Positions 1 to 64,000 of a stretch of 64,000 bases of DNA are shown here, in pieces. Position numbers and translations under genes: made by a program. The DNA comes from Rhizobiales bacterium 62-47. GTDB taxonomy: Bacteria; Pseudomonadota; Alphaproteobacteria; Rhizobiales; Xanthobacteraceae. Position 1 is the stretch's first letter. Each line of letters begins with the position of its first letter. Under the pieces are notes generated by a model. The model made no database searches, was not told the DNA's origin, and saw only the letters and a program-made list of their open reading frames with translations. The DNA lies in assembly GCA_001899255.1 (NCBI GenBank), contig MKVX01000018.1, positions 1,303,150-1,367,149 on the forward strand, given 5' to 3'.

Positions 1-92
1 GACCATGCCGAGAAACGGCAGGCGCCCACGGGGCATCTCACAGAGACGGCAGCAGCAGCTCGCAGTTTATAGCGTTTGGTAGCGTGCTGGAG

Positions 93-821
93 TTAGCTGC
101 GATGAGTGCGAAGCAGAGTATCCTTGGCCTCGTTTACACGGGCCGCGAGGTACGTCGACCCCCCTTGGTCGGGATGCAGTTTCTTCATGAGGGATCGGTG
201 CGCCCTGCCGATGTCGTCCCGTCCCGCACCCGGCTTCAAGCCAAGGATCTGGTAAGCCTCCTCGTCGGTCATTTTGCCGCTCGGCGCCGCGCGGCTCTGC
301 CGCCCTGTCGCGTTCGCCTCCGCGTCCTGACGCCAGGCGGGAAACCGGCGGTCCAGATAGCTTTCAAGTAACGCCGAACTTTCGGCGTCGAACTGCGTCA
401 TCAATGCCGCCAGTTGCGGCAAGTCGAATTCGTCCAGCGAGTGACCCGCGCCCTGCCCGGCAATGATTTGCCCGGTCAGCGCACCGCTATCGTGGTCGAG
501 CGTCATATCGAGGTAGCGCGACCGCACATGGGATGTCTGACCGGACGAGCGCCGGCTGGATGAGCCAAACAGCCCGCCGATATTGCTGAAACCGCTGGTC
601 CCGAATGGCGACCAGCCGAGCAGGCCCGCACCGAAAATACCAAGCGGGATCGCCACCGCCAGTTCGCCTTTGATGCCGACGAATACCGCCACCGCGAGCG
701 CCACGAGACCGCCCGCGATCTTGATGCCGCGCGCCATCACCGCGGGATTGGCGGAGCGGAACATCTGCAGCAGGGTGTAGAGCACGAAGACGGCAACGGC
801 GCCGGCGATAAGGGTAGCCAT
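93..821 (-). CDS. Membrane-anchored J-domain (DnaJ-like) protein
   Basis: A co-chaperone that should stimulate an Hsp70 (DnaK) at the inner membrane. The N-terminal third holds two hydrophobic segments (about residues 2-20 and 30-70). The last ~57 residues form a J domain with the HPD motif in LHPDQGG and a NEAKD helix end. The C-terminal J domain behind an N-terminal anchor matches the alphaproteobacterial group related to mitochondrial Pam18/Tim14, not DnaJ itself: there is no Gly/Phe region and no zinc domain. I chose the ATG at 821, preceded by GGAAAG; a GTG at 842 is the upstream alternative. The Hsp70 partner and client are unknown. Confidence 0.85.
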   Translation of the reverse strand: MATLIAGAVAVFVLYTLLQMFRSANPAVMARGIKIAGGLVALAVAVFVGIKGELAVAIPLGIFGAGLLGWSPFGTSGFSNIGGLFGSSSRRSSGQTSHVRSRYLDMTLDHDSGALTGQIIAGQGAGHSLDEFDLPQLAALMTQFDAESSALLESYLDRRFPAWRQDAEANATGRQSRAAPSGKMTDEEAYQILGLKPGAGRDDIGRAHRSLMKKLHPDQGGSTYLAARVNEAKDTLLRTHRS

Positions 822-957
822 ACGATTTCTTTCCAACGACACGTCACTTGTCGCAAAAAACGATGCGGACTTACAGCACCCGTGTCAGTTCACCGCGCGC
901 CACAGGACGGTCGTTGCTGCGGCATTCCGGATCGCGAACAGGTCCGAGCCCGCACCG

Positions 958-1710
958 CTATTTCATCTGCCCCAGCAGATGCGCGGCACCGGCCGTCCGA
1001 CGCGACAATTGCAGCAGCGCCTCCCGTCCACCGGCCGCATAAGCTGCCGCCGCGCGAAGCAGATCGCGCAGTTGCGCTGCCGCGCCAGGATCGAAGCGAC
1101 ACCACGCGCCACCGGTGAGCCGTGCGATCTCGCGGAAGGCATGTTCGGCGATCGGATTGTCGCCCTCCTGAAACATGAACACAGGCACCTTCAGCAATCC
1201 CAGTTCACCCGCTCTGCTGCAGAGGTCATCGACGGATTCCTCCATCGCATCGCCGACGAACACCATCGCCCGCACGCCCGTCGCGACGGCTTCGCGCCGG
1301 ACTTCACCTAGCACTTTCCCGATCTGGGTATGGCCGCCTTGACACTGAATACCGCGCATCAATCGGGCGAGTTGCGCTGAATCGGAAACCCAACGGCTGG
1401 CGCGACACTCCGCCAGCCCGCGGTAATACACCAGCCGGATATCGAGATTGCCGACTGAAGCCGCCTCGCTGAACATGTCGGCCTGTAACGCGCAGGCCAT
1501 GTCCCAGGTGGGTTGCCGGCTCATGGTGGCATCGAGCGCAAATACCAGGCGGCCTCGTGCATGAGCTGAATGCGGTGACATCGCCTGCGCGCGTGCCACG
1601 AAGGCTGCAATATCGGCGGACGTTGACTGCGCACTGGGCGCGTTCGTCGTCGCCTTTGCTGCGGTCAACTTGCTGTCCGCGTTTCCCGGTTTAGATGGAT
1701 CAGACGTCAT
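958..1710 (-). CDS. VWA domain-containing protein of unknown role
   Basis: A soluble protein of about 250 residues. The first ~45 residues are low-complexity and rich in Ala, Thr and Ser. The rest is a von Willebrand A-like domain that begins at the FALDATMS stretch, where a MIDAS site is normally DxSxS. Asp and the last Ser are present but the middle Ser is replaced by Thr in a shifted spacing. A second acidic loop, VFVGDAMEE, fits the later MIDAS Asp. No signal peptide or membrane segment is seen. The ATG at 1710 is chosen because CAGGA lies just upstream; a GTG at 1722 is possible. It lies between the J protein and a hydrolase on the same strand, with no clear operon link. Function is not recognised. 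Confidence 0.75.
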   Translation of the reverse strand: MTSDPSKPGNADSKLTAAKATTNAPSAQSTSADIAAFVARAQAMSPHSAHARGRLVFALDATMSRQPTWDMACALQADMFSEAASVGNLDIRLVYYRGLAECRASRWVSDSAQLARLMRGIQCQGGHTQIGKVLGEVRREAVATGVRAMVFVGDAMEESVDDLCSRAGELGLLKVPVFMFQEGDNPIAEHAFREIARLTGGAWCRFDPGAAAQLRDLLRAAAAYAAGGREALLQLSRRTAGAAHLLGQMK

Positions 1711-1761
1711 GGCATCCTGCACGTGATCGGCAGGAACATGTGGCGCGTGCTCACAGATAAA

Positions 1762-2637
1762 TCAATTCGTCGGAGGCGTCCGTGCACCACCGGCACGCGG
1801 CGGCGCATACTGCGCCACCGGGCCCGGTTCCGCGATCTTCGGCTTCGACGTATCGACCGGCGCCAGTACGCTGTTATCGTCGAGGAACTTGTCGAGCATG
1901 CTCTCGATCTTGGCCTTCGCCGCCTGAGGTCCACGATCGCTCATCTCGGTGTGCTGGATGTCCGTCTTGACCACCGTGATGCCAGCCTGCTCGCACTGCT
2001 CGTCATCCGGAACGACGCCGGGATCGGCCTTGAACACCGGATCATGAGACCGGAACGACAGGATCTTGATCTTGCCATCGGTCATGAACGGCACACGCAA
2101 GTTATCAAGCGTGACAAGCTTCTTCACCTCGTCCGGATAAACCTTGGCGAAATAAGTCGCGATGTCGCCACCGTTGGAATGACCAACCATGGTGAGGCGA
2201 TCATAGTCGGCGTTCGGCATGACCTTCTTCAGGTTTTCAATCGCGAACTGAATGTTGGCTACACCGCGCTCGTAAACCGGAAGGCGGCCGACATAGAGCT
2301 CGCCGACCTTGGTCACCAGCGGCGGATCGCTGGCAAGGTCATGCTGGATGCTGACCGACAGATAGCCACGAGCGGCGAAGAGGTTCGCGAGGAACGAGTA
2401 CTCGGTGAATTTGACGGTGTTGCCGTGATTGAGGATCGCGACCGGCAACTTGATCATGCCAGCGAGCGCCTGCATTTCCTTGTCCCGGCGCACCGCAATA
2501 TCAACGGCGACTGGCCGATCGCGAGACTTATCGAAGAAAGTCATCGTCTCATGCCGAATGAGCCACTTGCTGCCACTGAAATAGGCTGCCGCGACGATGG
2601 CACAGAGCGAAAGTACGATGACGATTCCGCGCTTCAT
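1762..2637 (-). CDS. Exported or membrane-anchored alpha/beta hydrolase
   Basis: Predicted serine hydrolase of about 291 residues. An N-terminal hydrophobic segment (residues 4-20, signal peptide or anchor) is followed by an alpha/beta-hydrolase fold. The nucleophile elbow is GHSNGG, and a late DIQHTEM stretch can supply the catalytic His. The C-terminal ~40 residues are Pro/Ala-rich and probably disordered. It resembles dienelactone hydrolase or platelet-activating-factor acetylhydrolase-like families; the substrate cannot be inferred. The start at 2637 has TAGGAAA eight bases upstream and gives the shortest distance to the signal; an in-frame start at 2682 would add 15 polar residues ahead of the hydrophobic segment and is less likely. 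Confidence 0.8.
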   Translation of the reverse strand: MKRGIVIVLSLCAIVAAAYFSGSKWLIRHETMTFFDKSRDRPVAVDIAVRRDKEMQALAGMIKLPVAILNHGNTVKFTEYSFLANLFAARGYLSVSIQHDLASDPPLVTKVGELYVGRLPVYERGVANIQFAIENLKKVMPNADYDRLTMVGHSNGGDIATYFAKVYPDEVKKLVTLDNLRVPFMTDGKIKILSFRSHDPVFKADPGVVPDDEQCEQAGITVVKTDIQHTEMSDRGPQAAKAKIESMLDKFLDDNSVLAPVDTSKPKIAEPGPVAQYAPPRAGGARTPPTN

Positions 2638-3273
2638 GTTGTTTCCTAAGAACGCCTCACCCGTTTCATTGAACTCCGGCATTCTCTCTCGCGCCGGTTA
2701 TCAAGAATATATGTCACACTGCTGTGACTGAAAGATCAAAATAGGGCAATTAAGCAAAGGATTTTAGCAGGCCTAAGCCTACCTGGATACCGGATCAAAA
2801 TCCGGTTCCGGCGCCACCCCGTTATCGGGCAGGACGCGGTCGCTGCAAAAACTCAGCAAACCTCTGAATTTACTACTAATTCTAGAAATATAACGTCTGC
2901 CCCCAATAAAGGTTCCGCGACGCCGCCCAATCGCCGGCGCGACTTCCAGAATTTGCCTCGGGAGTCTCGCTCGAAAGTATCTGTGAACTGCGGGCGCGCA
3001 CGTCAAGACGCGCCGCTGCGCATCGCGGCTGCCGCAGCCCGGACAACTCTGTCACCGACAGCAGTCCTGGATCGCAGCCAATGGCGCTGTGGACATGCAT
3101 GGCGCGCCATCTGCGCAGGATGGACGGATGCTGTGTTTCAGCTCATAAGGCGCGCGCGTCGGCCCAGCTAACCGAGACCTCACTCGCTTGGCGCGCGATT
3201 GCAGCGTTTGCTAGAGTCGTTATCGCAAGCCGAGGCAACATACCGTTGCTCCTATCTCAATCACCGAGTCCCA
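2638..3273. other. Intergenic region between hydrolase and panC
   Basis: About 630 bases without a supported gene, lying between divergent genes, so promoters for both are expected here. One short hairpin (ACCGGAT-CAAA-ATCCGGT, near 2790-2807) is visible but has no T tract. Short reading frames in several phases have no ribosome binding site and no family resemblance. Confidence 0.5.
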
Positions 3274-4125
3274 ATGCCCCACACGCCCGCTGTCGCCCGT
3301 ACTCTCCCCTCGCTGCACCGTGCGATCGACAAGCTCCGCGCGCGGAAAGCCCGCGTCGCACTCGTCCCGACCATGGGAGCCCTGCACGAAGGTCACCTGA
3401 CATTGGTGCGCCAGGCGAAGCGCCGTTGCGACAAGGTGATCGTTTCAATCTTCGTCAACCCCACCCAGTTCGCGCCGCATGAGGATTTCTCGACCTATCC
3501 GCGCACCTGGAAGGCAGATATAGCCAAGCTCGCTGCGGAGCGGGTTGATCTGGTGTGGAATCCGGACGTGAAGACCATGTATCCCGACGGGTTTGCCTCG
3601 CGCATCTCTTGCGAAGGACCGGCCGTCGCCGATCTCGAAGATCGCTTTCGACCGCACTTCTTCAGCGGCGTCGCTACCGTCGTCGGCAAACTGTTCGTGC
3701 AATGCCGCCCTGACATCGCAGTTTTCGGCCAGAAAGATTACCAGCAGCTGCGGGTGGTGACGCGCATGGCGCGTGACCTCGACCTCGGCGTCAAAGTGAT
3801 CGGTATCACCACGGTGCGCGAAACCGACGGGCTCGCGATGTCATCGCGCAACGTCTATCTCTCTCCTGACGAACGCCGCGTCGCGCCGACGCTGTATCGC
3901 ACCATGAAGGCCTGCGCCAAAAAAATCCGCGCCGGCGATGATCTCGTCACGGCGATGACCGAGGGCGCGGCGCTTATCAGTGGCGCCGGCTTCGCGCTCG
4001 ACTATTTCGAGGCACGCCATGCCGAAACGCTGGCGCCGGTAGCCTCGCTTGCGGACGGACCGATCCGCCTGCTTGTCGCAGCCAAGATCGGCACCACACG
4101 ACTGATCGATAACATCGGTGTATGA
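3274..4125 (+). CDS. panC: Pantoate--beta-alanine ligase
   Basis: Joins pantoate and beta-alanine using ATP (through pantoyl-adenylate) to make pantothenate for coenzyme A. At 283 residues it has the usual family length. The ATP-binding TMGALHEGH motif lies near residue 28, followed by [18 protein letters not shown], and the KMSKS-equivalent MSSRNVYLS. The start at 3274 (MPHTPAV) fits known PanC N-termini; the frame stays open to 3199, but the extra 25 residues do not look conserved. panB and panD are not nearby. It stands alone on the plus strand and converges with the DUF1489 gene nine bases downstream. Confidence 0.96.
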
Positions 4126-4134
4126 CGGCGGGGC

Positions 4135-4572
4135 TCAGAGCAAACCCAACTCGCGCAGTTCTCGTCGCAAGTGCTCCGGCATCGCCGCAACGCCCGCCCC
4201 GGCATCCGTAAGGTCGAGCGGTGCATCGGTGGCGGTCAAATAGCGCCAACCCTGGAATGCACGCATCGGTCGCGGCACGACGCCGATGACTTTCGGCTGC
4301 ATGACGAGGCGGCAGCGGCCGATGCCGTCCCTGTCGCGAAACGGCTCGATCGCGATCAGCTTTTCACGCGCCGCGATTTCACCCCGAATGACCCAGTACA
4401 ACGAGCCACCGTCGAGCAGTTCCTCGTCGCGCTTCGGCACCATGCGCGTGATGTGAACGTGACGGCGTGGCAAACCTTTGCGTTTGGCTTCCTGCACGCG
4501 TTCGGCAACACGCGCCTTGAGGTCCTTGACGGACTCGCAACCGACGGCAAGTTTGATGAGATGAAGTGGCAT
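4135..4572 (-). CDS. DUF1489 family protein
   Basis: A soluble protein of 145 residues with the DUF1489 opening MPLHLIKLAVG, followed by a helical segment and a TRMVPKRDEELLDGGSLYWVIRG core. This family occurs across Alphaproteobacteria as single-copy proteins of unknown function. I place the start at 4572 because homologues begin with this sequence, although the ribosome binding site (ACCGGGTG) is weak. The frame stays open 50 codons further upstream, into the end of the Crp-family gene, and that extension is not conserved-looking. It follows the regulator on the same strand about 110 bases downstream. Confidence 0.85.
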   Translation of the reverse strand: MPLHLIKLAVGCESVKDLKARVAERVQEAKRKGLPRRHVHITRMVPKRDEELLDGGSLYWVIRGEIAAREKLIAIEPFRDRDGIGRCRLVMQPKVIGVVPRPMRAFQGWRYLTATDAPLDLTDAGAGVAAMPEHLRRELRELGLL

Positions 4573-4684
4573 GGCACCCGGTGAGATGAGAGAGACGTTC
4601 TTTTCCCTTCCGGTGCATTTCGTCAAGTCGCCTTCGCGCCATGCCGCGATGCGTTTTTTAGCCAGGGAACCGTGCCGCTGATAA

Positions 4685-5392
4685 TCAGGTCTCGCCGTTC
4701 TCGGCAATCTGCTCGATTTCATCCGGCCTGCAAAGCGTCAGACGCTGATCCCGCGTCACCAGCCAGCCGGCTTTCTCCCATGGTGTCAGGATTCGGCTCG
4801 CCGAATGCAACGTGGTTCCGCAAATGTCGGCGATGTCTTTCCGCCGCAATGGAAATTCGATCGTGATGCCTTCGCTGTTGCGATGCCCGCTACGCCGTGC
4901 CAGTCGCAGCAACGCATGCGCGATCCTGCGCTCCACCCGTTGCGTTGCCAGTTCGCGGACGCGGTTCTGCGCATCCTGCAGACGCTTGCCGATGATCCGG
5001 ATGAAGTTGAGCGCAATACGATGATGACGGTCCATGAGTTGGGCGAGATCGGCCTCGCTCCAACTCACCTCGGTGCACTCCGTCAGCGTTTCGGCGTCAG
5101 CCGGATAACGCCCATCGGTGAACAGCGCGACGGTGCCGAACATCTCGCCGCGCGTGATAAATCGCACCACGACTTGTGCACCATCGCTTCCGGATTGCGA
5201 AATCCGCACGCAGCCTTCGATCAGCGCGTGGGCACGCACGCTGCCGTCACCCTGATTGAAGATACGGGTGTTGCGAGTCAGGTGCTTGAAGCGTGCGAGG
5301 GCCCGCACCTCGTCCAGCGCCGCCGGCGAAAGAGCGTCAAACAGTTCGAGGGAGGCAAGATTTCTGCCGAGACTGACGTCAACGATGCTCAT
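4685..5392 (-). CDS. Crp/Fnr-family transcription regulator
   Basis: A DNA-binding regulator of about 235 residues. An N-terminal cyclic-nucleotide-binding-like beta barrel (residues 20-135, with GEMFGTVALFTDGRYPADAE) is joined by a long dimerisation helix to a C-terminal Crp-type winged helix (residues 160-225, with RRKDIADICGTTLHSASRIL). It lacks the N-terminal cysteine cluster of oxygen-sensing FNR. It also lacks a clear cAMP phosphate-binding RSALA-type loop, so the effector is unknown. The ATG at 5392 has TAAGG nine bases upstream; an ATG at 5410 is the alternative. It is transcribed away from the CopD-like gene, and the 175-base gap may hold shared control sites. Confidence 0.88.
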   Translation of the reverse strand: MSIVDVSLGRNLASLELFDALSPAALDEVRALARFKHLTRNTRIFNQGDGSVRAHALIEGCVRISQSGSDGAQVVVRFITRGEMFGTVALFTDGRYPADAETLTECTEVSWSEADLAQLMDRHHRIALNFIRIIGKRLQDAQNRVRELATQRVERRIAHALLRLARRSGHRNSEGITIEFPLRRKDIADICGTTLHSASRILTPWEKAGWLVTRDQRLTLCRPDEIEQIAENGET

Positions 5393-5568
5393 GCGCTCGA
5401 CCTTAGACATTTCCTGCAATTTAGGGGAACAATTTGCGCTGGCGCAAACGCTCCACGCGGCTGCAGACGTAGATTTTCTCCATCATTGAGGGCCTACGCG
5501 GCCCTGCCCTGCCGAAAGTCCGTCGATCGCCGTCAATCGCGATCACGAAATCGCCGACCGGTACCGTT

Positions 5569-6045
5569 ATGACCGACCTCATATTCGCGCGCGCTCTTCA
5601 TGTCCTCGGCGTTGTCATCTGGATTGGCGGCGTCGGCATGGCAACCATGGTGGTGCTGCCGGCGGTGCGGCGTGGCGACCTTGGCACCAATCGCCTGCAG
5701 GCCTTTCAGGCCATCGAACATCGCTTCATCTGGATTGCGCGGACCGCCGTCATCATCGTGGGACTGACCGGGCTGTATATGATCATCGGCCTCGATCTCT
5801 GGGACCGGTTTCACACGATGGCGTTCTGGTGGATGCATGCGATGGTCTGCGTGTGGCTGATCTTCGCCTTCGTCCTGTTCATCGGCGAGCCATTCATCCT
5901 GCACCGTTTCTTTCCCGGTTGGGTCAAGACCAAACCCGAACAGGCTTTCGCCTTCATCCATCGGGTGCACTGGGTCTTGCTGACCGTGAGTGTCGTCACC
6001 GTCCTCGGCGCGGTGGCGGGTGCTCACGGCTGGTCACCGTTCTAG
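5569..6045 (+). CDS. CopD-like integral membrane protein
   Basis: A small membrane protein of 158 residues with four predicted spans (about 5-27, 50-70, 80-105, 125-150). The opening RALHVLGVVIWIGGVGMAT matches the CopD/DUF2269-type signature, in which His and the W-I-G-G turn sit in the first helix. Further His residues in the loops and helices (EHRF, FHTMAFWWMHAM, HRVHW) could bind haem or copper. The family is associated with copper resistance or b-type haem membrane proteins. No copper genes are nearby, so the metal role is inference only. Confidence 0.75.
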   Translation: MTDLIFARALHVLGVVIWIGGVGMATMVVLPAVRRGDLGTNRLQAFQAIEHRFIWIARTAVIIVGLTGLYMIIGLDLWDRFHTMAFWWMHAMVCVWLIFAFVLFIGEPFILHRFFPGWVKTKPEQAFAFIHRVHWVLLTVSVVTVLGAVAGAHGWSPF

Positions 6046-6087
6046 CAATCCTCCCTCGTAGCAAAGGTCCCTCGCCGCAGGCGAAGC

Positions 6088-7071
6088 CTAGCGCGCACCT
6101 GCAGGCGCCAGTTGAACCGGCGGCGGCGGGACGGGCGGCTGTGGGGACGACTGTACAGGCGCCGCCTTGGGTGCCGCGGAGGTTTTCTTCTTGGCCGCGG
6201 CCGGCGGTTGTGCGGCCGTCTGTGACTTGGCTGCGGCGGCGGGCCGCGCAGCAGGTACCGTTGCAGACGATGGCGGCGTGCTTGCCGTGTTAGGCGGCGG
6301 CTCAGGCGTCATGATATTGACCGGCGGAATCGATGCCGAAGAAGGAAACTCGGCATTGGTTGGCTTTCCGGTCGGCAGAGAGGGTGGAATGCCGGCCAGC
6401 GGCGGCGCAGCCAATGCGGCACCGGTCTCGGCCTTGCTCTCCCAAGACGCAGCGTAGCGCGTCACGCGGCCGTTGTAGGCCTGCTCTTCCATATTGGCGA
6501 CGATCCGGCTGTGGTCGGTCATCGACTGGAACGCGGCGCACATCACAACGCTGCAACGATCCCGCGTCGTCAGCACGTGCGCGATCAATCCATAGCGATC
6601 GCGTTCTACGGCGCCGCGCAGCGCCTGCAATTCCGGCGTCATCACCCGGTTGGCAGCACTCACATCGCCGAACGCAGTGAGGTGACTGATTTGGGCCGCA
6701 GCATAGGAGACGGCCGCGGCGACGGTATCGGGCGATCCGAACAGGATGCGTTCACAAGCTGTCTCAACGCTGTCGCCGGCAAGATCGTCCATGCACGAGA
6801 GAGCCGGTAGCGAGGCCATCGTCGGCATCGGTGCGTTCGCGTTGCCATTGGCGGCGCCCCCCGAACCGAAGCCGCGAGTCGTCGCGGCGGCGGCCACTGC
6901 CACAGCCAACAGCGTGATTACTGTCAACGCACCGTTGGCAACGGTGCGTTCGGCGCGCAGCAGCGTCACGAAGAGAACGAGCGCAAGGAATGCTGCAGCG
7001 ATCAGCGTCAGCCACATCGGAAATGACGGAGCGCGCCACAATTGATCGAGCGAAATCGAGGTCAAATCCAT
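6088..7071 (-). CDS. Conserved two-span membrane protein, Cys-containing core and Pro/Ala-rich tail
   Basis: About 327 residues, family not recognised. Two N-terminal hydrophobic helices (about 18-38 and 46-66) are followed by a compact region (about 85-220) with cysteines at CMDDLAGDSVETACERI and RCSVVMCAAF. Their spacing would suit two disulphides in the periplasm. The last ~110 residues are Pro, Ala and Lys rich (AAKKKTSAAPK, PQPPVPPPP) and are probably disordered or wall-spanning. The ATG at 7071 is preceded by GAGGG. The gene stands alone, convergent with the CopD-like gene. I infer an envelope protein, no more. Confidence 0.65.
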   Translation of the reverse strand: MDLTSISLDQLWRAPSFPMWLTLIAAAFLALVLFVTLLRAERTVANGALTVITLLAVAVAAAATTRGFGSGGAANGNANAPMPTMASLPALSCMDDLAGDSVETACERILFGSPDTVAAAVSYAAAQISHLTAFGDVSAANRVMTPELQALRGAVERDRYGLIAHVLTTRDRCSVVMCAAFQSMTDHSRIVANMEEQAYNGRVTRYAASWESKAETGAALAAPPLAGIPPSLPTGKPTNAEFPSSASIPPVNIMTPEPPPNTASTPPSSATVPAARPAAAAKSQTAAQPPAAAKKKTSAAPKAAPVQSSPQPPVPPPPVQLAPAGAR

Positions 7072-7301
7072 GCGCACGGCCCTCGGAACGTAGTGCCGGC
7101 GCGCTTCCTGCGCCTGCCGGCGATTCCCGCCCTCAAATTATCAAATCTGAAGCCGATATGCCCAACCTCCGGCCCTCCGGCCGGATCGGTCACTTCGCAA
7201 TACGCCCGATATTCGGCTCGGCCAGCCAACCCCGGCAGATGACAGGCGGTACGGTTGAACTGGGCGAGCTATCCGTGAAGTGAGCCGCTGAACAGGGACC
7301 G

Positions 7302-7505
7302 TCAGGCGACGGCAAGCTGGCTTTCCTTGGCGACACGCTCGAACGCCTCGGTGGAACTCTTGATGCGGTACTGACAGTCGTCGCCTTCGGTCGGCAGCAG
7401 ACGGATGACTTCGTAAGTTCCGGAGGCTGCCGGCCGCGCCACGTTGCTGGCGGTAAAATAGACAGTCTCTCCAACGATATACTTGTGCTTCAACGCCGTC
7501 TCCAT
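7302..7505 (-). CDS. Small conserved protein, SH3-like barrel suspected
   Basis: A short soluble protein (67 residues from 7505). The core reads KHKYIVGETVYFT, then GTYEVIRLLPTEGD, then YRIKSSTEAFERVAKESQL. This pattern of short beta strands around an ERV...ESQL end recurs in small Rhizobiales proteins of unknown function. No catalytic residues or membrane segments are visible. The start is uncertain: no ribosome binding site precedes 7505, and a GTG at 7571 or an ATG at 7550 would add 22 or 15 residues. The flanks on both sides (about 230 bases each) hold nothing I can identify. Confidence 0.6.
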   Translation of the reverse strand: METALKHKYIVGETVYFTASNVARPAASGTYEVIRLLPTEGDDCQYRIKSSTEAFERVAKESQLAVA

Positions 7506-7729
7506 CACACAATGAGAAATGCCCGGTCCGCTTAGCGTCCCCGCGGCCATGGCCAACTGAAGTTCGGGCACTCTATAGCATGCGACAGTCGCATTTGGCC
7601 AGCCGGTACTGAGCCCGGCAAAGGTCTATTTTTCGCAAGCTTTTCAGGATGATAAGCCTAGTTTTCCGCACCCCGACAAACGTCTATGCCGCCCCTGGCA
7701 AAAGAGGCCCTGCGGAACCGGAAGGGAAC

Positions 7730-8386
7730 TCACTCGGCCTCAAATCTGGCAATGACGACGGTCTCCGCCAAACCTGCCGCTGTCCATTCAGCGAAGGCCG
7801 GTAACGCCTGCATGGTGTCCATGTAGGCGCGCACCGGTGGCGACACCTCGATTGCGTAGGTCCGGAAGCGATGCACGACCGGTGCGTACATCGCATCCGC
7901 ACCACTGAACTGACCAAACAGGAATGGACCCGATCGACCGTAGCGCGCGCGGCACTCGGTCCAGATCTGCTGCACGCGCGCGATGTCGGCGCGGGCGCTG
8001 TCCGACAGAACCTTGGCAGCAACAGCACGGTGCAGGTTCATGCCGCACTCATTGCGCAAGGCTGCGAAACCGGAATGCATTTCCGCCGATATCGACCGGG
8101 CGTGGGCGCGCGCGGCCCGCTCCTCCGGCCACAATCGCGCCGTAGGAAACTTCTCCGCAACGTATTCGATGATCGCCAGCGAATCCCAGACCGTGACGTC
8201 GTCATCGATCAGGGCCGGCACCTTGCCGGATCCCGTCACGTCGAGAATGCGCTGCTTGTCGGCCGCGCCGGTGTACAGCGGGATGAAAATCTCATCGAAC
8301 GCGATATTGGCTGCGCGCAACGCCACCCATGGCCGCATCGACCACGACGAATAGTTCTTGTTACCGATCACCAGCTTCATCGCCAT
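7730..8386 (-). CDS. Glutathione S-transferase family protein
   Basis: A 218-residue cytosolic GST-like protein. The N-terminal thioredoxin-fold domain (1-80) carries NYSSWSMRPW, whose Ser residues sit where GSTs activate glutathione. It continues with GSGKVPALIDDD (cis-Pro loop) and DSLAIIEYVAE. The C-terminal part (90-215) is the all-helical GST domain. It may conjugate or reduce glutathione adducts; the substrate is unknown. The ATG at 8386 is preceded by GAGG at good spacing, better than the in-frame start at 8434. It is transcribed divergently from the DUF3253 gene. Confidence 0.88.
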   Translation of the reverse strand: MAMKLVIGNKNYSSWSMRPWVALRAANIAFDEIFIPLYTGAADKQRILDVTGSGKVPALIDDDVTVWDSLAIIEYVAEKFPTARLWPEERAARAHARSISAEMHSGFAALRNECGMNLHRAVAAKVLSDSARADIARVQQIWTECRARYGRSGPFLFGQFSGADAMYAPVVHRFRTYAIEVSPPVRAYMDTMQALPAFAEWTAAGLAETVVIARFEAE

Positions 8387-8502
8387 GTCGCCTCTAACCC
8401 ATGAATGACAGACGTGGACGTTGCCATGGCGCACGCCGACCGATCAACCCACGGTCAAGCGCTGGCTTGCGTGGCGCCAGCGGATGCGCCAATGCAACAC
8501 CC

Positions 8503-8775
8503 ATGTCCACGCTCGATTCGTCTTCTTCCGAATTGCCTCTCGAAGAGGCCATTCTCAACGTCCTGTCACGTGCCAGCGGCAAGACCCTGAGTGCCCCGGA
8601 GATCGCACATGCGATCGTGCCCGATGGCGACTGGCATGGCCTGCTGATGCCGATCCGCCGCGCCGCGGTAGCGCTCGCGCAAGTGGGCCGCCTGATCATC
8701 TATCGCAAAGGCAAGATCGCCGATCCGGACGACTTTCGCGGCGTCTACCGGCTCGGCCTGCCGCGTCAGGACTGA
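8503..8775 (+). CDS. DUF3253 family protein, winged-helix-like
   Basis: A 90-residue protein matching DUF3253: a helix-rich start (EEAILNVLSRASGKTLSAPEIAHAI), the conserved DWHGLLMPIRRAAVALAQVGRLIIYRKGK, then a DFRGVYRLG end. The layout is that of a small winged helix, but DNA binding has not been assigned to the family to my knowledge. The start at 8503 gives the expected family length; the frame is open upstream to 8401 without a conserved sequence. Its last ten bases overlap the end of the convergent YdcF-like gene. Confidence 0.8.
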   Translation: MSTLDSSSSELPLEEAILNVLSRASGKTLSAPEIAHAIVPDGDWHGLLMPIRRAAVALAQVGRLIIYRKGKIADPDDFRGVYRLGLPRQD

Positions 8776-9584
8776 ACGCCCGCATTGGATGGCGGTGCCG
8801 GCAACAGCACGGCACTGCGGCCTGCCAGCCAGTAGATCACCAATCCAATCCATTCGTGCATGGCGACATCGCTGCGCGCCAGCCCGGAACTGAGCCTGCT
8901 GAACGGTTTTGCCACGTCGACCCAGCCTCTGGTGCGCCAGTCGACCGGATAGGCTTCGACATCGAATCCGGCGGCGCGAAACACCCCCACCGATCGCGGC
9001 ATGTGAAAGGCCGACGTCACCAGCAACCAGCGGCCACCCGCGTTTGACCCGACCAGATGACGCACGAACGCGGCGTTCTCCGATGTCGTACGGGAATCAG
9101 AGTCGAGAACGACGCGGCCCCCATCGAGATCGAACTCCCGCAAAAGGCGCGCGGCGAACGGCGCTTCGGCAACCGGCGTTTCGATCAGCTTGCCGCTGCC
9201 ACCGCTGAACACAATGCGCGCATGCGGAAATTGCCGGGCCAGTTGCAACATGGCCAGAATACGTTCGGCCGATGAATCCAGCTCAATAGCTCCGCGCGCT
9301 GCTGAAACTTCGGAATCGATTGCGCCGCCCAGCACGATGATTCCATCCGGTTCGTGCCCGTCCGACTGCCACTTGGGAAAACGCTCGGACAAACTCAGCA
9401 GCAGTACGTTGCTTACCGGCGAATAACCGAACACCAGGAGCAGCGCGACGCCGAGCAGGAGGACTCGGATTCCGGCGCGGCGGCGCTGCAGCAGCCAGAG
9501 CGCCGCGCCGAGGATGCACAGCAATGCGATCACATTCGACGGCTGAGCGACGAATCCCAAGACTTTCGACACGACGAAAAACAT
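8766..9584 (-). CDS. YdcF/ElyC-family (DUF218) membrane protein
   Basis: About 272 residues. Two N-terminal membrane helices (residues 8-26 and 33-55) are followed by a cytoplasmic or periplasmic DUF218 domain with the usual marks: DGIIVLGGAIDSE, RIVFSGGSG, DSDSRTTSENA and LVTSAFHMPRSVGVF. A basic motif and a late WIGLVIYWLAGR helix close the protein. The family includes ElyC and SanA, tied to envelope polysaccharide and peptidoglycan metabolism; the reaction is not settled. The start at 9584 places the first helix at the N-terminus; 9605 is possible. Confidence 0.87.
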   Translation of the reverse strand: MFFVVSKVLGFVAQPSNVIALLCILGAALWLLQRRRAGIRVLLLGVALLLVFGYSPVSNVLLLSLSERFPKWQSDGHEPDGIIVLGGAIDSEVSAARGAIELDSSAERILAMLQLARQFPHARIVFSGGSGKLIETPVAEAPFAARLLREFDLDGGRVVLDSDSRTTSENAAFVRHLVGSNAGGRWLLVTSAFHMPRSVGVFRAAGFDVEAYPVDWRTRGWVDVAKPFSRLSSGLARSDVAMHEWIGLVIYWLAGRSAVLLPAPPSNAGVQS

Positions 9585-9686
9585 GACAACGGCAGCCCCG
9601 TTCAAGAATAATCCCGCGCCAATCTTCTGATCTGCAGGATTTCCGCTGCGGCATGACTATCTGCAGCGCCTCGGCGCAACAATGGC

Positions 9687-10508
9687 TCAATCCCACTTCG
9701 GCGCGAAACCGAAATCGGTCAGGCGCCCCTTGGCGCTGCCCATCGCGAAAATCTGGCGCATATCGTCGCTGGACAACGCAAAGTCGAAGATCGCGATATT
9801 CTCCGAAAGCCGCTCGATGCGTGACGTGCGAGGAATGGCGGCAACATTCTGTTGCACCAGCCAACGCAGGCAAACCTGCGCAGCGGTCTTGCCGTAGCGC
9901 GCGCCGATCTGCTCCAGCGCGCGATCGTTTTTCACCCGCCCCTTGGCAACCGGACTATAGGCCACCACCGCCATTCCATTGCGGTCGCACGCCTCCAGCA
10001 CTTTGGCCTGATTGAGATAAGGATGGTATTCGACCTGGTCGCAGGCCAGCGGCTCCGGACACGCGGCCACCGCTTCCTCGATCAATGCGACGGTGAAATT
10101 GGACACGCCGATATGCCGCGCCATGCCGAGCTGCTTGACGCGAGCCAGCGCGCCAAGCGTTTCGACCAGCGGCACTTGCGGATTGGGCCAGTGCAACAAC
10201 AAGAGATCGACCTCGCCGAGCCGAAGCTTCGCCAAACTCTCCTTGGTGGAGCGCTCGAGATCGTGGGGCGCGAAATGCGTCGTCCAGACCTTCGTGGTGA
10301 CGAACACCTCGTCGCGCCGCACTCCGGATGCTCGCAGCGCCTCGCCGACCTCGCGCTCGTTGTCGTAGGCCTGCGCTGTATCGATGTGACGATAACCGAG
10401 CCGAAGCGCCTGCTCGACCAGCCTGGCACAGGCCCGTCCGCGCAACTCCCAGGTGCCAAGCCCGATGGCAGGGATTTTGACGCCATTCGCCGCCTCAACG
10501 ACTTGCAT
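9687..10508 (-). CDS. Aldo/keto reductase
   Basis: NADPH-dependent oxidoreductase of 273 residues with the complete AKR tetrad: Asp43 and Tyr48 in HIDTAQAYDNE, Lys73 in VTTKVW, His106 in LLLHWP. The order and length fit the prokaryotic 2,5-diketo-D-gluconate reductase/methylglyoxal reductase group. It is a cytosolic TIM barrel without a signal peptide. The start at 10508 has AGGAGG seven bases upstream and is well supported. The physiological carbonyl substrate cannot be told from sequence. The gene stands alone between the YdcF-like gene and a small regulator on the same strand. Confidence 0.92.
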   Translation of the reverse strand: MQVVEAANGVKIPAIGLGTWELRGRACARLVEQALRLGYRHIDTAQAYDNEREVGEALRASGVRRDEVFVTTKVWTTHFAPHDLERSTKESLAKLRLGEVDLLLLHWPNPQVPLVETLGALARVKQLGMARHIGVSNFTVALIEEAVAACPEPLACDQVEYHPYLNQAKVLEACDRNGMAVVAYSPVAKGRVKNDRALEQIGARYGKTAAQVCLRWLVQQNVAAIPRTSRIERLSENIAIFDFALSSDDMRQIFAMGSAKGRLTDFGFAPKWD

Positions 10509-10624
10509 CACAACCTCCTGCGAATCTGCGGCTGTAGCCGCCGGACGGCGTGCGGAGACCAATCAGGCAAAGACATTGTGGCCTTTCGGGGCCACATCGA
10601 ATGACGAGGTTGCGCCGTCCCCAG

Positions 10625-10951
10625 TTACGGCGTGTGGCCCTTGAGCGCGGCGAACGCCGCCTCGGGCGCATGCGCGATGACGGTGAGCAATGCCCGCGCC
10701 GGCCCACGCGGCAAACGCTTGCCCTGCTCCCAGTTGCGGATGGTTTCCACCGGCACGCCCAGCCGTGCAGCGAATTCGATCTGCGTCAGCTGTACCCGTC
10801 GCCGCAAGTCGCGCACGGCTGGAGGTCCGGCCGGCTGGGGAGTTGGCTCATCAGTCGAGCCGAGAGGAGCCAGCGGGAACTCCTGACCGTCACGCAGTTC
10901 GACGATCCGCCCGTCCGCCTTCAAACGCAATCGCTGCATCCCCGACCCCAT
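10625..10951 (-). CDS. XRE-family helix-turn-helix protein
   Basis: A 108-residue DNA-binding protein. The N-terminal ~45 residues form short beta strands (RLRLKADGRIVELRDG) and a Pro-rich linker. Residues 48-105 are an XRE helix-turn-helix with LTQIEFAARLGVPVETIRNWEQGKR. The arrangement resembles antitoxins of the HigA/NadS/MqsA type, but no toxin gene of the usual size lies on either side, so it may be a free-standing regulator. A second ATG at 10939 is possible. It lies about 115 bases downstream of the aldo/keto reductase in the chromosome but upstream of it in transcription, so the two may be co-transcribed. Confidence 0.82.
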   Translation of the reverse strand: MGSGMQRLRLKADGRIVELRDGQEFPLAPLGSTDEPTPQPAGPPAVRDLRRRVQLTQIEFAARLGVPVETIRNWEQGKRLPRGPARALLTVIAHAPEAAFAALKGHTP

Positions 10952-11166
10952 TCATGCAAGCCAGCCATGGTCGATCATCGGCGTTAAGGTCTGATGAATA
11001 GGGTTGGAGTCAGCGCTGTTTCACAGTAGAGGGATCGGAAGACGCCCGCGCCGATACTGGGTATCCACGCCGGGTTCAACGAAACCAACCCCGCCCGATT
11101 GGCACCGCCATGGGCCGCAGAGCCGCCAGACGGATTGCCATGCACGCGCTTGCCGGAAAGATTGTC

Positions 11167-11931
11167 ATGCGGACGCTGCTAGCGACGTTCGCGGTTGCGA
11201 TGGCGGCCACGACAACTGCCAGCGCAGCCGACTGTCCGCACGAGGGCGCGCTTGGCACCTCGCGGGTCATGCAAGTCGACGTTGCCCACTTCCCGCGCGT
11301 TGGCATCAAGAGCTTTCCGCAAACCTTGCCGCTGCAGGACAAGGAGGTCGTCCTGACCTTCGACGACGGCCCCGCCGCCCAGACGTCGCAGATACTGGCG
11401 GCGCTGCGTAGCGAATGCGTTCGTGCGACCTTCTTCATGGTGGGCAAGGGTGCGCAGGAGATGCCGGCGATGGTCAAACGCATCGCCGCCGCCGGCCATA
11501 CTGTCGGCCATCACACATGGTCGCATCGGCATCTGAACAAGCTCAGTCACGCTGCCGCCGTGGAGGAGATCAATCGCGGGATTGCCGCTGACGAGACCGC
11601 CCTGAACGGCGTCAGCACGACATCGCCAAGCACGCCGTTCTTCCGTTTTCCCTATTTCGAATCCACGCCGGCACTGCTCGACGAGTTGCAGTCGCGCGGC
11701 ATTATGGTATTCGGCGCCGACCTGTGGGCGAGCGATTGGGAACGGATGACACCCGACCAGCAGCTCAAGCTTCTGGTCGGGCGGCTCGAGGTCGCACGCA
11801 AGGGCATCATCCTGCTCCACGATCCCCGCGCCCAAACTGCCGCAATGCTGCCCGCGTTTCTCCGCTATTTGCGTGAACATGGCTACCGGGTGGTCCATAT
11901 CGTTCCGGCCGCAGCAGGCAAACATTCCTAG
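11167..11931 (+). CDS. Exported polysaccharide deacetylase, NodB domain (first of a tandem pair)
   Basis: Predicted metal-dependent N- or O-deacetylase acting on a surface or periplasmic polysaccharide. A clear Sec signal peptide (MRTLLATFAVAMA...ASA) leads into a CE4/NodB domain. The first metal motif is TFDDGP, the second is HxxxH in HHTWSHRHLN, and later motifs are RFPYFE and LLHDPRA. The start at 11167 has CGGAAAG upstream and gives a textbook signal; ATGs at 11110 and 11140 would bury it. The mature start ADCP and a shared LGTSR...LPLxxxEVVLTFDDGP block show common origin with the next gene. Substrate is unknown; nodulation factor, peptidoglycan or exopolysaccharide are all possible. Confidence 0.9.
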   Translation: MRTLLATFAVAMAATTTASAADCPHEGALGTSRVMQVDVAHFPRVGIKSFPQTLPLQDKEVVLTFDDGPAAQTSQILAALRSECVRATFFMVGKGAQEMPAMVKRIAAAGHTVGHHTWSHRHLNKLSHAAAVEEINRGIAADETALNGVSTTSPSTPFFRFPYFESTPALLDELQSRGIMVFGADLWASDWERMTPDQQLKLLVGRLEVARKGIILLHDPRAQTAAMLPAFLRYLREHGYRVVHIVPAAAGKHS

Positions 11932-12007
11932 TCGCCACTTCGGTGCCGGTTGGTTAAGGCCTCGTTCATTGGCCGACATTAGTTTGTGCGCAAACACAGT
12001 TTCGAGG

Positions 12008-13315
12008 ATGCCGTTGCCAACTGCTAGTGCTGGAATGCAGCCGGTCCGCATGGGCCGCTCCCTGCCCTCTTGGTTGGGCGGTTGCCTGGCTATCGCGATC
12101 TGCATGTCGCAGCCTTCGCTGGCCGCCGATTGCCCGGGCAATCCCGATGCTCTCGGTACTTCGCGGACACTGGTTGTCGACCCGATGGAGCATCCGCGCA
12201 TCGGCACCATGCAATATCCCGAGACGTTGCCCCTGCGCGACCACGAGGTGGTGCTGACCTTCGACGACGGGCCGCTGCCGCCGCATAGCAATCAGGTGCT
12301 GCAAATCCTCGCTTCGGAATGCGTCAAGGCAACGTTCTTCATCATCGGCCGGATGGCACACCAGTTTCCGGAGGGCGTCCGGCGCGTTCGCGACGCCGGC
12401 CACAGCGTCGGCACGCACAGCGAAAACCATCCGCTGAATTTCAACAAGATGTCGCCGGAACGTATCAAGCAGGAGATCGATGACGGCATTGCCCACACCG
12501 CGGCAGCGCTCGGCGACGGCTCATCGCTGGCGCCGTTCTTCCGCGTGCCGGGGCTACGCCGCGGCGAAGTGATGGAAGACTATCTCGTGTCGAAGGGCCT
12601 GCAATCGTGGAGCGCCGACTTCCCGGCTGACGACTGGCGGCATATCTCTGCCGATCAGGTCTACAACTACGCCATTTCGCGGATCGAGGCGAAAGGCCGC
12701 GGCATCCTGTTGCTGCACGATATTCAGGCCAGAACCGTTGCGGCGCTGCCGCGTATTCTGCGCACCCTGAAGGCGCGCGGCTACCGCATCGTCCATGTCG
12801 TGCCCGCCACGCCGTCGCGACCGAAGACCCCGACGCAACCCTGGCAATGGCAGATGCATCCGGCGGCCGAGAGCGTGGCGATTTCGCATTGGCCACGCGT
12901 GCCGCGTTTTCTCTTCGTGAGCACCGCCACGTTGCCGGCTCCGGCGCTGAACGAGTCGGATCGGCTGGATAGTAGGCTGCTCGAAGTGCCAGCTTCGCTG
13001 CGGCAGACCCGGACATCGCGCGGACATGCCCCGCTGCCGCTCGATACGCCCTGGCCGCAGCAGGTGACACTGCAAGCGACGCGGACAGTGACTCTCCCCG
13101 TTCCGGAGCAGGCCATCTTCGCGCTACCCGAACGCAAGCTCGCGAGCAACTATGGCGTCAACCTTTTGCCGCGTAGTGTGCGGCCGCAGCCCGCCAACGG
13201 CAGCGGCAGCGGCAGGAACGTTGGGCGCGAAAGCTCCGCTCCCCTGCGGATCATTCCGGGGAGCGTCCCGATCGCCGAGCCCGGCTTGCGGCCGACATCA
13301 GCGGCGGCGCGCTGA
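12008..13315 (+). CDS. Exported polysaccharide deacetylase with C-terminal extension (second of the pair)
   Basis: A paralogue of the preceding gene, 76 bases downstream. After a hydrophobic signal (GGCLAIAICMSQPSLA) comes a NodB domain with TFDDGP, HSENHPLNFN as the HxxxH metal motif, FRVPG and LLHDIQA. Beyond the domain (from about residue 285) lies an extra ~150-residue stretch rich in Pro, Ala, Arg and Thr, low in predicted order and absent from the first copy. The start is uncertain: ATG 12008, TTG 12014 (better spacing from GAGG), ATG 12035 or 12050 all keep the signal peptide. Same predicted enzyme class; the tail may anchor it or bind a polymer. Confidence 0.88.
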   Translation: MPLPTASAGMQPVRMGRSLPSWLGGCLAIAICMSQPSLAADCPGNPDALGTSRTLVVDPMEHPRIGTMQYPETLPLRDHEVVLTFDDGPLPPHSNQVLQILASECVKATFFIIGRMAHQFPEGVRRVRDAGHSVGTHSENHPLNFNKMSPERIKQEIDDGIAHTAAALGDGSSLAPFFRVPGLRRGEVMEDYLVSKGLQSWSADFPADDWRHISADQVYNYAISRIEAKGRGILLLHDIQARTVAALPRILRTLKARGYRIVHVVPATPSRPKTPTQPWQWQMHPAAESVAISHWPRVPRFLFVSTATLPAPALNESDRLDSRLLEVPASLRQTRTSRGHAPLPLDTPWPQQVTLQATRTVTLPVPEQAIFALPERKLASNYGVNLLPRSVRPQPANGSGSGRNVGRESSAPLRIIPGSVPIAEPGLRPTSAAAR

Positions 13316-13992
13316 TCGTATCACCGATCGACTTCCACGCTCCATTGGCCTGACCGCTTCCGCGAAGTTGACAGCAGAGCCGTCGATTCTCATCCGGACC
13401 AGCAGATCCCGATGACAAGATCGGAACGAGAGGTCGCGCTGTGTGGAAGTCGATGTCGATGCCGCAACGTGTCCCGCGCTGAACATAGCTGGCTGATGAG
13501 CCCGACAAGACGCAGGCGCGGCACGGATCAACGGATCGATCTAGCGTGAACTGAAGATCGACCCCTATCCGCGATCCCATGCCAAAGTTGTACTTTGTTT
13601 AGGTATCAACCAGTATTTACACGGCAGAGTTGCGGGAATAGGTTCCCTTGAGGTTCCTCAAGGCAAGAACAAAAGATGTTCGCTAAGTTGGCGCTCGGCT
13701 GGCGAGCGCTCGTGTGGCGCAAGACGCAAGACGAAAGCGCTGTCGAGAAAAACGTTAAACCGCAGCCGGAGGAATCAATCTTCAAGACGCTGTGGCGATG
13801 CTGGGATCTTTGAGGCTAAGCCGAACGTGAATGGCTGTCCTCTCACACGTCGGTGCTCTGCCATTTGATCCAAAGTTGCTGCCAAACACGTTTTGAGTTT
13901 GCCGTCTGTCGGCCGACGTTAAACCGTCACAGCCCAGAGAACTTGGACTCTGAGAGCTTGGCAACGACTGCGAATATGAGTCATTGAGGCTT
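13316..13992. other. Long intergenic region between deacetylase and tRNA-Leu
   Basis: About 680 bases. It contains one plausible 45-codon reading frame (listed separately at 13676-13813). It also has a 12-base inverted repeat, ATCGACTTCCAC near 13326 and GTGGAAGTCGAT near 13443, far apart, and an AT-rich patch around 13575-13680 that could be a promoter. A 109-codon frame on the minus strand (13251-13580) overlaps the deacetylase end and looks non-coding. Confidence 0.5.
13676..13813 (+). CDS. Possible small protein, 45 residues
   Basis: A short frame from ATG 13676 to TGA 13811-13813. The product is tryptophan-rich and charged (starts MFAKLALGWRALVW, ends KTLWRCWDL) with an acidic/basic middle. 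About 70% of third positions are G or C, close to what I see in the real genes here, which weakly favours coding. No good Shine-Dalgarno sequence is present (AAAAG directly upstream). No family is recognised, and the entry rests on codon usage alone. Confidence 0.3.
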   Translation: MFAKLALGWRALVWRKTQDESAVEKNVKPQPEESIFKTLWRCWDL

Positions 13993-14077
13993 TGGTGCGC
14001 TCGGAGGGACTCGAACCCCCACGATTTTACTCACTGCCACCTCAAGGCAGCGCGTCTACCAATTCCGCCACGAGCGC
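13993..14077 (-). tRNA. tRNA-Leu (anticodon GAG)
   Basis: An 85-base tRNA with encoded CCA. The acceptor stem is GCGCTCG/CGAGCGC with discriminator A. The anticodon arm CTGCC-TTGAGGT-GGCAG gives anticodon GAG, reading CUC and CUU. The long variable arm after it and the GGTTCGAGTCC T arm are those of a class II leucine tRNA. The acceptor stem is the same as in tRNA-Arg at 26744. Confidence 0.95.
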
Positions 14078-14163
14078 TGGGATGCGGTGCACGGCTTGCG
14101 CCTGACCGGATCAACGGCGCTCCTGTAACAAATCAATCATGGTGCGACAAGGGCCGCGCGCAA

Positions 14164-14406
14164 CTACCTTTGATCGGGCGTTTTCGGCAACATTTTCTTG
14201 ACTTCGACGGCAATCCGGTTGCGGTCGACGGTCACCACGCCGCTGGCGATCGGGAGATTGTTGGCGAGGACTTTCACCTCGTCCTGCTCGGTGGCATCAA
14301 GCTCGATGATGGCGCCGCGACTCAGCCGCATCACCTGATGAATCGGCATGGTTGTCGTGCCAAGAACGACCATGAGATCGACGCTGACTTTATCGAGGGT
14401 TGCCAC
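14164..14406 (-). CDS. FliN-like SpoA-domain protein
   Basis: An 80-residue protein that is almost only a SpoA (surface presentation of antigens) domain, the C-ring fold of FliN and FliM. It has VSVDLMVVLGTTTMPIHQVMRLSRGAIIEL, a DEVKVLANNLPIASGVVTV strand, and a closing VEVKKML. It is shorter than usual FliN, with no N-terminal extension. The start is a GTG at 14406 without a strong ribosome binding site. No flagellar operon surrounds it: it is divergent from lipB by only 65 bases. It may be an orphan motor-switch subunit or a second copy beside a complete flagellar cluster elsewhere. Confidence 0.82.
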   Translation of the reverse strand: MATLDKVSVDLMVVLGTTTMPIHQVMRLSRGAIIELDATEQDEVKVLANNLPIASGVVTVDRNRIAVEVKKMLPKTPDQR

Positions 14407-14471
14407 TACGAAACGAACTCACAATATGCAGGAACTGCCGTGACCCCAGCACACCACGTTATGGTTAGCTA

Positions 14472-15197
14472 ATGGTTAACAACCGCGACAGCCTCGATCT
14501 GGCGCCTTTTTCCTCTCCCGACGCGCAGGCGGTGGAGTGGCTGATTTCCGATGCCCCGGTGCCATACCCCGAAGCGGTTGCCGCCATGGAGGCTCGGGCG
14601 GCGGCAATTGCCGGCGGCGAGGCTTCGGAACTGGTCTGGCTGCTGGAACACCCCGCGCTTTACACGTCCGGCACCAGTGGCAAGCCGGGCGACATGCTGC
14701 AAGCCAGGTTCCCGGTGTTCGAAACCGGCCGCGGCGGCCAGGTCACCTATCACGGCCCCGGCCAGCGGGTGGTCTACCTGATGCTGGATCTCAAGCGTCG
14801 CAGGCCGGACGTGCGGGCCTATGTGGCCAGCCTCGAAGCCCTCATCATCCGCACCCTCGCCGCATTCAACATCACGGGGGAACGGCGTGAAGACCGTGTC
14901 GGCGTTTGGGTGGCCCGGCCGGACAAGGGCGCGGCCTGCGAGGACAAGATCGCCGCCATCGGCGTGCGACTGAAGCGCTGGGTGTCGCTGCACGGCATCT
15001 CGATCAACGTCGAGCCGGACCTCGACCATTTCGCTGCCATCGTACCGTGCGGCATCGTCGATCCCCGCTACGGCGTCACCAGCCTGGTGGATCTTGGCCA
15101 CCCGGCAGCCATGACCGACGTGGACGTGGCGCTGCGGCAGGCCTTCGAGGAAATTTTCGGACCCTCGAAGCTGCTCCTGCCGGAAAAAACCACCTGA
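14472..15197 (+). CDS. lipB: Octanoyltransferase (lipoate biosynthesis)
   Basis: Transfers the octanoyl group from acyl carrier protein to lipoyl domains, the first step of lipoate assembly. At 241 residues it fits the family. Signature stretches are [21 protein letters not shown], then [21 protein letters not shown] (catalytic Lys) and IVPCGIVD (catalytic Cys, thioester intermediate). The start at 14472 lies just after an ATGGTTAGCTA repeat of its own beginning, and no clear Shine-Dalgarno is visible. It converges with acylphosphatase 24 bases downstream. lipA is not in the window. Confidence 0.96.
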
Positions 15198-15221
15198 CGG
15201 CTTACGCGGCTGCGCAATCAG

Positions 15222-15521
15222 CTAGACGGTCGGCAGCAGCGAAAAGCGGTCGCCCGACCGGCGCAATCCCAGCAAATCGGTATTGGCCGGCTGAACGTTC
15301 ACCGTTTCGACGCGCGCCAGCGCAGGCCCGCGGCGGCAAGCTTCGATCATCGCCGCCACGACCTCCTCGGGAGCGGAGAACACCGCCTCCACGCTGCCGT
15401 CACGGCGATTGCGAACCCATCCCTCGAGCTTGCGGCGGGTCGCTTCGTCGGCCACCCACGCCCGATAGCCGACGCCCTGCACGCGGCCCTGGATGGCCAC
15501 ATGGAGGGCAACCGTGATCAT
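15222..15521 (-). CDS. acyP: Acylphosphatase
   Basis: Hydrolyses acyl phosphates. It is a 99-residue single domain with the active-site Arg in GRVQGVGYRAW and the Asn in GWVRNRRDGSVEA, both conserved. Its ATG overlaps the stop of the oxaloacetate decarboxylase gene by four bases (ATGA), so it is the last gene of a coupled run pccA - decarboxylase - acyP. The reason for the coupling is not obvious; acyl phosphates from propionate or acetate metabolism would be one inference. Confidence 0.93.
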   Translation of the reverse strand: MITVALHVAIQGRVQGVGYRAWVADEATRRKLEGWVRNRRDGSVEAVFSAPEEVVAAMIEACRRGPALARVETVNVQPANTDLLGLRRSGDRFSLLPTV

Positions 15522-16387
15522 TTCGACTTCGCTTGAAGGAAATCGGACTGACGCAGACGCACCGTCTCGGCCCGAGTCACTCGCGCCATCAGTTCATGGG
15601 ACGCAAGGTTTTTCAGGCTCTTCGGGTCGGCACCCTCGAAGATCGCTTTAAGCGTCGCATGGACAGCCTGCGTCGCGGCCGCTATTGGCGCATGGCCCTG
15701 CACGGCGATGCGCACGCGCTGGCCGCTCAGGAAATCCCAATCGGCCATCTCCTCGGATAGTCCACCCAGCACGATGGGCAAGCTGGTTGCGGCTGCGACT
15801 GCTTCGAGATCGGCGCGTGATTTGATGCCAGTGAAAAACAAGGCATCGACGCCGGTGGCTTCGTAGGCCCTCGCGCGCGCGATGGCGTCGTCGATGCCGC
15901 TTACGCCGGCGGCGCCAGTCCGCCCGATGATGACCAGCGATGGGTCGCTGCGCGCATCGAGCGCAGCGCGGACCTTACCGACGCCCTCGTCGAGCGAAAG
16001 CAACTGAGTGCCCGTCTCGCCAAAGGCTTGCGGCAACAAGGTGTCTTCGATGGTGAGCCCTGCCGCGCCCGCCACTTCCAGTTCCTCGACGGTGCGGCGA
16101 ACGTTCATGGCGTTGCCATAGCCGTGGTCGGCATCCACCAGCACCGGCAGCGTTCCCGCCCGCGACATGCGGCGCATCTGCTCCGCCAGTTCGCTCAGCG
16201 TAATGAGGGCAATATCCGGATCCCCAAGGACGGCCAGCGACGCAACCGAGCCACCGACCATCCCGACAGTAAAGCCAAGGTCTTCGGCGATCCGCAGCGA
16301 AATCGCATCATAGACCGATCCCGGCCGAACGCAGCGCGCTCCGGCGAGGATGACCCGCAACGCTTCGCGACGTGGACGCCAGGACAT
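15518..16387 (-). CDS. Oxaloacetate decarboxylase, isocitrate lyase/PEP mutase superfamily
   Basis: Predicted Mg-dependent decarboxylase of oxaloacetate to pyruvate and CO2, close to the family described in rhizobia and Pseudomonas. It is a 289-residue TIM barrel with RPGSVYDAISLRIAEDLGF, VDADHGYGNAMNV (metal-binding acids), LTIEDTLLPQAFG and IIGRTGAA. It lacks the KKCGH motif of true isocitrate and methylisocitrate lyases. The start is the ATG at 16387; a TTG at 16402 would lie inside pccA. It sits seven bases after the pccA stop and overlaps acyP, so it is very likely co-transcribed with both. A related but distinct superfamily member lies at 44776. Confidence 0.85.
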   Translation of the reverse strand: MSWRPRREALRVILAGARCVRPGSVYDAISLRIAEDLGFTVGMVGGSVASLAVLGDPDIALITLSELAEQMRRMSRAGTLPVLVDADHGYGNAMNVRRTVEELEVAGAAGLTIEDTLLPQAFGETGTQLLSLDEGVGKVRAALDARSDPSLVIIGRTGAAGVSGIDDAIARARAYEATGVDALFFTGIKSRADLEAVAAATSLPIVLGGLSEEMADWDFLSGQRVRIAVQGHAPIAAATQAVHATLKAIFEGADPKSLKNLASHELMARVTRAETVRLRQSDFLQAKSK

Positions 16388-16394
16388 CGCTGTT

Positions 16395-18413
16395 TCAGGC
16401 AAATTCGAGGATCAGGGCATCCACAGCCAACGTTGCGCCGGCCGCGGCATGGATCTTCTTGACCGTGCCGTCGCGTTCCGCGCGTAGCACGTTCTGCATC
16501 TTCATCGCCTCGACCACGGCGAGGGTCTCGCCAGCCTTGACCTCCTGGCCTTCGGTCACCGCGATGGAAACCACCAGCCCCGGCATCGGGCACAGCAACT
16601 TCTTGCCAGTGTCGACCTTGGCGCCGACCGGCATCAGCCGGGCCGCGGCAGCTTCGACATCCGTATAGACGTTGGCGATAACCTCATGACCCTGATGGGC
16701 TATCCTGATGCCGTTGGCGGTCGGCCGGATCAAAGCAGCGACTGCAACGCCATCGATGCTGCCATGCCAGACCGGCTGTCCGGGCACCCACGACGAAACC
16801 AGATGATGCGGATTGCCGACCGTGCCATCGGTACCCACGAAGCGAACAACGATGGCCCCCTCGTCGTTGCGGGCGATTTCCAGCCCGATCTCGTCGCGAT
16901 CGAGCCACACCGCCCGCCGCTGCTGCCGTTTCACCGGCCGGCCAATCATCTGCCCGGAAATCTGCCGCTTGCGCTCGCCGAACACGTGATCGACGGCGGC
17001 GGCGATGGCCGCGAGACGGCGCGCCACCTCCCCTTCCGGCGGCTTCTCGGCAAAGCCGTTGGGAAACTCCTCGGCGATAAAGCCGGTCGAGAGCTTGCCT
17101 TCGCGCCAGCGCGGATGATGCATCAGCGCCGACAGGAACGGGATGTTGTGGCGGATGCCATCGATATAGAACGCATCGAGCGCTTGGCCCTGCGCCTCGA
17201 TTGCGGCCGCGCGCGACGATGCATGCGTAACCAGCTTGGCGATCATCGGATCGTAATAGATCGAAATCTCGCCGCCTTCCTGTACGCCAGTGTCGTTGCG
17301 CACCGTCACGCCGTTCACTTTGCTTTCCGCCGGCGGGCGATACTTCACCAAACGGCCTATCGACGGCAGGAAGTTGCGGAACGGATCTTCGGCGTAAACG
17401 CGCGACTCCACCGCCCAACCGGTCAGCGTGACATCCTTCTGGGTCAGCGACAGCTTTTCACCGGCCGCGACGCGGATCATCTGCTCGACCAGATCGATGC
17501 CGGTAATCAATTCGGTCACCGGATGCTCGACCTGCAGGCGGGTATTCATTTCGAGGAAGTAAAAGCTCTTGTCCTGTCCGGCGACGAATTCGACGGTGCC
17601 CGCGGAGTCGTAGTTCACGGCCTTGGCTAGCGCGACGGCCTGCTCGCCCATGGCGCGCCGGGTCGACTCATCGAGCAGCGGTGACGGCGCTTCCTCGATG
17701 ACCTTCTGGTTGCGGCGCTGGATCGAACATTCGCGTTCGCCGAGATAGATCACGTTGCCATGCTTGTCGCCCAGCACCTGAATTTCGATATGGCGCGGAT
17801 CGACAATGAATTTCTCGATGAACACCCGGTCGTCGCCGAACGACGCCTTGGCTTCGGCCTTGGCAAGGTTGAAGCCTTCGGCGACCTCGGCACGGGAATG
17901 CGCGATACGCATGCCCTTGCCGCCACCGCCCGCCGACGCCTTGATCATCACCGGATAGCCGATCTCATCGGCGATCTTCACGGCGTGCTTGTCGTCCTCG
18001 ATCACGCCGAGGTGTCCGGGCACCGTCGAGACCTTGGCCTTGGCCGCCGCCTTTTTGGATTCGATCTTGTCGCCCATCGCGGCGATGGCGCCCGGATTAG
18101 GCCCGATGAAGACGATGCCGGCTTCCGCCAGCGCCTTCGGAAAAGCCTCGCGCTCCGACAGGAAGCCATAACCCGGATGCACCGCCTGAGCGCCAGTCTT
18201 GCGGCAGGCCTCGACGATCTTGTCGATCAGCAGGTAGCTCTCAGCGGCAGCGGGTGGCCCGATCAGCACGGCCTCGTCGGCCATTTCGACGTGCAGTGCG
18301 TCACGATCCGCCTCCGAATAGACGGCAACCGTCTCGATGCCCATGCGGCGGGCGGTCTTGATGATCCGGCAAGCGATCTCGCCGCGATTGGCGATCAGGA
18401 TACGTTTGAACAT
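16395..18413 (-). CDS. pccA: Propionyl-CoA (acetyl/propionyl-CoA) carboxylase alpha subunit, biotin carboxylase plus biotin carrier
   Basis: Carboxylates its own biotin with ATP and bicarbonate and passes CO2 to propionyl-CoA bound by PccB, giving methylmalonyl-CoA. The 672 residues comprise a biotin carboxylase N-domain (FKRILIANRGEIACRI), an ATP-grasp (GGGGKGMRI near 165), the carboxylase C-domain to about 450, a BT linker domain, and a biotinyl domain at the end with Lys638 in EAMKM. The frame is complete and of family length. It heads the run with oxaloacetate decarboxylase and acyP. Its partner pccB lies at 46616, about 28 kb away, on the same strand. Confidence 0.95.
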   Translation of the reverse strand: MFKRILIANRGEIACRIIKTARRMGIETVAVYSEADRDALHVEMADEAVLIGPPAAAESYLLIDKIVEACRKTGAQAVHPGYGFLSEREAFPKALAEAGIVFIGPNPGAIAAMGDKIESKKAAAKAKVSTVPGHLGVIEDDKHAVKIADEIGYPVMIKASAGGGGKGMRIAHSRAEVAEGFNLAKAEAKASFGDDRVFIEKFIVDPRHIEIQVLGDKHGNVIYLGERECSIQRRNQKVIEEAPSPLLDESTRRAMGEQAVALAKAVNYDSAGTVEFVAGQDKSFYFLEMNTRLQVEHPVTELITGIDLVEQMIRVAAGEKLSLTQKDVTLTGWAVESRVYAEDPFRNFLPSIGRLVKYRPPAESKVNGVTVRNDTGVQEGGEISIYYDPMIAKLVTHASSRAAAIEAQGQALDAFYIDGIRHNIPFLSALMHHPRWREGKLSTGFIAEEFPNGFAEKPPEGEVARRLAAIAAAVDHVFGERKRQISGQMIGRPVKRQQRRAVWLDRDEIGLEIARNDEGAIVVRFVGTDGTVGNPHHLVSSWVPGQPVWHGSIDGVAVAALIRPTANGIRIAHQGHEVIANVYTDVEAAAARLMPVGAKVDTGKKLLCPMPGLVVSIAVTEGQEVKAGETLAVVEAMKMQNVLRAERDGTVKKIHAAAGATLAVDALILEFA

Positions 18414-18787
18414 GCGCTGTTATTGCAACCTAGAGAGTGAATTTTCAACCGTTAGGACAGGTTGGCTCCGGCAGGAAGCTCAATTTGGCATGGCGGAGCC
18501 ACTGTAACAATTCTGTTGCAGCAGGAATCCAGACAGTGGACGTCACCAGCCTCCCCGAACGTGCCTGCTTCATGAGGGATTTCGATGCGCCCTGCAACCC
18601 CACTGCTGGCAGGCAGCCTGACCGCTCTCTCCATTGCCGGCACCACGCGCGAAGCTGCCTCTCCACGCCGCACCGGCCGCATCATGACCGACGCAATGTC
18701 GAACGGCGCAACGCCGCGCGCCTGTAGCGGCCAGATTGGTCAAGGCGGCCGGCTTCGCTAGCTGCACCGTCGGGCTGGAGGCCGGAC
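18414..18787. other. Intergenic region upstream of pccA
   Basis: About 370 bases. It should carry the pccA promoter on the minus strand, but no convincing -35/-10 pair was found. A 58-codon plus-strand frame at 18585-18761 has AGGGA five bases upstream of its ATG; its product is basic and Ala/Thr/Gly-rich without a recognised family, and I do not call it a gene. Confidence 0.45.
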
Positions 18788-18819
18788 AAACAAAAACGGC
18801 GGAGCGCTAACCCCGCCGT
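18788..18819 (-). terminator. Rho-independent terminator of the 18842-19423 gene
   Basis: Read on the minus strand, ACGGCGG pairs with CCGCCGT around a ten-base loop and is followed by TTTTTGTTTG. It begins about 20 bases after the stop of the upstream hypothetical gene. Confidence 0.8.
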
Positions 18820-18841
18820 CCAAATCTGACGCACCGAAATC

Positions 18842-19423
18842 TCACATGCCGAGATCGAGTACGCGCGGCAACTGCACCATCGGCAACGTCGCGGCACCGA
18901 CCAGCATCGCGGCCAAAGTCATCAGCGCGCGATTGTAACGGCGCTTGCCGCGCATCTGGTTGGCGATCCATTCCAGCACTTCGATGTTGACGCCGATGGC
19001 TTGCGTCGGCGCCCAGCTTTCAATCGCGGTATCGGGCGACAGTGCAATGGCGCGTGGCGGAACCGGAAGGCCGGACGCAGACGCAGCATGATGCACCACG
19101 GCCTTGGCCAGCAGATCGTCGAACAATCCGTCGTCACTGCGCTCGGCAGCAGCATCATTGATCTCGAACAGCGCTTCCGCCTCGGCGCGGCTGACGGGCT
19201 GATCGATGACGGCATCGGCCGTGAGGATGCGGGCGCACCAATTTACGTCTTCAGCATCGAGCGAACGTGAGAAATGGATGCGGCCCCTTGTCGTCGGTCC
19301 ATCGCCGGTAATGACGCCGTCACGCACGACGGTCAACGCCCAGGCGGCGGTCTCGCGGTCTGAAATATTGGCGGTTTCGATGGCGCCGACCTGGTCGGCA
19401 ATGGCTGCAATGGCGGGGGACAT
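18842..19423 (-). CDS. Conserved hypothetical protein with C-terminal membrane helix
   Basis: About 193 residues, not recognised as a named family. Residues 1-130 look globular and acidic, with helical stretches such as SRAEAEALFEINDAAAERSDDGLFDDLLAKAVVHH. The region AIESWAPTQAIGVNIEVLEWIANQMRGKRRYNRALM is followed by one hydrophobic segment (ALMTLAAMLVGAATLPMVQL), so it may be tail-anchored with a cytoplasmic body. The start is the ATG at 19423 or the GTG at 19429. It is a single gene closed by its own terminator. The sequence gives no hint of a partner. Confidence 0.65.
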   Translation of the reverse strand: MSPAIAAIADQVGAIETANISDRETAAWALTVVRDGVITGDGPTTRGRIHFSRSLDAEDVNWCARILTADAVIDQPVSRAEAEALFEINDAAAERSDDGLFDDLLAKAVVHHAASASGLPVPPRAIALSPDTAIESWAPTQAIGVNIEVLEWIANQMRGKRRYNRALMTLAAMLVGAATLPMVQLPRVLDLGM

Positions 19424-19799
19424 GGGCACTTACTCGTTCTCTCATTTGAGCCCAGCAATTCCATGCGGGCGTAAACCGATAGTTAAGAAATCGACAATCG
19501 ACACATGAGTTTTGGGGCTATGTTTCATTTGTCGCTGTGACCTGCATCACGGTTCAATGTCATCGCAGATGGTCCCGGCGGCGTTGCGGCGCAGCAACGG
19601 CAAGATCGCGGCAACATTATTGACGCTGCCGTAGGTGTTAATTCGCGTTCCGCACGAAGCATCGAAAGAAAGTTGCTGCATGCATTTGCTGCCGGAGAAG
19701 GATATTGTCCTTTTTTGGGACTGGTTCCGTTCGCATTCGCGCAAGCCTATAGTTTGCTCATCAATTCAATTTTGAACTGAGTGAAATGAGGTTAAGGAC
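19424..19799. other. Divergent intergenic region upstream of the peroxiredoxin gene
   Basis: About 375 bases between two divergent genes. It must contain the promoter of the peroxiredoxin gene; no regulator site such as an OxyR box could be recognised by eye. A 65-codon minus-strand frame (19547-19744) has no ribosome binding site and no family resemblance and is left uncalled. Confidence 0.45.
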
Positions 19800-20459
19800 A
19801 TGACACTTTCCATCGGCTCCACCGCTCCGGATTTCGAAGCCGAGAGCACCGAAGGCCACATCAGCTTTCACAAATGGCTCGGCGACAGCTGGGGCTTGTT
19901 CTTCTCCCATCCGAAGGATTTCACGCCGGTCTGCACCACCGAACTCGGGGCCGTGGCACGCTTGAAACCGGAATTCGACAAGCGCGGCGTCAAGCTGATC
20001 GGCATCAGCGTCGACCCCACCGACAAGCACCACCTCTGGTCCAAGGACATCGAGGAGACGCAGGGCGTCGCGCCGAACTATCCGCTGATCGCCGATGTCG
20101 ATTTCAAGGTGGCCAAGCTTTACGGCATGCTGCCGGCCAGCACCTCGGGCGACGTCAGCAAGCGGACGCCGGTCGATAACCAGACGGTGCGCAACATCTT
20201 CGTGATCGGTCCGGACAAGCAGATCAAGCTGGTCTTCATCTATCCGATGAGCACCGGCCGCAACTGGCAGGAAGTGCTGCGCGCCATCGACTCGCTGCAG
20301 CTCACCGCCAAGCACGGCGTCTCGACGCCGTCGGACTGGAAGCAGGGCGACGACGTGTTCTTCTCGGCCGCTGTTCCGGAGGAAGAAGCCCGCAAGAAAT
20401 TCCCCAAGGGCTGGAAGTCGCCGAAGCCGTATTTCCGCATCGTCGAACAGCCGAAGTAA
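19800..20459 (+). CDS. 1-Cys peroxiredoxin (Prx6 type)
   Basis: Reduces hydrogen peroxide and organic hydroperoxides. It is a 219-residue thioredoxin-fold protein with the peroxidatic Cys45 in FTPVCTTELG. The protein has no other cysteine, so it has no resolving Cys and belongs to the Prx6/1-Cys group, which needs glutathione or another external thiol. The C-terminal extension (from about 165; WKQGDDVF...FPKGWKSPKPYFR) is typical of this group and forms the dimer. The start at 19800 follows a weak GAGGTTAAGGAC. It is a monocistronic unit closed by the strong terminator at 20485. Confidence 0.95.
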   Translation: MTLSIGSTAPDFEAESTEGHISFHKWLGDSWGLFFSHPKDFTPVCTTELGAVARLKPEFDKRGVKLIGISVDPTDKHHLWSKDIEETQGVAPNYPLIADVDFKVAKLYGMLPASTSGDVSKRTPVDNQTVRNIFVIGPDKQIKLVFIYPMSTGRNWQEVLRAIDSLQLTAKHGVSTPSDWKQGDDVFFSAAVPEEEARKKFPKGWKSPKPYFRIVEQPK

Positions 20460-20484
20460 TCGCGGCTTGCGACTAGACAATCGG

Positions 20485-20518
20485 ACAAAGGGGACGCCTG
20501 GTGCGTCCCCTTTGTTTT
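20485..20518 (+). terminator. Strong Rho-independent terminator after the peroxiredoxin gene
   Basis: A perfect 13-base stem, ACAAAGGGGACGC and GCGTCCCCTTTGT, with a five-base loop CTGGT and a T-rich end (TTTGTTTT). It lies 25 bases after the peroxiredoxin stop. It may also serve the convergent DUF2177 gene on the other strand. Confidence 0.93.
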
Positions 20519-20534
20519 GGGACCTCATGCAGCG

Positions 20535-20936
20535 TTAGACTTTCTGTTCGATCCAGTTGGCGACGATGAGCCCCAGGGTCGATCCGACGGCCGTGACGAA
20601 CATACCCCACGCGATATCGACGATCACCACCTGCCAGGTCCAATGCTTGAGCAGCGACATCGAGGTCAACTCAAAGGTCGCGTAGCAGAACAGCCCGAAC
20701 AGCGCACCGTAGAGCAGCGTCGATTGCCATCTGGCACCGGATGCACCATTGACGAAAATCAGGATGCCGGCGACGTAGAGCAAATAGAACAGGACTGCCG
20801 GAGCGAGACGGACTTGCCCCAGCATGTCGCCGACCTGAGACGTGAAAAAACTCTTGGCGACTGTTCCCAGGAAGAGGAAGTCGATCGGTACCATCACGAT
20901 CAGGGTGGTCAGATAGATCAAGGCGTAGCGTTTCAC
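20535..20936 (-). CDS. DUF2177 family membrane protein
   Basis: A small integral membrane protein of 133 residues with four predicted spans (about 5-25, 45-65, 72-95, 102-127). It matches DUF2177: the MVPIDFLFLG turn in the first helix, SGARWQSTLLYGALFGLFCYATFELTSMSLLKHW in the middle, and DIAWGMFVTAVGSTLG near the end. The function of the family is unknown. It is a single gene, 137 bases from the divergently transcribed photolyase gene; co-location of DUF2177 proteins with photolyase-type genes is a point I cannot verify here. Confidence 0.85.
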   Translation of the reverse strand: MKRYALIYLTTLIVMVPIDFLFLGTVAKSFFTSQVGDMLGQVRLAPAVLFYLLYVAGILIFVNGASGARWQSTLLYGALFGLFCYATFELTSMSLLKHWTWQVVIVDIAWGMFVTAVGSTLGLIVANWIEQKV

Positions 20937-21073
20937 GTCATCCTCCTGCGACCGCGTCGTCCAAGTACGTACCCGATCGCGGAAAGTTGCAAACGTTCGC
21001 CTTGCCAGAACGATCCACAGCCATGCGCCGCACGGGTTGAACCCGATGGCGTCTTCGGGATTAGTATCCCTCG

Positions 21074-22540
21074 ATGACAGTCAAAGCCGCCCGCCCCTGC
21101 ATCGTCTGGTTTCGCGATGACCTCCGCCTCTCCGATCATCCGGCGCTGCACTTTGCGGCGTCGCGCGGCGTCCCGGTCATTGGTGTCTACATCCTCGACG
21201 AGGAGAGCCGCTCGTTGCGTCCGCCGCAGTGGCGGCCGCTTGGCGGCGCCGCATGCTGGTGGCTGGCGCAATCGCTGCGATCGTTGCAGGCAGACCTCAC
21301 GGCGCGCGGATCATGCCTCGTTTTACGTAAAGGCGCTGCGGCTCAAGTTCTAGCCGGGTTGGCACACGACATCGGCGCCGAAACCGTGGCGTGGAACGAT
21401 ATCGCGATGACACCGCATCGCACCGTCGCCAACGATGTCGTTCGCGCACTCGATGATATCGGCATCCCGTCAAGGATATTCGCAGGCGATCTGCTGGTCG
21501 ATCCCGCTAAGTTGCGGAACAAGGACGGACGGGGGCTGCGCGTCTTCACGCCGTTCTGGAAGCGCGTGCTTTCCATCGGGGAGCTGCCAGAACCGCTGGC
21601 CGCGCCGACAAAACTTCCAAGCGCTCCGGCTGTGGCGAGCGACGATCTCGCAAGCTGGCAACTCGAACCGCGGCATCCCGATTGGGCCGGCGGGTTGCGC
21701 GAAACGTGGTTTCCGGGCGAAGCATCGGCAAAAACGCTGCTCTCGGATTTCCTCGACGGCCGTGTCGCCGGTTATGCAAATGGCCGTGACCGCCCCGACC
21801 GCGATGCCACTTCGAGACTCTCACCGCATTTGCGGTTCGGAGAAATCAGCCCGCGTCAGGTCTGGCATGCGGCGCGCTTTGCTGCCGCCGAGCAACCTGG
21901 CGCCGCTGGCGACATCGAGAAATTCCTGAGCGAACTCGGCTGGCGCGAGTTTTGCCGGCACCTGCTGTACGATGTACCGGACCTTGCCGTCCGCAATCTG
22001 CAATCCTCGTTCGATGCGTTTCCGTGGCGGCGCGACCGCAAAGCCCTCGAAGCCTGGCAACGCGGCCTCACCGGCTATCCCATCGTCGACGCCGGTATGC
22101 GCGAGCTGTGGCATACGGGTGCGATGCACAATCGCGTGCGTATGGTCGTGGCATCGTTCCTGGTCAAACATCTCTTGCTCGACTGGCGCGACGGCGAGGC
22201 GTGGTTCTGGGACACGCTGGTCGACGCCGACGCCGGCAGCAACCCCGCCAACTGGCAATGGGTCGCCGGCTCGGGCGCCGATGCCGCACCCTACTTCCGG
22301 GTGTTCAATCCGATCCTGCAGGGTGAGAAGTTCGATCCCAACGGCGATTATGTGCGACGCTGGGTACCCGAACTGACACATCTCGACGGTGCGCTGATCC
22401 ATCAGCCATGGACAGCCACGCCGCTCGAACTGGCTGGCGCCGGCATCATCCTGGGTGCGACGTACCCTCACCCAATCGTCGCGCACAAAGCGGGCCGCGA
22501 ACGCGCGTTGGCCGCTTACGCGAAAATCCGAACGGGCTAA
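21074..22540 (+). CDS. phrB: Deoxyribodipyrimidine photolyase
   Basis: Repairs cyclobutane pyrimidine dimers using blue light and FADH-. It has 488 residues in class I photolyase order: an N-terminal Rossmann antenna domain (VWFRDDLRLSDHPAL), a linker at about 185-200, and the C-terminal helical FAD domain. Visible FAD and DNA marks are RLSPHLRFGEISPRQVW, ELGWREFCRHLL, TGYPIVDAGMREL, MHNRVRMVVASFLVKHLL and DADAGSNPANWQWVAGSG. All are conserved, so it should be active. The start at 21074 is consistent with family N-termini. It is nine bases from the end of the convergent EamA-type gene. Confidence 0.95.
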   Translation: MTVKAARPCIVWFRDDLRLSDHPALHFAASRGVPVIGVYILDEESRSLRPPQWRPLGGAACWWLAQSLRSLQADLTARGSCLVLRKGAAAQVLAGLAHDIGAETVAWNDIAMTPHRTVANDVVRALDDIGIPSRIFAGDLLVDPAKLRNKDGRGLRVFTPFWKRVLSIGELPEPLAAPTKLPSAPAVASDDLASWQLEPRHPDWAGGLRETWFPGEASAKTLLSDFLDGRVAGYANGRDRPDRDATSRLSPHLRFGEISPRQVWHAARFAAAEQPGAAGDIEKFLSELGWREFCRHLLYDVPDLAVRNLQSSFDAFPWRRDRKALEAWQRGLTGYPIVDAGMRELWHTGAMHNRVRMVVASFLVKHLLLDWRDGEAWFWDTLVDADAGSNPANWQWVAGSGADAAPYFRVFNPILQGEKFDPNGDYVRRWVPELTHLDGALIHQPWTATPLELAGAGIILGATYPHPIVAHKAGRERALAAYAKIRTG

Positions 22541-22548
22541 TCGCCGAA

Positions 22549-23418
22549 CTATTTGCGCGAGACGACCACCACCGCGATGGCGCAGATGGCCATGCCTAGC
22601 AGCGAGAGCGCGTCCAACCGTTCGCCGAACAATACGTAGGCCATCAGCGCCGTCACCGCCGGCACCAGGTAGAACAGGCTTGCCACTTGCGTTGCGCCAC
22701 GGCGACGGATCAGCCAGTACAGCACGCTGATCGATCCAATCGACAGTACCACCGCCAGCCAGAACAGCGAGAGCACGAACTGTATGCTCCAGCGAACTTC
22801 GCCGCTTTCGAAAATCCACGCGACGATGGCGAACAGAATGCCGACTGCGACATACTGTATCAAATTGCCGGAACGCCAATCGATATCGCCACAAAAGCGT
22901 TTCTGATAGAGCGCACCGAGCGTGATACTCACAAGCGCGACGCCCGACGCGAGCCAACCCCAGCCGACCTCGCCGCTCATCGGGCGGCCATGCAAGATCA
23001 ACCCGACTCCGGCAAGCCCGAGCACCAATCCGACCCACTGCAACATCGTGACCCGCTCGCCGAGCCAGCGATTGGCGATGGTCGAGGTCAGGATCGGCTG
23101 CAATCCGGGAATGAGCGCTGACAATCCGACCGGCACCGCATGCTCGATGGCAACAGCGGTGCCACCGAGATAAAACCCATGCACCAGAATTCCGGCCATG
23201 ATGCTATGGCCGACACCGCTCCAGCTGGGCCACTGCGGCCGCCAGACCGCGACGACGATGGCCATGAGGATGATGACCAACCCCATGCGAATGGCCAGAT
23301 AGGTCACCGGCTCGGCGCCGATAAGCACATATTTGGTCGCGACGAATCCTGTGCTCCATAGCACAACGAAGATAACCGGGGCCGCTCGCGCCGCTAGATT
23401 TTCTAAATCACGATTCAT
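22549..23418 (-). CDS. EamA/DMT-family transporter
   Basis: An inner-membrane transporter of about 289 residues with ten predicted helices in two EamA repeats (residues 10-140 and 155-285). The first helix has PVIFVVLWSTGFVATKYVLIGAEPVTYLAIRMG, typical of the drug/metabolite exporter family. The second repeat includes SLFYLVPAVTALMAYVLFGERL. The substrate is unknown. The start at 23418 has CAGGG eight bases upstream; a start at 23442 is less supported. It is divergent from the formaldehyde dehydrogenase gene with about 100 bases between them. Confidence 0.9.
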   Translation of the reverse strand: MNRDLENLAARAAPVIFVVLWSTGFVATKYVLIGAEPVTYLAIRMGLVIILMAIVVAVWRPQWPSWSGVGHSIMAGILVHGFYLGGTAVAIEHAVPVGLSALIPGLQPILTSTIANRWLGERVTMLQWVGLVLGLAGVGLILHGRPMSGEVGWGWLASGVALVSITLGALYQKRFCGDIDWRSGNLIQYVAVGILFAIVAWIFESGEVRWSIQFVLSLFWLAVVLSIGSISVLYWLIRRRGATQVASLFYLVPAVTALMAYVLFGERLDALSLLGMAICAIAVVVVSRK

Positions 23419-23521
23419 TTGCCGCCCTGAGTGCCCGATCATATGGTAAGCGGCAACGCGTGTTTGCGCGGGTTGGACCGCGAATTTTCACATAACGCCA
23501 ATCAGGACACAGGAATTCAAC

Positions 23522-24649
23522 ATGGATGTTCGTGCCGCTGTCGCCATTGCCGCTGGAAAACCGCTGGAAATCACAACGGTCCAGCTAGACGGGCCGCGCG
23601 AGGGTGAAGTTCTGGTCGAGATCAAGGCCACCGGCGTCTGCCATACCGACGAATTCACCCTCTCCGGCGCCGACCCTGAGGGCCTGTTCCCGGCGATTCT
23701 GGGCCATGAAGGTGCAGGCGTCGTGGTCGATGTCGGCCGCGGCGTCACCAGCGTCAAGAAAGGCGACCACGTCATTCCGCTCTACACCCCGGAATGCCGG
23801 CAGTGTCCGTCCTGCCTGTCGCGCAAGACCAATCTCTGTACCGCCATCCGCGCCACGCAGGGTCAGGGCCTGATGCCCGACGGCACCTCGCGCTTCTCCA
23901 TGGGCGGTAAACCGGTGCACCACTACATGGGCACCTCGACGTTCGCCAACTACACCGTGCTGCCGGAAATCGCGGTCGCGAAAATCCGTGAGGACGCGCC
24001 GTTCGACAAGGTCTGTTACATCGGCTGTGGCGTCACCACCGGTATCGGCGCCGTCATCAACACCGCCAAGGTCGAGCAAGGCGCCAAGGCCATCGTCTTC
24101 GGTCTCGGCGGCATCGGCCTCAACGTGTTGCAGGGCTTGCGGCTCGCAGGCGCCGACATGATCATCGGGGTCGATATCAACAATGACCGCAAGGCCTGGG
24201 GCGAACGCTTCGGCATGACTCACTTCGTCAATCCGAAGGAAGTCGGCAAAGACATCGTCGCGCACCTCGTCAATATGACGAAAAGCGGGGCCGATCAGAT
24301 CGGCGGCGCCGACTACACCTTCGATTGCACCGGCAATGTCACGGTGATGAGGCAGGCTCTGGAATCCTGCCATCGCGGTTGGGGGCAATCGATCGTCATC
24401 GGCGTCGCACCGGCCGGCGCCGAAATAGCAACTCGTCCGTTCCAGCTCGTCACCGGACGCGTCTGGAAGGGAACTGCTTTTGGCGGCGCGCGCGGCCGCA
24501 CCGATGTGCCGAAGATCGTCGACTGGTACATGCAGGGCAAGATCCAGATCGATCCGATGATCACCCACGTGATGCCGCTCAACGACATCAACAAGGCCTT
24601 CGACCTGATGAAGCGCGGCGAATCCATCCGCGGCGTCGTCACCTTCTAG
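23522..24649 (+). CDS. frmA: S-(hydroxymethyl)glutathione dehydrogenase (class III alcohol dehydrogenase)
   Basis: Oxidises S-hydroxymethylglutathione with NAD+ in formaldehyde detoxification, and may also reduce S-nitrosoglutathione. It is 375 residues, a medium-chain Zn dehydrogenase. The catalytic zinc site is Cys40 and His62-Glu63 ([14 protein letters not shown]), with a later Cys in YIGCGVTTG. The structural zinc site is Cys92, Cys95, Cys98 and Cys106. The Rossmann motif is GLGGIGLNV. The RBS AGGAATTCAAC precedes the ATG. No S-formylglutathione hydrolase gene (frmB) is adjacent; it may be elsewhere. Confidence 0.95.
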
Positions 24650-24680
24650 GTCTGCCGCGATCCTTTCGGCGCTCCACGTC

Positions 24681-24712
24681 AAGCCGCTGAATCATTACCG
24701 GTTCAGCGGCTT
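24681..24712 (+). terminator. Hairpin at the convergent gene end, possible terminator
   Basis: A perfect 11-base stem, AAGCCGCTGAA and TTCAGCGGCTT, with a ten-base loop. It lies 32 bases after the frmA stop, and its loop and second arm are also the last codons of the convergent glycosyltransferase gene. The following TTCTTAG is only weakly T-rich, so termination strength is uncertain. Confidence 0.5.
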
Positions 24713-25459
24713 CTTAGCGCGAGACTGCTCGGCAAGCAGGCGCCACTTAGCTTGCGTATAGCGACGGTTGTACTGTGCGACGTGCCAGCCGGTGACTCCA
24801 TCGAGAAATCCGGCACGAATAACGAACGTCTTCAGGAACGCACCCCAGCTGTGCAACAGCGTCTGCGCAGCGGATCCGCGACGTCCCCGCGCAGCCATTT
24901 GTTCGGCACCCGCCTGAGCATAACGCTCGATCTTGTCCTCGGCGTCGGCCCAGGACTCGATGGCATCATGATCGATCGGCGTTCCGAGCGTTCCGATGCT
25001 GCCTCGCACATCGAGCCGCTCGTGCACCAGATCGTCGGTGAAGCGTCCGCTGCCACGCCGGAACAACCGCACGACGTAATCCGGCGACCAGCCGCAATGC
25101 CGGACCACACGTTCGCAGAATCGCGACCGGCGCGGCAATTTATAGGCCTCATAGGCCGGTGCGGTTATCGCCGCCTTGATCTGATTGGCCGTATCCACAC
25201 CGAGCCATTCGTCGGCATCGAGCGCCAGCACCCAATCGCCGCGCGCCAATTCCAGCGCGCGATTTTTCTGCGGGCCGAACCCCGGCCAATCCGTAGTTTG
25301 CAACACGCGCGCGCCACATGACTCGGCAAGCTCTACGGTGCGGTCGGTGCTGCCGCTATCGACGACGACGATATCGTCGGCGAACCCGACCGAACGCAAA
25401 CAGCGTTCGATGCAGCGCTCTTCATTCTTTGTAATGACGATCAGCGACAGGGCTGGCAC
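24695..25459 (-). CDS. Family 2 glycosyltransferase, LPS core (WaaE-like) type
   Basis: A cytosolic or membrane-associated GT-A transferase of 254 residues. The opening LSLIVITKNEERCIERCLRSV, then DSGSTDRTVELAE, and the metal-binding LALDADEWL (DxD-like) are those of the WaaE/KdtX lipopolysaccharide core beta-glycosyltransferases. The C-terminal part has RLFRRGSGRFTDDLVHERLD and KTFVIRAGFLDGVTGW, also typical. It probably adds a hexose to the LPS inner core; donor and acceptor cannot be fixed. It is a single gene with no other LPS genes nearby. Confidence 0.87.
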   Translation of the reverse strand: MPALSLIVITKNEERCIERCLRSVGFADDIVVVDSGSTDRTVELAESCGARVLQTTDWPGFGPQKNRALELARGDWVLALDADEWLGVDTANQIKAAITAPAYEAYKLPRRSRFCERVVRHCGWSPDYVVRLFRRGSGRFTDDLVHERLDVRGSIGTLGTPIDHDAIESWADAEDKIERYAQAGAEQMAARGRRGSAAQTLLHSWGAFLKTFVIRAGFLDGVTGWHVAQYNRRYTQAKWRLLAEQSRAKKPLNR

Positions 25460-25536
25460 AACGGCTTCCGGAAGGTTGGCTATTCACACCGGCTTGGATC
25501 GGTGAAGCGACATACCTGGATGGCTGCAAACCAAGA

Positions 25537-25983
25537 TCAATATTCCTCAGGGCACGGATCAACGATCTTCCACAGCTCAGGTCCGTTCTTGATCTTCTTC
25601 ATCTCGGTGGTCAGCCCACCGTTGCGGCGGATCCAGTCCTTCACGGAGTTCGGGTAATAGGCCATCAGATCCGACGTGCCTTCGAGACTGGTGATCTTGA
25701 TGCCGAACGTGAACGCCTTGTCGTAATAGGCTTGATGAAAACCAAGGCTGGCGCGCGGCGTGACGCAAACCTTGTTCATCGGCACAATGCCGAACACCAG
25801 CGTGCAGGCCGAATTGCAAATACCGTCGATGATGACCCGCTCGCGACGATCGCGAATGCGCTCATACTTCGCCTTGTATTCGGAGACATAGCCGCCATGG
25901 TCGCGCGTGATGTGCAGGTCCGCACGCGCAGGCGTCACCACAACCAACAGCATCAGCGAGAGCAATAATCGGGTCATGCGCAT
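25537..25983 (-). CDS. Secreted protein with ClpP/crotonase-like fold signature (COG3904-like)
   Basis: About 148 residues with an N-terminal signal peptide (MRMTRLLLSLMLLVVVTPARA). The mature part shows GGYVSEYKAKYERIRDRRERVIIDGICNSACTLVFGIVP, then CVTPRASLGFHQAYYD. This resembles periplasmic proteins annotated as COG3904, in which the G-x-C-x-S-A-C-T stretch sits where ClpP has its catalytic Ser. A His follows in LGFHQAY. Whether it is a protease is unknown. Four cysteines could form two disulphides. The start is the ATG at 25983; an ATG at 25977 is close by. Confidence 0.7.
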   Translation of the reverse strand: MRMTRLLLSLMLLVVVTPARADLHITRDHGGYVSEYKAKYERIRDRRERVIIDGICNSACTLVFGIVPMNKVCVTPRASLGFHQAYYDKAFTFGIKITSLEGTSDLMAYYPNSVKDWIRRNGGLTTEMKKIKNGPELWKIVDPCPEEY

Positions 25984-26321
25984 CAAGAGCTAAGCCAACC
26001 GGGTCTATCAGAGCGCTGATGGTTGTCATCCGCAGCCACCAAGCGCCGGAATTCTGGCCTTACTGTGTTTGGATTTCGTTAAGCATCCCCATCATACGAA
26101 ACCCGTCTAAATATCCAACCTATTGTAATTGCTTCATAATATATCATTTCAGGGATTTAGCGTTTGCCCCCTGCCATTCAGGTAAGTCCGCGCCGGCAAG
26201 TTTCCTGTCGTCCTTTCCCGCGATGAACCGTCATTCATCAGCATTAAATCGGCTCGCCCCCTCGTCCGATCCGCAACCTATTATGTGATCTGGCGTTCCT
26301 TCCTTCACATAGGAGGATCAA
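25984..26321. other. AT-rich intergenic spacer
   Basis: About 335 bases. The part from 26060 to 26165 is strikingly AT-rich next to its neighbours (for example TTGTAATTGCTTCATAATATATCATTT). Such drops often mark promoters or joined foreign DNA. The promoter of the secreted small protein at 26322 is expected within it; spacing of any -35/-10 pair is not canonical. An 89-codon frame (26019-26288) is not supported. Confidence 0.5.
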
Positions 26322-26594
26322 ATGAAACTCAAGTCAGTAATGCTTGGATTGGCCGCTGCGGGAGGCCTTGCGCTGAGTGCGGGCACGGCCTCCGCTGCCA
26401 TGCCAAATGGGCTCCCATCATCCAATCAGATCAACAACACCGAACAGGTCCGCTACGTCTGTAATGCATGGGGCCGCTGCTGGTGGCGCCCTAACTACTA
26501 TCGCGGTTACGGCTACTACGGCGGCCCGCGGCGCTACTATGGACCGCGCTACTACGGCGGAGGTCGATACTACGGCCGACGTCATCGGTGGTGA
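26322..26594 (+). CDS. Small secreted Tyr/Gly/Arg-rich protein
   Basis: A 90-residue precursor. An excellent AGGAGG ribosome binding site precedes ATG 26322. A Sec signal (MKLKSVMLGLAAAGGLALSAGTASA) is cut near residue 26. The mature 64 residues carry one Cys pair (VCNAWGRCWW), then a run of Tyr, Gly, Arg and Pro (for example GGPRRYYGPRYYGGGRYYG). It resembles other short exported YG-rich rhizobial proteins of unknown role, related in style to the GCG_CRPN protein at 46250 but without its GCG motif. Structural, surface-adhesive or metal/nucleic-acid binding roles would all be guesses. Confidence 0.82.
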   Translation: MKLKSVMLGLAAAGGLALSAGTASAAMPNGLPSSNQINNTEQVRYVCNAWGRCWWRPNYYRGYGYYGGPRRYYGPRYYGGGRYYGRRHRW

Positions 26595-26743
26595 GCTACC
26601 GACATCTGGACAGCGACGCGAACGAGGGCCTCCGGGCCCTCTTTTCGTTGCGCGGCCGTGCTTCCACTTCTGTAAGAAGTCGATTGAGGAACCGATGGCC
26701 CTTGCCTTGCAGGATAAGTCTGCTAAGCGGGAGGCAGTTACCT

Positions 26744-26820
26744 GCGCTCGTAGCTCAGCTGGATAGAGCATCGGATTTCGATTCCGAGGGTCGGGAGTTC
26801 GAATCTCTCCGAGCGCGCCA
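26744..26820 (+). tRNA. tRNA-Arg (anticodon TCG)
   Basis: A 77-base tRNA with encoded CCA. Acceptor stem GCGCTCG/CGAGCGC with discriminator G, D arm GCTCAGCTGGATAGAGC, and anticodon arm CGGA-TTTCGAT-TCCG giving UCG, which reads CGA and CGG. The T arm is GGGAGTTCGAATCTCTC. An accessory-looking set of genes follows directly downstream. Confidence 0.95.
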
Positions 26821-26903
26821 TTGCTATTCCGGGCCCTATTTGCACTGACCGGGAACCTGACGGCCTGTTCGGCGTTTTCGTCATTCTGGGTGCAGGTGCC
26901 AGG

Positions 26904-29315
26904 ATGGTCGATCAGCCGCCGTCGCTCTCACGCCATCTCGGCTTGGGTGAACGCATAGAGTCGGCGGCAGCAAACGCCAGTCCCGTCGATCCGGTACGGG
27001 TTGCAGCAATCCTGGTGTCCGCCGCAATCATTCTCGCGGCGTTGTATTATGGGCGCGACATCCTCGTTCCGCTGGCATTGGCCTTCCTGCTTAGCTTTGC
27101 CCTCAATCCGGCTGTGACACGTCTAAGGCGTCTGGGTCTGCCACAGATCGTGGCGGTGATCACCGTTATGACGGTGGTGTTTTGCGTCCTCGCTGGATTC
27201 GCACTCATTCTCGGATCGCAGGTGCGCACTCTCAGCGTGGAGTTGCCGAACTACCAATCTACCATGCGGACCAAGCTCGCTTCTTTGCGCGAGAGCTTGA
27301 ATGCGCCCGGCATGTTCGACGGTGCGTTGAAAACGATCGATACCCTGCAAAAGGAAGTCGAGGAAAAGAAAGAGCCGCCGCAAGCCAATGGCGCGAAAGC
27401 CCAACCTGTCGAGATCGTTCCGACTCAAGAAAGCGCCTTTCACCAAGCTCTCACATGGCTTGGTCGCGCCGCGGAGCCACTGGCGACAGCGGGCATTGTG
27501 GTGGTCTTCGTTTTCCTCGCGTTGCTGGACCGGTTGGACCTGCGCGATCGCTTCGTGCGTATGCTGGGGGCGAATATTCACCGCTCTACCGATGCGATGG
27601 ACGAGGCCGGAGCGCGCATCAGTAAATATCTTTTGATGCAACTCATCGTCAACACGACATATGGAGCGCCGATCGCGCTCGGGCTATGGCTAATAGGCGT
27701 CCCCGGAGCCATCCTGTGGGGGACTGTCGCTGCGACGATGCGCTTCGTTCCCTACGTTGGCCCTGCTATCTCCGCGATCTTTCCGATCGCCCTTGCGTTC
27801 GCAATCGATCCGGGATGGCACATGGTGCTATGGACCGTTGCGCTGATTGTCACGCTGGAGCTTGTCAGCAACAACATCGTTGAGCCCTTGCTTTACGGAT
27901 CGAGTACCGGCCTGTCGGCGATGTCGCTGATCGCAGCTGCGATCTTCTGGACTGCTCTATGGGGCCCGATCGGACTTGTTCTATCGACCCCGCTCACCGT
28001 CTGTGTGCTCGTAATAGGTCGGCATCTTCCGCAACTACAGTTTCTTGACGTTCTATTGGGGTCTGCTCCAGCGCTTGACCTTCCGACTCGCGTCTATCAG
28101 AGACTGATCGCAAATGATCCCGATGAGGCAATAGACATAGCAAATACGGCGATTGAGAGTAGCTCGGTCACAGAGTTCTATAACGACGTGGGCATAGAAG
28201 TTCTGCGCCAAGCCAGTGAGGATCACGGCGGTGTGGCGACCGCCGAACATCGACTTCGAATCTCCAATGGCATGGATGCCCTTCTGGAGGATATCGGCGA
28301 ACAGTATCCACCCAAGATCGATCCCTTGCAGAGACCGTCCGTCGTCTGCATTGGCGGAAAATGGGAGATCGATACTATCGCGGCCATGATGCTAACGCAG
28401 GCTCTGCTGCTGAAAGAGATTGCGGCTCATGCGCGTCCGGCGGCGTCAATCAACGCAGATTATATCGCGAAGCTCGATCTGGAAGGCGCAAAAACTGTTT
28501 GCCTGAGTTATTTCTCCAGCGAGCCGGCTATCCCAGCCCGCCATTTCTGTCGACGCCTGCGTCGCCGTTGGCCAGACCTGAAGATCGTTCTGGCTCTTTG
28601 GAATTCCCGTGCCGAGCTACTCACCGACGAGAAGATAAAAAGCATAGGAGCCGATGAGGTCGTAACATCGATCGATGAGGCCGTGCAGAGGATCCATCAG
28701 ATGTTGTCACCAGGGCCGGAGCAGGATTTTCTGCAGCCCGAGATCCCCGACAATGACGCCGAACGCGTGAACGCGCTGCATGCGACGGGGATTCTCGATG
28801 GCCATGCTCAGGAAGATCTTGATGCCCTCGCCAAGCGCGCCGCCGATGTATTCAATACGGATTTCGCGATGATATCGCTTATCGACGAGACTCGCGAGAT
28901 CGTAGCCGGGAAGAGCGGTACGCTTCCGCGAAATTTGACGGACGACTTTGGAAAGATGGTTTCCATGCCGCGCGATCATTCGATTTGCGGTCATGTCATC
29001 GCGGACGGTGAGACGCTCGTCATTCCCGACATTGAGCGTGACCCGCGCTTTGCTGATAATCCCGCGCTCGATATTCGCGGTGTCCGGTTTTACGCCGGTG
29101 CCCCTCTTCGAACCAAAGAGGGATATGTTCTTGGAACGCTATGCGTTCTTGATCCAGAACCGCGCACGCCCGATGAGAGCGAGGTCAAACTGCTCGAGTC
29201 TATGGCAGCAGATGCGATGCAGATCATTACGCCCGACAAGATTGGGGAAGAAATCCCCACAAAACAAAAGAAGCAAGCATCAACCGCCACTCTGGGACAG
29301 GCCATACCGAAATGA
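26904..29315 (+). CDS. AI-2E/PerM-type permease fused to a cobalamin-binding-like module and a GAF domain
   Basis: An 803-residue, apparently intact fusion. Residues 30-375 are an AI-2E-type permease (YqfA/PerM): several membrane helices, a large loop at 105-190, and the conserved TMRFVPYVGPAISAIFPIALAF and NNIVEPLLYGSSTGLSAMSL. Residues 395-470 look like the four-helix cap of B12-binding proteins (LIANDPDEAIDIANTA, then AEHRLRISNGMDALL). Residues 478-600 look like the following Rossmann B12 domain, but the DxHxxG His is missing (KWEIDTIA). Residues 635-775 are a GAF domain (HSICGHVI, GAPLRTKEGYVLGTLCVLD). The usual family length is about 350, so more than half is added. Permease substrate is unknown; the tail suggests signal-gated transport (inference). 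It sits 83 bases after tRNA-Arg. Confidence 0.85.
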   Translation: MVDQPPSLSRHLGLGERIESAAANASPVDPVRVAAILVSAAIILAALYYGRDILVPLALAFLLSFALNPAVTRLRRLGLPQIVAVITVMTVVFCVLAGFALILGSQVRTLSVELPNYQSTMRTKLASLRESLNAPGMFDGALKTIDTLQKEVEEKKEPPQANGAKAQPVEIVPTQESAFHQALTWLGRAAEPLATAGIVVVFVFLALLDRLDLRDRFVRMLGANIHRSTDAMDEAGARISKYLLMQLIVNTTYGAPIALGLWLIGVPGAILWGTVAATMRFVPYVGPAISAIFPIALAFAIDPGWHMVLWTVALIVTLELVSNNIVEPLLYGSSTGLSAMSLIAAAIFWTALWGPIGLVLSTPLTVCVLVIGRHLPQLQFLDVLLGSAPALDLPTRVYQRLIANDPDEAIDIANTAIESSSVTEFYNDVGIEVLRQASEDHGGVATAEHRLRISNGMDALLEDIGEQYPPKIDPLQRPSVVCIGGKWEIDTIAAMMLTQALLLKEIAAHARPAASINADYIAKLDLEGAKTVCLSYFSSEPAIPARHFCRRLRRRWPDLKIVLALWNSRAELLTDEKIKSIGADEVVTSIDEAVQRIHQMLSPGPEQDFLQPEIPDNDAERVNALHATGILDGHAQEDLDALAKRAADVFNTDFAMISLIDETREIVAGKSGTLPRNLTDDFGKMVSMPRDHSICGHVIADGETLVIPDIERDPRFADNPALDIRGVRFYAGAPLRTKEGYVLGTLCVLDPEPRTPDESEVKLLESMAADAMQIITPDKIGEEIPTKQKKQASTATLGQAIPK

Positions 29316-29508
29316 GATGGCGACAAGCACGAAATAGGCGCAACGCGAAGCCTTGACCGCCGCGCCACTCCACTTGGAATGCTGCTCTCGATGGAAATTG
29401 GTACATGGTCGAACTACGCGCCGGGGCCGGCCATGCCACGCGAACTTTAACTTAATTCGCTCGCCGGAACTTCCCTCGCCTCTGCATCGGGACGAGCCCG
29501 GCTCGCGC

Positions 29509-29667
29509 TCAGAATCGCTGCGCCGACGGCAGAAAGATTCCGAAGATCATCGCCCACAGTGAGAGCGTCAGTCCGAAACCGCTCCATATGAAGATGGTCA
29601 GCAATGCCTGCCCCTCTTCTGCGGAATGAGCCATCCGCCGCAACTTGCTATTGATAAACCTGCGCAT
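29509..29667 (-). CDS. 52-residue single-span membrane protein
   Basis: A short gene with AGGAGG nine bases before ATG 29667, a strong signal for such a small frame. The product starts with a basic, amphipathic part (MRRFINSKLRRMAHSAEEG) and then one membrane helix (ALLTIFIWSGFGLTLSLWAMIFGIFL), ending PSAQRF. The positive-inside rule puts its N-terminus in the cytoplasm. It lies opposite and between the permease fusion and the PilZ gene. No family is recognised; a small regulatory or accessory membrane subunit is plausible only. Confidence 0.65.
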   Translation of the reverse strand: MRRFINSKLRRMAHSAEEGQALLTIFIWSGFGLTLSLWAMIFGIFLPSAQRF

Positions 29668-29819
29668 CCACACTTTCCTCCTGCCGGGTCGTGCAATGAT
29701 GCGTCGATGGGTACCGCCGCAGGTTCAGCCCCAGGGCCCAATACTCACACCATCGTGAGCGCCGTTGCCATGTTTTGCTTCCGGTGCGGACCTAAGAATG
29801 CCCTTACGGGTTGCCATCG

Positions 29820-30059
29820 ATGGACGAACGTCGCAGGATTCATCGCCAGCGTGTATTCAAGGCCGGAGCGATTTCGTTCGGCGGCGCATCCATCGATTGT
29901 ACCGTTCGAAATCTGACATCGCTGGGCGCATCGCTGCAGGTCGCAAGCCCGCTCGGCATTCCCGACCGTTTCACGCTCTTGCTGCGAGCTGACGACACGA
30001 CGCGCGAATGCGTGGTCGTATGGCGAAAATTGAAACAAATCGGCGTGTCATTCTGCTGA
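29820..30059 (+). CDS. Single-domain PilZ protein
   Basis: A 79-residue protein that is one PilZ domain, the cyclic di-GMP receptor fold. The strand pattern RVFKAGAISFGGASIDCTVRNLTSLGASLQVASPLGIPDRFTLLL ends in a CVVVWRKLKQIGVSF strand. The RxxxR of the N-terminal c-di-GMP switch reads ERRRIHRQRVFKAG here, with several candidate Args, and the D/NxSxxG motif reads VRNLTSLGASL, with Thr instead of Ser. Binding is likely but not certain. The ATG at 29820 is used; a TTG nine bases upstream gives the same product with three more residues. No effector gene adjoins. Confidence 0.8.
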   Translation: MDERRRIHRQRVFKAGAISFGGASIDCTVRNLTSLGASLQVASPLGIPDRFTLLLRADDTTRECVVVWRKLKQIGVSFC

Positions 30060-30097
30060 ATTGATTCACCAAGGCGACTTCGAGAGGCTGCGTTGCC

Positions 30098-30355
30098 TCA
30101 CCGCTCGCCGGTACTGGTGGGCTGAAAGACCACAGGGCGCTCTTTGGCCCGCTTGCGTGCTGCCGCAACTGCGTTGGCAAAATCTGCGGCATCGAACCAG
30201 TCCAGCGACTCCATCGGTGCCGCCAGGTCATCTTCCCAGATCCGCGATACGCCGATGTCGAACTGGCCGTCGAGTTTCTTGTCGACAGCCTGAATACCAA
30301 GGCCAGTCACCGCCCATTGTCGCCCGAGCCAATAGATATCGCGGTGGAGCGTCAT
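30098..30355 (-). CDS. Small conserved hypothetical protein
   Basis: An 85-residue soluble protein, not recognised. The start at 30355 has GAGGAAA directly upstream, so I prefer it to 30394. It begins MTLHRDIYWLGRQWAVTGLGIQAVDKKLDGQFDIGVSRIWEDDL and ends in a helix (AADFANAVAAARKRAKERP). There are no cysteines, membrane segments or known motifs. It is convergent with the PilZ gene 38 bases away. The 400 bases upstream of it (30356-30758) hold nothing that I can support. Confidence 0.55.
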   Translation of the reverse strand: MTLHRDIYWLGRQWAVTGLGIQAVDKKLDGQFDIGVSRIWEDDLAAPMESLDWFDAADFANAVAAARKRAKERPVVFQPTSTGER

Positions 30356-30758
30356 TTTCCTCAGTACGAATGATTCGCCTGCGCCACAGGCCAATCTACA
30401 AATTGCTGCGTATCGCGCCCGGCTTCAATTCACCACGGAAACAGACCGCGCGGCTAACCGCTGTTTTCAACACCTTAAAGCGCGACCAATGCGCGCGGGC
30501 AGCTTGGAATATCTAGCCGGGACGAGTTCCCGCTCCGATTGCCCGGGAACGCCGGGCCGTGGTATTGCCTAATCTGCCGGTAAGTCGTTCGCGGTTGCCA
30601 TGACTTGGGCCCAGCACTACTCGAATTGACGGCATTGCAGTGCCAGCCCCACGTTCCGTCGTCTGCGGGCGACAAATGCCGCGTTGACGTGCCCGGACCG
30701 GCTTTGGCATAAACGAGACCGGATGGTGCGTTTGTAGCGTTACGACGACTGGGGCAAG
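30356..30758. other. Gene-poor spacer
   Basis: About 400 bases between a leftward small gene and the GrlR-like gene. It should hold promoters for both. Overlapping frames (30513-31142 on the minus strand among them) are antisense shadows of the GrlR-like gene. Confidence 0.4.
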
Positions 30759-31109
30759 ATGAAGAACGGGCTGTATTCGATCCACGTCGATTTGCTCGAC
30801 GGACGGACCGGCAAGGGCAGCGGCGTAATCGTATTCCGCGACGGCAAGCTCCTTGGCGGAGATGCCTACCTGTTCTACGTCGGCAGCTACAGCGTCAGCG
30901 GCTCGACCTTCAAGGGCGAAGTGCAGGTCAACCAGCACACGCCGAGCAGCACCGAAAGCCCGTTGTTCGGTGGTCAGAATCAGCCCGTCGGCATCGGCGT
31001 GACCGGAACGTTCACCGATACCACCGGAACGATGAATGGTACCGCCCTGGTTGGCAAGGCCAGCCAGATCTTCAAGGCCACCTTGCGCCGCCTCGCCGAC
31101 GCCGACTAA
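30759..31109 (+). CDS. GrlR-family regulatory-like protein
   Basis: A 116-residue protein matching the GrlR fold: MKNGLYSIHVDLLDGRTGKGSGVIVFRDGKLLGGDAYLFYVGSYSV, then a beta-rich SGSTFKGEVQVNQHT and a GVTGTFTDTTGTMNGTALVG strand pair. In enteropathogenic E. coli GrlR binds the activator GrlA and represses type III secretion. Relatives in rhizobia occur without a type III system, and none is visible here, so a lipocalin-like ligand- or protein-binding role is the safer reading. It is convergent with the histidine kinase gene and 52 bases from its end. Confidence 0.75.
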   Translation: MKNGLYSIHVDLLDGRTGKGSGVIVFRDGKLLGGDAYLFYVGSYSVSGSTFKGEVQVNQHTPSSTESPLFGGQNQPVGIGVTGTFTDTTGTMNGTALVGKASQIFKATLRRLADAD

Positions 31110-31160
31110 CTCACCGCGCGGCATTTCCGAGGCCGGCGACACCTGCGCTGCGTGATGACG

Positions 31161-32990
31161 TCAAACGCGATCGGAGCCAACCTCTGGAGGCGCGACGCGC
31201 GGCAGAACCATCCGAACACGCGTTCCTTCGTTGGGTGCTGACTGCAACTGGATGCGTCCACCCAGCCTGCTCGTCACGATGCTGTAGACGATGTGCAGGC
31301 CGAGCCCCGTTCCGCCCTCATTACGCCGCGTGGTGAAGAACGGATCGAATGCCCTGCGCCGAATCTCCGGGCTCATGCCGCAACCGTTGTCGGAGAACAG
31401 CACTTCCACGTGGTCGTCGCCGGACTCCTGAACCTTGATCTGAACTTCGCCTCCGCCCCCATCGGGGAACGCGTGCGCCACCGCGTTCAGGAACAGGTTG
31501 GTCAGCACCTGCCCGTAAGGACCAGGATAGCTGTTCATGATGAGGTTCGGCTTGCAGTCCACTGTCAGGGTCAGGTTCTGCTTGCGGACCCCGGGGCGCA
31601 GGCTCATCACCACCTGCTCGGTCAGGTCGGCAAGATCGAATGTGCGCTGGTCGGAATAGCTGCGATCTGCGGCCACCTGCTTGAACGATTGAATGAGCTC
31701 GGCGGCGCGATTCAGGTTCGCGACAAGTTGCGAAGCTGCGCTGCGGCTGGCCTCGATGAATTCGTTGAGACTTGAACGACGTAATTCACCGCGCGCGGCC
31801 TGCTCTGCGAATGCCGCCACCTTGCGCTCCAGCGACGAGGCCACGGTGAGGCTGATGCCAACCGGATTGTTGACCTCGTGCGCAACACCTGCCACCAGAC
31901 GGCCAAGAGCGGCGAGCTTTTCCGCCTCGATCAGCGAGTTCTGCGTTTCCGTGAGATTGCGCAATGCCGCTTCGGCGGCATCTTTTGCTTTGCGCATCTC
32001 GAACTCGACGCGCTTGCGTTCGCCGATATCCAGCGCAACGGTCACGATATTTTCGATCTCGCCATCCGAATTGCGCAGCGGCAATTTGTTGACGAGCCAC
32101 TGGCGCATCGCACCCGCGGAGTCGACATACTCCTCCTCGTAGAAGCCGAGTTCCTTGCCTGTCTCGATCACCTGCCGATCGTTGTCGTCGGTTTTCTGCG
32201 CGCCGTAGCGCGACATCAAATCGCTCGTTGTCCGGCCGATTGCATCCTCTGGTTCGATGTTGAAGATACGCGCCATGTAGCGGTTCATCAGCACGTAGCG
32301 AAGCTTCGTGTCCTTGACATTGATGACCGCAGGAACGGTGTCGATCACCTGCTGCAAGCGGCGGCGGCTTTCCGCGAGCGCCTGCTCCGCCCGTTTCTGA
32401 TTGGTGATGTCCCGAACCGTGCCCTCGTAACGGATCACCGTACCGGATTCATCGCGGATCGTCGTCGCGCTGTCAGACAGCCACAACATGGTGCCGTCGA
32501 GCTGTCTTACCTGATATTCAAATTCGCGAACCATGCCGTCGCGCGCCATACGCAACTGATACTCGGCCCGAACATCGGGGTCGACGTAAACGGTGTGGGC
32601 AATATCGACCACGCCTTCGATAAGTTCTTCCGGCGATTCGTAACCCATCATGCGCGCGAGCGCCGGATTGGCATTGAGCAGCAAACCGCCCGGCGTCGTC
32701 ACATAGATTCCGTCGAGCGAACTGTCGAACAGTTTGCGATAGCTTTCTTCAGCCTCGGCATAACGTCGCTCGGCAAGCGAGCGTCGCGCCGCTTCCTGTT
32801 TCTTCGCGGCCGGAGTGGCAGGCCCGAGCCAGAAACGCAGGCCGATGGCCATAGCGACAATGCCGAGGGCCAATCCGCCAAGGCCGACGGCGATGGAAAA
32901 TGCGTGCAGGTAAATAAAATCTGCCACGGATTGAGAAAAAATGGCGGCAAGCTGCCACGACATGAATGCGTTCGACCATGAATCTGACAT
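31161..32990 (-). CDS. Membrane-bound PAS sensor histidine kinase
   Basis: A two-component sensor of about 609 residues. One N-terminal membrane helix (about 30-55) is followed by a coiled linker, two PAS domains (about 82-197 and 210-327), a short coiled coil, a HisKA-type dimerisation domain with the phosphorylated His at about residue 371 in GVAHEVNNPVG, and a HATPase with NAVAHAF (N box), DNGCGMSPE (G1), FFTTRRNEGGTGLGLHIV (F and G2 boxes). The AHEVNNP form places it with the HPK4-like kinases. No response regulator is adjacent, so it is an orphan kinase. The start is the ATG at 32990; a TTG at 32999 is possible. Confidence 0.9.
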   Translation of the reverse strand: MSDSWSNAFMSWQLAAIFSQSVADFIYLHAFSIAVGLGGLALGIVAMAIGLRFWLGPATPAAKKQEAARRSLAERRYAEAEESYRKLFDSSLDGIYVTTPGGLLLNANPALARMMGYESPEELIEGVVDIAHTVYVDPDVRAEYQLRMARDGMVREFEYQVRQLDGTMLWLSDSATTIRDESGTVIRYEGTVRDITNQKRAEQALAESRRRLQQVIDTVPAVINVKDTKLRYVLMNRYMARIFNIEPEDAIGRTTSDLMSRYGAQKTDDNDRQVIETGKELGFYEEEYVDSAGAMRQWLVNKLPLRNSDGEIENIVTVALDIGERKRVEFEMRKAKDAAEAALRNLTETQNSLIEAEKLAALGRLVAGVAHEVNNPVGISLTVASSLERKVAAFAEQAARGELRRSSLNEFIEASRSAASQLVANLNRAAELIQSFKQVAADRSYSDQRTFDLADLTEQVVMSLRPGVRKQNLTLTVDCKPNLIMNSYPGPYGQVLTNLFLNAVAHAFPDGGGGEVQIKVQESGDDHVEVLFSDNGCGMSPEIRRRAFDPFFTTRRNEGGTGLGLHIVYSIVTSRLGGRIQLQSAPNEGTRVRMVLPRVAPPEVGSDRV

Positions 32991-33070
32991 CGCCCGCAAT
33001 TGAGCAGATGTGCTGTCAGTCTAACATAATTGGAGATTTCCCGCAGACGAACGAAATGCCGCCACGGCGT

Positions 33071-33865
33071 TCAGACTCCCCCGGATACGTCGAACAACTC
33101 GCCGTCATAGCCGGCTTCGGCGGGAATCCGCAGCAGGCGCCTATCCCCGTCCCGGCTGACGACCGGCATGACTGTCACCACCGCAGACCGCCCGGCGTCC
33201 GCCAGCGCGGCCTCGACGGTCGGCTGCTTCCCGAGCCGGATCAGGTTGCGGGTCGTCGGAAACGGCAGTTTGAACCGGCCGCTCGCTCCGCCCTCGACGG
33301 CCTCGCGCGGCGAAACCCAGATCGAATCGGTGGCTTCCTTGCCGTCGTGGACGCCGACCTGTTCCGGCGGCGCCTTGGCGATGAAGAAATGCGTATCGAA
33401 CCGCTTCGGCATGCCGACCGGGGTGATCCAGTGCGCGTAATGCGCGAGTTGATCGAGCGCCAAAACCAGACCGTTATCCGCGACGATGCGGGCGAAACTC
33501 TCCTTGCCCTCGCACAGCGCGGTGCGGTGCGTCTGACCGATCTCGCCGGCCCGACCCGCGGTCACCAATTGGGCCGATCCTCGCGGACGTGCCAGCAGGA
33601 TACCGCTTTCCTCGAAAGTCTCGCGAATCGCGGCAATCCGGAATTTCAGCGACGCCGCGTCAAAACCCTGACGGTTGTCGTAGAGCTCCGGTGCATCGAC
33701 GATGTCCTGATCTCCCGCATCGACGCTGCCGCCGGGAAACACCAGCGCGCCGGAGGCAAACTCGATCTGATAGTGTCGCACCATCATGAACACTTCGATG
33801 CCACCGCGATTACGCAGCAGCAAAATGGTGGACGCGGGGCGCGCGGGGGCCGGTTCTGCGGACAT
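33071..33865 (-). CDS. NUDIX hydrolase
   Basis: Probable Mg-dependent pyrophosphohydrolase of 264 residues, longer than a minimal Nudix domain. The Nudix box is split: SGALVFPGGSVDAGDQ, a ~40-residue insert, and RIAAIRETFEESGILLARP, which carries the REx2EExG metal-binding core. This wider spacing is known in the CoA-pyrophosphatase and RppH-unlike NUDT19-type group. Its location as the last gene of a CoA-ester metabolism set supports a CoA or acyl-CoA diphosphatase, an inference. It is 17 bases after the DapA-like gene. Confidence 0.86.
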   Translation of the reverse strand: MSAEPAPARPASTILLLRNRGGIEVFMMVRHYQIEFASGALVFPGGSVDAGDQDIVDAPELYDNRQGFDAASLKFRIAAIRETFEESGILLARPRGSAQLVTAGRAGEIGQTHRTALCEGKESFARIVADNGLVLALDQLAHYAHWITPVGMPKRFDTHFFIAKAPPEQVGVHDGKEATDSIWVSPREAVEGGASGRFKLPFPTTRNLIRLGKQPTVEAALADAGRSAVVTVMPVVSRDGDRRLLRIPAEAGYDGELFDVSGGV

Positions 33866-33882
33866 CGTTGGTTTCCTCCGGA

Positions 33883-34836
33883 TCAGCCGGCAGCGCTTGC
33901 CTGCGGCGACATATTCGCACGCTTGTCGACCCGGGCGACACGCGACAGCAAGTAGTCAACCTCGGCCTTAGCCTGCGCGCTCAATGTCGAGCCGGGCTTG
34001 CGCTGAGCAGGTGACGCCAGCACGCCACGCTTGTGCAAGACGTATTTGCGGACCGCCAGACCAACGCCCGCTTGCTGCTCGTAACGGATCAGCGGCAGAT
34101 GCGCGTCGAACAGATCGTGGGCGGCATCGCGCTTGCCCTGCTTGGACAGGCGCACCACGTCGATCAACATTTCGGGGAAAGCGTAGCCCGTCATCGCGCC
34201 GTCAGCGCCGCGCTCCATCTCGAAATCGAGGAACATGGCGCCGTTGCCGGTTAGAATCGACAGCGGCCGCAACGACCCATCCTTCTGGAAATTGCGCAGC
34301 GTCGTGATCTTCTCGAGCCCCGGCCAATCCTCGTGCTTGAGCATGACGCAGGACGGATTGTCCATGACGATCCTGCGGATCACGGCTGGCGTCATCACGA
34401 CGCTGAGCGTCAACGGATAGTCCTGCAACACCCACGGGATATCGCTGCCGATCGCATCCACCGCCTGCTTGAAATAGGTCGTGATCTGATCGTCGGTGCG
34501 CAGGTTCGGCGTCGGCGCGATCATCACCGCTGCCGCGCCGGCCTCCATCGAGGCGTGGGCCAGCGTTCGCATCGCAGCGAAGCCGGGAGCCGAGACGCCA
34601 ACGACGATTTGCAGCTTGTCAGCCCGGCGAATGAAGCGCTTGACGATGGCCTCCGCCTCGGCGCCGTCCAGCTTCGGCGCTTCGCCCATGATGCCCAACA
34701 CGGTTACGCCGTTGCAGCCCACCTCGGTGTAGAAATCGGCCAACCGGTCGATCGACGCCTCGTCAATCCGTCCGTCGTCGTGAAACGGTGTCGGTGCAAT
34801 CGCGAACGTGCCTGCGGCCTGGTGTGTCAGCTTCAT
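33883..34836 (-). CDS. Dihydrodipicolinate synthase family (DapA-like) lyase
   Basis: A class I aldolase-type TIM barrel of 317 residues. The Schiff-base Lys167 lies in CVMLKHED, and the proton-relay Tyr140 lies in VLQDYPL. The GTTGE motif of true DapA reads GIMGE, so it is probably not the lysine-pathway enzyme but a member acting on another pyruvate-derived or 2-keto aldol. The order with SDR, MaoC and thiolase-like genes suggests aldol cleavage or hydration of a side-chain intermediate. It is ten bases after the SDR gene and is surely co-transcribed. The last ~50 residues are an extra helical tail. Confidence 0.88.
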   Translation of the reverse strand: MKLTHQAAGTFAIAPTPFHDDGRIDEASIDRLADFYTEVGCNGVTVLGIMGEAPKLDGAEAEAIVKRFIRRADKLQIVVGVSAPGFAAMRTLAHASMEAGAAAVMIAPTPNLRTDDQITTYFKQAVDAIGSDIPWVLQDYPLTLSVVMTPAVIRRIVMDNPSCVMLKHEDWPGLEKITTLRNFQKDGSLRPLSILTGNGAMFLDFEMERGADGAMTGYAFPEMLIDVVRLSKQGKRDAAHDLFDAHLPLIRYEQQAGVGLAVRKYVLHKRGVLASPAQRKPGSTLSAQAKAEVDYLLSRVARVDKRANMSPQASAAG

Positions 34837-34846
34837 ATTCTGTCTC

Positions 34847-35722
34847 TCAAAATCGTCGAGCGGCCATCTTATTCTCCTCGGAGAAAAAAATCTCGCTCGC
34901 GTGGGTCACGATATCTTCGGCTTTCCAGCCGCTGTGCGGCGGCTTCCAGCCTTCCATTTCCAGCATCTTCATTTCGCGCACGCCGCGCGGCCCCGAGACG
35001 CCGAGCACCTTGCCGGTTTGGTCACCGGACAGGTCACTCGCCATGTATAGCACGGCAGGCGCAATGCCATCCGGGCCAAGCGCGGCACCTGGATTGTCGA
35101 TATAGCGCTGCAAGTCCGCGGTCATCCGTGTTAGCGCACCCGGCGCAAGCGTCCAGACCCGAATGTTGTACCTGCGGCCTTCGATGGCGAGCACGTTGCT
35201 CAGGCCCCAGATGCCACCCTTCGCTGCGCCGTAATTGCTCTGGCCGAAATTGCCGATCAATCCCGACGTCGACGACGTGTTGACGATGACGCCGCCGCCA
35301 TTGTCCTTCATCCAGCGGAACACCGGCGAGGTGACGCAGAACGTCCCCTTGAGGTGGACCTTGAGGCATTTGTCCCAATTCGCTTCGCTCATCTTGGCGA
35401 AGCTGCCGTCCAGCAGGATGCCGGCATTGTTGACCAGGATATCGGCGCGCCCGAAGTGCCTGATAGCGTCGTCGAACACCGACTGGCCGCCGGCCATGGT
35501 GGAGATGTCAGCACCGTTGGCGACGGCGCGGCCGCCCTCGGCCTTGATCGCATCGACGACTTTTTGCGCCATCGATGTATCGGCGCCACTGCCGTCGCGC
35601 GGTCCGCCAAGATCGTTGACGACTACCGCAGCGCCCTCGCGCGCGAAGAGTTTGGCATAGGCCTCGCCGAGCCCACCGCCCGCACCGGTGATAAGCGCCA
35701 CCTTGCCGTCAAGCAATCCCAT
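34847..35722 (-). CDS. Short-chain dehydrogenase, 3-hydroxyacyl-CoA (MFE-2-like) type
   Basis: NAD(P)-dependent dehydrogenase of 291 residues. The Rossmann start is LITGAGGGLGEAYA, followed by NNAG (Asn99), Ser near 150 and the YxxxK pair Tyr164/Lys168. The segment VVVNDLGGPRDGSG is typical of the peroxisomal multifunctional enzyme-2 family (3R-hydroxyacyl-CoA dehydrogenases), in which a MaoC hydratase is the usual partner. Such a hydratase is the adjacent upstream gene here. The C-terminal ~40 residues after GPRGVREMKM are an added tail. It is presumably cytosolic. Confidence 0.9.
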   Translation of the reverse strand: MGLLDGKVALITGAGGGLGEAYAKLFAREGAAVVVNDLGGPRDGSGADTSMAQKVVDAIKAEGGRAVANGADISTMAGGQSVFDDAIRHFGRADILVNNAGILLDGSFAKMSEANWDKCLKVHLKGTFCVTSPVFRWMKDNGGGVIVNTSSTSGLIGNFGQSNYGAAKGGIWGLSNVLAIEGRRYNIRVWTLAPGALTRMTADLQRYIDNPGAALGPDGIAPAVLYMASDLSGDQTGKVLGVSGPRGVREMKMLEMEGWKPPHSGWKAEDIVTHASEIFFSEENKMAARRF

Positions 35723-35744
35723 GAGTTTCTCCTCTCACTGTTCA

Positions 35745-35861
35745 CCTCGCCCCGCTTGCGGGGAGAGGTCGGATCGCGCAAGCGATCCGGGTGAGGGGGA
35801 CGTCGATGCGAGCCGCTATCCTGCCCCTCACCCCAACCCTCTCCCCGCAAGCGGGGCGAGG
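35745..35861. repeat. Palindromic intergenic repeat
   Basis: A perfect 24-base inverted repeat, at 35745-35768 (CCTCGCCCCGCTTGCGGGGA...) and 35838-35861. The inside has further paired segments (GGATCGCGCAAGCGATCC and GGGTGAGGGG/CCCCTCACCC), so the whole folds as a long hairpin. It resembles repetitive extragenic palindromes common in Bradyrhizobiaceae and lies between the SDR and MaoC genes. Confidence 0.85.
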
Positions 35862-35887
35862 GAGAATCTGTGCACCAGGGCGCCCCC

Positions 35888-36748
35888 CTACCCCAACTCC
35901 GTCCGGCCGTTCTTGATGACGGTGACGCCGCGCGCCTTCACCTTGGCTTCGAACGAAATCACGTTGCCGTCTTTCCACAGGTCCATCGACACTGTTTCGC
36001 CGGGATAGACCGGAGACGAGAAACGCACCGCATGTCGCTTGAAAGCTGAGGCATCGTAATCGGCGTAGGTCTGCAGCACGCCGCGACAGGTGATGCCGTA
36101 GGTGCACATGCCATGGAGGATCGGGCGCGGAAAACCGGCGCGCTTGGCAAACTCAGGATCGCTGTGCAGCGGATTGCGATCGCCGCACAATCGATAGACC
36201 AGCGCCTGATCCGGCCGCGTCGTGATATCGATGCTCTTGTCCGGAGCACGGCTCGGCACCTGATGCGGCTCGGGCTGGCCTTCGGACGGGCCGCCGATGC
36301 CGCCATCGCCGCGCGCGAAGCGCGACGCCACGAGGGTCGCCAACTGTGCACCCTTCTCGTCCTTGAGGACGGTCTGATGGCGGATCACCAGTCCCTTGTC
36401 CTTGCCTTTGTCGAACACGCCGAGCACGCTGGAATCCGCGGTGATATTGGCGGCAACCGGCATCGGTGTGTGAAAGGTGATGTCGCGTTCGCCATCAACC
36501 ACCATCACCTTGTTGAGATGCATCTCGCCCGGACCGGAGCCCCACGCCGCGACCGACGCGAAGGTCGGAACCACCTTGAGCGGCCGATCGGTGAAGTAGG
36601 CTTCGTTGACGAACGCCAGTTCCTTCTCGTCCATCGGATCGCCGCCAAGACCGATACCGTAGGCGTACAGCATCACCTCGCGATCGGAATAGCTGTATTT
36701 CTGGCCAAGGTTCTTCAGCGCCGAGAGCTGATCGTAACTGAGCGCCAT
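35888..36748 (-). CDS. MaoC-like 2-enoyl-CoA hydratase (hydratase 2)
   Basis: Adds water to trans-2-enoyl-CoA to give the (R)-3-hydroxyacyl-CoA. It has 286 residues as two hot-dog repeats, matching the hydratase part of peroxisomal multifunctional enzyme-2. The catalytic pair Asp190 and His195 lies in CGDRNPLHSDPEFAKRAGF, followed by PILHGMCTYG. The N-terminal repeat carries the substrate-side VPTFASVAAWGS. It matches the stereochemistry of the neighbouring SDR. It lies between two palindromic repeats, which separate it from its neighbours without breaking the strand order. Confidence 0.9.
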   Translation of the reverse strand: MALSYDQLSALKNLGQKYSYSDREVMLYAYGIGLGGDPMDEKELAFVNEAYFTDRPLKVVPTFASVAAWGSGPGEMHLNKVMVVDGERDITFHTPMPVAANITADSSVLGVFDKGKDKGLVIRHQTVLKDEKGAQLATLVASRFARGDGGIGGPSEGQPEPHQVPSRAPDKSIDITTRPDQALVYRLCGDRNPLHSDPEFAKRAGFPRPILHGMCTYGITCRGVLQTYADYDASAFKRHAVRFSSPVYPGETVSMDLWKDGNVISFEAKVKARGVTVIKNGRTELG

Positions 36749-36783
36749 TTGCGTTTCCTCTCAAATTGGTGAGTGCTTCTTGA

Positions 36784-36894
36784 TCCTCATGATGAGGAGG
36801 CGCTTGCGCCGTCTCGAACCATGAGAATATGCAGCTCTCATATTTTCATTTCATCCTTCGAGACGCGCGCCAGAGCGCGCTCCTCAGGATGAGG
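36784..36894. repeat. Palindromic intergenic repeat of a second type
   Basis: Two facing units: CCTCATGATGAGGAGGCGC...GTCTCGAACCATGAG on the left and CATCCTTCGAGACGCGC...GCGCTCCTCAGGATGAGG on the right. Each can form its own hairpin and the two are imperfect inverted copies. This is a known style of repetitive element in Rhodopseudomonas/Bradyrhizobium, usually starting TCATCCTTCGAGACG. Confidence 0.8.
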
Positions 36895-36906
36895 CTCGCA
36901 TCCGCG

Positions 36907-37311
36907 TTATCCTACCGGCGTGAAGAACGGTAGCGGCGCGCCGTCTGTCGGCTTGAACACCACCCTGACCTTCTGCCCGATCTTCAACGCGCTGAGATCG
37001 CAATCGACGAAATTGGTCTGCACCGCCGGACCTTCCTTCAACTTGACGTAGCCGATGGCGTAAGGCCCCGTCGCGGATTTCCGCATCAGGCTGAAGGTGT
37101 AGATTTCGCCCTCGCCTGCGCTTTCCTCCCACACCGTCTTGTCGGAAAAACAGAACGGGCAGATCGAGCGCGGGAAGTAGTGCGCCTCGCCGCACGCCGT
37201 GCAGCGCTTGATGAGGAATTTGCCCTGCTTCGCTGCGTCCCAGAACGCTTGCGTTTCCGGGTTGCCCTGCGGCGCGGGATACTTCTTTTCCTGGGTCTTG
37301 GCTTCAGTCAT
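36907..37311 (-). CDS. DUF35 Zn-ribbon/OB-fold protein, partner of the thiolase-like protein
   Basis: A 134-residue protein. An N-terminal helix leads to a Zn ribbon with Cys37, Cys40, Cys51 and Cys54 (RCTACGE...CPFCF). An OB fold follows (GEGEIYTFSLMRKSATGPYAIGYVKL to RVVFKPTDGAPLPFF). DUF35 proteins bind acyl-CoA and form complexes with thiolase-like enzymes, as the DUF35 part of ChsH2 does with the aldolase Ltp2 in steroid side-chain loss. Its ATG shares its A with the stop of the thiolase-like gene (TGATG), so the two are translationally coupled. The start at 37311 is certain from this and from the family. Confidence 0.9.
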   Translation of the reverse strand: MTEAKTQEKKYPAPQGNPETQAFWDAAKQGKFLIKRCTACGEAHYFPRSICPFCFSDKTVWEESAGEGEIYTFSLMRKSATGPYAIGYVKLKEGPAVQTNFVDCDLSALKIGQKVRVVFKPTDGAPLPFFTPVG

Positions 37312-38459
37312 CACACGCGCTCCAGAACAGCGGTCGAGGCCGCGTGGCGAACACCCAGCAGGCCGCCGGTACCATGCACCAGCGCCAGATCGCAGTTCGG
37401 TACCTGCACCTTCGGGTGCGCCTCGCCGCGCAACTGACGTACCGCCTCGATGATCTTGGTCATGCCACCGCGATTGACCGGATGATTGCTGCACAAGCCA
37501 CCGCCGTCGGTGTTGAATGGCAACTTGCCCACACCGGATATCAGGTTGCCGTCCGAGACGAACTTGCCGCCCTCGCCCTTCTTGCAGAAACCGAGGTCTT
37601 CGAGCTGCATCAGCACGGTGATGGTGAAGCTGTCGTAGATCGATGCGTATTTGATATCCTTCGGTGTCACGCCGGCTTCCTCGAACGCGCGCGGACCCGA
37701 CCATACGCCCGCCGAATAGGTCAGGTCGAGATCCTTGCCGCCACGCGGCCCCTTCATCGCCTCGCCATGCCCGATCAGTCGAACCAACGGCTTCTTGAGG
37801 CTCTTGGCGATCTCCGGCGTGGTGACGATCAACGCGCCGCCGCCGTCGGTAACGACGCAGCAATCCATGCGATGCAACGGATCGGAAATCATCGGCGAGT
37901 TGACGACATCCTCGACAGTCACGACCTCCTTGAGCATCGCATGAGGATTGTACTGTGCGTGATGCGAAGCCGCGACTTTGATCCAGGCGAGCTGCTCGCT
38001 GGTCGTGCCGTAGTCGTGCATGTGGCGCATCGCGCACATGCCGTAGGCATTGTGCGTCGTGGCGCCATACGCCGCCTCGAAATCGGCTTCCGCACCGGCC
38101 GCACGCGGCGGCATGACGCTGGTACGCGGCTTGCCGGCTAACGTCACCAGCGCAATCGAGCATTTGCCGGCGGCGATCGCTTCGGCCGCGTGACCGATAT
38201 GGATAATGTAGGAGCTGCCGCCCGTTTCGGTGGAATCGATGTGGCGCACTTTCAAGCCGAGATAATCGACCATCGGCCAAGCGCCGCCAGGTGCATCGCC
38301 CGCGCAAAAATAGCCGTCGATATCGGCGCTGGTCAGGCCCGCATCCTCGATCGCACCCTTGGCGACTTCGGCATGCAACTGTGCGGTGGACTTGTCGGGT
38401 GCGTGCCGGGTCGGATGCTCGTAAATTCCGGCGATGTAGGCCTTGCCCTTAATGCTCAA
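37311..38459 (-). CDS. Thiolase-superfamily protein, SCP-x/Ltp2-like, catalytic cysteines not found
   Basis: A 382-residue thiolase-fold protein of the SCP-x/lipid-transfer type (starts MSIKGKAYIAGIYEHPT; DIDGYFCAGDAP; C-terminal GGLCSNHPVNRGG). Aligned by eye, the nucleophilic Cys of thiolases (CxSG before AAxAIxxG) falls at Gly80-Gly81 in STETGGSSY. The second catalytic Cys near the C-terminus falls at HGTGG. The HP motif is kept. It should therefore not perform Claisen cleavage; a retro-aldol reaction with the DUF35 partner is the better inference. It is probably cytosolic and follows the large oxidoreductase gene after ~195 bases. Confidence 0.88.
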   Translation of the reverse strand: MSIKGKAYIAGIYEHPTRHAPDKSTAQLHAEVAKGAIEDAGLTSADIDGYFCAGDAPGGAWPMVDYLGLKVRHIDSTETGGSSYIIHIGHAAEAIAAGKCSIALVTLAGKPRTSVMPPRAAGAEADFEAAYGATTHNAYGMCAMRHMHDYGTTSEQLAWIKVAASHHAQYNPHAMLKEVVTVEDVVNSPMISDPLHRMDCCVVTDGGGALIVTTPEIAKSLKKPLVRLIGHGEAMKGPRGGKDLDLTYSAGVWSGPRAFEEAGVTPKDIKYASIYDSFTITVLMQLEDLGFCKKGEGGKFVSDGNLISGVGKLPFNTDGGGLCSNHPVNRGGMTKIIEAVRQLRGEAHPKVQVPNCDLALVHGTGGLLGVRHAASTAVLERV

Positions 38460-38653
38460 AAAAGCTCTCCGCTGGCGTGACGTCCCCGGCGGATTTTGTG
38501 AACTCTCACGACAGCATTGGCAAGCGGCTTCGCGGCAAGCAATTCCCGCGTCGCGGAATGACCGTCAGGATCACTGCCGTGCGGCAGAGGATCGCGCCTG
38601 TCCGAAATTCTGCGCCGCTGCATGTCGCGCAACGACGCAGAACGATGCGATCA

Positions 38654-41600
38654 CTATTCCGCCGCGATCTGCGGCGTCACGAGCGGCGGCGGATTGGCAA
38701 GATCCTTCGCCAGTTGCGCGTAGCGCACCTTGGCCTCGGCAATCGACTTTTCCTTGACCGGTCCATAACCGCGAATGCTATCCGGTAGCGACAGGAACTC
38801 GATGGCAATAGCGATCGTCATCGGCGACAGCAGACGAAGTACGGTCTGCACGTCCTTTTCATATCCGGCGATCAATTCGCGCTCGATGCGGCGATCCTTG
38901 TTGTAACCGAAGATATCGAACGGTGTGCCGCGCAGCCAGCGCAGCTTCGCCAGCATTCGGAACACCGGCATCATCCATGGTCCGAATTGCCGCTTCTTCG
39001 GTCGTCCGTCTGCATCGAGACCCGATGGCAGGATCGGCGGCGCGAGATTGAAGTTGATCTTGAAATCGCCCTCGAACTGATCGCGCAAGCGCTTTTCGAA
39101 GCTGCCGTCGGTGTAAAGCCGCGCGACCTCGTACTCATCCTTGTAGGCCAGCAGCTTGGCGTAGTTGATGGCCACCGCACGCGTCAACGCCTCGTCGAAA
39201 CCTCCCTGCGTAGCGGCGTCGCGCACCTGATCGACCAGCTTGCGATAACGCTGCGCCAAGCCGGCATTCTGGTATTCGGTCAGCAACTGGCTGCGGTGCG
39301 CGATGATCTCATCGAGCGACATCGATTCCAGCGGCTTCGGCGCCATGGCCTCTTCATGCCCCTTGATCATCGCGTTCAGACGCGCCGGGTCGGCTGCCGC
39401 CAGGCGGCCGAACTGAAACGCCTGCGTGTTCATCTTGATCGACACGCCATTCAGCTCGATCGCTTTCAGGATCGAAGCAGCCGACAACGGCAGCAGCCCC
39501 CGCTGATAAGCATAGCCCATCATCATCATGTTGGTGGCGATGGCGTCGCCGAGTAGCGCCTCTGCGAGCTTGGTGAAATCGAGGAATGCCGAGTCCTTGG
39601 TCAACGCGCCCTGCAGCACTGTATTGACCTTGCGGTTCTGGAAATCGAAATCGCGATTGCGGATGAAGTCGGCAATCGGGATCAAATGCGTATTGACCAC
39701 GCCATGCGTGCGCGCAGGTTCGCAGAGCGAGATGGTCTCCTTGGAAATCGCCATCACTTCATCGGCCGCAATAAGCAGATCGGCAGTGCCGGTGACGATG
39801 CGCGAACAAGTGACGTCATCGGTATTTTCCGAGAGACGCACGTGGCTGAGCACGGCGCCGCCCTTCTGCGCCAACCCCGACATATCGAGGATCATGCTGG
39901 CCTTGCCTTCGATATGCGCCGCCATACCGAGCAAAGCACCGATCGTCAGCACGCCGGTGCCACCGACGCCGCCAACCGCGATATTGTAGGGCTTGTCGAG
40001 CGCCGGGCGTGAAGTCGGCTCGGGCAAGTCACCGACAATCCCGGCATCGACCGGAGCGCGCTTGCGCAACTGGCCGCCGTCGACGGTGACGAAGGATGGG
40101 CAGAAACCTTTGACGCAGGAATAATCCTTGTTGCAGCTCGACTGATTGATCGCTCGCTTGCGACCGAGTTCGGTCTCGAGCGGTTCCACCGAAATGCAGT
40201 TCGACTGCACCGAGCAATCGCCGCATCCCTCGCACACGGCGGGGTTGATCATGACACGACGCGGCGGATCTTCCAGGATGCCGCGCTTGCGGCGCCGACG
40301 CTTCTCGGCAGCACAGGTCTGCACGAACACAATGGCCGAGCAGCCGGGCGTTTCGCGCAACGTCTTCATAACGGGGCCAAGATCGTCACGATGTGCGGTC
40401 TTGGTGTCCGGTGCAATTGTCGATGCCGGATAGGCATCCGGATTTTCGGACACGAGATAGATGTTACGCACGCCTTCGCTGTGAAGCTGAAAGGTGATTT
40501 GCTGCGGCGACAGATCGCCGTCATGCTTCTGCCCGCCGGTCATGGCGACGGCGTCGTTATAAAGGATCTTGTAGGTGATGTTGGCTTTCGAGGCGACCGC
40601 CTGCCGGATCGCCAGACTGCCCGAATGGAAATAAGTACCGTCGCCGAGGTTGGCGAAGATGTGTTTCTCATCGGTGAACGGCGCGATGCCGACCCATGGC
40701 ACACCCTCGCCGCCCATATGCGTGAAGGTCTCGGTGTTGCGATCCATCCACAACGACATGAAGTGACAGCCGATGCCGGCCAGCGCACGGCTGCCTGCCG
40801 GCACCTTGGTCGAAGTGTTATGCGGACAGCCCGAGCAGAAATACGGCGTGCGCGCAATCGGCACCACCGGCTGCATCTGCGAAGCTTCGCGTCCATGGAA
40901 CCAATCTGCGCGTGCGCGGATCAGTGCCGCGATCTCCGGGTCGATCTCCATCGCCAGCAGGCGATCGGCCAGCGAGGTCGCCACCGATGCGACGCTCAGT
41001 TCCTGTGCAAACGGCAGGAAGCGCTTGTCGTGATCGTCCATCTTGCCGACGATGCGCGGACGCACATCGTCACGCCAGTTGAACAGCTCTTGCTTGACCT
41101 GGTTCTCGACGATCTCGCGGCGCTCTTCGACAACGAAGATTTCTTCGAGTCCAACGGCGAACTGCCGGACACCTTCCGGCTCCAGCGGCCACGGCATGCC
41201 GATCTTGTAAAGCCGCAGGCCAATCCGCGCGGCGACCTGCGGCGTGATGCCGAGTTCGCGCATCGCCTGACGGACGTCCTCATAACTCTTGCCGGAAGCC
41301 ATGATGCCGAAGCGTGCGTTCGGCGAATCCATGGTGATGCGATTGATCTTGTTTGCGCGCGCAAAGGCGATAGCCGCAAAGCCTTTGTAATCCTGCAGGC
41401 GGCGGTCCTGCTCATAGCGATCATCCGGCCAGCGCAGATTGAGGCCACCGGGTGGCATCTCGAAGTCGGTCGGGATGATGAACGGAGTCATCTCGTCGGC
41501 GAGGTCGATCTCCGCCGTGGTCTCCACCGTTTCGGTGATGACCTTCATGCCGACCCAGCAGCCCGAGTAGCGCGACATAGCGATGCCGAGCATTCCCATC

Positions 41601-42148
41601 TGGATCATCTCGTGGATGCTCGACGGATAGAGATACGGCATCAGCGCCGAGATGAAGGCGTGGTCCGACTGATGCGGCACGGTCGACGATTTGGCGCCGT
41701 GATCGTCGCCCGCCAGACACAATACGCCGCCGTTCTTCGCAGAACCCGCGGCATTGCCGTGACGGAAGACGTCGCCGCAACGATCGACGCCCGGGCCCTT
41801 GCCGTACCAGATACCGACCACGCCATCGTGCCGCGCACCGGGTGAGAGATTGAGCTGCTGCGATCCCCAGATCGCCGTTGCCGCGAGGTCTTCGTTGACA
41901 CCCGGCTGAAACTTGACGCCGTACTGATCGAGATGCTTGCGCGCCGCCATCAATTGCTGATCGTAGCCGCCCAGTGGCGAACCGCGATATCCGGTGACGA
42001 AGCCTGCGGTGTTCAGCCCTGCCGCGCGGTCGCGGCGGATCTGCGCCATCGGCAGGCGCACCAGAGCCTGAATGCCCGTCAGAAAGATATGACCGGATTC
42101 CTGAGTATATTTCTGATCGAGACTGATCGGACCTTGGTTGATTCCCAT
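38654..42148 (-). CDS. Indolepyruvate ferredoxin oxidoreductase family protein, single chain
   Basis: An oxygen-tolerant-type 2-oxoacid:acceptor oxidoreductase of 1164 residues that converts aryl or branched 2-oxoacids to acyl-CoA. The order is alpha-like N-terminal region (GYRGSPLGGYDQQL), a Cys-rich CSGCPHNTS at about 437, the TPP domain with GDGTYFHSG near 503 and NDAVAMTGGQ, one ferredoxin-like cluster (CEGCGDCSVQSNC from about 639, then CNKDYSCVKGFCPSF), and the gamma domain at about 725 (GVGGTGV). Alpha, beta and gamma parts thus lie in one chain. The start at 42148 has GAGGGCGG upstream; 42199 is less likely. It heads the leftward set and would supply acyl-CoA to it. Confidence 0.93.
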   Translation of the reverse strand: MGINQGPISLDQKYTQESGHIFLTGIQALVRLPMAQIRRDRAAGLNTAGFVTGYRGSPLGGYDQQLMAARKHLDQYGVKFQPGVNEDLAATAIWGSQQLNLSPGARHDGVVGIWYGKGPGVDRCGDVFRHGNAAGSAKNGGVLCLAGDDHGAKSSTVPHQSDHAFISALMPYLYPSSIHEMIQMGMLGIAMSRYSGCWVGMKVITETVETTAEIDLADEMTPFIIPTDFEMPPGGLNLRWPDDRYEQDRRLQDYKGFAAIAFARANKINRITMDSPNARFGIMASGKSYEDVRQAMRELGITPQVAARIGLRLYKIGMPWPLEPEGVRQFAVGLEEIFVVEERREIVENQVKQELFNWRDDVRPRIVGKMDDHDKRFLPFAQELSVASVATSLADRLLAMEIDPEIAALIRARADWFHGREASQMQPVVPIARTPYFCSGCPHNTSTKVPAGSRALAGIGCHFMSLWMDRNTETFTHMGGEGVPWVGIAPFTDEKHIFANLGDGTYFHSGSLAIRQAVASKANITYKILYNDAVAMTGGQKHDGDLSPQQITFQLHSEGVRNIYLVSENPDAYPASTIAPDTKTAHRDDLGPVMKTLRETPGCSAIVFVQTCAAEKRRRRKRGILEDPPRRVMINPAVCEGCGDCSVQSNCISVEPLETELGRKRAINQSSCNKDYSCVKGFCPSFVTVDGGQLRKRAPVDAGIVGDLPEPTSRPALDKPYNIAVGGVGGTGVLTIGALLGMAAHIEGKASMILDMSGLAQKGGAVLSHVRLSENTDDVTCSRIVTGTADLLIAADEVMAISKETISLCEPARTHGVVNTHLIPIADFIRNRDFDFQNRKVNTVLQGALTKDSAFLDFTKLAEALLGDAIATNMMMMGYAYQRGLLPLSAASILKAIELNGVSIKMNTQAFQFGRLAAADPARLNAMIKGHEEAMAPKPLESMSLDEIIAHRSQLLTEYQNAGLAQRYRKLVDQVRDAATQGGFDEALTRAVAINYAKLLAYKDEYEVARLYTDGSFEKRLRDQFEGDFKINFNLAPPILPSGLDADGRPKKRQFGPWMMPVFRMLAKLRWLRGTPFDIFGYNKDRRIERELIAGYEKDVQTVLRLLSPMTIAIAIEFLSLPDSIRGYGPVKEKSIAEAKVRYAQLAKDLANPPPLVTPQIAAE

Positions 42149-42497
42149 TCCGCCCTCTTTTCGCTCTGGCAGCGGTTTAAAGCTAAGCACGCGCAACACT
42201 TAGAACCAGTCTATGTCGCTTTCCGTGCTCTGTGCACGACAAATTTCAACCTTGAAACGGTTGCCGCGCACTTCACAATTTCGTTCCGAAACATCGGACT
42301 TTTCAGACGAATTATGTCGTTCCGGCTCCGCCAATTTGACAGAGATTTCGACGCCGAGTTCTACTGCAGTGCAAGATAATCGGCATTCCGCGACGACGCT
42401 GGTCGGCACGCATGGATGGTGGCCTATAGTTGCCGAACCCGATTCGCAGCGCCGTTCCGGAACGGTCGACGCACGCGTCGGGGAGGATGCCCCCCGC
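42149..42497. other. Divergent promoter region between the oxidoreductase and cytochrome c genes
   Basis: About 350 bases. It should contain both promoters. The stretch 42235-42380 is somewhat lower in GC than its surroundings. No operator or riboswitch was recognised. Confidence 0.4.
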
Positions 42498-43727
42498 ATG
42501 CGCTCGCTGTTGTCCTGCTATTGTATCGTCGTATCGATGCTGTCGATCGGGACAGCGGTTGCGCGCGACGATGCGCCTGCGATCGTCGCGCAAGGCAAGG
42601 TGCTGACCGATGCCGGCAATTGCGCGAGTTGCCACACCGCCGATGCGTCGAAGCCATTTGCCGGTGGGCGCAAGATCGAGACGCCGTTCGGCGCGATCTA
42701 TTCGCCCAACCTGACGCCAGATCGCGACACCGGCATCGGCGCATGGAGCGACGACGATTTCTATCGCGCCATGCACGACGGCATCGCGCCTGACGGCTCG
42801 CGCTACTATCCTGCGTTTCCCTATCCCTATTTCACGCGAATGACCCGCGCGGACGTGCTGGCGATCAAAGCCTATCTCGCGACACTGCCGGCAATCCGCA
42901 ACACCCGCCCCGCGATGACGCTGCGATGGCCACTCAATCATCGGATCGTCATGCGCGGCTGGAATGCGCTGTTCTTCAAGCCGGGCACATTCGCTCTCGA
43001 CCCGACACAAAGCGCGGAATGGAATCGCGGCGCATATTTGGTCAATGGCCCCGGCCACTGCGGCGCATGTCATACGCCGAAGAATGCCTTCGGTGCCGAT
43101 CGCGCCAATCGCCCGCTCGAAGGCGGCGCGGTGGATGGCTGGTACGCGCCACGGCTCGATGCAGCCGCGCGCAGCGGGTTGAAAACGTGGCGCATCGCCG
43201 ACATCGTCGACTATCTCAAGAGCGGCCGTAGCGCGAAAAGCCATGCCGCGGGTCCGATGGCTGAAGTGGTCAGCAACTCGACATCCAAATTATCGGACGC
43301 CGATATCCAGGCCATCGCCACCTACCTTAAGAGCCTGCCCGCCAGATCGCCGGAGCCGGAGGTCATCGCTCCGACACCAGCACAGATGGCGGTTGGAGAG
43401 AAAGCTTATCGCGAGACCTGTTCGGCCTGCCACGAGCTCGACGGCGAGGGATCGCCCGGCGTCTTTCCGCCGTTGCCGCGCAATTCCAACCTCATGGCAC
43501 CCGATCCGTCCAGCATCATCCGCATCGTATTGGATGGCGCGGATTCGGTGGTGACGGCGCAGTTTCCCAATCCGGCAAATATGCCGGCCTACAGCGCCAA
43601 AATGTCGGATGATGAGATTGCTGCGGCCATCACCTACATGCGCAACGCCTGGGGAAGTGCGGCCTCTGCGGTCAGCCCGGAACGGGTGCGCGCCGCACGG
43701 CGGCCTCCCCGCGGCCGCCAGCCTTAG
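42498..43727 (+). CDS. Tri-haem c-type cytochrome, alcohol/gluconate dehydrogenase cytochrome-subunit type
   Basis: An exported electron-transfer protein of about 409 residues. After a signal peptide (LLSCYCIVVSMLSIGTAVA) come three CxxCH haem sites: CASCH early, CGACH in the middle and CSACH late, each followed by suitable Met ligands (for example MPAYSAKM at the end). This is the three-haem layout of the cytochrome subunit of membrane-bound alcohol, gluconate and sorbitol dehydrogenases. No dehydrogenase subunit gene adjoins. The start at 42498 gives the proper signal; the frame is open further upstream without a signal. The last residues are Arg/Pro-rich. Confidence 0.9.
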   Translation: MRSLLSCYCIVVSMLSIGTAVARDDAPAIVAQGKVLTDAGNCASCHTADASKPFAGGRKIETPFGAIYSPNLTPDRDTGIGAWSDDDFYRAMHDGIAPDGSRYYPAFPYPYFTRMTRADVLAIKAYLATLPAIRNTRPAMTLRWPLNHRIVMRGWNALFFKPGTFALDPTQSAEWNRGAYLVNGPGHCGACHTPKNAFGADRANRPLEGGAVDGWYAPRLDAAARSGLKTWRIADIVDYLKSGRSAKSHAAGPMAEVVSNSTSKLSDADIQAIATYLKSLPARSPEPEVIAPTPAQMAVGEKAYRETCSACHELDGEGSPGVFPPLPRNSNLMAPDPSSIIRIVLDGADSVVTAQFPNPANMPAYSAKMSDDEIAAAITYMRNAWGSAASAVSPERVRAARRPPRGRQP

Positions 43728-43844
43728 GTGCCATGGGGGTATGTTCGGATGGATATTTCGCTTCCGGGATGATTTGCAACAAAGACGGGCCATTCTCATT
43801 GGTCTAGGCTAATCTCCATCCAAGAAGAACTCCGGGAGGAGAAG

Positions 43845-44087
43845 ATGCCGCAACAGGCCCAGACCAATCCGGTCGATCATGCCAGCGAACCCGTCGCCGG
43901 CAAGTCTGCCAACGCCGCAGCGGGTCCGGCTTTCGGCAAACGCAATACGCAGAAGCCGATCAAGGCCATCATCGGTATCGTCATCCTGCTGGTGCTGAGC
44001 TTTGTCTTTTACGAGTTCAGGGATAAATCCCGAGATCACCAGACCGCACCGGCGAACACGCAATCGACCAACGCGCCCAGGCATTGA
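43845..44087 (+). CDS. Small single-span membrane protein
   Basis: An 80-residue protein with a good ribosome binding site (GGGAGGAG) before ATG 43845. Its polar, Ala/Asn-rich N-terminus (about 40 residues) is followed by one membrane helix (IKAIIGIVILLVLSFVFYEF) and a short polar tail. The topology resembles the next gene, and both have disordered flanks. No family is recognised. Confidence 0.65.
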   Translation: MPQQAQTNPVDHASEPVAGKSANAAAGPAFGKRNTQKPIKAIIGIVILLVLSFVFYEFRDKSRDHQTAPANTQSTNAPRH

Positions 44088-44252
44088 GCCTCCGCAGTTG
44101 CATGCCGGACTCTCCTCGCTCATCCCGTGCGGGTAGCTGCGCGACGCATGGTCAACCGCTGTCCTGCACATTCAGATTGGCATGAATCGCCAGTTCCATG
44201 AGGAACCTCGCTTCGCTCCGATGATTGGTATGCAGGACAGAGGAGTAGTTTT

Positions 44253-44711
44253 ATGGCTTACCTGCATAATCCCAACGATCCTTATCGCCCCGAGCAAGCC
44301 AGCGAGGAATTGCGCCGGGCGGCTCCGCTCGACAATGAATTGCAGGCCGATCCCGAACTCGCGGAAGGCAGGGCGAGTGGCGGGCGCATCGCGGCGTTTG
44401 CCATTGCGATCGCCTTGGTGCTCGGCGTGGTGTTCTACGGCCTGAACAATTCGTCGATGAATCCGACGACAACGACCGCGACGACATCCGGTACACCAGC
44501 CACGACGGCCAACCCGAAAGCAGGACCGTCCGATCGGAATCTGGCTGAACAGACCCGGCCGCCGGTGGCTCCGGGCGTGCGCGACGTGACGCCGTATAAT
44601 ACACAGCCGGGAACGACCACCGGCGCGGCTCCGGCACGCCCGCAGCCTTCAGCGGCTGACACAAATCAGAAGGCTCCCCCGCCGGCGAACGACCCGAACA
44701 AGACCAAGTAG
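44253..44711 (+). CDS. Single-span membrane protein with disordered tail
   Basis: A 152-residue protein. An N-terminal cytoplasmic part (MAYLHNPNDPYRPEQASEELRRAAPLDNELQADPEL) precedes one helix (RIAAFAIAIALVLGVVFYGL). A long Thr/Ala/Pro-rich tail (TTTTATTSGTPATT, later PARPQPSAADTNQK) is surely unstructured. It follows the 80-residue protein on the same strand, 165 bases away, and shares its layout. No motif points to a function; similar tails occur in rhizobial envelope proteins. Confidence 0.65.
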   Translation: MAYLHNPNDPYRPEQASEELRRAAPLDNELQADPELAEGRASGGRIAAFAIAIALVLGVVFYGLNNSSMNPTTTTATTSGTPATTANPKAGPSDRNLAEQTRPPVAPGVRDVTPYNTQPGTTTGAAPARPQPSAADTNQKAPPPANDPNKTK

Positions 44712-44775
44712 TTTCGAGTCGTATCTCCGGGCGATGAGCGGTGGCGCATCGACGATGCGCCGCCGCTTCTCTGCA

Positions 44776-45603
44776 TCAAGAATCTTGTGAGAACATCTTG
44801 TTCAGTTCGGCCGCGGGGTAGCCTTCGGCGAAGGCGGCAAACGAGCCCTGTTCGGCAATTTCCTTGGCTGCCCGTATGGCGCCGGCCCATGCCACACGCG
44901 CCAGCGCTCCGCCGATGCTGATGCGCCGCGCGCCGAGGTCCGCAGCTTCAGCCACTGTCATTCCGCCCGCCCAGCCGATCAGAAGGTTGACCGGCTTCGG
45001 ATGCACGGCCTTCACCACCGCCGTCACTTGCTCCCGGGTACGAATGCCCGGCGCATAGAGGCAATCCGCGCCCGCGTCGGCGTAAGCCACAAGACGATCC
45101 AGCACCAGATTGAGATCGGGTTGTCCGACGAAAAAACTTTCGCAGCGCCCGACCAGCATGACATCTGCACCGCTGGCATCGATGGCCGCACGCGACGCGC
45201 GGATGCGCTCCACCGCAAGCCTGGCTTCATAAAGTGGCTGTGCCTTGTCGCCGGTGGAGTCCTCAATCGAGACTCCCGCGATGCCGGTGGCAACAGCTCG
45301 CGTCACGTTTGCCGCGACTTGGGTTGGCTCGTCGGCAAACCCTCCTTCGAAATCGGCATTCACCGGAAGATCGACGGCTGCGCACAACTCCGTCAGATGG
45401 GCAATGACATCGTCGCAGGTCACCTTGTTGTCGGCATGTCCGGTCGTCCACGCGAACCCGGCGCTGGACGAGGCCAATGCCTTGAAGCCCAGATGCTGCA
45501 GCATACGCGCGCTGCCCGCATCCCACGGGTTAGGGATGACAAAACATCCGCTCTGATGCAGACGGTGAAACGTCGCGCGCTTTTCTGCGACTGATACTGG
45601 CAT
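44776..45603 (-). CDS. Isocitrate lyase/PEP mutase superfamily enzyme
   Basis: A 275-residue Mg-dependent TIM barrel of the PEP mutase group. It carries GCFVIPNPWDAGSARMLQHLGFKALASSSAG, VNADFEGGFAD, GVSIEDSTGD and GRCESFFVG. The last motif stands where lyases have KKCGH, so it is not an isocitrate lyase. Family members include 2-methylisocitrate lyase-like and phosphonopyruvate-related enzymes, and the precise reaction is open. It is different from the oxaloacetate decarboxylase-like protein at 15518. The start at 45603 has AGGA before it; 45618 is possible. Confidence 0.86.
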   Translation of the reverse strand: MPVSVAEKRATFHRLHQSGCFVIPNPWDAGSARMLQHLGFKALASSSAGFAWTTGHADNKVTCDDVIAHLTELCAAVDLPVNADFEGGFADEPTQVAANVTRAVATGIAGVSIEDSTGDKAQPLYEARLAVERIRASRAAIDASGADVMLVGRCESFFVGQPDLNLVLDRLVAYADAGADCLYAPGIRTREQVTAVVKAVHPKPVNLLIGWAGGMTVAEAADLGARRISIGGALARVAWAGAIRAAKEIAEQGSFAAFAEGYPAAELNKMFSQDS

Positions 45604-45683
45604 CGCTTTCCTATCCATGTGCTGTCGTGGTGGCGTTGATGGCGTGGCCGATTATCGATGGCAATCCGCTGGGGCGCAAACCC

Positions 45684-45992
45684 TCATCGCGTCACCTGTT
45701 CCAGAAAGCTGCGCTCTTCGGCGAGGATGAGCTGCTGTTGCTCGGCGAATTCGACGTTCGCCCGCCCCGCGTCATCGGCTCGCAGCCGCGCCCGATAATC
45801 TTCGTAGGCCCCGAGGCTCGCGAACGAAATCAATGCGAACGCGATGTTGTTAGTGCCTTCGTATGGCATCCAATAGCCGTGAAGTTCACCGCCATGATGC
45901 GGGATGATATCGAGCCAGCGGCGGGCATAAACCTCGAACTTGTCGCGCTTGAAGGGGTCGATCTCATAGCGGATGAAAACTGTGACCGGCAT
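45684..45992 (-). CDS. NIPSNAP family protein
   Basis: A 102-residue protein with the dimeric alpha-beta barrel (ferredoxin-like) fold of NIPSNAP: MPVTVFIRYEIDPFKRDKFEVYARRWLDIIPHHGGELHGYWMPYEGTNNIAFALISF, then YEDYRARLRAD. In bacteria the family has no settled role. The start at 45992 has GAGGCGAGA upstream and fits the family start; the frame stays open to 46169 but that part is not conserved. It lies about 80 bases from the upstream end of the PEP mutase-like gene, same strand. Confidence 0.88.
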   Translation of the reverse strand: MPVTVFIRYEIDPFKRDKFEVYARRWLDIIPHHGGELHGYWMPYEGTNNIAFALISFASLGAYEDYRARLRADDAGRANVEFAEQQQLILAEERSFLEQVTR

Positions 45993-46249
45993 TGTCTCGC
46001 CTCGCTGTGACGAGGGCAGCGTAGCCACAGGAGCTCCAGTAATGCTTCGGCATGCATCGAAGCATGCCGCGATTCGAATATCCCCGCCGTTCGCGGAAAT
46101 GCGGCAAGAGCACGGCACCAGCCAAGAATGATTCCAACGCCTCTCTGGGAGCCGCGCCCTGTCGCGCAAATTTGTTCATCGTTCAGTCAGGAACCCTGCG
46201 CTAAGTAAAGCGTTATTGGCTTACGACGACCCAGAGGGAGACTAGACGG

Positions 46250-46543
46250 ATGAAGACTCTTTTCGCAGCCGCACTCGTGGCAGGCACCATCGCGGGTTTT
46301 GGTATCGCCAGTGCGGCGCCGATGGCTCCCGCGCCGTTGACGGCGCATGCTGACGTTATTCAGGTGGCCGGCGGCTGCGGTCCGGGTATGCACCGGGGTC
46401 CGTATGGTGGTTGCCGCGTCAATCGCGGTTATGTCGCTCCGCGACGCTATTACGCGCCCCCGCCACGGTACTATGCCCCCCGCCCAGTGGTGCGCCGTTG
46501 CGGCCCCGGCATGTACTGGCGCGGCGGCCGCTGCTGGCGCTAA
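46250..46543 (+). CDS. Small secreted GCG_CRPN-type protein
   Basis: A 97-residue precursor with a Sec signal (MKTLFAAALVAGTIAGFGIASA). Then comes the motif GGCGPGMHRGPYGGCRVN, matching the GCG_CRPN signature seen in many rhizobial small exported proteins. A Tyr/Pro/Ala-rich linker (VAPRRYYAPPPRYYAPRP) and a second, shorter Cys block (RRCGPGMYWRGGRCWR) follow. There are thus two GPGMxxRG-type copies, possibly two disulphide-bonded knots. AGGGAGA precedes ATG 46250. The role is unknown. It ends just before a strong bidirectional terminator. Confidence 0.85.
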   Translation: MKTLFAAALVAGTIAGFGIASAAPMAPAPLTAHADVIQVAGGCGPGMHRGPYGGCRVNRGYVAPRRYYAPPPRYYAPRPVVRRCGPGMYWRGGRCWR

Positions 46544-46567
46544 CGGATTTCCGCTGGCTTCAAAGCA

Positions 46568-46597
46568 AAAGCCCCGCTCACGCGGGGCTTTCGTTTT
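46568..46597 (+). terminator. Rho-independent terminator, usable on both strands
   Basis: A ten-base stem, AAAGCCCCGC and GCGGGGCTTT, loop TCAC, followed by CGTTTTT. It lies between the convergent ends of the GCG_CRPN gene and pccB; on the minus strand it reads GCCCCGC...GCGGGGCTTTTGCTTTG and can end pccB as well. Confidence 0.92.
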
Positions 46598-46615
46598 TCG
46601 AACGCTCCAAGACGA

Positions 46616-48148
46616 CTAAAGCGGCAAATTGTCGTGCTTCTTGGCCGGAATCTCGACCTTCTTGTCGCGCAGCATGGCAAGCGCACGCGCGATGCGGCGG
46701 CGCGTCGAATGGGGCATGATGACGTCGTCGATGTAACCACGTTCGGCCGCAACGAACGGCGACAGGAAGCGATCCTCGTATTCCTTGGTACGCGCGGCGA
46801 TCTTTTCTTCATCGCCGATGTCCTGCCGGAAGATGATCTCCACCGCCCCCTTGGCGCCCATCACCGCGATCTGTGCCGTCGGCCAGGCGTAGTTCATATC
46901 GGCGCCGATTTCCTTCGAGGCCATGACGTCGAACGCGCCACCGTAAGCCTTGCGCGTGATGACGGTGACGAGCGGCACCGTGCATTGCGAATAGGCGAAC
47001 AGCAATTTCGCGCCGTGCTTGATGAGCCCGCCGTATTCCTGTGCGGTTCCTGGCAGGAATCCCGGCACGTCGACGAAAGTGACGATCGGGATATTGAAGG
47101 CATCGCAGAAACGCACGAAGCGTGCCGCCTTGCGTGAGGCATCGCTGTCGAGCACGCCGGCGAGCACCATCGGCTGGTTGGCGACGAAGCCGACGGTCCG
47201 CCCGGCGATGCGGCCAAAACCGGTGACGATGTTACGTGCGAAGGTTTCCGCCAGTTCGAAGAAATCGCCCTCGTCCACCACCTTCAGGATCAATTCCTTG
47301 ATGTCGTAGGGCTTGTTCGGATTATCCGGAATCAGCGTATCGAGCGAATTGTCGACGCGCTCGATATCGTCGAAGCTCGGCCATTCCGGCACGCCGTCGC
47401 TATTGTTCGACGGCAGGAAGTTCAGCAGCCTGCGCATCTGCAGCAGCGTCTCGACGTCGTTCTCGAAAGCGCCGTCGGCAATCGACGAGCGCGTCGCGTG
47501 CACCGATGCGCCGCCGAGTTCTTCCGCCGTGACGACTTCGTTGGTCACCGTCTTCACCACGTCCGGACCGGTGACGAACATGTAGCTGGTGCCCTTCACC
47601 ATGAAGATGAAGTCGGTCATCGCCGGCGAGTAAACGTCGCCACCGGCGCACGGACCCATGATGACGCTGATCTGCGGGATGACACCGGACGCCTGCACGT
47701 TGCGGCGGAACACGTAGGAATAACCGGCGAGCGCGGCGACGCCTTCCTGAATGCGTGCGCCACCGGCATCGTACAGGCCGATGATCGGCGCCCGCGCCTT
47801 CATCGCCATGTCCTGCAGCTTGGTGATCTTCAGCGCATGGGTTTCCGACAGCGAGCCGCCGAATACAGTGAAGTCCTTGGCAAACACGAAGACCTTGCGG
47901 CCATTGACCGTGCCCCAGCCGGTGACGACGCCATCGCCCGGAACTTTCGACTTCTCCATCCCGAATTCGACCGAACGGTGCTCGACGAACATATCGAACT
48001 CCTCGAACGAGCCGCGATCGAGCAGCAGTTCGATGCGCTCGCGCGCCGTCAGCTTGCCGCGCTTGTGCTGCGCTTCGATTCGCTTTTCTCCGCCGCCAAG
48101 CCTGGCTCCAGCGCGCCGTTCGTCGAGGGTTTCGAGAATGTCTTTCAT
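46616..48148 (-). CDS. pccB: Propionyl-CoA carboxylase beta subunit (carboxyltransferase)
   Basis: Transfers CO2 from biotinyl-PccA to propionyl-CoA. It has 510 residues, the family length, with two crotonase-fold halves. Marks include [85 protein letters not shown], and in the second half [39 protein letters not shown]. It ends at a shared terminator. pccA is 28 kb away. The open frame continues upstream of 48148 but that part is not conserved. Confidence 0.96.
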
Positions 48149-48307
48149 GAGGTCCCAGCCAAAAAATGCAGGGCAGCAATCACCGCCCCGCCGTTGTCGG
48201 AGGCTTTCTAACACGCAGATTTCCGGTATGGAAACAGGCGAAAATCCGGCCTCCGGCAGGAACGGGCAGCGTTCCCGGCTGGGGGTCGCATCGCGCAGGA
48301 GACGAGA

Positions 48308-48724
48308 ATGTCCACAGCAGCAGATCAGGAGCTCACAGGCGCCGTCACCGACGGCATTCGCACCCTGTTGCGGATCGAGGGATTGACCCTTTTTATCGGC
48401 ATGACGGCACTCTATGGCATCTGGGGCGGCTCGTGGTGGGTCTACGTCGTGCTCTTCCTGGTGCCGGACCTGAGCTTGCTCGGCTATCTGGCGGGCCCGA
48501 GGGCCGGCGCATTCGCCTACAACGCCATGCACACCTACATGCTGCCGTTGACGCTGTCGTTTATCGGCTTTGGGCTGGCGTTGCCGCTGACGCTGTCGAT
48601 CTCAATGATCTGGATGGCCCATATCGGCATCGACCGCGCGCTGGGCTTTGGTCTGAAGTATGATGCCGGCTTCGGCTTCACCCATCTGGGCCGCATTGGC
48701 AAGGCGGCACAGGAGACTACCTGA
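48308..48724 (+). CDS. DUF4260 membrane protein
   Basis: A 138-residue membrane protein with four predicted helices. DUF4260 marks are [61 protein letters not shown] in the first half, and [20 protein letters not shown] followed by [11 protein letters not shown] near the end. The family role is unknown. It is divergent from pccB and stands beside the convergent beta-lactamase gene, with seven bases between their ends. Confidence 0.87.
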
Positions 48725-48731
48725 GCACCGT

Positions 48732-49574
48732 TCAGATCGCGCCGATATCGCCGAGCAGTTGCTGTGCAAGGCTCATGCGGGCCGCCGTGTGGCGCGGCTC
48801 GCGGATGTCGAGATTGAGTGCGAACACCGTCTGCGCGCTGCCCTTCTCCGCCCAGCCGACAAGCCAGCCGACTGACGGGCGCACACCACCGGCGGCAGTG
48901 CGGTCGTCGACGCCGATCAGGCCGGTCTTGGAGCGGATGATGACGTCACCGAGCTTCTCCACCGGGAGGATATCGCGGGTCAATTGCTGGCTCCGCTGCG
49001 AGACAGGTAGAACGCCACGCCGCAATCGATCGAGGAAATCGATCTGCTGTATCGGATCGATGCGCAGATCGCCGTTCAGCCAGAAACGATCGATACCGCC
49101 GCCGATATTCTTGTTGCCGTAATCGAGGTCTTTCACATACTGCTGCATGCGCACCTCGCCGATGCGCCGCGCGATCTCCTGATAGACCGGCACGGCCGAC
49201 GCCGCGATGGCCGAGCGCAAGGTGTGATCCTTGTTCCAGGCGGGAAATGCGCGCGTCACGCCATCCCACTTGAACACATCCCGATCGGGGTCACTGACCA
49301 CGCCGGTTTCGAGCGCGATCAGCGAGTTCGGAATCTTGAAGGTCGATGCCGGGAGCAGCGCTTCGCCGGAACGCGTGGCATCGCTGGCTATGACGAGATA
49401 ATCCTCGATCTTATAGCCGACGAATGTCCCCACTGTTCCGATATCGGTGAAGCGCTTGGCGAGACTGTCGCGAATTTCGCTACGTTGTGGCGCGACATCG
49501 GCCAGCGCCTGTCGCGGCAAGAGAGCGGCCGTGGCGAACAGCCCGAGAGCGTGACGGCGACTAATCAACGGCAT
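48732..49574 (-). CDS. Class D (OXA-type) beta-lactamase
   Basis: A periplasmic serine beta-lactamase, or a related penicillin-binding enzyme, of 280 residues. All class D motifs are present in order: Ser77-Thr-Phe-Lys80 (active Ser and the Lys that is carboxylated), Ser126-Ala-Val128, Tyr152-Gly-Asn154, and Lys216-Thr-Gly218. A Trp-containing WNKDHTL stretch and WLVGWAEKG also fit. The N-terminus LISRRHALGLFATAALLPRQALA carries twin arginines followed by a hydrophobic run, consistent with Tat export, though the F/L consensus after RR is imperfect. Chromosomal location without mobile elements suggests an intrinsic gene. Its substrate profile is unknown. Confidence 0.92.
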   Translation of the reverse strand: MPLISRRHALGLFATAALLPRQALADVAPQRSEIRDSLAKRFTDIGTVGTFVGYKIEDYLVIASDATRSGEALLPASTFKIPNSLIALETGVVSDPDRDVFKWDGVTRAFPAWNKDHTLRSAIAASAVPVYQEIARRIGEVRMQQYVKDLDYGNKNIGGGIDRFWLNGDLRIDPIQQIDFLDRLRRGVLPVSQRSQQLTRDILPVEKLGDVIIRSKTGLIGVDDRTAAGGVRPSVGWLVGWAEKGSAQTVFALNLDIREPRHTAARMSLAQQLLGDIGAI

Positions 49575-49643
49575 ATCCAGCGCAGAAAACGATGCCGCTA
49601 CATGCGAGGCGCTTCGTGGTGAAACGATGGCGCACGGCGCATT

Positions 49644-49910
49644 TCAGCGCACGTGTCCCGACAGGCGCAGCACGAACACCAGCACTTCCGCCACGGCCTT
49701 GTAGAGTTCAGCAGGAATTTCGTCGCCGAGTTCGACATTCGACAGCGCGCCGGCCAGCACCGGGTTTTCCTCGATCGGAATATCGTTGGCCTTGGCGACC
49801 TCGATGATCTTGGCGCCCAGCGCGCCGCGCCCCTTGGCGACCACCGTCGGCGCGCCGGAGCGGTCGTAATGCAGCGCGACGGCAAGCTGGTCCTTGAGCT
49901 CCATCATCAT
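49644..49910 (-). CDS. Free-standing FlhB C-terminal-domain protein (EscU/YscU/FlhB family)
   Basis: An 88-residue protein that aligns only with the cytoplasmic C-terminal domain of FlhB/YscU, the export-substrate switch. It begins right after the position of the NPTH autocleavage site: VALHYDRSGAPTVVAKGRGALGAKIIEVAKANDIPIEENPVLAGALSNVELGDEIPAELYKAVAEVL. It lacks the membrane half and the cleavage motif. Related short proteins are known as FlhX or FlhB-like fragments and can partly replace cleaved FlhB_CC. Three in-frame ATGs (49910, 49907, 49904) exist; the first overlaps the FliK-like stop by four bases, so it is probably coupled. Confidence 0.88.
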   Translation of the reverse strand: MMMELKDQLAVALHYDRSGAPTVVAKGRGALGAKIIEVAKANDIPIEENPVLAGALSNVELGDEIPAELYKAVAEVLVFVLRLSGHVR

Positions 49911-51598
49911 GATGCCCGATCGAGAAAATGTCCGGCCGTCGGCTTGGCCGTCTGCGGCGGCGCACCGTCGCGCACGACAATGTCGCCGGGCTTGAGTTCG
50001 GCATGGCTGAGTGCCTGACTGAGTTGCGCCGTGCCCGCGCGCAGCCGGTTCGCAGTCGCCGGTCGCTCCGCCCACATCCGCACCGACGTCGTATCGCCGG
50101 TCAGCGACACCAGCGCATGCACCGGGCCGGCTGGTTCGACATCCAGCGAGAAGCGCGCGCGCCAGACGCGTTTCGCTGCTTCCGCTTCATTGCCGCCGCC
50201 ATCGCGCGCGATCTCGAACTGCGCCATGGCGGTGCCGAGCGGCGTCGCGAACGGAATTTCGAAATGCCACCGTGGCCCAACGCCATCGTTGCGAAGAAGC
50301 GAAACATCAGCACGATCCGGCAACGATGCGACTTGCAGCAAGGTCTGTCGCGCGATCGCCGCATCGGTGTCCTGCAACAGGTGATGCGCGGTTTCCGATG
50401 CCGAACCATTTGCCGCAAGCGTCGGCATCGCTACGGACTGTGCCGATGGCAGTGCATCACGCATCGGCGGAGGTGGCGTATTCGTGTGCGCGAACGGCGC
50501 ATCGTCGATCGCGGCCGCGCGTGACGCCATCGCCGACGGTTGTGAAGCTTGCGCAGCGCCAAGCGTCTCCTGCAGCAGGTTCAGCGCAATCCCGGTGGCA
50601 GCCGCGGAAGCGCGCGGACTACCCGTGGCGATGCCGGGCATCGCGGCTCGGAATATGTCGCCGGCCTCGGCAAAATCGTCGGCCACCGGCACACGCGCCT
50701 GCGGCAGCAGGATTTCCTGCACATCGACCTCGGGCACGAGAGTCGCGCCGATTTGCGGTGATGCGAAACTGCCGACATGCGGCGGTGCATCCGGATGCGG
50801 GATTTGCTGTGCTGCGGATTGAGCATTCGGCACGACCGATTGTGTCGGCGCGCCTTGCGCCGACGATACAGTTGGATTGGCAGCTTCGGGAAATTGGGCG
50901 GACAACAACTGCCGCAGCACGATCAGCGCCGCTTTCATATCCGGCATCGCGCCGCCGGTAGTCGCGGCTACCGATCCCGACGCCAGCGACTTTTCGAGAA
51001 ACAAACCGGATGCTTCGAACGCGGCCTTGATATCGTTGCCGGACAATGTCGTATCGATCGACGACCGGCGCGCCAGTAATTGCACCGCGACTTGCTGCAA
51101 CATCGGCGGCAGCGTTCCGGACTCGGCTGCACCGCCGAGGTTCGCGAACAACTGCGACAGGCCGGCCTGTTTGGTGGCGGCGGCCTGTGCCGCGGCTGAA
51201 ACTGCCAGCGCCTCCAGCGCCGTCAACTGACCGGTTGACGTTGGCGAGGGTGCAGCCGATTTGCTGACGGCGTTAACGGTCGCTTCTGGCGCCAGCGTCA
51301 CCCGATCCACCAGCGGCACATCGGCATCCTCAGGGAGCGCCGCGCTGCCCTGCCCGACCACCGCCAGCTTGATGCCTTCCGGCATCTGCGACACCGCGAG
51401 CTGCAACGTCTGCCCCGGTTGCAGCGGAATCTCCGACATCACCTCGATCGACAGATTGGCGATGGCAATGCGCACCATGTCGTTCGCCAGCACCTTGAGC
51501 ACCTGCGCATCGATCACGGTGCCCGGTTGCAGCACGACATCCGCCGCCGCGCCTTGCGCGGCAATCACCGGGAAGATCGGATTGATCGAAATCACCAT
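49907..51598 (-). CDS. FliK-like flagellar hook-length control protein
   Basis: A 563-residue protein probably controlling hook length and switching export specificity. The N-terminal part has a beta-rich region (VLQPGTVIDAQVLKVLANDMVRIAIANLSIEVMSEIPLQPGQTLQL). A long Ala/Ser/Gln-rich low-complexity middle follows (about 110-420). The C-terminal Flg_hook domain (about 430-535) reads WHFEIPFATPLGTAMAQFEIARDGGG, VWRARFSLDVEPAGPVHALVSL and VRMWAERPATANRLR. It is directly coupled to the FlhB C-terminal-like gene, which is the domain FliK is known to contact. No other flagellar genes adjoin. It starts at 51598, upstream of which is ATP12. Confidence 0.85.
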   Translation of the reverse strand: MVISINPIFPVIAAQGAAADVVLQPGTVIDAQVLKVLANDMVRIAIANLSIEVMSEIPLQPGQTLQLAVSQMPEGIKLAVVGQGSAALPEDADVPLVDRVTLAPEATVNAVSKSAAPSPTSTGQLTALEALAVSAAAQAAATKQAGLSQLFANLGGAAESGTLPPMLQQVAVQLLARRSSIDTTLSGNDIKAAFEASGLFLEKSLASGSVAATTGGAMPDMKAALIVLRQLLSAQFPEAANPTVSSAQGAPTQSVVPNAQSAAQQIPHPDAPPHVGSFASPQIGATLVPEVDVQEILLPQARVPVADDFAEAGDIFRAAMPGIATGSPRASAAATGIALNLLQETLGAAQASQPSAMASRAAAIDDAPFAHTNTPPPPMRDALPSAQSVAMPTLAANGSASETAHHLLQDTDAAIARQTLLQVASLPDRADVSLLRNDGVGPRWHFEIPFATPLGTAMAQFEIARDGGGNEAEAAKRVWRARFSLDVEPAGPVHALVSLTGDTTSVRMWAERPATANRLRAGTAQLSQALSHAELKPGDIVVRDGAPPQTAKPTAGHFLDRAS

Positions 51599-51673
51599 GC
51601 GTGCCGACGTCCTGCGTTCGGCGGCAAGCTAGCGCAGGCGTCGTAAAGGTCTCGTTAACCGATTTGCAACGGT

Positions 51674-52459
51674 TTAGCGTTGCGGCGGCGCCAGTGCAGC
51701 CAGAACTTGCGCGGCCGCACGCAGATCCTGCAACCGTGCTGCCAGGCGCGCGGTGACTTCCGCATCCTCGCCCCACTGTTCGGCATTCCAGTTGTTATCG
51801 ACGTTGGCGGCGGCCCAGACCTGATCGACGTCGCGCGCACCTTGCATCAGCGCCAGCGCCAGCAATGCCGAACCCGTGACGCTGGTCGCCACATGCAGCG
51901 CCGCCACGCGCCACGGATCGGACGGCAATGCCGTACGCGCCGCAGCCACGGCCTGCTCTGGTTGTCTCACATGCATGATGCCTTCGGCGAGAATGAAATG
52001 CGCACCGAAGGTGTCTGCCGCCCAGAACAACACCGGGTCCCAATGCTCGGCTTCGCGCGCCACCAGCGCCGCCGGGTGCGCGGCGCGATAGCACAACAGA
52101 TCGGACTCGAAATACTTGGCGACGTCGTCGGCCACCGCCTCGACCCGATTGACCACCGCGGAAATCACGCTGTTGGCCAGCCGCGTCAGCGGCATGGTGC
52201 CCGGATCGATCACATCGATCTGCGCCTCCCATTCCGCCGCGATGGCTTCGGCCAGCTGCCGCGATGGCACGACGAGCGGTTCACGTGTCGGCGTACGCAC
52301 CGGCTTGTCGTCCAGTGTGATCGCGAAGCCATCCGCCGTCTCGGTGAAAGCCGCCGTCTTGTAGAATCGCTTGCGCTGCGGTGCGCGTGCCGATTGCCGC
52401 GCGGATTCATGCGGATCGAGCGGCGAGTGCCCGGCAATATCTTCAAACAATTCGCGCAT
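51674..52459 (-). CDS. ATP12-family F1-ATPase assembly chaperone
   Basis: A 261-residue chaperone, related to mitochondrial Atp12, thought to bind the F1 alpha subunit during assembly. Family marks: KRFYKTAAFTETADGFAITLDDKPVRTPTREPLVVPSRQLAEAIAAEWEAQ, then TMPLTRLANSVIS, YFESDLLCYRA, HWDPVLFWAADTFGA and VTGSALLALALMQG. It is a soluble protein, common to Alphaproteobacteria. It follows a small Pro-rich gene on the same strand twelve bases away, so it is likely the second gene of a pair. Confidence 0.93.
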   Translation of the reverse strand: MRELFEDIAGHSPLDPHESARQSARAPQRKRFYKTAAFTETADGFAITLDDKPVRTPTREPLVVPSRQLAEAIAAEWEAQIDVIDPGTMPLTRLANSVISAVVNRVEAVADDVAKYFESDLLCYRAAHPAALVAREAEHWDPVLFWAADTFGAHFILAEGIMHVRQPEQAVAAARTALPSDPWRVAALHVATSVTGSALLALALMQGARDVDQVWAAANVDNNWNAEQWGEDAEVTARLAARLQDLRAAAQVLAALAPPQR

Positions 52460-52471
52460 CGGTTTGGCTCG

Positions 52472-52789
52472 TCATTGTTGGTTGGCACATGCGCGCGAAT
52501 ACGCCGCGCGGTCGTTGGCATTGAGGCCGGCTGCGGCGCCCTCCTCCAGACATTTCGTGACGCGGTCGCCGAACGACCTGCGGCGTGGCGCTGCCAGATT
52601 GTTTCGCGGCGGCGCGTCGAACTGCGGAATCTTCGGCACCTCGATTTTTGGCGGCGGCGGCGGCGCGGGCGGCGGCGGATTCGAGGGCGCGATATTGGGG
52701 CCGATCAGTTGCGCGGAGGCGAGCGGCGCCACCATCAGGCCCGGTAACGCCAGCACCAGATAAAGAGCTGCAACGAATGCGCGTTTCAT
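52472..52789 (-). CDS. Small exported Pro-rich protein
   Basis: A 105-residue precursor. A signal peptide (MKRAFVAALYLVLALPGLMVAPLASA) is followed by a Pro-rich stretch (PSNPPPPAPPPPP, KIEVPKIPQFDAPPR) and a compact C-terminal end (RRRSFGDRVTKCLEEGAAAGLNANDRAAYSRACANQQ) with two Cys, probably bonded. The start at 52789 is set by the signal; the longer frame to 53002 runs back into the pseudouridine synthase gene. It ends twelve bases before ATP12 starts. The role is unknown. Confidence 0.72.
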   Translation of the reverse strand: MKRAFVAALYLVLALPGLMVAPLASAQLIGPNIAPSNPPPPAPPPPPKIEVPKIPQFDAPPRNNLAAPRRRSFGDRVTKCLEEGAAAGLNANDRAAYSRACANQQ

Positions 52790-52829
52790 CGTCCATATGT
52801 CGTGATCGGTCCAGCGTGCCGCAAGTGCG

Positions 52830-54083
52830 CTATTCCTCCGGCGCATTCTCGATCGGATCGAACCGGTCGGCTTCGAGACCGAGCAGGTTCCACGATTGCA
52901 GCATGTGCGGCGGCAGCGGCGCGGTGGCGTCGATGAAGCCGCCGCGCGGATGGGGAATGACGATACGCCGTGCCAGCAGATGCAGGCGGTTCTGCAAACC
53001 ACCCGGCAGCTGCCAGTTCTCTTTGTTGAAGTATTTCGGATCGCCGACGATGGCGTGATCGATATGCGCCATGTGCGCGCGCAGTTGGTGCGTGCGGCCG
53101 GTCACCGGCTTCAGCGACACCCACGCCAGTTTCTGCGCCGAGGTTTCGACCACGGCATAGTAGGTCACCGCGTGGCTCGCGCCCTCATCGCCATGCGCCG
53201 CGATACGCATGATCGATTCCTCTTCGTTCTCTTCCTTGGCGAGATAGGTAGAGATGCGGCCCTGCTTCGGCTTCGGCACGCCGGCGACCAGCGCCCAATA
53301 GATCTTGCGTGCCGAGCGATGGCGGAACGATCCGGTCAGTGCCGACGCCGCGAACCGCGTCTTGGCAATCAGCAGGCAACCCGAGGTTTCGCGATCGAGC
53401 CGATGGACGAGGCGCGGCTTCTGGCCCTTGCTGTCGCGCAGCACCTCGAGCATCTGGTCGATATGCTTGGTCATGCCGGAACCGCCCTGCACCGCGAGAC
53501 CCGCAGGCTTGTTCAGCACCATGACGTCGGCGTCTTCGTATAACGTCATGGCCTTGAGCGCATCTAGCGTCTTCTGCTGCGCTTCCGACAGTTGCGTTGC
53601 CACGCGCGGCGCATCGAGCTTCAGCGGCGGAATGCGGACGCTCTGGCCTTCCTCGAGCCGATCCTTGCTGTCGGCGCGCTTGCCGTTGACGCGCAGCTCG
53701 CCCTTACGAACGATGCGTTGGATGTGCGAGAACGACAGGCCGGGAAAGCGCGCTTCGAGAAAGCGATCGACGCGCATGTTGTTTTCGTCGGCGGTGACGA
53801 CAACGGTCTGCACCTTGGTCGGCAGCGGCGCAGTCGGCTTGGCGGCCACGTCATCGTGAGTTGCGCGCTCGTTCGTGCGCATCTCCGGGGACGCAGCCGT
53901 TGAGCGGCGAGGCTTTGCGAACGAACCGCCGCGCGCTTCGGGGTGACGCTGCGATCCGAATTTGCTCTCCTCGCGCGGCTTGACTCCGCTTCGCGACGCG
54001 CGAGGCCCGGACTTGTGCCCGTCCCGCTTGCCGCGCGTGCGCTCGGACTTCTTGGCAAGAGGTTTTCTGACGCGGCGGCTCAT
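52830..54083 (-). CDS. RluA/RluC-family pseudouridine synthase
   Basis: Isomerises uridines in large-subunit rRNA. The 417 residues comprise a basic, low-complexity N-terminal extension of about 90 residues (rich in Arg, Lys and Ser), an S4 RNA-binding domain at about 98-150 (VDRFLEARFPGLSFSHIQRIVRKGELRVNGK), and the catalytic domain with the Asp in HRLDRETSGCLLIAK and the later KPVTGRTHQLRAHMAHIDHAIVGDPKY. The extension is unusual for RluC and could be a non-specific RNA-binding tail. It is upstream of the Pro-rich/ATP12 pair on the same strand. Confidence 0.92.
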   Translation of the reverse strand: MSRRVRKPLAKKSERTRGKRDGHKSGPRASRSGVKPREESKFGSQRHPEARGGSFAKPRRSTAASPEMRTNERATHDDVAAKPTAPLPTKVQTVVVTADENNMRVDRFLEARFPGLSFSHIQRIVRKGELRVNGKRADSKDRLEEGQSVRIPPLKLDAPRVATQLSEAQQKTLDALKAMTLYEDADVMVLNKPAGLAVQGGSGMTKHIDQMLEVLRDSKGQKPRLVHRLDRETSGCLLIAKTRFAASALTGSFRHRSARKIYWALVAGVPKPKQGRISTYLAKEENEEESIMRIAAHGDEGASHAVTYYAVVETSAQKLAWVSLKPVTGRTHQLRAHMAHIDHAIVGDPKYFNKENWQLPGGLQNRLHLLARRIVIPHPRGGFIDATAPLPPHMLQSWNLLGLEADRFDPIENAPEE

Positions 54084-54153
54084 GGTGTGACTTTCCTGGT
54101 CGGATCAACTGGCCAACGCCAGTGCGAGCCGGAACAAAGTAATTGCGAAACTC

Positions 54154-54897
54154 TCAGTGACATTGCGCGTCTCGCCTGATGAACACCAGATCCCGGCTTG
54201 TATCGAGCGACAGCTTGCGATGGGCGGCTTCATCGGCCGCGGCGCAGGCAGCGGCATTGTTTCCGTTCTTCATGCGCGCAAAGGCCAGCGTGGCCCAGGC
54301 ATCGCCATTGTCCGGTGAATCGACAACGGCCTGTTCGAGCACCGGCTGCGCCTCCTTGAAGCGCTGCGCCATCAACAGCACACGGCCATAATCGGCGTTG
54401 AGCGCCTTCAGCGGCGAGGGCTGCTTGAGCGCCAGCTTGAATAGCTCCTCCGCATAATCCAGATCGTTGAAGCGCGCCTGCGCCACCATGGCAAACCCGT
54501 GATAGACGCTGCTCTGCTCCGGCGACAGCAGATAGGCCTGATTGAAACGTCTGGCGGCATCGCGCGGCCGATTGACGGTCATGGCTTTCCAGCCCCGCAG
54601 CATGATGGCCTCGAACGCTTTCTCTTTCGAGCCCGCAGCCACCGTCACTTCGGCAATGAACTTGGCATCGGCGTCGCGTTGCTCCGCCGTCTTCTCCGCA
54701 AAGCCGAAGAACGGCTGCTCGGCGACGGGAGCTTTCGCATAGGTCTTTTTGGTCACCTGCACGCCCGGCGCGACTTCGACCATCTCCGCCGCTGCGATGC
54801 CAGTCGCCAACAGCAACGCCGCCAATGCCAGCGCCAGCCGTCCGGCGTTGCGTATCAAACCCTGCACGCAAGCTGCGATACATCCTCGATTGATCAT
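54154..54897 (-). CDS. Exported TPR-repeat protein
   Basis: A 247-residue protein with a signal peptide or anchor (RNAGRLALALAALLLATGIAAA). Its core from about residue 95 contains about three tetratricopeptide-like repeats (for example AARRFNQAYLLSPEQSSVYHGFAMVAQ and ADYGRVLLMAQRFKEAQPVLEQAVVDSP). The end has one Cys pair (NNAAACAAAD...RRDAQCH). Its ATG overlaps the rarA stop by four bases. It is thus the last gene of a coupled set degQ-rarA-TPR. Its function is not known; a periplasmic scaffold is a guess. Confidence 0.8.
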   Translation of the reverse strand: MINRGCIAACVQGLIRNAGRLALALAALLLATGIAAAEMVEVAPGVQVTKKTYAKAPVAEQPFFGFAEKTAEQRDADAKFIAEVTVAAGSKEKAFEAIMLRGWKAMTVNRPRDAARRFNQAYLLSPEQSSVYHGFAMVAQARFNDLDYAEELFKLALKQPSPLKALNADYGRVLLMAQRFKEAQPVLEQAVVDSPDNGDAWATLAFARMKNGNNAAACAAADEAAHRKLSLDTSRDLVFIRRDAQCH

Positions 54898-56231
54898 GCG
54901 TCGCGCGCCTTGTCTCTTCGCAGTTTAGCCCAATAGTCCAGCCGCTTCCGGATCTCGCGCTCGAAGCCGCGATCCGGCGGATTGTAAAACGTCTGGCGTC
55001 CCAAGGCTTCCGGAAAGTAGTCCTGTCCAGAAAATCCTTCGGCTGTGTCGTGATCGTATTGATAGCCGGCGCCGTAGCCTTCGGCCTGCATCAGCTTGGT
55101 TGGCGAATTGAGAATGTGCTTTGGCGGCAGCAGCGAGCCGCCCTCCTTTGCCGCGCGCGTCGCCGCACCGAACGCCTTGTAGGCGGCATTCGATTTCGGT
55201 GCCGTGGCGAGATAGATCACAGCCTGCGCGATCGCAAGTTCGCCCTCCGGCGAGCCGAGAAAATCATAGGCATCCTTCGCCGCGTTGCAGATCACCAGCG
55301 CCTGCGGATCGGCCAGCCCGATATCCTCCACCGCCATGCGCACCACGCGCCGCGCCAGGAACAGCGGGTCTTCACCGGCGTCGAACATGCGCGCCAGATA
55401 ATACAGCGCGGCGTCGGGATCGGAGCCGCGCACGGATTTATGCAGCGCCGAGATCAGGTTGTAATGGCCGTCCGCCGACTTGTCGTAGATCGGCGCGCGA
55501 CGTTGCAGGATATCCTGCAGTTGCGCCGCGTTGAAGATCTCATCGGGCCGCGCCGATCGCCAGACTTCCTCCGCCAGCGTCAGCGCCGCGCGGCCATCGC
55601 CATCGGCCATCCGCACCAGCGCGGCGCGCGCTTCTTCATCGAGCGGCAGCTTCTTGCCTTCGATACGCTCGGCTTGCGCGAACAGCTTTTCCACCGCCGC
55701 CGCGTCGAGCGAATGAAACACCAGCACGCGTGCGCGCGACAGCAACGCCGCATTGAGCTCGAACGATGGATTTTCGGTGGTGGCACCGATCAGCACCACG
55801 GTGCCGTCTTCCATCACCGGCAGGAAGGAATCCTGCTGCGCGCGATTGAAGCGATGCACCTCGTCGACGAACAGCAAGGTGCCCTTGCCGGTTTCGCGCC
55901 GTGCGCGCGCGGCATCGAATGCCTTCTTCAGATCGGCGACGCCGGAAAACACCGCCGAGATCTGCTCGAAATGCAGTTCAGTCGCGTCCGCCAATAGCCG
56001 CGCCACCGTCGTCTTGCCGGTGCCGGGCGGCCCCCAGAACACCAGCGAGCCCAGCGTGCGCGTCTCCAGCATGCGCGTCAGCGCGCCATCCGGCCCGAGG
56101 ATGTGCTCCTGCCCAACGACGTCCGACAACGCGCGCGGCCGCAACCGGTCCGGCAGCGGACGCGGCGCATCCTGCTCCATGCCCGCCGCAGCGAACAGGT
56201 TTGCAGACGGGGCTGGACGTTTCGCGCTCAT
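54894..56231 (-). CDS. rarA: Replication-associated recombination protein A (RarA/MgsA)
   Basis: A clamp-loader-like AAA+ ATPase that works at stalled forks with RecA and SSB. It has 445 residues. Walker A is GPPGTGKTT, Walker B is LFVDEVHRFN, the sensor is GATTENPSFELNAALLSR, and a C-terminal domain has RGSDPDAALYYLARMFDAGEDPLFLARRVVRMAVEDIGLADP followed by GYQYDHDTAEGFSGQDYFPE. All the family marks are present. The start at 56231 lies within the stop of degQ (four-base overlap), which supports it over 56285. It is coupled to degQ upstream and to the TPR gene downstream. Confidence 0.95.
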   Translation of the reverse strand: MSAKRPAPSANLFAAAGMEQDAPRPLPDRLRPRALSDVVGQEHILGPDGALTRMLETRTLGSLVFWGPPGTGKTTVARLLADATELHFEQISAVFSGVADLKKAFDAARARRETGKGTLLFVDEVHRFNRAQQDSFLPVMEDGTVVLIGATTENPSFELNAALLSRARVLVFHSLDAAAVEKLFAQAERIEGKKLPLDEEARAALVRMADGDGRAALTLAEEVWRSARPDEIFNAAQLQDILQRRAPIYDKSADGHYNLISALHKSVRGSDPDAALYYLARMFDAGEDPLFLARRVVRMAVEDIGLADPQALVICNAAKDAYDFLGSPEGELAIAQAVIYLATAPKSNAAYKAFGAATRAAKEGGSLLPPKHILNSPTKLMQAEGYGAGYQYDHDTAEGFSGQDYFPEALGRQTFYNPPDRGFEREIRKRLDYWAKLRRDKARDA

Positions 56232-57622
56232 CCGCCCAGCGTCACCTGAATTTGCTGGCCGCCGCGCAGGATGGTGATGCGCCACAGCCGGCTGCGTTCG
56301 CGCGTGATGCGTGCGAGATCGGTGGTCTTCTCGATCTTCTTGCCGTTCACCGCGACGATGACGTCGCCTTTGCGGAAACCGACGTTCGCCGCCGCACCAT
56401 CCTCCGACAGTTCGGTGATGACGACACCTTCGACGCTGCTGTCGAGGCGCAGTTCATCGGCCACCGCCGGCGAAATGTTGACCACGGTGGCTCCCTGGAA
56501 TGGCGAGTTGCCGGTGATGAGGATTTCATCGCGCCCGGTATCCGGCGCTGTTTCCAACGCGATATTGAGCTTGATCGATTTACCGCCGCGCTGCACCTCG
56601 ACCTGCGCGGTGCCGCCGAGCGGCCGGGTCGCGAAGCGATAATCGAACGCATTCGGATCGTCGACAGCCTGCCCGTCGATCGCGACGATCAGGTCGGACA
56701 GTTTGAGCCCCGCTCGCGCCGCCGGGCTACCCGGCGCGACGTTGGCGACCAGCGCGCCGCTGGGACGCTTCAGGCCAAGCGTCTCGGCGATCTCCGGCGT
56801 CACCGCCTGCAGACGCGCACCGAGCCACGGCCGCTTTACTGCCTTGCCGCCGCGTTCAGCCGAAGCCACGACGACGCGCACCATGTTGGCGGGAATGGCG
56901 AAGCCGATACCCTGCGAACCGCCCGAGCGCGAGAAGATAGCGGTGTTGATGCCGACCAGCTTGCCGGCCATATCCACCAGCGCGCCACCGGAATTGCCGG
57001 GGTTGATCGCCGCATCGGTCTGAATGAAGAACTGATAGTCGGTGATACCGACCTGGGTGCGCGCCAGCGCCGAGACGATGCCGTGCGTCACCGTCTGACC
57101 GACGCCGAACGGATTGCCGACCGCCAGCACCACGTCGCCGACCTGCAAATCATCAGAATTGGAAAAATCCAGCGTCGCGAATTTCTCCTTGGCGTTCTTC
57201 ACGCGCAGCACCGCAAGGTCGGTGCGAGTATCCTTCAGCACGATCTCGGCTTCGAACTCGCGCTTGTCGGCCAGCGATATCTTGACCTGATCGGCCCCCT
57301 CGATGACGTGATTGTTGGTAACCACCAGACCGGACGGATCGACCATCACGCCGGAGCCGAGCGAGCGCTGCATCTTTTCCGGCTGCTGGCCCGGCACGCC
57401 GAAGAAGCGGCGGAAGACCGGATCGTCGAGCAGCGGGTTGCGGTTCTGCACCACCTTGGCGGCATAGACATTGACGACGGCGGGCGTCACGCGCTGCACG
57501 ATCGGCGCATAGGACAGCCGCAATTCGTTCTGCGACGCCGGCACGCGGCGATCCTGCGCATGGGCCGGAGCCGCAACGATCAAGGTCAGCAAGGCAGTTA
57601 CCAACAAGCGAAGTGATGTCAT
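56228..57622 (-). CDS. degQ: Do-family periplasmic serine protease (DegP/DegQ)
   Basis: A periplasmic quality-control protease and chaperone of 464 residues. The signal peptide is MTSLRLLVTALLTLIVAAPAHA. The trypsin-like domain has His in VTNNHVIEGA, Asp in TRTDLAVLRV and Ser in NPGNSGGALV. Two PDZ domains follow, the first from about 245 (WLGARLQAVTPEIAETLGL), the second in the last ~90 residues with GDVIVAVNGKKIEKTTDLARI. Start 57622 gives the signal. It is the first gene of a coupled run with rarA and the TPR protein. Confidence 0.93.
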   Translation of the reverse strand: MTSLRLLVTALLTLIVAAPAHAQDRRVPASQNELRLSYAPIVQRVTPAVVNVYAAKVVQNRNPLLDDPVFRRFFGVPGQQPEKMQRSLGSGVMVDPSGLVVTNNHVIEGADQVKISLADKREFEAEIVLKDTRTDLAVLRVKNAKEKFATLDFSNSDDLQVGDVVLAVGNPFGVGQTVTHGIVSALARTQVGITDYQFFIQTDAAINPGNSGGALVDMAGKLVGINTAIFSRSGGSQGIGFAIPANMVRVVVASAERGGKAVKRPWLGARLQAVTPEIAETLGLKRPSGALVANVAPGSPAARAGLKLSDLIVAIDGQAVDDPNAFDYRFATRPLGGTAQVEVQRGGKSIKLNIALETAPDTGRDEILITGNSPFQGATVVNISPAVADELRLDSSVEGVVITELSEDGAAANVGFRKGDVIVAVNGKKIEKTTDLARITRERSRLWRITILRGGQQIQVTLGG

Positions 57623-57711
57623 GAATGGTTTCCCGAATGCGAGGCCGTCATATAGTCGTCCCGACCTTCCAAGAGAAGCAAAACGCGGCTTTTTCACGCC
57701 TCACAAGGCCA

Positions 57712-58083
57712 CTACGCCGCGCGGTTGGCGGCGGACTTCGACGGCCGCGATGCCGCCTGCCGCGCCCGATGATCCTCGCCCCAGGCCTTCAGCGCATCGA
57801 TCACCGGCTTCAGCCGCTCGCCGGTCGGCGACAGGGTGTATTCCACCCGCGGCGGAACTTCCGGATAGACCTTGCGGGTGACCAGATCGTCGGCTTCCAG
57901 CGCACGCAACTGCTTGGTCAGCATCCGCTGGGTAATGCCGGGCATTCGCCGCCGCAAATCGCCGAACCGCAACGTGCCGCCCTGAAGATGGTAAAGGATG
58001 ACGCCCTTCCACTTGCCGTCGATCAGATCGAGCGTCACCTCGACCGGACAACCCGGCCCGTGGCCGAAGTTCTTACGTTTCAC
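57712..58083 (-). CDS. HxlR-family transcription regulator
   Basis: A winged-helix repressor or activator of 123 residues, starting at GTG 58083 with AGGAG seven bases before it. The HxlR core reads CPVEVTLDLIDGKWKGVILYHLQGGTLRFGDLRRRMPGITQRMLTKQLRALEADDLVTRKVYPEVPPRVEYTLSPTGERLKPVI. The N-terminal Cys (GPGCPVE) matches the redox-sensing Cys of YodB/QorR-type members. It is divergent from a quinone-oxidoreductase-like gene 198 bases away, the usual target layout, so thiol-stress control of that gene is a fair inference. Confidence 0.92.
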   Translation of the reverse strand: MKRKNFGHGPGCPVEVTLDLIDGKWKGVILYHLQGGTLRFGDLRRRMPGITQRMLTKQLRALEADDLVTRKVYPEVPPRVEYTLSPTGERLKPVIDALKAWGEDHRARQAASRPSKSAANRAA

Positions 58084-58281
58084 GCACGATCTCCTGCGGG
58101 CAATGACGAGGCGGAGCGAATACCAAGCCGCGCTGCGTTGCGATGAGTCAGGCGCGCAGCACCGAGGCCGCAATAGTATCCAGATGGGCACTATCTACCA
58201 TTTCTTACCGTACTTGCAATCGAGGCCGTAGTGCGGGATTTAGCCACGAGCGGCTGCGCGCCGCGTGCAGAGGAATTCACG

Positions 58282-59295
58282 ATGAAAGCAGTCGGCTATA
58301 CCACCTCACTCCCGATCGATGCGGCCGAGGCCCTGATCGATTTCGAGACCGCCAAGCCCGAACCGGGACCGCGCGACATCCGCGTCGCGGTGAAAGCGGT
58401 GTCGGTCAATCCGGTCGACACCAAGGTGCGCAAGCGCGCCGCCCCTCCCGCCGGCGAAACCAAGATCCTCGGTTATGACGCCGCCGGCGTTGTCGATGCG
58501 GTCGGCAAGGACGTCACGTTGTTCAAGCCGGGCGACGAGGTGTTTTACGCCGGTTCGATCCTGCGTCAGGGCACTAACGCCGAGTTTCATCTGGTCGACG
58601 AGCGCATCGTCGGGCGCAAGCCGAAGTCGCTGTCGTTCACGCAGGCCGCGGCGCTCCCGCTGACGTCGATTACCGCCTGGGAATTGCTGTTCGACCGTCT
58701 CGGCGCGGTGCCGGGCAAGAGCATCGATCCGCGCACGCTGCTGATTGTCGGCGGCGCCGGTGGCGTCGGCTCGATCCTGATCCAGCTCGCTCGCCGTCTC
58801 ACCGGACTGACGGTCGTCGCGACCGCGTCACGCGCCGAAACGCAATCCTGGTGCCGCGATCTCGGCGCGCATGCCGTCGTCGATCACACCAAGCCGATGA
58901 AGCCGCAAATCGATGCGCTCAAACTGCCGCCGGTTGCCTTGATCGCCAGCCTGACCATGACCGACCAGCATTACAAAGCGCTGGCGGAGATCATCGCGCC
59001 GCAGGGGCGCTTCGGCCTGATCGACGACCCGGCGGAATTCAGCGTCGGCGCTTTCAAGGGCAAAGCGGTGTCGATCCACTGGGAATCGATGTTCACGCGC
59101 AGCTCGTTCCAGACCGACGACATGATCGCGCAGCATCACCTGCTCAACGATGTCGCCGACATGATCGACAAGGGCGTGCTGCGCACCACGCTCGACCAGA
59201 CCTTCGGCAGCATCAACGCCGCCAACCTCAAGCGCGCGCATGCGCAGATCGAGTCCGGCACCTCGCGCGGCAAGATCGTACTCGAGGGGTGGTAA
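58282..59295 (+). CDS. Zinc-binding-alcohol-dehydrogenase-family (quinone oxidoreductase-like) protein
   Basis: A medium-chain dehydrogenase/reductase of 337 residues of the adh_fam_1 kind. It opens MKAVGYTTSLPIDAAEAL, with PVDTKVRKRAA in place of the catalytic zinc ligands, so it is probably zinc-free and NADPH-dependent. The Rossmann motif is VGGAGGVGSILIQLARRLTG. Later DDPAEFSVGAFKGKAVSIHWESMFTRS is typical for the subgroup. The start at 58282 has AGAGGA upstream. It is probably under the divergent HxlR regulator and acts on quinones or electrophilic enones (inference). REP-type palindromes follow the gene. Confidence 0.87.
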   Translation: MKAVGYTTSLPIDAAEALIDFETAKPEPGPRDIRVAVKAVSVNPVDTKVRKRAAPPAGETKILGYDAAGVVDAVGKDVTLFKPGDEVFYAGSILRQGTNAEFHLVDERIVGRKPKSLSFTQAAALPLTSITAWELLFDRLGAVPGKSIDPRTLLIVGGAGGVGSILIQLARRLTGLTVVATASRAETQSWCRDLGAHAVVDHTKPMKPQIDALKLPPVALIASLTMTDQHYKALAEIIAPQGRFGLIDDPAEFSVGAFKGKAVSIHWESMFTRSSFQTDDMIAQHHLLNDVADMIDKGVLRTTLDQTFGSINAANLKRAHAQIESGTSRGKIVLEGW

Positions 59296-59342
59296 GTTCA
59301 CCGTCTGCGATGTTTTTGATTCGGGTTTAGTCGCTCCAACGC

Positions 59343-59450
59343 TGTCATTCCGGGGCGCGAGCTCTTTGCGAGCGAGCCCGGAATCCAGAACCAACACCGG
59401 GAGTATGGATTCCGGGCCTGCGCCTGAAGAAGGCGCATCCCGGAATGACA
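59343..59450. repeat. Palindromic intergenic repeat (TGTCATTCCGG type)
   Basis: Ends in inverted TGTCATTCCGG (59343-59353) and CCGGAATGACA (59440-59450). The inside includes GGAATCCAGAA and GTATGGATTCCGG, again facing. This is the widespread CATTCCGGG REP-like element of Bradyrhizobiaceae. It lies downstream of the oxidoreductase gene. Confidence 0.85.
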
Positions 59451-59554
59451 ATGGCGTTTTGGGCCCATGCGTCGTTTCAACCTGAAAAGAGTCTAGATAA
59501 TTCCGTCATAGTGGGCCAACCGGCCCGGCTTCGCCGGTCCGATAGCAAGTTCTC

Positions 59555-59620
59555 GAAGCAATCCAGGGTCACAAGCGAGAACTGGATTGCTTCGTCGCTA
59601 ACGCTCGTCGCAATGACGGC
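59555..59620. repeat. Second palindromic element (GAAGCAATCCAG type)
   Basis: A 12-base inverted repeat, GAAGCAATCCAG (59555-59566) and CTGGATTGCTTC (59582-59593), with a trailing TCGTCGCAATGACGG, about 100 bases after the first palindrome. This pattern (ACTGGATTGCTTCGTCGC...) is another common rhizobial repeat. Confidence 0.75.
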
Positions 59621-59732
59621 TGCGAGCGACACAATTCGGCTGCGCTGAAAACCCAACTGCATTGAAAAACGTGTGCCGACAATCAGCACGCTTCGCCAGC
59701 CATCGGCGCAACCGCCAACCATCATGCAAACA

Positions 59733-59759
59733 AAAAGCGGCGCTCGAAGCGCCGCTTTT
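59733..59759 (-). terminator. Rho-independent terminator of the ribosomal operon
   Basis: Arms of 12 bases, AAAAGCGGCGCT and AGCGCCGCTTTT, around a CGA loop. On the minus strand it continues as T-rich TTTTTGTTTGC. It lies 23 bases after the rplQ stop and closes the leftward secY-adk-rpsM-rpsK-rpoA-rplQ run. Confidence 0.93.
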
Positions 59760-59782
59760 CAAATTCACTCGCGAAGAAAGGC

Positions 59783-60199
59783 TTACGCCGCTTCGGACTC
59801 GGTTTCCTGCACCGGACCGGAGTCCTTGCCCTTGGCATCGACGTCGCGATCGACGAACTCGATGACGGCCATCGGCGCGTTATCGCCATAACGGAAGCCG
59901 GCCTTGATGATGCGGGTGTAGCCACCCTGACGATCCTTGTAGCGGGCCGCCAGCACGTCGAACAACTTCTTGACCTGATCCTGGTCGCGCAGCTCGCTGA
60001 TGGCCTGACGGCGCAGCGCGAGACCGCCCTTCTTGCCCAGCGTCACCAGCTTCTCAACGATCGGGCGAAGCTCTTTCGCCTTCGGCAGCGTGGTGACGAT
60101 CTGCTCGTGCTTGATCAGCGAAGCCGCCATGTTGGCGAACATCGCCTTGCGGTGTTCGGCGGTGCGGTTGAGTTTGCGATGAACCTTACCGTGACGCAT
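59783..60199 (-). CDS. rplQ: 50S ribosomal protein L17
   Basis: A 138-residue ribosomal protein. It begins [53 protein letters not shown], the L17 core, followed by [39 protein letters not shown]. The C-terminal ~20 residues ([21 protein letters not shown]) are an acidic tail, usual in Alphaproteobacteria. It is the last gene of the operon, 117 bases after rpoA and immediately before the terminator. Confidence 0.97.
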
Positions 60200-60316
60200 G
60201 TTGGTATCCTCAATGTGTTCTGTCGCGACCGCTCGTCGGACATGCTGTTCAGGTGGGCTTCCTGCGTTCGCCCGTTAGTAGGACGGCCGGGCTTTCACCC
60301 GGCCATTCGTGCGATC

Positions 60317-61348
60317 TTAGTAGTGATCCTCGAAACGCTTGGCCAGCTCGTCGATATTCTCCGGCGGCCAACCGGGCACTTCCATGCCGAGGTGAAGACC
60401 CATCTGGGCCATCACTTCCTTGATCTCGTTCAGCGACTTGCGGCCGAAGTTCGGGGTGCGGAGCATTTCCGCTTCCGACTTCTGCACCAGATCGCCGATG
60501 TAGACGATGTTGTCGTTCTTCAGGCAGTTCGCCGAACGCACCGACAACTCCAGCTCGTCGACCTTCTTGAGGAACGCCGGGTTGAACGCCAGATCCGGAA
60601 TGACCTCGGCGGCAACTTCCTTGCGCGGCTCTTCGAAGTTGACGAAGACGTTGAGCTGATCCTGCAGGATGCGCGCCGCAAACGCGACCGCATCTTCCGG
60701 CGTCAGCGCGCCGTTGGTCTCGATGGTCATCGTCAGCTTGTCGTAGTCGAGGATCTGACCTTCGCGGGTGTTCTCGACCTTGTACGACACCTTGCGCACC
60801 GGCGAGAACAGGCTGTCGACCGGGATCAGGCCGATCGGCGCATCCTCGGGACGGTTACGCTCGGCGGCGACGTAGCCCTTGCCGGCATTGACGGTGAATT
60901 CCATGCGGATTTCGGCGCCGTCGTCCAGCGTGCAGAGCTGCAGCTCCGGATTGAGCACGGTGATATCACCGACGGTCTGGATGTCGCCGGCGGTGACAGT
61001 GCCCGGACCCTGCTTCTTCACGACCATGCGCTTCGGGCCTTCGCCCTGCATCTTGATCGAGATGTCCTTGATGTTGAGCACGATGTCGGTGACGTCCTCA
61101 CGCACGCCGGCGATCGAGGAGAACTCGTGCAGCACACCATCGATGTGCACCGACTGCACCGCCGCGCCCTGCAGCGAGGACAGCAGGATGCGCCGCAGCG
61201 CGTTGCCGAGGGTCTGGCCGAAACCGCGCTCGAGCGGCTCCGCAACCACGGTTGCGAAACGCGTCGGGTCGGAGCCCGGCGTCACCTGGAGCTTGTTGGG
61301 CCGAATAAGTTCTTGCCAATTTTTCTGGATCGTCACTGTTTCACCCAT
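60317..61348 (-). CDS. rpoA: RNA polymerase alpha subunit
   Basis: A 343-residue subunit that starts polymerase assembly and binds activators and UP elements. The N-terminal dimerisation domain (to about 235) includes [28 protein letters not shown]. After a linker comes the C-terminal DNA-binding domain (about 255-330; [47 protein letters not shown]). The start at 61348 ([11 protein letters not shown]) matches alphaproteobacterial homologues; the frame upstream to 61420 is not conserved. It lies 112 bases after rpsK. Confidence 0.98.
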
Positions 61349-61460
61349 ACAGGCCAGTCTCCTGCGATCAGATGACTGGCGTTGGAGTTCGCGGGGATCG
61401 GCCCGCGTGCTGATCGTCAAAGTGCCGCGGGCGATCGCATCGCACGCGGCAGAACAAAAC

Positions 61461-61850
61461 TCAGACGCGCCGACGCTTGCGCGGCCGGCAGCCGTTGTGC
61501 GGGATCGTCGTCACGTCGCGGATCGAGGTGACGGTGAAGCCCGCCGCCTGCAGCGCGCGCAGCGCCGACTCACGACCGGAACCGGGGCCAGCGACCTCGA
61601 CTTCCAGCGTGCGCATGCCGTGCTCTTGCGCCTTCTTGGACACGTCTTCCGCGGCAACCTGCGCCGCATACGGCGTCGACTTGCGCGAGCCCTTGAAGCC
61701 CATCGTGCCGGCCGACGACCATGCAATGGTGTTGCCCTGCGCGTCGGTGATGGTGATGGTCGTGTTGTTGAACGACGAATTGACGTGCGCGATACCGGAC
61801 GCGATGTTCTTGCGTTCGCGGCGGCGTACGCGGGTGGCTTCCTTGCCCAT
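61461..61850 (-). CDS. rpsK: 30S ribosomal protein S11
   Basis: A 129-residue small-subunit protein near the mRNA exit of the 30S platform. It has the family core [46 protein letters not shown], then [16 protein letters not shown] and the C-terminal [16 protein letters not shown]. It lies between rpsM and rpoA in the standard order. There is no sign of a frameshift. Confidence 0.98.
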
Positions 61851-61961
61851 TCTTCAACCTTCCTGAGATCTCAACGCCGCCGTAGTGCCAGCGGCTCCAC
61901 CAAAAATACGAACAGCGAGTGGCGAGTTCAGTTCGCCACTCACCCCTCGCGATTCGTCTAA

Positions 61962-62330
61962 TTACTTCTTCTTGCCGGCGATCGACTTGGCCGGGCCCTT
62001 GCGGGTGCGCGCATTGGTATGCGTGCGCTGGCCACGAACCGGCAGGCCGCGGCGATGACGCAGGCCGCGATAGCAGCCGAGGTCCATCAACCGCTTGATG
62101 TTGATTCCGGTCTCACGGCGAAGGTCGCCTTCGACCAGATAGTCGCGATCGATCACTTCGCGGATCTGCAGCACTTCCTGGTCGCTGAGCTGGTTGACCC
62201 GGCGATCAACCGGAATCTTCACCTTCTCGAGGATGTCAGCGGCGTTCTTCTGGCCGATGCCATGGATGTACTGCAGCGCAATGAGCACGCGCTTGTTGGT
62301 CGGGATATTCACACCTGCGATACGGGCCAC
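61962..62330 (-). CDS. rpsM: 30S ribosomal protein S13
   Basis: A 122-residue subunit of the 30S head. Marks are [26 protein letters not shown], then LRREINIKRL-like [39 protein letters not shown], and a basic end. It follows adk after 155 bases and precedes rpsK by 111. The gene is ordinary. Confidence 0.98.
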
Positions 62331-62485
62331 AGATCACACTCCTGTCGCCGGATTTCTTGACCGGCATGTTTCGAAAATCTCGGGCAGGTGTCCGCAAACG
62401 CGAACACGACGCCCTCCCCTGTCTCTATTTTGGGGCCCGGCATCGTCTGAAACTATCCGACTGGATACCGGGCTTATTAAAGGAT

Positions 62486-63484
62486 TCAACCTCGTTTCGT
62501 CAACCGCTTCGGGCTTTTGCCTCGCCGTTTCGTGACCTTTTTGGCCGAAGCCGCCACCCGGCCGCTGGCCGCAGCGGAACGCCCCCGGGAACCCTTCCGG
62601 GCCGCCGATTTAGCCTTCTTTGCAGTCGATTTCGTCGTTTTTCGCGCCTTCTTGGCCGGAACTGCCTTGCCGCGCGAAACCTTCTTACTGGCCTTTTTAG
62701 CAGCCTTGGCCTTCACAGCCTTGCGTGCCGTCTTGCCCTTGGCGGTTTTGGCGGCTTTTTTGCCGGCCTTCTTGGCGACTCGGCCCTTGGCCTTGCTGCC
62801 AGTCTTGCCGCTCTTGGCTTTGGCCTTGGCCCGAACCTTAGCGACCGGCTTGCTCGCCGCGGCGCCCTTGCGGCGCGGCTTCGCGGCCTTGGCACCATCC
62901 TTCAGCGCATCGAGCACACGCTTGATGTCCTGCGTTACTTCGTCGATCGACTTCATGCCGTCGATGGTGGCGAGCTTGCGCCGCTCACCATAGTAGTCGA
63001 CCAGCGGCTCGGTCTGCGCGCGATAGCTTTCCAGCCGCTTCGACAGCACTTCCGGCGTATCGTCGGCGCGGACAGGCTCGCCGCGCGCCTTCATTTCGGC
63101 GATGCGGGTTTCGACCCGGCGGAGCAGCGCGCCTTCGTTGACCCGGAGTTCGACCACGGCATCGAGTGCCAGGCCCTTGGATTTCAGCAGGCGATCCAGC
63201 GCTTCGGCCTGCGGCACGGTGCGCGGAAACCCATCGAGAATGAAACCGTTGGCAGCATCGGGCTGCTCGATGCGATCGGAGATGATGCCGATGACGACCT
63301 CATCCGGGACCAGACCGCCGGCGGCCATGATGTCCTTGGCCTTGAGGCCGACAGGCGTTTCGGCTTTGACCGCAGCGCGCAGCATGTCGCCCGTGGAGAG
63401 CTGTACGATGCCGTGACGTTGAACCAGTTGTTGCGCCTGTGTTCCCTTGCCCGCCCCCGGCGGCCCGAGAAGAATCAGTCTCAT
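62486..63484 (-). CDS. adk: Adenylate kinase with a long lysine-rich, histone H1-like C-terminal tail
   Basis: Interconverts AMP, ATP and ADP. Residues 1-196 are a complete short-type adenylate kinase: Walker [10 protein letters not shown] at 7-15, [21 protein letters not shown] (83-96), a short LID without zinc cysteines, and the usual end near 195. Residues 197-332 are an added tail rich in Lys and Ala (for example [18 protein letters not shown]), with roughly 40 Lys, 15 Arg and no Asp or Glu. That composition is like histone H1 or the tails of bacterial H1-like proteins. The frame is continuous. The gene start overlaps secY by four bases (ATGA). No tail of this kind belongs to the core enzyme family. 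Confidence 0.95.
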
Positions 63485-64000
63485 TTACGGCGGCCCCTTA
63501 ACTTCGATTTCCTGATCAGCCCTTCATACTGGTGCGCCAGCAGGTAGCCCTGAACCTGCGCCACGGTATCCATCGTCACGCTGACAACGATGAGCAACGA
63601 CGTACCGCCAAAGTAAAACGGAACCGACGCGTAAGAAATCAGTATTTCGGGTATGAGGCAGACAATCGCGAGGTAGACCGCGCCCGGCACGGTGATGCGC
63701 GACAGCACATAGTCGATGTATTCCGCTGTCCGCTCACCCGGCCGGATCCCGGGGATGAAGCCGCCGTGCTTTTTCAGGTTGTCGGCGGTCTCGGTCGGGT
63801 TGAAGACGATGGCCGTGTAGAAGAATGTGAAGAACACGATCAGCGCCAGATAGAGAATCAGGAACAGCGGGCGGCCGTGGCCGAGCTGCGTCGTGATCCA
63901 TTGCATCCATTCCGGACCGCTTCCGACGTTGAAGTTGGCGACGGTGGTCGGCAGCAGCAGCAGCGAGGATGCGAAGATCGGCGGAATCACGCCGGACGTG
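63481..64000 (-). CDS. secY: Protein translocase subunit SecY, C-terminal part (cut by the window)
   Basis: The last ~173 residues of the SecY channel. Visible: [16 protein letters not shown], the transmembrane helix [24 protein letters not shown], the [41 protein letters not shown] block, and the end [21 protein letters not shown]. The gene continues beyond the right edge. Its stop overlaps the start of adk by four bases, the common alphaproteobacterial arrangement. Confidence 0.96.

Follow-up and report, generated by a model that had tools for sequence, protein, structure and literature searches.

The window, by which we mean the whole stretch of 64,000 nucleotides analyzed here, carries a gene for a protein that joins an AI-2E permease to a tail with a predicted B12-type fold and to a GAF domain (Table 1). 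The two ends are recognized by Pfam, with AI-2E_transport (PF01594) matched at E 3.2e-48 (165 bits against a cut-off of 34.3) and GAF (PF01590) at E 1.6e-18 (68 bits against 22.4), and the permease part also matches a solved family member in structure comparison. No Pfam match lies between them, and about 230 residues of the protein are without an accepted Pfam or NCBIfam match. It is in this region that the predicted model places four helices (residues 393-402, 406-419, 422-443, and 447-467), followed by a Rossmann beta-alpha series. An earlier note on this DNA had proposed, from the letters alone, a permease, a B12-like module with a cap at 395-470 and a Rossmann domain at 478-600, and a closing GAF domain in one protein; the intact reading frame, the Pfam ends, and the predicted fold all agree with that anatomy.

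Table 1. Features of the permease gene and its upstream region (positions in the window).
Feature	Position	Strand	Basis or remark
tRNA-Arg (TCG), upstream of the permease gene	26744..26820	+	ARAGORN
Putative sigma-EcfG general stress promoter, GGAAC-N16-CGTT	26852..26876	+	Motif match, 52 bases before ATG
Permease gene (803 aa) encoding AI-2E permease, tail with predicted B12-type fold, and GAF	26904..29315	+	Single intact ORF
AI-2E permease domain, residues 35-371	27006..28016	+	Pfam AI-2E_transport; structure match TqsA 7nb6
Four-helix cap, residues 393-467, B12-binding_2-like; contains Y398 and R400	28080..28304	+	Predicted model, tail alignment
Rossmann B12-binding-like module, residues 480-601	28341..28706	+	Predicted model, structure comparison
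Asp490 codon, at the DxHxxG cobalt-ligand His position	28371..28373	+	Profile alignment; Asp in 68/68 tails
GAF domain, residues 637-774	28812..29225	+	Top-scoring solved structure: GAF part of Pseudomonas aeruginosa diguanylate cyclase Dcsbis (4zmu)

Of the surroundings first described, 83 bases do separate the end of the tRNA-Arg from the ATG, and a PAS histidine kinase reading frame lies at 31161-32999. Besides the window gene, the genome encodes two ordinary AI-2E proteins (open frames of 392 and 378 amino acids, 26% identical). Elsewhere in the window, ARAGORN reports a tRNA-SeC at 12714-12803 (-), antisense to a polysaccharide deacetylase reading frame (11873-13315, +), which is probably a false positive.

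A tail with the predicted fold of cobalamin-binding domains

The relationship of the tail to B12 domains is best seen when relatives are considered together. A profile of 68 tails (A4), compared by hhalign with a profile of 13 true B12 domains that all match both Pfam B12 models (A5), gave a score of 64.0, a probability of 95.9, and a pair E of 6.3e-9 over 205 columns. The 22 controls scored far lower: 12.0 for the reversed B12 profile, 12.4 for GAF, and at most 16.2 for 20 column shuffles. Individual family matches point the same way: at E ≤ 1, 27 of the 68 tails match B12-binding_2 and 15 match B12-binding, and among 46 full-length proteins at E ≤ 0.1 the corresponding numbers are 12 and 7. 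One member found in the genome search exceeds the PF02607 cut-off at 24.3 bits (its whole-protein score is 20.6 against 23), and an NCBIfam scan of the 68 tails returned scattered weak matches, including the corrinoid protein MtgC at 8.2e-4. The window tail on its own reaches PF02607 only at E 0.12 (13.0 bits against a cut-off of 23) and has no PF02310 match at E 1, so that a family scan of the window protein alone misses the B12 likeness.

The predicted structure contains both the four-helix cap and the Rossmann fold, as in the SCHIC domain of AppA, and its closest folds are a photocobilin and AppA SCHIC; among the best 50 structure matches listed, rows 1 to 47 are B12 or SCHIC proteins. The comparison of residues 390-610 or so with B12 structures, which the earlier note had suggested, returned a match to cap and Rossmann domain alike. 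As judged from the profiles, a likeness far above chance is strongly supported, as is, from the predicted model, the assignment of a B12-type fold to the tail. One could argue that the tail shares only a generic Rossmann resemblance and is unrelated to B12 domains, given that the window protein alone has no significant family match in this region and that searching PDB sequences with the tail profile gave nothing useful (best E 0.25). This is very improbable and largely refuted by the co-alignment of cap and Rossmann module (64 against at most 16.2), by the 47 leading structure matches, and by the member that passes the PF02607 cut-off.

The residues that define cofactor binding are a different matter. 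The DxHxxG His is present in all 13 true B12 domains, as is the GG pair. The profile alignment places D490 of the window protein, and Asp in 68/68 tails, on that invariant His, in agreement with the earlier observation that it is missing from the local sequence KWEIDTIA. The Gly of the motif aligns to A493 (Ala in 57/68, Gly in 2/68), and the GG pair after the fourth strand aligns to A564-L565, with Gly in 25/68 tails at the first place and in none at the second, directly followed by W566 (Trp in 57/68). No column between residues 482 and 496 has His in more than 2 of 68 rows, the window protein has none at 478-500, and the fullest His column anywhere in the tail reaches 23/68. What is conserved instead is a distinct set: Y398, R400, and D490 are identical in 68/68 tails, C482 is Cys in 66/68, R546 is Arg in 65/68, and R550 and R551 are Arg in 62/68 each. 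Such a set, within a fold stripped of its cofactor residues, would suggest a new job rather than decay.

Since none of the 68 rows retains the His, a photoreceptor or classical B12 sensor was set aside for the window protein: the cobalt-ligand His of CarH-type green-light photoreceptors is absent, and so is the haem-ligand His that AppA SCHIC has near the DxHxxG place. That the transporter could be gated or sensed by way of its tail, as suggested earlier, is a fair view, the tail being always fused to a permease in the members fetched; its extension to light or to haem or B12 chemistry is not supported for the window protein, given D490, the His-poor stretch at 482-496, and the loss of the second Gly.

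It is nevertheless conceivable, if rather unlikely, that the tail still binds a tetrapyrrole independently of His, either hydroxocobalamin or haem, and thereby keeps the permease informed of redox, of light by-products, or of cofactor status. The closest folds, a photocobilin and AppA SCHIC, would fit this. In the parts of the reports available, AppA SCHIC took haem within the same fold, with a haem His shifted by two residues (PMC9144470), so that ligand positions can move, and the AI-2E protein HaAI-2E, with Arg in place of the ligand His, bound hydroxocobalamin and neither AdoCbl nor MeCbl (PMC11796333). The window tail may consequently still bind some form of cobalamin, and C482 could in principle serve as a ligand. 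Set against this are the scarcity of His throughout the tail and the second Gly that is lost in every row. In addition, the 20 families matched at E 0.1 by the 46 full-length members do not include AppA_SCHIC, and neither do the 25 families (of 46) listed for the 68 tails at E 1.

Distribution, architectures, and genomic site

All members compared carry a permease domain. PF01594 matches 46/46 relatives at E ≤ 0.1, the permease profile matches 80/80 member rows at 1.6e-76 or better, and at least 248 residues precede the tail in every reading frame fetched by the tail profile (class L066-L087, phylum L096-L119). The fusion occurs in 22 of 385 genomes sampled from the class, own genome included, as judged from the listing (24 places, all below 1e-30). 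At 1e-3 the tail profile matches 65 of the 385, of which 43 are weak, at 3.3e-7 or worse; eight of these weak loci were fetched, and the six that were scanned all proved to be methylthiotransferases (UPF0004 plus radical SAM), five of them with a weak B12-binding match, and were not counted as members. A draw from the phylum, which shares some genomes with that from the class, gave 30 of 398 genomes at 1e-10. The tail was also found on 205 plasmid records at 1e-3, mainly from Sinorhizobium and Rhizobium, and 14 plasmid records match the whole protein over 80% or more of its length, including Nitrobacter, Paracoccus, Acinetobacter, and a Comamonadaceae plasmid; no relative was found on viral contigs. 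The permease-tail fusion is widespread and not unique, and it is annotated simply as "AI-2E family transporter".

After removal of duplicates (L066, L067, L096, and L118), 49 of 76 members end after the tail, 26 continue into GAF, and one (L080, 673-3360, -) into a SpoIIE-type phosphatase, which is a possible signalling output; because part of the set came from a query containing GAF, 26/76 overstates the GAF share. In a tree of permease plus tail, one branch (SH-aLRT 99) unites all 26 GAF rows with one row lacking GAF. Besides alphaproteobacteria, this branch includes an Acinetobacter plasmid and two rows from Comamonadaceae. The Comamonadaceae rows group with the window gene (support 94), which may be a sign of transfer. 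The tree is of a quick kind, with the outgroup and four other rows on long branches. Parsimony counts two changes for GAF, of which the well-supported branches force one, and GAF was apparently added once, in one clade.

The genomic site gives further insight into how the gene may have arrived. A close match to the tRNA-Arg is present in all eight genus genomes searched, and the permease gene in only two, the own genome and one other (G001), where gene and tRNA counterpart lie on different contigs. In none of the seven other genus genomes does a permease gene adjoin the tRNA-Arg counterpart. Where both flanks match, L176 has about 0.7 kb in place of 26820-30674 (3.9 kb), and L175 has about 0.5 kb in place of 26561-30282 (3.7 kb). 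The spot is rearranged, with the tRNA inverted relative to its neighbours in L174, L175, and L177. The gene has a G+C content of 56.7% against 61.8% for the window. Insertion at the tRNA-Arg site would be the simplest reading, loss in the other genus genomes may be the alternative, and the gene is probably mobile.

Putative promoter box and proposed role

The perfect box upstream of the window gene corresponds to the EcfG1 motif of Rhizobium etli (PMC3892343); a variant, GGAAC-N17-20-GTT, is reported for Sphingomonas (PMC6599016). The exact box recurs near the start of 8 of 26 GAF members (on average 0.075 and at most 1 in shuffles; reversed 0; opposite strand 1) and of 4 of 48 members without GAF (shuffles: mean 0.105, maximum 2; reversed 0; opposite strand 1), rows with fewer than 150 upstream bases being excluded, which left 75 of 76. 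It is missing in 18 of the 26 GAF members, and several that bear it are close relatives. Across 33 loci with long flanks, several of them close kin, 17 of 28 boxes lie directly before the permease gene, as read from the listing. The window has three motif matches against 1.27 expected, and the own genome shows no genome-wide excess (88 matches against 121 for the reversed control). NepR is encoded in this genome, and its 3.1-kb nepR locus contains no exact EcfG motif copy. Contig C13 has five exact GGAAC-N16/17-CGTT sites between 142876 and 151714, within 9 kb around nepR (145437-145541), and the same region includes an ordinary AI-2E permease gene at 148643-149614. The recurrence before relatives suggests that the window gene is probably stress-induced.

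Exact EcfG-type boxes also stand shortly before small genes near the permease gene on plasmids (L058 at 11572, +, and 15401, -; L063 at 5963, +), the genes behind them being annotated as DUF3309, PRC-barrel, and CsbD. Several plasmid neighbourhoods contain genes that we take to be typical of general stress regulons. PRC-barrel and catalase appear in a table of PMC6599016, and PMC10734443, in the part available, mentions an AI-2E gene only as a regulon entry. The eight annotated plasmid loci have no single neighbour gene in common. By product name, and with no control set, two-component genes lie within 7 kb in five of the eight (L060, L062, L063, L064, and L065). On the Agrobacterium larrymoorei Ti plasmid (pTi CFBP5481; L062, 6899-12310), a permease without GAF is followed directly downstream by a separate gene for a GAF-domain protein.

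The explanation toward which we lean, by a modest degree, is that of a general-stress-induced AI-2E permease whose tail, a degenerate cobalamin-binding module of SCHIC/CarH-like fold, has taken on a regulatory role. Sigma-EcfG would drive production of the permease under stress. The tail, presumably on the cytoplasmic side, would contact a small molecule or a partner protein rather than classically ligated B12, through the conserved set of Tyr398, Arg400, Asp490, Arg546, Arg550, and Arg551, and would set permease activity, with GAF acting as a second input or a dimer contact. A more specific version, put forward only tentatively, is that the B12/SCHIC fold was converted into a sensor of a non-tetrapyrrole ligand, with the invariant Asp and the invariant cap Tyr and Arg forming a new pocket through which the permease would be gated while the general stress response is active.

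The direction of signalling could also be reversed, with the permease acting as the sensor (a transceptor) and the tail relaying its state, as SCHIC does to PpsR, to GAF, SpoIIE, or cyclase domains or to nearby two-component proteins. The SpoIIE phosphatase of L080, the cyclase that ends HaAI-2E, the two-component genes near five of eight plasmid permeases, the PAS histidine kinase of the window, and the downstream GAF gene on pTi CFBP5481 are all consistent with such a relay. We nonetheless consider it improbable, as most members (49 of 76) end after the tail, a GAF domain has no enzyme activity of its own, and no single neighbour gene is common to all eight plasmid loci.

If the regulatory reading is correct, it would connect the AI-2E family, which is poorly understood and usually named for the export of AI-2, with a sensor fold and with the general stress response of alphaproteobacteria. 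The EcfG-type box suggests when AI-2E permeases with this tail are made, some 230 previously unassigned residues gain a predicted fold, and Y398, R400, and D490 form a testable conserved set. To our knowledge, no earlier B12-fold regulatory domain is known to control membrane transport. A more general caution also follows: a B12-type fold need not imply B12 or light.

Relation to known systems

The new observations here are the EcfG-type box that recurs before relatives and the gene that stands beside a tRNA in this genome and is absent there in related ones. Our literature search for the architecture turned up no publication on the form with GAF, on the invariant Asp, or on a link to EcfG. 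The permease-sensor fusion itself is already known from one report (PMC11796333). The earlier view that no permease with this domain order had been described is partly wrong: HaAI-2E, which ends in a diguanylate cyclase, is described there, and the permease-tail core is common. The exact order with GAF was not found in print in our searches.

The transport activities associated with the AI-2E family are AI-2 export and Na+/H+ antiport. Its members may differ in function (PMC7221264). The E. coli AI-2 exporter TqsA (7nb6) is a chain of 340 residues with no tail, unlike the window protein. No LuxS match was found in the own genome, which makes self-made AI-2 unlikely as the substrate, and a role as exporter of self-made AI-2 is accordingly unlikely for the window protein.

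On the side of the tail, CarH/LitR, the photocobilins, and the B12 domains of MetH have the same two-part fold as predicted here. AppA SCHIC (4heh) and AerR (7te2) are regulators of photosynthesis genes that, in the available part of PMC9144470, hold haem or cobalamin via a His, whereas the window tail has no such His.

A close parallel is HaAI-2E (WP_052573826), in which an AI-2E permease is joined to a cobalamin-type domain (CBD) and a diguanylate cyclase, and which, lacking the light signature, served as a negative control (PMC11796333). Both proteins combine an AI-2E permease with a signalling domain and with a cobalamin-type domain that lacks the cobalt His, and HaAI-2E, being light-independent in the available description, is not a photoreceptor. 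They differ in the signalling domain, a diguanylate cyclase in HaAI-2E and GAF in the window protein, and at the ligand place, which by the published description is Arg in HaAI-2E and is Asp here.
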